From an uncultured Colwellia sp. (GTDB lineage Bacteria; Pseudomonadota; Gammaproteobacteria; Enterobacterales; Alteromonadaceae), in assembly GCA_913020705.1 (NCBI GenBank), contig CAJWBY010000173.1, positions 1 through 9,009 on the forward strand: 9,009 nt of DNA, read 5' to 3'. The notes under the pieces were generated by a model, which saw only the letters and a program-made list of their open reading frames with translations, was not told the DNA's origin and did no database searches. A program made the position numbers and the translations under genes. Of this stretch, positions 1 through 9,009 are shown in pieces. Position 1 is the stretch's first letter. Every line of letters starts with the position of its first letter.

Positions 1-510
1 TCTCATCGAGTTGGTAATAAAGGCAAAGTAATAGCACAGAATAATAAGTTCATTTTGGAGGTGTTTGATGGACGTTTTGCTAATGAATTTAACAATAGAC
101 TCGTAGACCAAAGATTACCGAATGTAATGCATTACAAAAAAGAGTTTGGTGAATTTGATTTAACTAATGAAGTTGATGTGGTGACGGTAGTACTAAATTA
201 TCATGACCTTTATTCTTCAGCTTCAAAAGAAAAACGCATGAAAATATTGGCACAACTGAAAAAGGCATTAAAGCCTGGTGGTGTTTTAGGTTTGATTGAT
301 ATGGAAACAAATGCCAAAGAGCATAATCCAAAATTGCATCGGGTAAATGAAGCATATGTTAAGCAAGAACTGGCTGACGCTGGCTTTGAGTTAGATGGAG
401 AAGCCGCATTTTTACGCAATCCCAATGATGATTACAGCAAAGTAGTTTTTGATCCTACAGTGCGTGGAAAAACTGACCGTTTTGTATTGCGTTTTAAAAA
501 GCCTTCTTAA
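1..510 (+). CDS. Class I SAM-dependent methyltransferase, 3' part (5' end outside window)
   Basis: The frame is open from the first base, so the gene begins upstream; 169 residues are visible. The TTG at 55 is not the true start, because sequence typical of the family (GNKGKVIAQN, the strand after the SAM-binding glycine loop) lies before it. The fragment continues with an acidic strand and EVDVVTVVLNYHDLY (motif II region, with NYHD in the active-site position), then ALKPGGVLGLIDME (motif III). This is the Rossmann-like methyltransferase fold and resembles the 'predicted methyltransferase' group COG4798, whose substrate is unknown to me. SAM-motif I itself is outside the window. The stop TAA is followed 26 bases later by a strong terminator, so the gene ends its own transcription unit and is not co-transcribed with the cassette array. 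Confidence 0.85.
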   Translation, partial: SHRVGNKGKVIAQNNKFILEVFDGRFANEFNNRLVDQRLPNVMHYKKEFGEFDLTNEVDVVTVVLNYHDLYSSASKEKRMKILAQLKKALKPGGVLGLIDMETNAKEHNPKLHRVNEAYVKQELADAGFELDGEAAFLRNPNDDYSKVVFDPTVRGKTDRFVLRFKKPS

Positions 511-536
511 CTTTGCTTTAAAATATTTTATTATGG

Positions 537-573
537 GCTCACAGTTGTATTTTCAGTTGTGAGCTTTTCTTTA
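537..573 (+). terminator. Rho-independent terminator of the methyltransferase gene
   Basis: GCTCACA (537-543) pairs with TGTGAGC (558-564). The stem extends inward by two G-U wobbles, T-A and G-C to 11 pairs with a TATTTT loop, and is followed directly by TTTTCTTT. It sits 26 bases after the methyltransferase stop and separates that gene from the array to its right. Confidence 0.85.
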
Positions 574-773
574 ATTGTTTGTTTTTAATTTTTTTTACAA
601 TGTTCTTTGTTAAGGGGTGATATCTTAATGATCACTTTCTCGTGTTTTGGTAAAGATTGAACAGATAAAAGGATACTAGTAACGTACTAAAATTATTCGT
701 AAAAATGTGTGCTTGAATGTACTGAAATTCACGATTGAATTTGTATTAACTCGAGATGCGCATTAATACACTG
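574..773. other. Non-coding left flank of the cassette array
   Basis: About 200 AT-rich bases without an open frame that I can support. In a complete integron this would be the place for attI, the cassette promoter and a divergent intI gene; none of the three is recognisable. Hexamers such as TTGAAC (657-662) and TAAAAT (688-693) exist but are not spaced as a sigma-70 promoter, and CTGAAA-N16-TATTAA (722-749) is only a weak match. The last base, G773, is the crossover position at which cassette 1 is joined. Confidence 0.5.
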
Positions 774-794
774 TTATGTGCACAAGGAGCTCTC

Positions 795-1205
795 TTGAAC
801 ATTAGGCATTTCTCTTTATACATTACCATACTAATGTGTGTTGCTTGTACAACATCAGGGCAACTTTACTATGTTGATACGGAAGGTAGCGAAAAACTTG
901 GCTGTGAATATGAGTTCGTTGGTGCACCAAGTGTTGATAAATATGCTATTGAGTATGCTCTTAGTTTATGCGCTAAAAGTATTGTTAAAAAAGGTGGTGT
1001 AATCAAAGAAGAATATCTGTTAAAAATAGATACTTCTATTCCATTACCAGCTTGTGGCAAAATTTGGACTCATGATTTAGCCAAGCAACAGTTCAACTCT
1101 GAGCAAATATCTAAAAAAGAATATGGTTATATTGTAGCTAACATTGATATGGGGTTTGCAGCGATCAATGAATGTGCACATAACAAGCAAATCAACAAGG
1201 ACTAA
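795..1205 (+). CDS. Cassette 1: small predicted lipoprotein of unknown function
   Basis: 136 residues from a TTG start. I chose TTG 795 over the upstream in-frame ATG at 756 because AAGGAG lies at 784-789, five bases before it. ATG 756 also lies outside the cassette, whereas TTG 795 is 21 bases inside it, like the starts of its neighbours. From TTG the protein begins with a short lipoprotein signal peptide (MNIRHFSLYITILMCVAC), with Cys18 as the likely lipidated residue; the -3 position is Cys rather than Leu, so the lipobox is not ideal. The mature part has four more cysteines (37, 59, 87, 127), which could form two disulfides in the periplasm. The last eight codons lie inside attC 1, because the TAAC of R'' is read out of frame here. 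I do not recognise the family. Confidence 0.75.
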   Translation: MNIRHFSLYITILMCVACTTSGQLYYVDTEGSEKLGCEYEFVGAPSVDKYAIEYALSLCAKSIVKKGGVIKEEYLLKIDTSIPLPACGKIWTHDLAKQQFNSEQISKKEYGYIVANIDMGFAAINECAHNKQINKD

Positions 1206-1273
1206 AAACAGCGGGCTGTTCGCTCCGCTCCATTTTAGCCCACTATTTTTAGCCTGTTATTTGGGCGTTATAC
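1178..1273 (+). other. attC site of cassette 1
   Basis: R'' is ACATAAC (1178-1184) and R' is GTTATAC (1267-1273), cut after G1267. L'' at 1188-1200 pairs perfectly with L' CCTGTTATTTG (1253-1263) once two bases are left unpaired: C1193 and one A of 1197-1198. These are extrahelical bases, the hallmark that directs integrase to the bottom strand. The inner stem pairs AGCGGGCT with AGCCCACT with one mismatch. The site overlaps the end of the cassette 1 gene by 28 bases. Confidence 0.92.
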
Positions 1274-1287
1274 GTTTAGGGAGTTTT

Positions 1288-1863
1288 ATGAGTACACTGG
1301 TAGTTGTTAAAAAAAACGGATATGCAACTATTGCATGTGATTCACTATCAACAGATGGCACTATAAAAGTTTGCCCTGAAAACAAAACTCATAATCATAA
1401 GTTTTTTAAACATCAAAATTCATATGTCGGAATTATTGGTTGGGGTAATTTCAATAACATCCTAGAGAATATCTTTTCCGATGAATCTAATGATTTAGAA
1501 TTTACAGATAAAAATTCAATTTTTAAATCTCTTCTTAAACTTCATGAAATATTAAAAGATGAGTATTTCATAGAAACTAGTGAGGATGATGATCAACCTG
1601 TTGAATCATCGCAGATTAACGGTTTGATTTTGTCACCTAATGGTATCTTCGAGTTTGATAATTATCGTGGTGTAGATGAATATAATAAATATTGGGCTGT
1701 AGGATCAGGTAGACGATATGCCTTGGGAGCTTTGCATAATGCATATGACTCTGAACAAACTTCAGAAGAAATAGCATTAAGTGCTATCAAAGCAAGTTGT
1801 AGTTTCGATGACGGTTCAGGCTTACCTGTATTGTTTGAAACACTTGAGCTAAAAAACGTATAA
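1288..1863 (+). CDS. Cassette 2: proteasome/HslV-like Ntn-hydrolase
   Basis: 191 residues. ATG 1288 is preceded by AGGGAG (1278-1283); the frame is open further left only because it happens to run through attC 1. Removal of Met would expose Ser2. The N-terminus (STLVVVKKNGYATIACDSL) matches the start of mature HslV and related peptidases, where the first residue (Thr in HslV) is the nucleophile, and Asp18 falls at the conserved Asp. Later come NGLILSPNG and AVGSGRRYALGA (137-148), matching the HslV AIGSG segment, then a helix EEIALSAIKASCSFDD and a C-terminal strand LFETLEL. The length fits a single proteasome-fold subunit. No unfoldase partner (HslU-like) is present. I infer a self-processing or oligomeric peptidase-like protein; a role in general protein degradation is not shown, and Ser in place of Thr is unusual for HslV. 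The stop TAA is formed by the R'' of attC 2. Confidence 0.78.
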   Translation: MSTLVVVKKNGYATIACDSLSTDGTIKVCPENKTHNHKFFKHQNSYVGIIGWGNFNNILENIFSDESNDLEFTDKNSIFKSLLKLHEILKDEYFIETSEDDDQPVESSQINGLILSPNGIFEFDNYRGVDEYNKYWAVGSGRRYALGALHNAYDSEQTSEEIALSAIKASCSFDDGSGLPVLFETLELKNV

Positions 1864-1954
1864 CAAGTTACTCAAACGGACGCTAAACAGTTGGCTAGCT
1901 TCGTTCCTCGCAATTTTAGCCAACTATTTTTCGCCGCTTAGTAAGGCGTTATAT
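1858..1954 (+). other. attC site of cassette 2
   Basis: R'' is GTATAAC (1858-1864) and R' is GTTATAT (1948-1954), cut after G1948. The L'' run TTACTCAAACGG (1868-1879) pairs with CCGCTTAGTAA (1934-1944), leaving C1873 extrahelical and one A-C mismatch. The inner stem AGTTGGCTA/TAGCCAACT is perfect, and the apical loop contains TTCGTTCCTCG. The 48 bases at 1877-1924 are identical to 2438-2485 in attC 3. The stop codon of the cassette 2 gene is in R''. Confidence 0.95.
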
Positions 1955-1967
1955 GCACAGGGAGTTT

Positions 1968-2423
1968 ATGCGTAACTTTTCAATTTTCATTATTTTGCTT
2001 TTATGTGGTTGTTCAACAGTGGTTTCCAATGAAAACCTTGCTGTAAACCTCATAGACAAATGCTTCTCAGTAGAGAAACCTATTCAAGTTTATGCATCAA
2101 ATAATTTACATGTTGCGGTAACAAAGCAAAATACATCTCGTCTTCATAGGTTCGAACAAAATTATAAACGAGTCAAAACATTAAATGCTGGAGATATTAT
2201 TAAAATTAGTACTGTAATGGATCATTCTTATGGCTCTGCTGGACGTTGCTGGATGGTCTTTGCTAAAAATATGCATTTGACTGGAATAGAGTTTCAACTT
2301 CCGTCATGCTGGATGGATCATAATTCAATTTGGTTTACACCTAACTCACCTGCAAAGTTGAATGAAAGCGATAAAATAGAGTTAGTTACAGACTACATTA
2401 AACCTAGTAAAGTGTGCATATAA
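1968..2423 (+). CDS. Cassette 3: small predicted outer-membrane lipoprotein of unknown function
   Basis: 151 residues from ATG 1968, preceded by AGGGAG (1959-1964). The earlier in-frame ATG 1953 is part of the attC 2 R' sequence and has no ribosome site. The N-terminus MRNFSIFIILLLCGCSTV is a textbook lipoprotein signal with lipobox L-C-G-C and lipidated Cys15; Ser at +2 favours the outer membrane. Four further cysteines (32, 94, 114, 150) could pair as disulfides. The C-terminal half has LNAGDIIKISTV and two CW motifs (RCWMVF at 93-98, SCWMD at 113-117), suggesting a small beta-rich domain. I do not recognise a family with known function. The TAA stop lies in the R'' of attC 3. Confidence 0.82.
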   Translation: MRNFSIFIILLLCGCSTVVSNENLAVNLIDKCFSVEKPIQVYASNNLHVAVTKQNTSRLHRFEQNYKRVKTLNAGDIIKISTVMDHSYGSAGRCWMVFAKNMHLTGIEFQLPSCWMDHNSIWFTPNSPAKLNESDKIELVTDYIKPSKVCI

Positions 2424-2515
2424 CAAGCAATTCAAGACGGACGCTAAACAGTTGGCTAGCTTCGTTCCTCGCAATTTTAGCCAACAATTTCGCGCCGCTT
2501 AATAGGGCGTTAGTT
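2418..2515 (+). other. attC site of cassette 3
   Basis: R'' is ATATAAC (2418-2424) and R' is GTTAGTT (2509-2515), cut after G2509. L'' TTCAAGACGG (2431-2440) pairs with CCGCTTAA (2495-2502), leaving C2433 and A2437 extrahelical. The inner stem GTTGGCTA/TAGCCAAC is perfect. The core is nearly the same as in attC 2. Confidence 0.95.
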
Positions 2516-2532
2516 TTCAAAAGGAGTTTGGT

Positions 2533-2862
2533 ATTAGTCTCAATATTTATATCGATAAAATCGAAAATTTCTCTGAAGTGGAAAGGTGCGATTTTTTTCG
2601 AGTTTTAGCTCACTCATTGACCGTATCTATTAGAGTTTATCTTTGCGATAACGAATTAGATGATGAAGAAAAATTGAATAGAGTAAAGTGGCTAAACGAG
2701 ATATTACATAGAGTAATAACTAAAGTGTACGTTAGGCCTTATGACAAAAATAATGTCGAAGGTTTTTTCGAAATGATGGCAGATTATATCGAAAAGAATC
2801 CTAATATATATGAGCAGCTGGAACATTGTTTCAATAAATCATTCCACTGTGTGCGTAGTTGA
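2533..2862 (+). CDS. Cassette 4: small helical protein of unknown function, probable ATT start
   Basis: 109 residues if translation begins at ATT 2533, which is six bases after AAGGAG (2521-2526). No ATG is available in this frame near the ribosome site. The next candidate, GTG 2578, has no Shine-Dalgarno and would remove the plausible beginning MSLNIYIDKIENFSE. The other three cassettes all place their start 19-23 bases from the cassette edge, which fits ATT 2533 (23 bases) and not GTG 2578. ATT is a rare but real bacterial start codon (known from infC); a recent mutation from ATG that weakens or silences the gene is the alternative. The product is mostly helical and charged (ELDDEEKLNRVKWLNEILHR at 41-60; MMADYIEKNPNIYEQLEHCF at 81-100), without signal peptide or membrane segment, so cytoplasmic. 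Family not recognised. TGA lies just before the R'' of attC 4. Confidence 0.68.
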   Translation: MSLNIYIDKIENFSEVERCDFFRVLAHSLTVSIRVYLCDNELDDEEKLNRVKWLNEILHRVITKVYVRPYDKNNVEGFFEMMADYIEKNPNIYEQLEHCFNKSFHCVRS

Positions 2863-2863
2863 A

Positions 2864-2964
2864 AACTAACAAGCCATTCAAGCAGGACAAATAACAGCTG
2901 GCTATTTGCTCCTTCGTCGCTTATTTTAGCCAACTATTATTTGCCTCTTAATGGGGCGTGAATG
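2864..2964 (+). other. attC site of cassette 4, with degenerate outer R' (right end of array)
   Basis: R'' is AACTAAC (2864-2870). L'' CCATTCAAGCAGG (2874-2886) pairs perfectly with CCTCTTAATGG (2944-2954), leaving C2879 and C2883 extrahelical. The inner arms CAAATAA/TTATTTG and AGCTGGCTA/TAGCCAACT also pair, the latter with one mismatch. The right core reads GTGAATG (2958-2964) and not GTTRRRY. Because the bases right of G2958 belong to the DNA into which the array was inserted, this reflects the insertion site and not decay of the cassette: the cassette's own R' is GTTAGTTTTC at 2509-2518 and exactly matches GAAAACTAAC at 2861-2870. Confidence 0.9.
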
Positions 2965-3690
2965 TATTTTATTTATTTAATAGAATCAAGCAATTAAGTT
3001 GGTGGTTTTTATTTTGTGACAAAGTTGTGACTTGAAAGTGACGGGTTTACTTTTTTATTAATTATTATGTGATATAGCCCCTCATAAAGAAATACTAGTT
3101 TAGATAAATAGGTAACGTTGTGCCCATTAGGCATTACGCTTATTCGAAAATGTAGGCCTACTTTCCGATAATACAGCTAACATATATGTTTACTATATTT
3201 GCGAGAAGAGCATAGGGCGTCTTAGTTCATTTACTGTATATGCAGGCACGATAGTATGATCCAGTTATCGGTCGTTTCTACTCAAATGATCTTATCCGTG
3301 ATATTCATAGCTTCAACCGTTATGCATAGCCGTGCGGCAGTCATAGGTTCTCCCCTCGTTATAAGTGCACAAGTTTTAGTCATTTTCGATCAAGAGCTGA
3401 CCTAAATAAGTCCTCAAAATTAGGTGGGTTTATGTCCTCTTAGGATACGAAACCAGACATTAGCCTTGGTTTATCTAGCGACATTTGAACCGATACAAAT
3501 CATCCTTGCTTTAGATAAGAGAATTGTTCTAAGTTTTATCAGAAATCTATAAAGTCAAAAATTATAATTTGTTTAGAAAATACCAAAAAGGACATTAAAT
3601 TAATATGATTTAGGGTATCAATTTTTGTTTCTAGGGCGCTAAGGGGCACATTGCGAGATAGGGGGGTTGCTTAACATTAGTAAGCATTTT
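2965..3690. other. Non-coding stretch right of the cassette array
   Basis: About 730 AT-rich bases. The longest reasonable plus-strand frame starts at ATG 3256 and has only 49 codons without a ribosome site; I see no recognisable protein fragment on either strand and no further attC. It holds the 11-base-spaced GTGAC repeats (3016-3042). It also holds a short hairpin TGCTTA/TAAGCA (3668-3686) followed by TTTT, which might be a weak plus-strand terminator. Confidence 0.5.
3016..3042. repeat. Three GTGAC direct repeats with 11-base period
   Basis: GTGAC occurs at 3016, 3027 and 3038, exactly one helical turn apart. Read on the minus strand these are GTCAC units preceded by T, A or C and followed by AT-rich bases, resembling the 11-base direct repeats bound by PhoB-type response regulators (TGTCA-type half sites). 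No gene starts close by on either strand, so a regulatory role is only a suggestion. Confidence 0.4.
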
Positions 3691-3691
3691 A

Positions 3692-3725
3692 TTAAAAAGC
3701 CCCTAAATAAAAATACAGGGGCTTT
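3692..3725 (-). terminator. Rho-independent terminator of the GH5 gene
   Basis: AAAGCCCCT (3696-3704) and AGGGGCTTT (3717-3725) form a nine-pair stem with a 12-base loop. Read on the minus strand the stem is followed by a T run (complement of 3694-3698). It lies about 65 bases after the stop codon of the minus-strand glycoside hydrolase gene. On the plus strand the following TTTGTC is a poor T-tract, so termination is mainly for the minus strand. Confidence 0.85.
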
Positions 3726-3790
3726 GTCTCACATCATTCCATCTATATTGAGAACACACATCGGTTCAAATATAGAGAAAGTGATTATTA

Positions 3791-6328
3791 CTAATTCTTA
3801 GTGAAGTTAATCCAATTTAAATTCCACTCTGCGCCTACTGCGTTTAATTTCAGTTCTACTTGACCAGCGGGCAATGTCAACGTCGTAGTTTTAGTTTCAT
3901 AGGTCTGCCAACCACCTGTTGCATTTACCGGTATAGACTCTATAGCAACACCATCTACTTGTATCTCAAACCCGTCAGTACCTGGTTGACTAGCTAAGCG
4001 AAAGTCAACGGTATATTCACCGGCTATTTCGACAGTAAGTGTAAAATCTACCCAACGTCCTGGTTCAAAGTGACCAATATTAAAACCACCATCAGTATCT
4101 CCACTTGCTTCGGTTTCTATACCATCATGAGCGGCGGTATAGTTCTCAGCTTCTAGTTTCCCTGGTACTTGTAAAACGGCTTCACCTGTAGAAACTGTAT
4201 CGCTAGGGTAACCTTCATCTAAATCGTTATAGGCAATGATGTAATAATAATAAACCAAGCCAGTTTCTATACTACTGTCAATATATGTTGTTTCTTCTAC
4301 GTCTGAAACATTAACGTAGTTTGATGACGGAGTTGTTGAACGATAAACTTTATAACCCGTCGCGGAGTCACTTGAAGCATCCCAAGACAATGTATTTTCA
4401 GACTCAGTAGCAATAACTTCTATACTAGTCACTTTACTTGGAATATTGGCAAAAATACCAGAAGCTTCATCCGCCACCAAACTATCAAAAACGGCTTGAT
4501 TAATTACATAGTCCATAGAGCCGAATGAAGTGAAAAATGCATTAATTTCTTCTAAAGAGCTATTATGAACATCAACTTGTGGTAATACTCGCCCCGTTAC
4601 ATCTTCCGATTCTTGTGGCATATCAGGTACTAAATAAATTTCTGCCCACATGTCATTGTTGGCGCTACCATTATCTTTAAATTTACCTGTAATAGTGTAT
4701 GACTGACCACCTGTTACATCAATGGCTTGATAAATTAAGCTATGATTACCTGTTGGTGAAGTAATTCTTAATGCTTCTCCGGTATCACTTCCTGCAAATT
4801 CACCGGCTTCATAATTATAATCATAAGTGCGCGCGTCGTCCCATATAGAAAGCTCTGTCCAATTTTCATTACTGCCAAAGTCACCATTTAATAGGATATT
4901 GTCGCCTGTAATATCATTCGTTAATGATATATTGTCATAAGTAACATCAGTTCCATTGAAAGCCCCAGTTTTAATAACTAAATACATAGTTTTAGTGCCT
5001 TCACCAACAAAAGGCACAGTACTTCTCGATGAAACATCACAAGAATTGTCAAATGTACTTTCCCAGTCGTTACAAGTCCAAGTTTGTGCCTTGGTAAGTA
5101 ATTGATCGCCTGCATTAGTTACTAATCCCCAAGGTCCATTTCCTAAACCTCCAGCAAATGAGGTTGTTTTGTATGACCAAGCTGTAGCTGCCCAGTCAAG
5201 TTCATTAAAGCGATCGAAAGTTGCTCTGGTAATATCTCCGCCTAACTCACCTAATCCGGTCCATGGCTGCATTTCACCAATCAACAACGGCGCACCTATA
5301 TCAACAAGGGTTTGAGCTAGCGAACAAACACCATCGTCTCCACCTTCACCACACGTTAACCAATCACGATGTACATGATAACCAATTTCTCCCCAGCCAA
5401 AAATTCCAGGGTATGTGTGATATTCAAAGGCAACATTGTTCATGCCTAAATCAACAGGGTTACCATAAGCAGCAATACCGTCGGCATTATGTGATGGTAA
5501 AATAACAATATGGTTTTCGTCAATTGCACGAATACTTTGATATAACTCAACCATTAAATCTTTTAATGTCTCTGAATCTGTACCCCATGGTTCGTTCAAT
5601 AAACCATAACCAGCAACTGTTACTTCATCCTTGTATTTTTCAGCAATTTCACCCCATAACCATGCCGTGCGTTGACGGTATTCTTCATTATCCCATAATT
5701 CATTTTTTTCAGCACAACCGGTGTGTTGTTCAACACCTTGTCGGCCAACAGCGCCGTGTAAATCAAGAACAATATACATCTCACGTTTTTTAGCTTCAGC
5801 AATCGCTAGATCTAAATAGTGCCACGCATCGGCTTTTAATGTCTGAGGCGCACTTGTGTCTTCTAGTAAATCAAAAAGAAAAGGTACACGTATCAAATTA
5901 AAGCCCGCTGCTTGCATTTGATCCCAATCGCTCTCTTGAATCCAATTATCTCGATGATTCTTTAATACAGCATTTTTCTCTTCTAAACCAAAGCGTTCTT
6001 CTAACTTTATCTCTAAGCGACACTGATCTTTAATGTCACTCCCCACTGGTTCTTCAGAACCAAACATCCACATCTCCATGGCTAACCAATTACCTAAGTT
6101 TATGCCGCGTAACGCTACTTTCTGATCTTCTTGGTTCTGCCATTGGGTACCATTAGTCTTTAATTGTGAATAACTAATTACAAGAGGTAGCTCTTCTTGA
6201 GGAGGGAGGGGAGTCGGATCAATTTCAGCATTGGTACTTTCTTCACTGCAAGCGCATAAACCAACAAGCAATGCCCCAAGTACAACTTTACGGTAATTAA
6301 CAAATGGGTTTCTATTTATTATTTTCAT
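3791..6328 (-). CDS. GH5 family lipoprotein glucanase with CBM4/9-like, FnIII and CBM6 modules
   Basis: 845 residues. The signal peptide ends in a lipobox (L24-C25-A26-C27, lipidated Cys27, Ser at +2, so likely outer membrane), followed by a Pro/Glu-rich linker. Residues about 55-415 form a GH5 TIM barrel: RGINLGNW (74-81), Arg147, His191 in DLHGA, acid/base Glu246 in LNEPW, His304-x-Tyr306, nucleophile Glu352 in IGEMQPW, and Trp384; all catalytic positions are present. RGINLGNWL resembles the RGVNLGGW start of exo-beta-1,3-glucanases of this family, so I infer activity on beta-1,3-glucan; cellulose or mixed-linkage glucan is possible. Residues about 440-570 look like a CBM4/9-type beta-sandwich, 570-630 match nothing I know, 632-715 are FnIII, and 724-845 are CBM6 (LEAENY start, PGRWVDF, WNLNWINF end). 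The start is ATG 6328 with a weak GGA-type ribosome site. The gene ends at a strong terminator and is probably controlled through the dyad at 6513 by the regulator encoded upstream. Confidence 0.92.
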   Translation of the reverse strand: MKIINRNPFVNYRKVVLGALLVGLCACSEESTNAEIDPTPLPPQEELPLVISYSQLKTNGTQWQNQEDQKVALRGINLGNWLAMEMWMFGSEEPVGSDIKDQCRLEIKLEERFGLEEKNAVLKNHRDNWIQESDWDQMQAAGFNLIRVPFLFDLLEDTSAPQTLKADAWHYLDLAIAEAKKREMYIVLDLHGAVGRQGVEQHTGCAEKNELWDNEEYRQRTAWLWGEIAEKYKDEVTVAGYGLLNEPWGTDSETLKDLMVELYQSIRAIDENHIVILPSHNADGIAAYGNPVDLGMNNVAFEYHTYPGIFGWGEIGYHVHRDWLTCGEGGDDGVCSLAQTLVDIGAPLLIGEMQPWTGLGELGGDITRATFDRFNELDWAATAWSYKTTSFAGGLGNGPWGLVTNAGDQLLTKAQTWTCNDWESTFDNSCDVSSRSTVPFVGEGTKTMYLVIKTGAFNGTDVTYDNISLTNDITGDNILLNGDFGSNENWTELSIWDDARTYDYNYEAGEFAGSDTGEALRITSPTGNHSLIYQAIDVTGGQSYTITGKFKDNGSANNDMWAEIYLVPDMPQESEDVTGRVLPQVDVHNSSLEEINAFFTSFGSMDYVINQAVFDSLVADEASGIFANIPSKVTSIEVIATESENTLSWDASSDSATGYKVYRSTTPSSNYVNVSDVEETTYIDSSIETGLVYYYYIIAYNDLDEGYPSDTVSTGEAVLQVPGKLEAENYTAAHDGIETEASGDTDGGFNIGHFEPGRWVDFTLTVEIAGEYTVDFRLASQPGTDGFEIQVDGVAIESIPVNATGGWQTYETKTTTLTLPAGQVELKLNAVGAEWNLNWINFTKN

Positions 6329-6746
6329 TGTCTATCCAAAAATCGTTTAGTAAATTTTACTTAATATCATGATGAGTTATTAAGTTATGTAGAACTATTT
6401 CGAGAATTCAAAACACTTTTAGCGCCTTATATCTATCAAAAAAATTCATCCATTACATCATAAAAATTAAACTTTAAAATTGCGTTTTTCTAGCTGAAAA
6501 AACCTACACAGAACGTTCTTACTGGCAAACGAACGTCTAATTGCATGATGTTTTATGGCTAAAAATTTAAAATTTTTTAACGAGTTATTAATTTGATATA
6601 AAAATTTAATTATATGTTAAAGGAAGAGGATTGTAGCGGGTAAAGAAATAATGAAATATGCTCCCATAAAGCACAATTGCACTAACATCGCTTGTGTGTA
6701 TTTAAAGGGATAATTTTTAAATAGTAATGAAGAAGGTAAGTTAAAG
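6329..6746 (-). other. Upstream region of the GH5 gene
   Basis: About 420 very AT-rich bases between the GH5 gene and the end of the regulator gene, with no supportable gene. On the minus strand TATAAG (6426-6431) and TATGAT (6457-6462) are good -10 hexamers, each five of six, but neither has a recognisable -35. That is typical of a promoter needing an activator. The dyad at 6513-6536 lies 50-80 bases upstream of these. Confidence 0.45.
6513..6536. promoter_or_regulatory. Candidate operator upstream of the GH5 gene
   Basis: ACGTTCTT-N8-ACGAACGT: two eight-base half sites in inverted orientation with one mismatch, 185 bases upstream of the GH5 start. The same arrangement, same arms and same eight-base spacer, occurs at 8012-8035 upstream of the AraC-type regulator gene. 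I infer a binding site for that regulator. Confidence 0.65.
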
Positions 6747-6763
6747 GAGGGTATTTAGCCCTC
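6747..6763 (-). terminator. Weak hairpin at the end of the regulator gene
   Basis: GAGGG (6747-6751) pairs with CCCTC (6759-6763) around a seven-base loop, overlapping the TGA stop. On the minus strand it is followed by CTTTAACTT, a broken T-tract, so termination may be partial and some transcripts could run into the GH5 promoter region. Confidence 0.3.
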
Positions 6764-7913
6764 ACTCAATATTGACTCTTTTGGCTAATGCTTGTTTACG
6801 GTATTGACTAGGAGTACATTTATAGCATTTTTTAAATAAGGTATTGTAAACCGACTTACTATTAAAGCCGGCGCTATAAAAAATCTCTGTAATATTTTTA
6901 TTGATATTCTCAATGGCGATAAGACGCTCTTTGGCTTCACTAATTCGATGTTGATTAATATATTCATAAAAGTTCATATTAAAATGGTTATTAATAGTGA
7001 AAGACAGTTCTTTGACTGGTATATCCATTTTTTCAGAAAAACGTTCGAAAGATAAGTTAGGGTTAAGGTATATTTTTTCACGCTTCATTGCCTCTTCTAT
7101 ACGCTCAACATGATCCATATTGACAGATTCCAACCGTTTAACCTTTTGATAGTGTCCTTTATTAATTACTTCCATTAACACCACGTAAATTATTAAATTA
7201 ACTAAAGCAAATTTAGTGTAGTAGCCGGCTAAACCAATAAACTCTAGTAAATTAAGGCTGATAGAGGAGTTAAGGCCGAACACCTTAATTGCTGTTAATG
7301 ACCACTCCCATAACAACAAGACTAAAAATATGGTTAATATATATTGTATCCAAGGCGTTCGTTGTGGTGCTGATTGTGCGGTGTCGCGACTTATATAATG
7401 CTTCACTAACCTTAAGGTGATAATGACATAAGTAATGCGAACACTCTTAATTAGCAAATCAATTAATACATAATGCCAACTATAGGCAATGTCATAACTT
7501 CTGATTAAGTTGACTTTTTCTGAATATTGCAGAAACCAAAAAGCAACAAAAATATAAGCAGTAAAAAGGATTACAGGAATGAAGTGTATAAGTTTTTTTC
7601 TTGTGAATTTAAAGTTTGATATGAACAAACTACACACAAATAAATAGATTAAAGGACCATCTAAAAGGTAAGAAAAATTAAAAATAAAAAATAAATTAGG
7701 AGATAATGCTAAAATCCACTCTCGGAAAGTGGCCCCCCAAAAGATCAGTTCATGAAGCGCAATGAACGAATGAGATAATAGGAATAAAGCAAAGAGTGTA
7801 TACGAATATTTGTTCAAAAATTTATTAGCGTAAATAATAAAAGCGAAAACTATGCACTCAAAACTTGTTAATAATAAAATTAAATCGTGGAAATTGAATA
7901 ATGATTCCGACAT
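6762..7913 (-). CDS. Membrane-anchored AraC-family transcriptional regulator
   Basis: 383 residues. The first about 250 are hydrophobic with roughly seven membrane helices (near 8-29, 36-57, 70-97, 108-130, 147-170, 188-207, 225-248). A linker follows, then a C-terminal AraC-type double helix-turn-helix (about 265-375): the first HTH around LSFERFSEKMDIPVKELSF, the second with the family signature ITEIFYSAGFNSKSVYNTLF-KK-PSQYRK. Such 7TM-AraC proteins are common in marine Alteromonadales and Bacteroidetes beside polysaccharide-degradation genes. They are thought to sense a signal in the membrane or periplasm while bound to DNA; the ligand is not known from the sequence. The start is ATG 7913 with only a weak GGTG ribosome site; a TATATT -10 candidate is at 7977-7982. 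The gene reads toward the GH5 gene in the same direction, 433 bases away, and shares a 24-base dyad with its upstream region, implying that it controls the glucanase and itself. Confidence 0.9.
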   Translation of the reverse strand: MSESLFNFHDLILLLTSFECIVFAFIIYANKFLNKYSYTLFALFLLSHSFIALHELIFWGATFREWILALSPNLFFIFNFSYLLDGPLIYLFVCSLFISNFKFTRKKLIHFIPVILFTAYIFVAFWFLQYSEKVNLIRSYDIAYSWHYVLIDLLIKSVRITYVIITLRLVKHYISRDTAQSAPQRTPWIQYILTIFLVLLLWEWSLTAIKVFGLNSSISLNLLEFIGLAGYYTKFALVNLIIYVVLMEVINKGHYQKVKRLESVNMDHVERIEEAMKREKIYLNPNLSFERFSEKMDIPVKELSFTINNHFNMNFYEYINQHRISEAKERLIAIENINKNITEIFYSAGFNSKSVYNTLFKKCYKCTPSQYRKQALAKRVNIE

Positions 7914-8011
7914 TTATAAACACCCAAATAATCTAAACATACAAGTTACTTGTCCCCACAAAAATCCCTCTTGATTAATATAAATACACCAGTACTTTTC
8001 ACCCTATTTAA

Positions 8012-8035
8012 ACGTTCTTCTAAAGGGAAGAACGT
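8012..8035. promoter_or_regulatory. Candidate operator upstream of the AraC-type regulator gene
   Basis: ACGTTCTT-N8-AAGAACGT, a perfect inverted repeat. With flanking bases it grows to ten-base arms AACGTTCTTC/GAAGAACGTT around TAAAGG (8011-8036). It lies 99 bases upstream of the regulator start and about 30 bases upstream of a TATATT -10 candidate, a position suited to an activator or autoregulator. It is the same site as at 6513-6536. Confidence 0.72.
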
Positions 8036-9009
8036 TCTTTCTTATATTTAAATTTTGATTCGAACGACATTAAAAGTGGGCTTGGGCAATGTGTCTTAGG
8101 TATTTTTCTTTACATACAAAAAACAACTTTTTTGATTGTACACAAATACATGCACGGATACAAAATTGTAGATATACCCTTTATTATACAAAGTGTAGGA
8201 TTTTAGTTGGAATTACAAGCGTGTCGTGGTCAAGTTAAATTGGCCACGGTTTTATAGTTTAGCCAAAATTTTGTCCTTGAGTTGATTTAATACTGTTTGT
8301 CTGTAGTTGTCTCTAAATGACCAATTTGGTCTCAATGCTAATGTTCGGTAAAAGCGTAGAGTTGCCGTTTTGAAATTGAATGTCAACGTCCGTAATGAGC
8401 TTAGGCTGTGTGAAAACTCATAAACAACTGTGCTGTTCGCGCACTATCTTTGTTCTGGTGTGAAAAATAGCTACTTTTACAAGCATTTTAGGTTATTTAC
8501 GATGACAAACGCAATGGGGGAATTCTGCAGAGTGGTTACGTTTATACGGGGATTTTGGTCCTTAGTATCAACTTTGAAGTGCGACATAAAATGGCCTCTC
8601 TATGCTTAGTAGACATTAAGCTCCCCTGTTATGAAGGTCAACTTTTCAATCATATAGCTGACATAAACTTCTAACTCGCTTGGGAGGCTAAACCGCCATA
8701 GAATTAAGACTCTAAATTTGTTTGAAACTTAAATAATTCCAATGTCCGCTTTTGGGATTTAAGATATAACGCCATGCAAAAGTAATAGTTATATTTTTAG
8801 TTGTGAATGGATGTAAGTTTTAAATGAAAAAGGAAGCTTAAGAATCTCTGCTCTGCTGTTATTAACTCAAAAGCTAAAGTCAGCAATTGGCTAACTCAAT
8901 AAGTCACAGGCTCAATGTTAACAAAGATACGATATAGTCCTTTAAGTCTGAATAAACCTATAATTAGGATGTTCAGATCATGTGCCTATTTCATACGAAT
9001 ATTGATACG
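8036..9009. other. Non-coding right end of the window
   Basis: Nearly 1 kb without a supportable gene. Frames are at most about 35 codons: for example ATG 8502 on the plus strand, and on the minus strand a 36-codon frame starting near 8590 with GAGAGG before it; neither resembles a known protein. Apart from the hairpin at 8225, the only thing seen is GGCTGTGTGAAAACTC (8404-8419), which reminds me of insertion-sequence ends, but no matching second end or transposase fragment is visible. Confidence 0.45.
8225..8255 (+). terminator. Terminator-like hairpin with no gene before it
   Basis: CGTGGTCAA (8225-8233) pairs with TTGGCCACG (8240-8248) with one G-U pair and a six-base loop, followed by GTTTTATAG. 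It has the form of a plus-strand intrinsic terminator with a short T-tract. No plus-strand gene ends nearby in the window, so it may close a short untranslated RNA or be a relic. Confidence 0.4.

Follow-up and report, generated by a model that had tools for sequence, protein, structure and literature searches.

Organization of the array and its flanks

The window, as the whole 9,009-bp stretch of DNA analysed is called here, contains in this order a methyltransferase-like gene, four rightward gene cassettes at positions 774 to 2958, about 0.8 kb without a plausible gene, a GH5-CBM6 gene and, on the other strand, a gene for an AraC-type regulator. Positions 1 to 1274 were 97.3% identical to a contig (L001) of an uncultured Colwellia MAG (G001, the sister genome), and the source of the window is the Colwellia/Cognaticolwellia group. 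Ordinary chromosomal genes had been predicted on both sides of the array and were found there: the methyltransferase-like gene on the left, for which every Pfam match was under the cut-off, and the GH5 gene with its CBM6 on the right (PF00150, E 1.8e-25). Close copies of the methyltransferase gene were present in 3 of 17 genus-group genomes (E 1e-40). No part of the GH5 gene gave a DNA match in five relatives, and around it only short or repeated stretches did.

The attC sites were called with a covariance model (R1) built from 36 attC sites of relatives, with the sites of the window left out. The scan of the window gave four sites on the bottom strand, with scores of 86.5 to 95.6 bits and rough E values of 1e-19 to 5e-22, and no further attC match up to E 0.01. 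They are attC1 (1174 to 1276, 95.3 bits), for which the bottom strand is the folded strand, attC2 (1854 to 1957, 86.5 bits), attC3 (2414 to 2518, 92.7 bits) and attC4 (2860 to 2967, 95.6 bits). All four predicted sites were called by a model that had not seen them, which was the test set beforehand. In the 36 model sites 19 of the 30 hairpin pairs showed changes on both sides, a number reached in 0 of 500 shuffles, the structure having been derived from the same alignment. Folding as single-stranded DNA gave z values of -3.16, -3.19, -2.10 and -2.73 for attC1 to attC4; shuffles folded as well in 8 of 200 cases for attC3 and in 1 of 200 for attC4, and in the minimum-energy fold of these two sites the outer R''/R' arm was not formed. 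The last site, attC4, has GTG instead of GTT as its R' core and may be inactive.

The cassette boundaries lie between G773 and T774 and after G1267, G1948 and G2509, each of which is also followed by T, while the last cassette ends with G2958; the predicted extent of the array agrees with these positions. A free cassette circle supplies both the R' and the R'' half, so that the start of a cassette pairs with its own R''. The first bases of cassettes 1 to 4 were the reverse complement of their own R'' over 12, 11, 12 and 12 bases, whereas mismatched pairs of cassette ends were complementary over 4 to 6 bases only. The four units are therefore true gene cassettes, all on the forward strand: cassette 1 at 774 to 1267 (494 bp), cassette 2 at 1268 to 1948 (681 bp), cassette 3 at 1949 to 2509 (561 bp) and cassette 4 at 2510 to 2958 (449 bp).

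Searches by tblastn with four IntI proteins found no integron integrase in the window, as had been predicted, and none in the sister locus L001, which spans 11.9 kb and extends 10 kb beyond the window on the upstream side. The divergent intI of a complete integron is absent from the window. CALINs are defined as two or more attC sites with no nearby intI (IntegronFinder 2.0, PMC9024848) and have been described as degraded integrons that are possibly mobilized in trans (PMC11389934, PMC9024848). With four clustered attC sites in one orientation, no integrase gene within reach in the window or in L001 and chromosomal flanks in the window, the array belongs to this class, to which it had been assigned at the outset. 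A complete integron that was split or misjoined during assembly might give the same picture, since attC repeats break assemblies according to a warning in PMC9024848, and L001 ends inside its own second attC. However, the window crosses the array into both flanks, and its left part was confirmed by a second MAG, the right part being without such confirmation. An assembly artefact is thus highly improbable.

Cargo genes of the cassettes

All four of the predicted same-strand genes are present, but the gene of cassette 4 has no ATG, GTG or TTG at its conserved N-terminus. The products of cassette 1 (gene at 795 to 1202, forward strand, TTG start) and cassette 3 (1968 to 2420, forward strand) have a lipobox motif, which we take to mark lipoproteins, and judging from their sequences both are probable envelope lipoproteins. 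The cassette 1 protein had a 97% identical counterpart in the sister locus and no other among the loci compared. Two relatives of the cassette 3 protein were found, P0123 with 99% identity and P0124 from Pseudoalteromonas citrea with 46%. Its matches to an NCBIfam family of putative T6SS immunity lipoproteins (15.1 against a cut-off of 43), which is a lead only, and to Pfam Gad1 (15.5 bits against 27) were below threshold.

The gene of cassette 4 (2533 to 2859, forward strand) probably starts with the ATT at 2533, which follows the motif AAGGAG after six bases. Its 109-residue product had seven relatives, and the AF2 model (pLDDT 90.9) contained five helices, so that it is most likely a small helical protein. 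Its sole relative among 395 family genomes (32%) also sits in an attC array. A match to AbiEi in PADLOC was below threshold (E 0.031), and for the four cassettes no defence or toxin-antitoxin family scored above threshold. The original prediction that the cassettes may carry novel functions held in part: cassettes 1, 3 and 4 had no match above the cut-off in Pfam or NCBIfam, whereas cassette 2 encodes a recognizable BPH (betaproteobacterial proteasome homologue).

The cassette 2 gene (1288 to 1860, forward strand) matched PF00227 with 24.5 bits (cut-off 22.4). A profile of its family (A3) matched BPH structures in the PDB with E values of 1.6e-78 for 5ovu (positions 2 to 189) and 2.4e-63 for 5ovs, and aligned S2, D18, K38 and G51 with Thr-1, Asp-17, Lys-37 and Gly-50, the residues named for BPH in PMC5777263. 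From this full-length match and the positions of the nucleophile, aspartate, lysine and glycine, the product is most likely a self-compartmentalizing BPH peptidase with equivalents of Ser-1, Asp-17 and Lys-37. BPH is further characterized by a tetradecameric double ring with peptidase activity, which the product would be expected to form. A Ser-1 nucleophile has been reported for BPH outside Betaproteobacteria (PMC5777263), and BPH has been grouped with further proteasome homologues (Bioinformatics 2021, PMC8665760). The contexts described for BPH in the available text of PMC5777263 are operons, whereas the copy in the window rides on a gene cassette. Two of its relatives look cassette-borne too: P0002 (84%), because VIRLG stands just before its start as at the attC end in the window, and the copy in genome G163, which lies between attC sites. 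Relatives of BPH were present in 45 of 369 class genomes. An attC of the window's type was found within about 1.5 kb of none of the 29 BPH loci examined in class genomes and of none of three extra loci in family genomes. The sparse distribution of BPH has led to a discussion of horizontal transfer, and Ser-1 was held to argue against it (PMC5777263). Carriage of a proteasome homologue on a cassette gives a tangible means by which BPH could have reached its reported scattered distribution outside Betaproteobacteria.

An attI-like leader upstream of the array

Directly upstream of cassette 1 lies a leader of about 195 bp (579 to 773, forward strand) that is homologous to the leaders of other attC arrays, and this homology ends exactly at the junction with cassette 1. 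It is a putative orphan attI together with its upstream region. The leader did not appear in the original prediction. Positions 575 to 774 were compared with 295 family genomes, with the best two candidates per genome scored, and at least 7 of the 295 genomes gave a match, four with copies reaching the junction and three with inner fragments only. At least seven copies reached the junction: two in G001, one of which is the window's own locus, two in G003, two in G015 and one in G066. All seven were directly followed by TTA. The alignable part of the copies extended as far as the base preceding TTA, beyond which they diverged, with the exceptions of window and sister and of G066:C31 and G003:C14. 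The latter two seem to represent a single locus present in both genomes, which means that some of the copies are not independent of each other.

Five of the six copies elsewhere (G001:C3, G003:C14, G003:C156, G015:C72 and G066:C31) had attC sites downstream; the contig of the sixth, G015:C121, ends 581 bp downstream. From translations judged by eye, leader and array lie between HlyD-like and LexA-like genes at G001:C3 and between PpiC-like and UbiB-like genes at G015:C72. Upstream of the leader at G015:C121, starting 343 bp from the junction, there is a divergent relic of an IntI N-terminus (residues 16 to 78, 43%). A complete integron has its intI at this position. No copy of the leader was found adjoining an intact intI, and a function as attI is therefore assigned by analogy.

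The last bases of the leader and the first of cassette 1, TAATACACTG-TTA (764 to 776, forward strand; the hyphen marks the junction), resemble the attI cores upstream of intI in relatives. They differ by one base from TAATACGCTG-TTA, found at 1 of 23 integrase loci of relatives, and by two from TAATAAGCTG-TTA, found at 9 of 23, so that with this loose pattern TAATA[A/C]GCTG-TTA stood upstream of intI at 10 of the 23 loci. The pattern, which was drawn up with the window's site in view, had one match in the window with at most one mismatch, and at least one match also in 33 of 200 shuffles. A consensus scan of positions 575 to 774 called no sigma-70-like promoter (Pc), and blastn of the attI upstream sequences of Cognaticolwellia mytili and relatives against the leader gave no match.

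The leader might instead be another repeated element, such as an intergenic repeat or a piece of a cassette without a gene, which abuts cassettes by chance. The lack of an intact intI beside any copy and the three genomes with inner fragments only would fit this, as would the attC sites that also lie upstream of the leader at G066:C31 (2.0 kb) and G003:C156 (4.3 kb), because of which the leader cannot be taken at these loci just as the beginning of the array. Such a repeat is nevertheless unlikely, as the G-TTA junction marks the end of every one of the seven full copies, and the IntI relic upstream of one of them has the position and orientation to be expected. The cassettes could also have been inserted by an integrase acting in trans into an ordinary chromosomal site of the attG type, with plain intergenic DNA as the left flank. 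This route into genomes has been reported (Loot et al. 2024, as cited in PMC11389934 and PMC12444791), and integrases are common in the genus group, in which 15 of 17 genomes had an IntI above the curated cut-off. But the left flank is the conserved leader of other arrays and ends at the same base, and no empty site with joined flanks was found in 17 genus genomes, where seven matches ended at or before the junction. Insertion at an attG site is accordingly improbable here, and the leader is best read, by its likeness to these other loci, as an attI region that has outlived its own integrase.

The array as a whole is thus explained, with a probability that we put at about 70%, as a small chromosomal integron minus its integrase, that is, a CALIN that still begins with an attI-like docking site. 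The integron would have lost intI through a change that extended to within about 195 bp of the junction, and the leader would have persisted as a working attI.

The extent of the leader was compared in segments, with 100 shuffles per pair. From -195 to -98 the leaders of the window, the sister and G001:C3 gave z values of 6.7 to 16.7 with most of the others, and of 3.3 to 5.9 with G015:C72. From -300 to -196 the same three showed no homology to the others (z -1.1 to 1.4); among themselves, the remaining four copies were still alike there (z 10 to 24). A weak exception was G001:C3 against G003:C156, with z 3.9 from -400 to -300. The homology stops at the same position, about 195 bp, in three leaders, that of the window and two in the sister genome. 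A shared truncation at two loci of one genome favours copying of a leader that was already integrase-less, or convergence at a T-rich stretch. Two leaders are present in G003 and another two in G015, and a complete intI was found next to none of these, although G003:C14, with 223 bp of upstream sequence only, was judged through its counterpart G066:C31. It is conceivable, if doubtful, that the 195-bp leader and its cassettes form an integrase-less unit which is copied to new chromosomal loci and refilled there with different cassettes by integrases in trans. If this were true, CALINs would spread together with a docking site, beyond scattered insertion or one-by-one decay.

Cassette turnover and integrases in relatives

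The window and the sister were closely similar on the left side, with 503 of 510 identical positions in the methyltransferase gene, 246 of 263 in spacer and leader and 482 of 493 in cassette 1. Past the boundary at attC1 only 30 of 101 positions were identical, and the sister carries a gene of the SnoaL_2 type in its second cassette. The difference between the strains thus starts at an attC boundary. At a further Colwellia MAG locus (L005) an attC array, with 14 strong sites and a single weak one, begins about 2.1 kb beyond this methyltransferase gene, and no IntI was found in the 77 kb of contig examined. At three other loci (L002, L003 and L004) the methyltransferase gene was present and no attC was called in about 20 kb. 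The array is consequently not fixed in synteny, which had been a condition for regarding the cassettes as movable.

Since both strains lack intI on the left side that they share, a change of cassettes after the integrase gene had disappeared, through an IntI acting in trans, is the simplest reading. An IntI from another locus would move cassettes as single-stranded hairpins, and turnover would continue in this way. Alternatively, the array may be a dead relic, and the difference may have come not from IntI but from similar attC sites that recombined homologously or served as the endpoints of a deletion. attC2 and attC3 agree at 93% of the bases in a stretch of 76, the last attC has an irregular core and there is no local intI. 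The difference could also go back to a single cassette lost in the line of the window, or an ancestor with both second cassettes could have lost one in each line, the sister contig ending in its second attC. Against this, each of the four cassettes has kept the perfect match between its start and its own R'' end; searches for cassettes 2 and 4 in G001, a MAG, and for cassette 3 among the loci compared found no copy. A dead relic is on the whole rather unlikely, and turnover in trans is the reading followed here.

The sister genome gave no IntI at E 1e-12, which proves little for a MAG, and three weak tyrosine-recombinase matches. Rough counts of attC matches in the first five genomes, based on the best 150 candidates or fewer per genome and including some weak matches on the opposite strand, were at least 63, 106, 110, 6 and 45, and the matches listed were spread over several contigs in four of the five.

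CALINs as such are already known, and the interest here is in the conserved attI-like leader without an integrase, which recurs at several loci and is truncated alike at some of them, and in the BPH cassette. CALINs may arise by loss or translocation of the integrase, or by insertion at non-classical sites, and one with an attI-like leader, with sister copies elsewhere and an integrase relic at one of them, is a case in which these routes may be told apart. The array in the window keeps a conserved attI-like leader; attI is not mentioned as a calling criterion in the available text of PMC9024848. In Xanthomonas, the CALINs that do not lie at ilvD are likewise secondary arrays without intI at a few chromosomal loci, but no shared attI leader is mentioned for them in the text available of PMC12444791. 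The integrons of C. mytili and relatives resemble the array in their attC family, attI core and cassette junction, but possess intI. C. mytili has one intact and two broken intI genes with closely similar attI regions, a snapshot of arrays that are losing their integrase.

Start codon of the cassette 4 gene

Cassette 4 (2510-2958, + strand) carries a gene for a 109-residue helical protein at 2533-2859. In-frame ATG, GTG and TTG codons were all absent between the upstream TAG (2503) and the conserved N-terminus of this protein (window positions 2503-2545). The sequence AAGGAG was followed, after a gap of six bases, by ATT at 2533. The residues GISL at the N-terminus were also present in the related proteins P0116 and P0117, and the relative from genome G157 has, as judged by eye, ATC at the position of this ATT. 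Because of the shared GISL and this ATC, translation may begin at a conserved AUU/AUC. Against such a start, the relatives P0121 and P0122 begin with methionine four residues earlier, and an in-frame TTG lies upstream in the G157 relative.

Array features in the window and in related genomes

The last attC site of the window (2860-2967, - strand) has GTG at its crossover (2958-2960), not GTT. The crossover was irregular also in the last called attC of G005:C1 and in that of G003:C156. The BPH (proteasome homologue) genes in genomes of the family that were closest to cassette 2 (1268-1948, + strand), from G070 (L092/L097) and G163 (L095/L096), were each split into two frames; the G163 gene was flanked by attC sites.

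C. mytili (G002) carries three intI genes (loci L031, L033 and L034), one intact and two broken, with an attC array beside each and closely similar attI regions at all three. In G014 (L047/L063) the leader is represented by an internal piece, matching 46-131 of the 200-bp query 575-774 and lacking the attI end; it stands upstream of an apparent ribD-type gene, named by eye.

Surroundings of the GH5/AraC pair

The GH5-CBM6 gene and the opposite-strand AraC-type regulator are bordered on both sides by long stretches without a plausible gene (2968-3790, 0.8 kb; 7914-9009, 1.1 kb). Three sequences flanking this segment (3429-3628, 8671-8894 and 8932-9003) occur as dispersed repeats, with 69-94% identity, in the sister-strain MAG (G001) and in G003. 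No attC was called near the fetched repeat copies (L038-L042). On contig G001:C13, repeats 3429-3628 and 8671-8894 lie in reversed order, about 40 bp apart.
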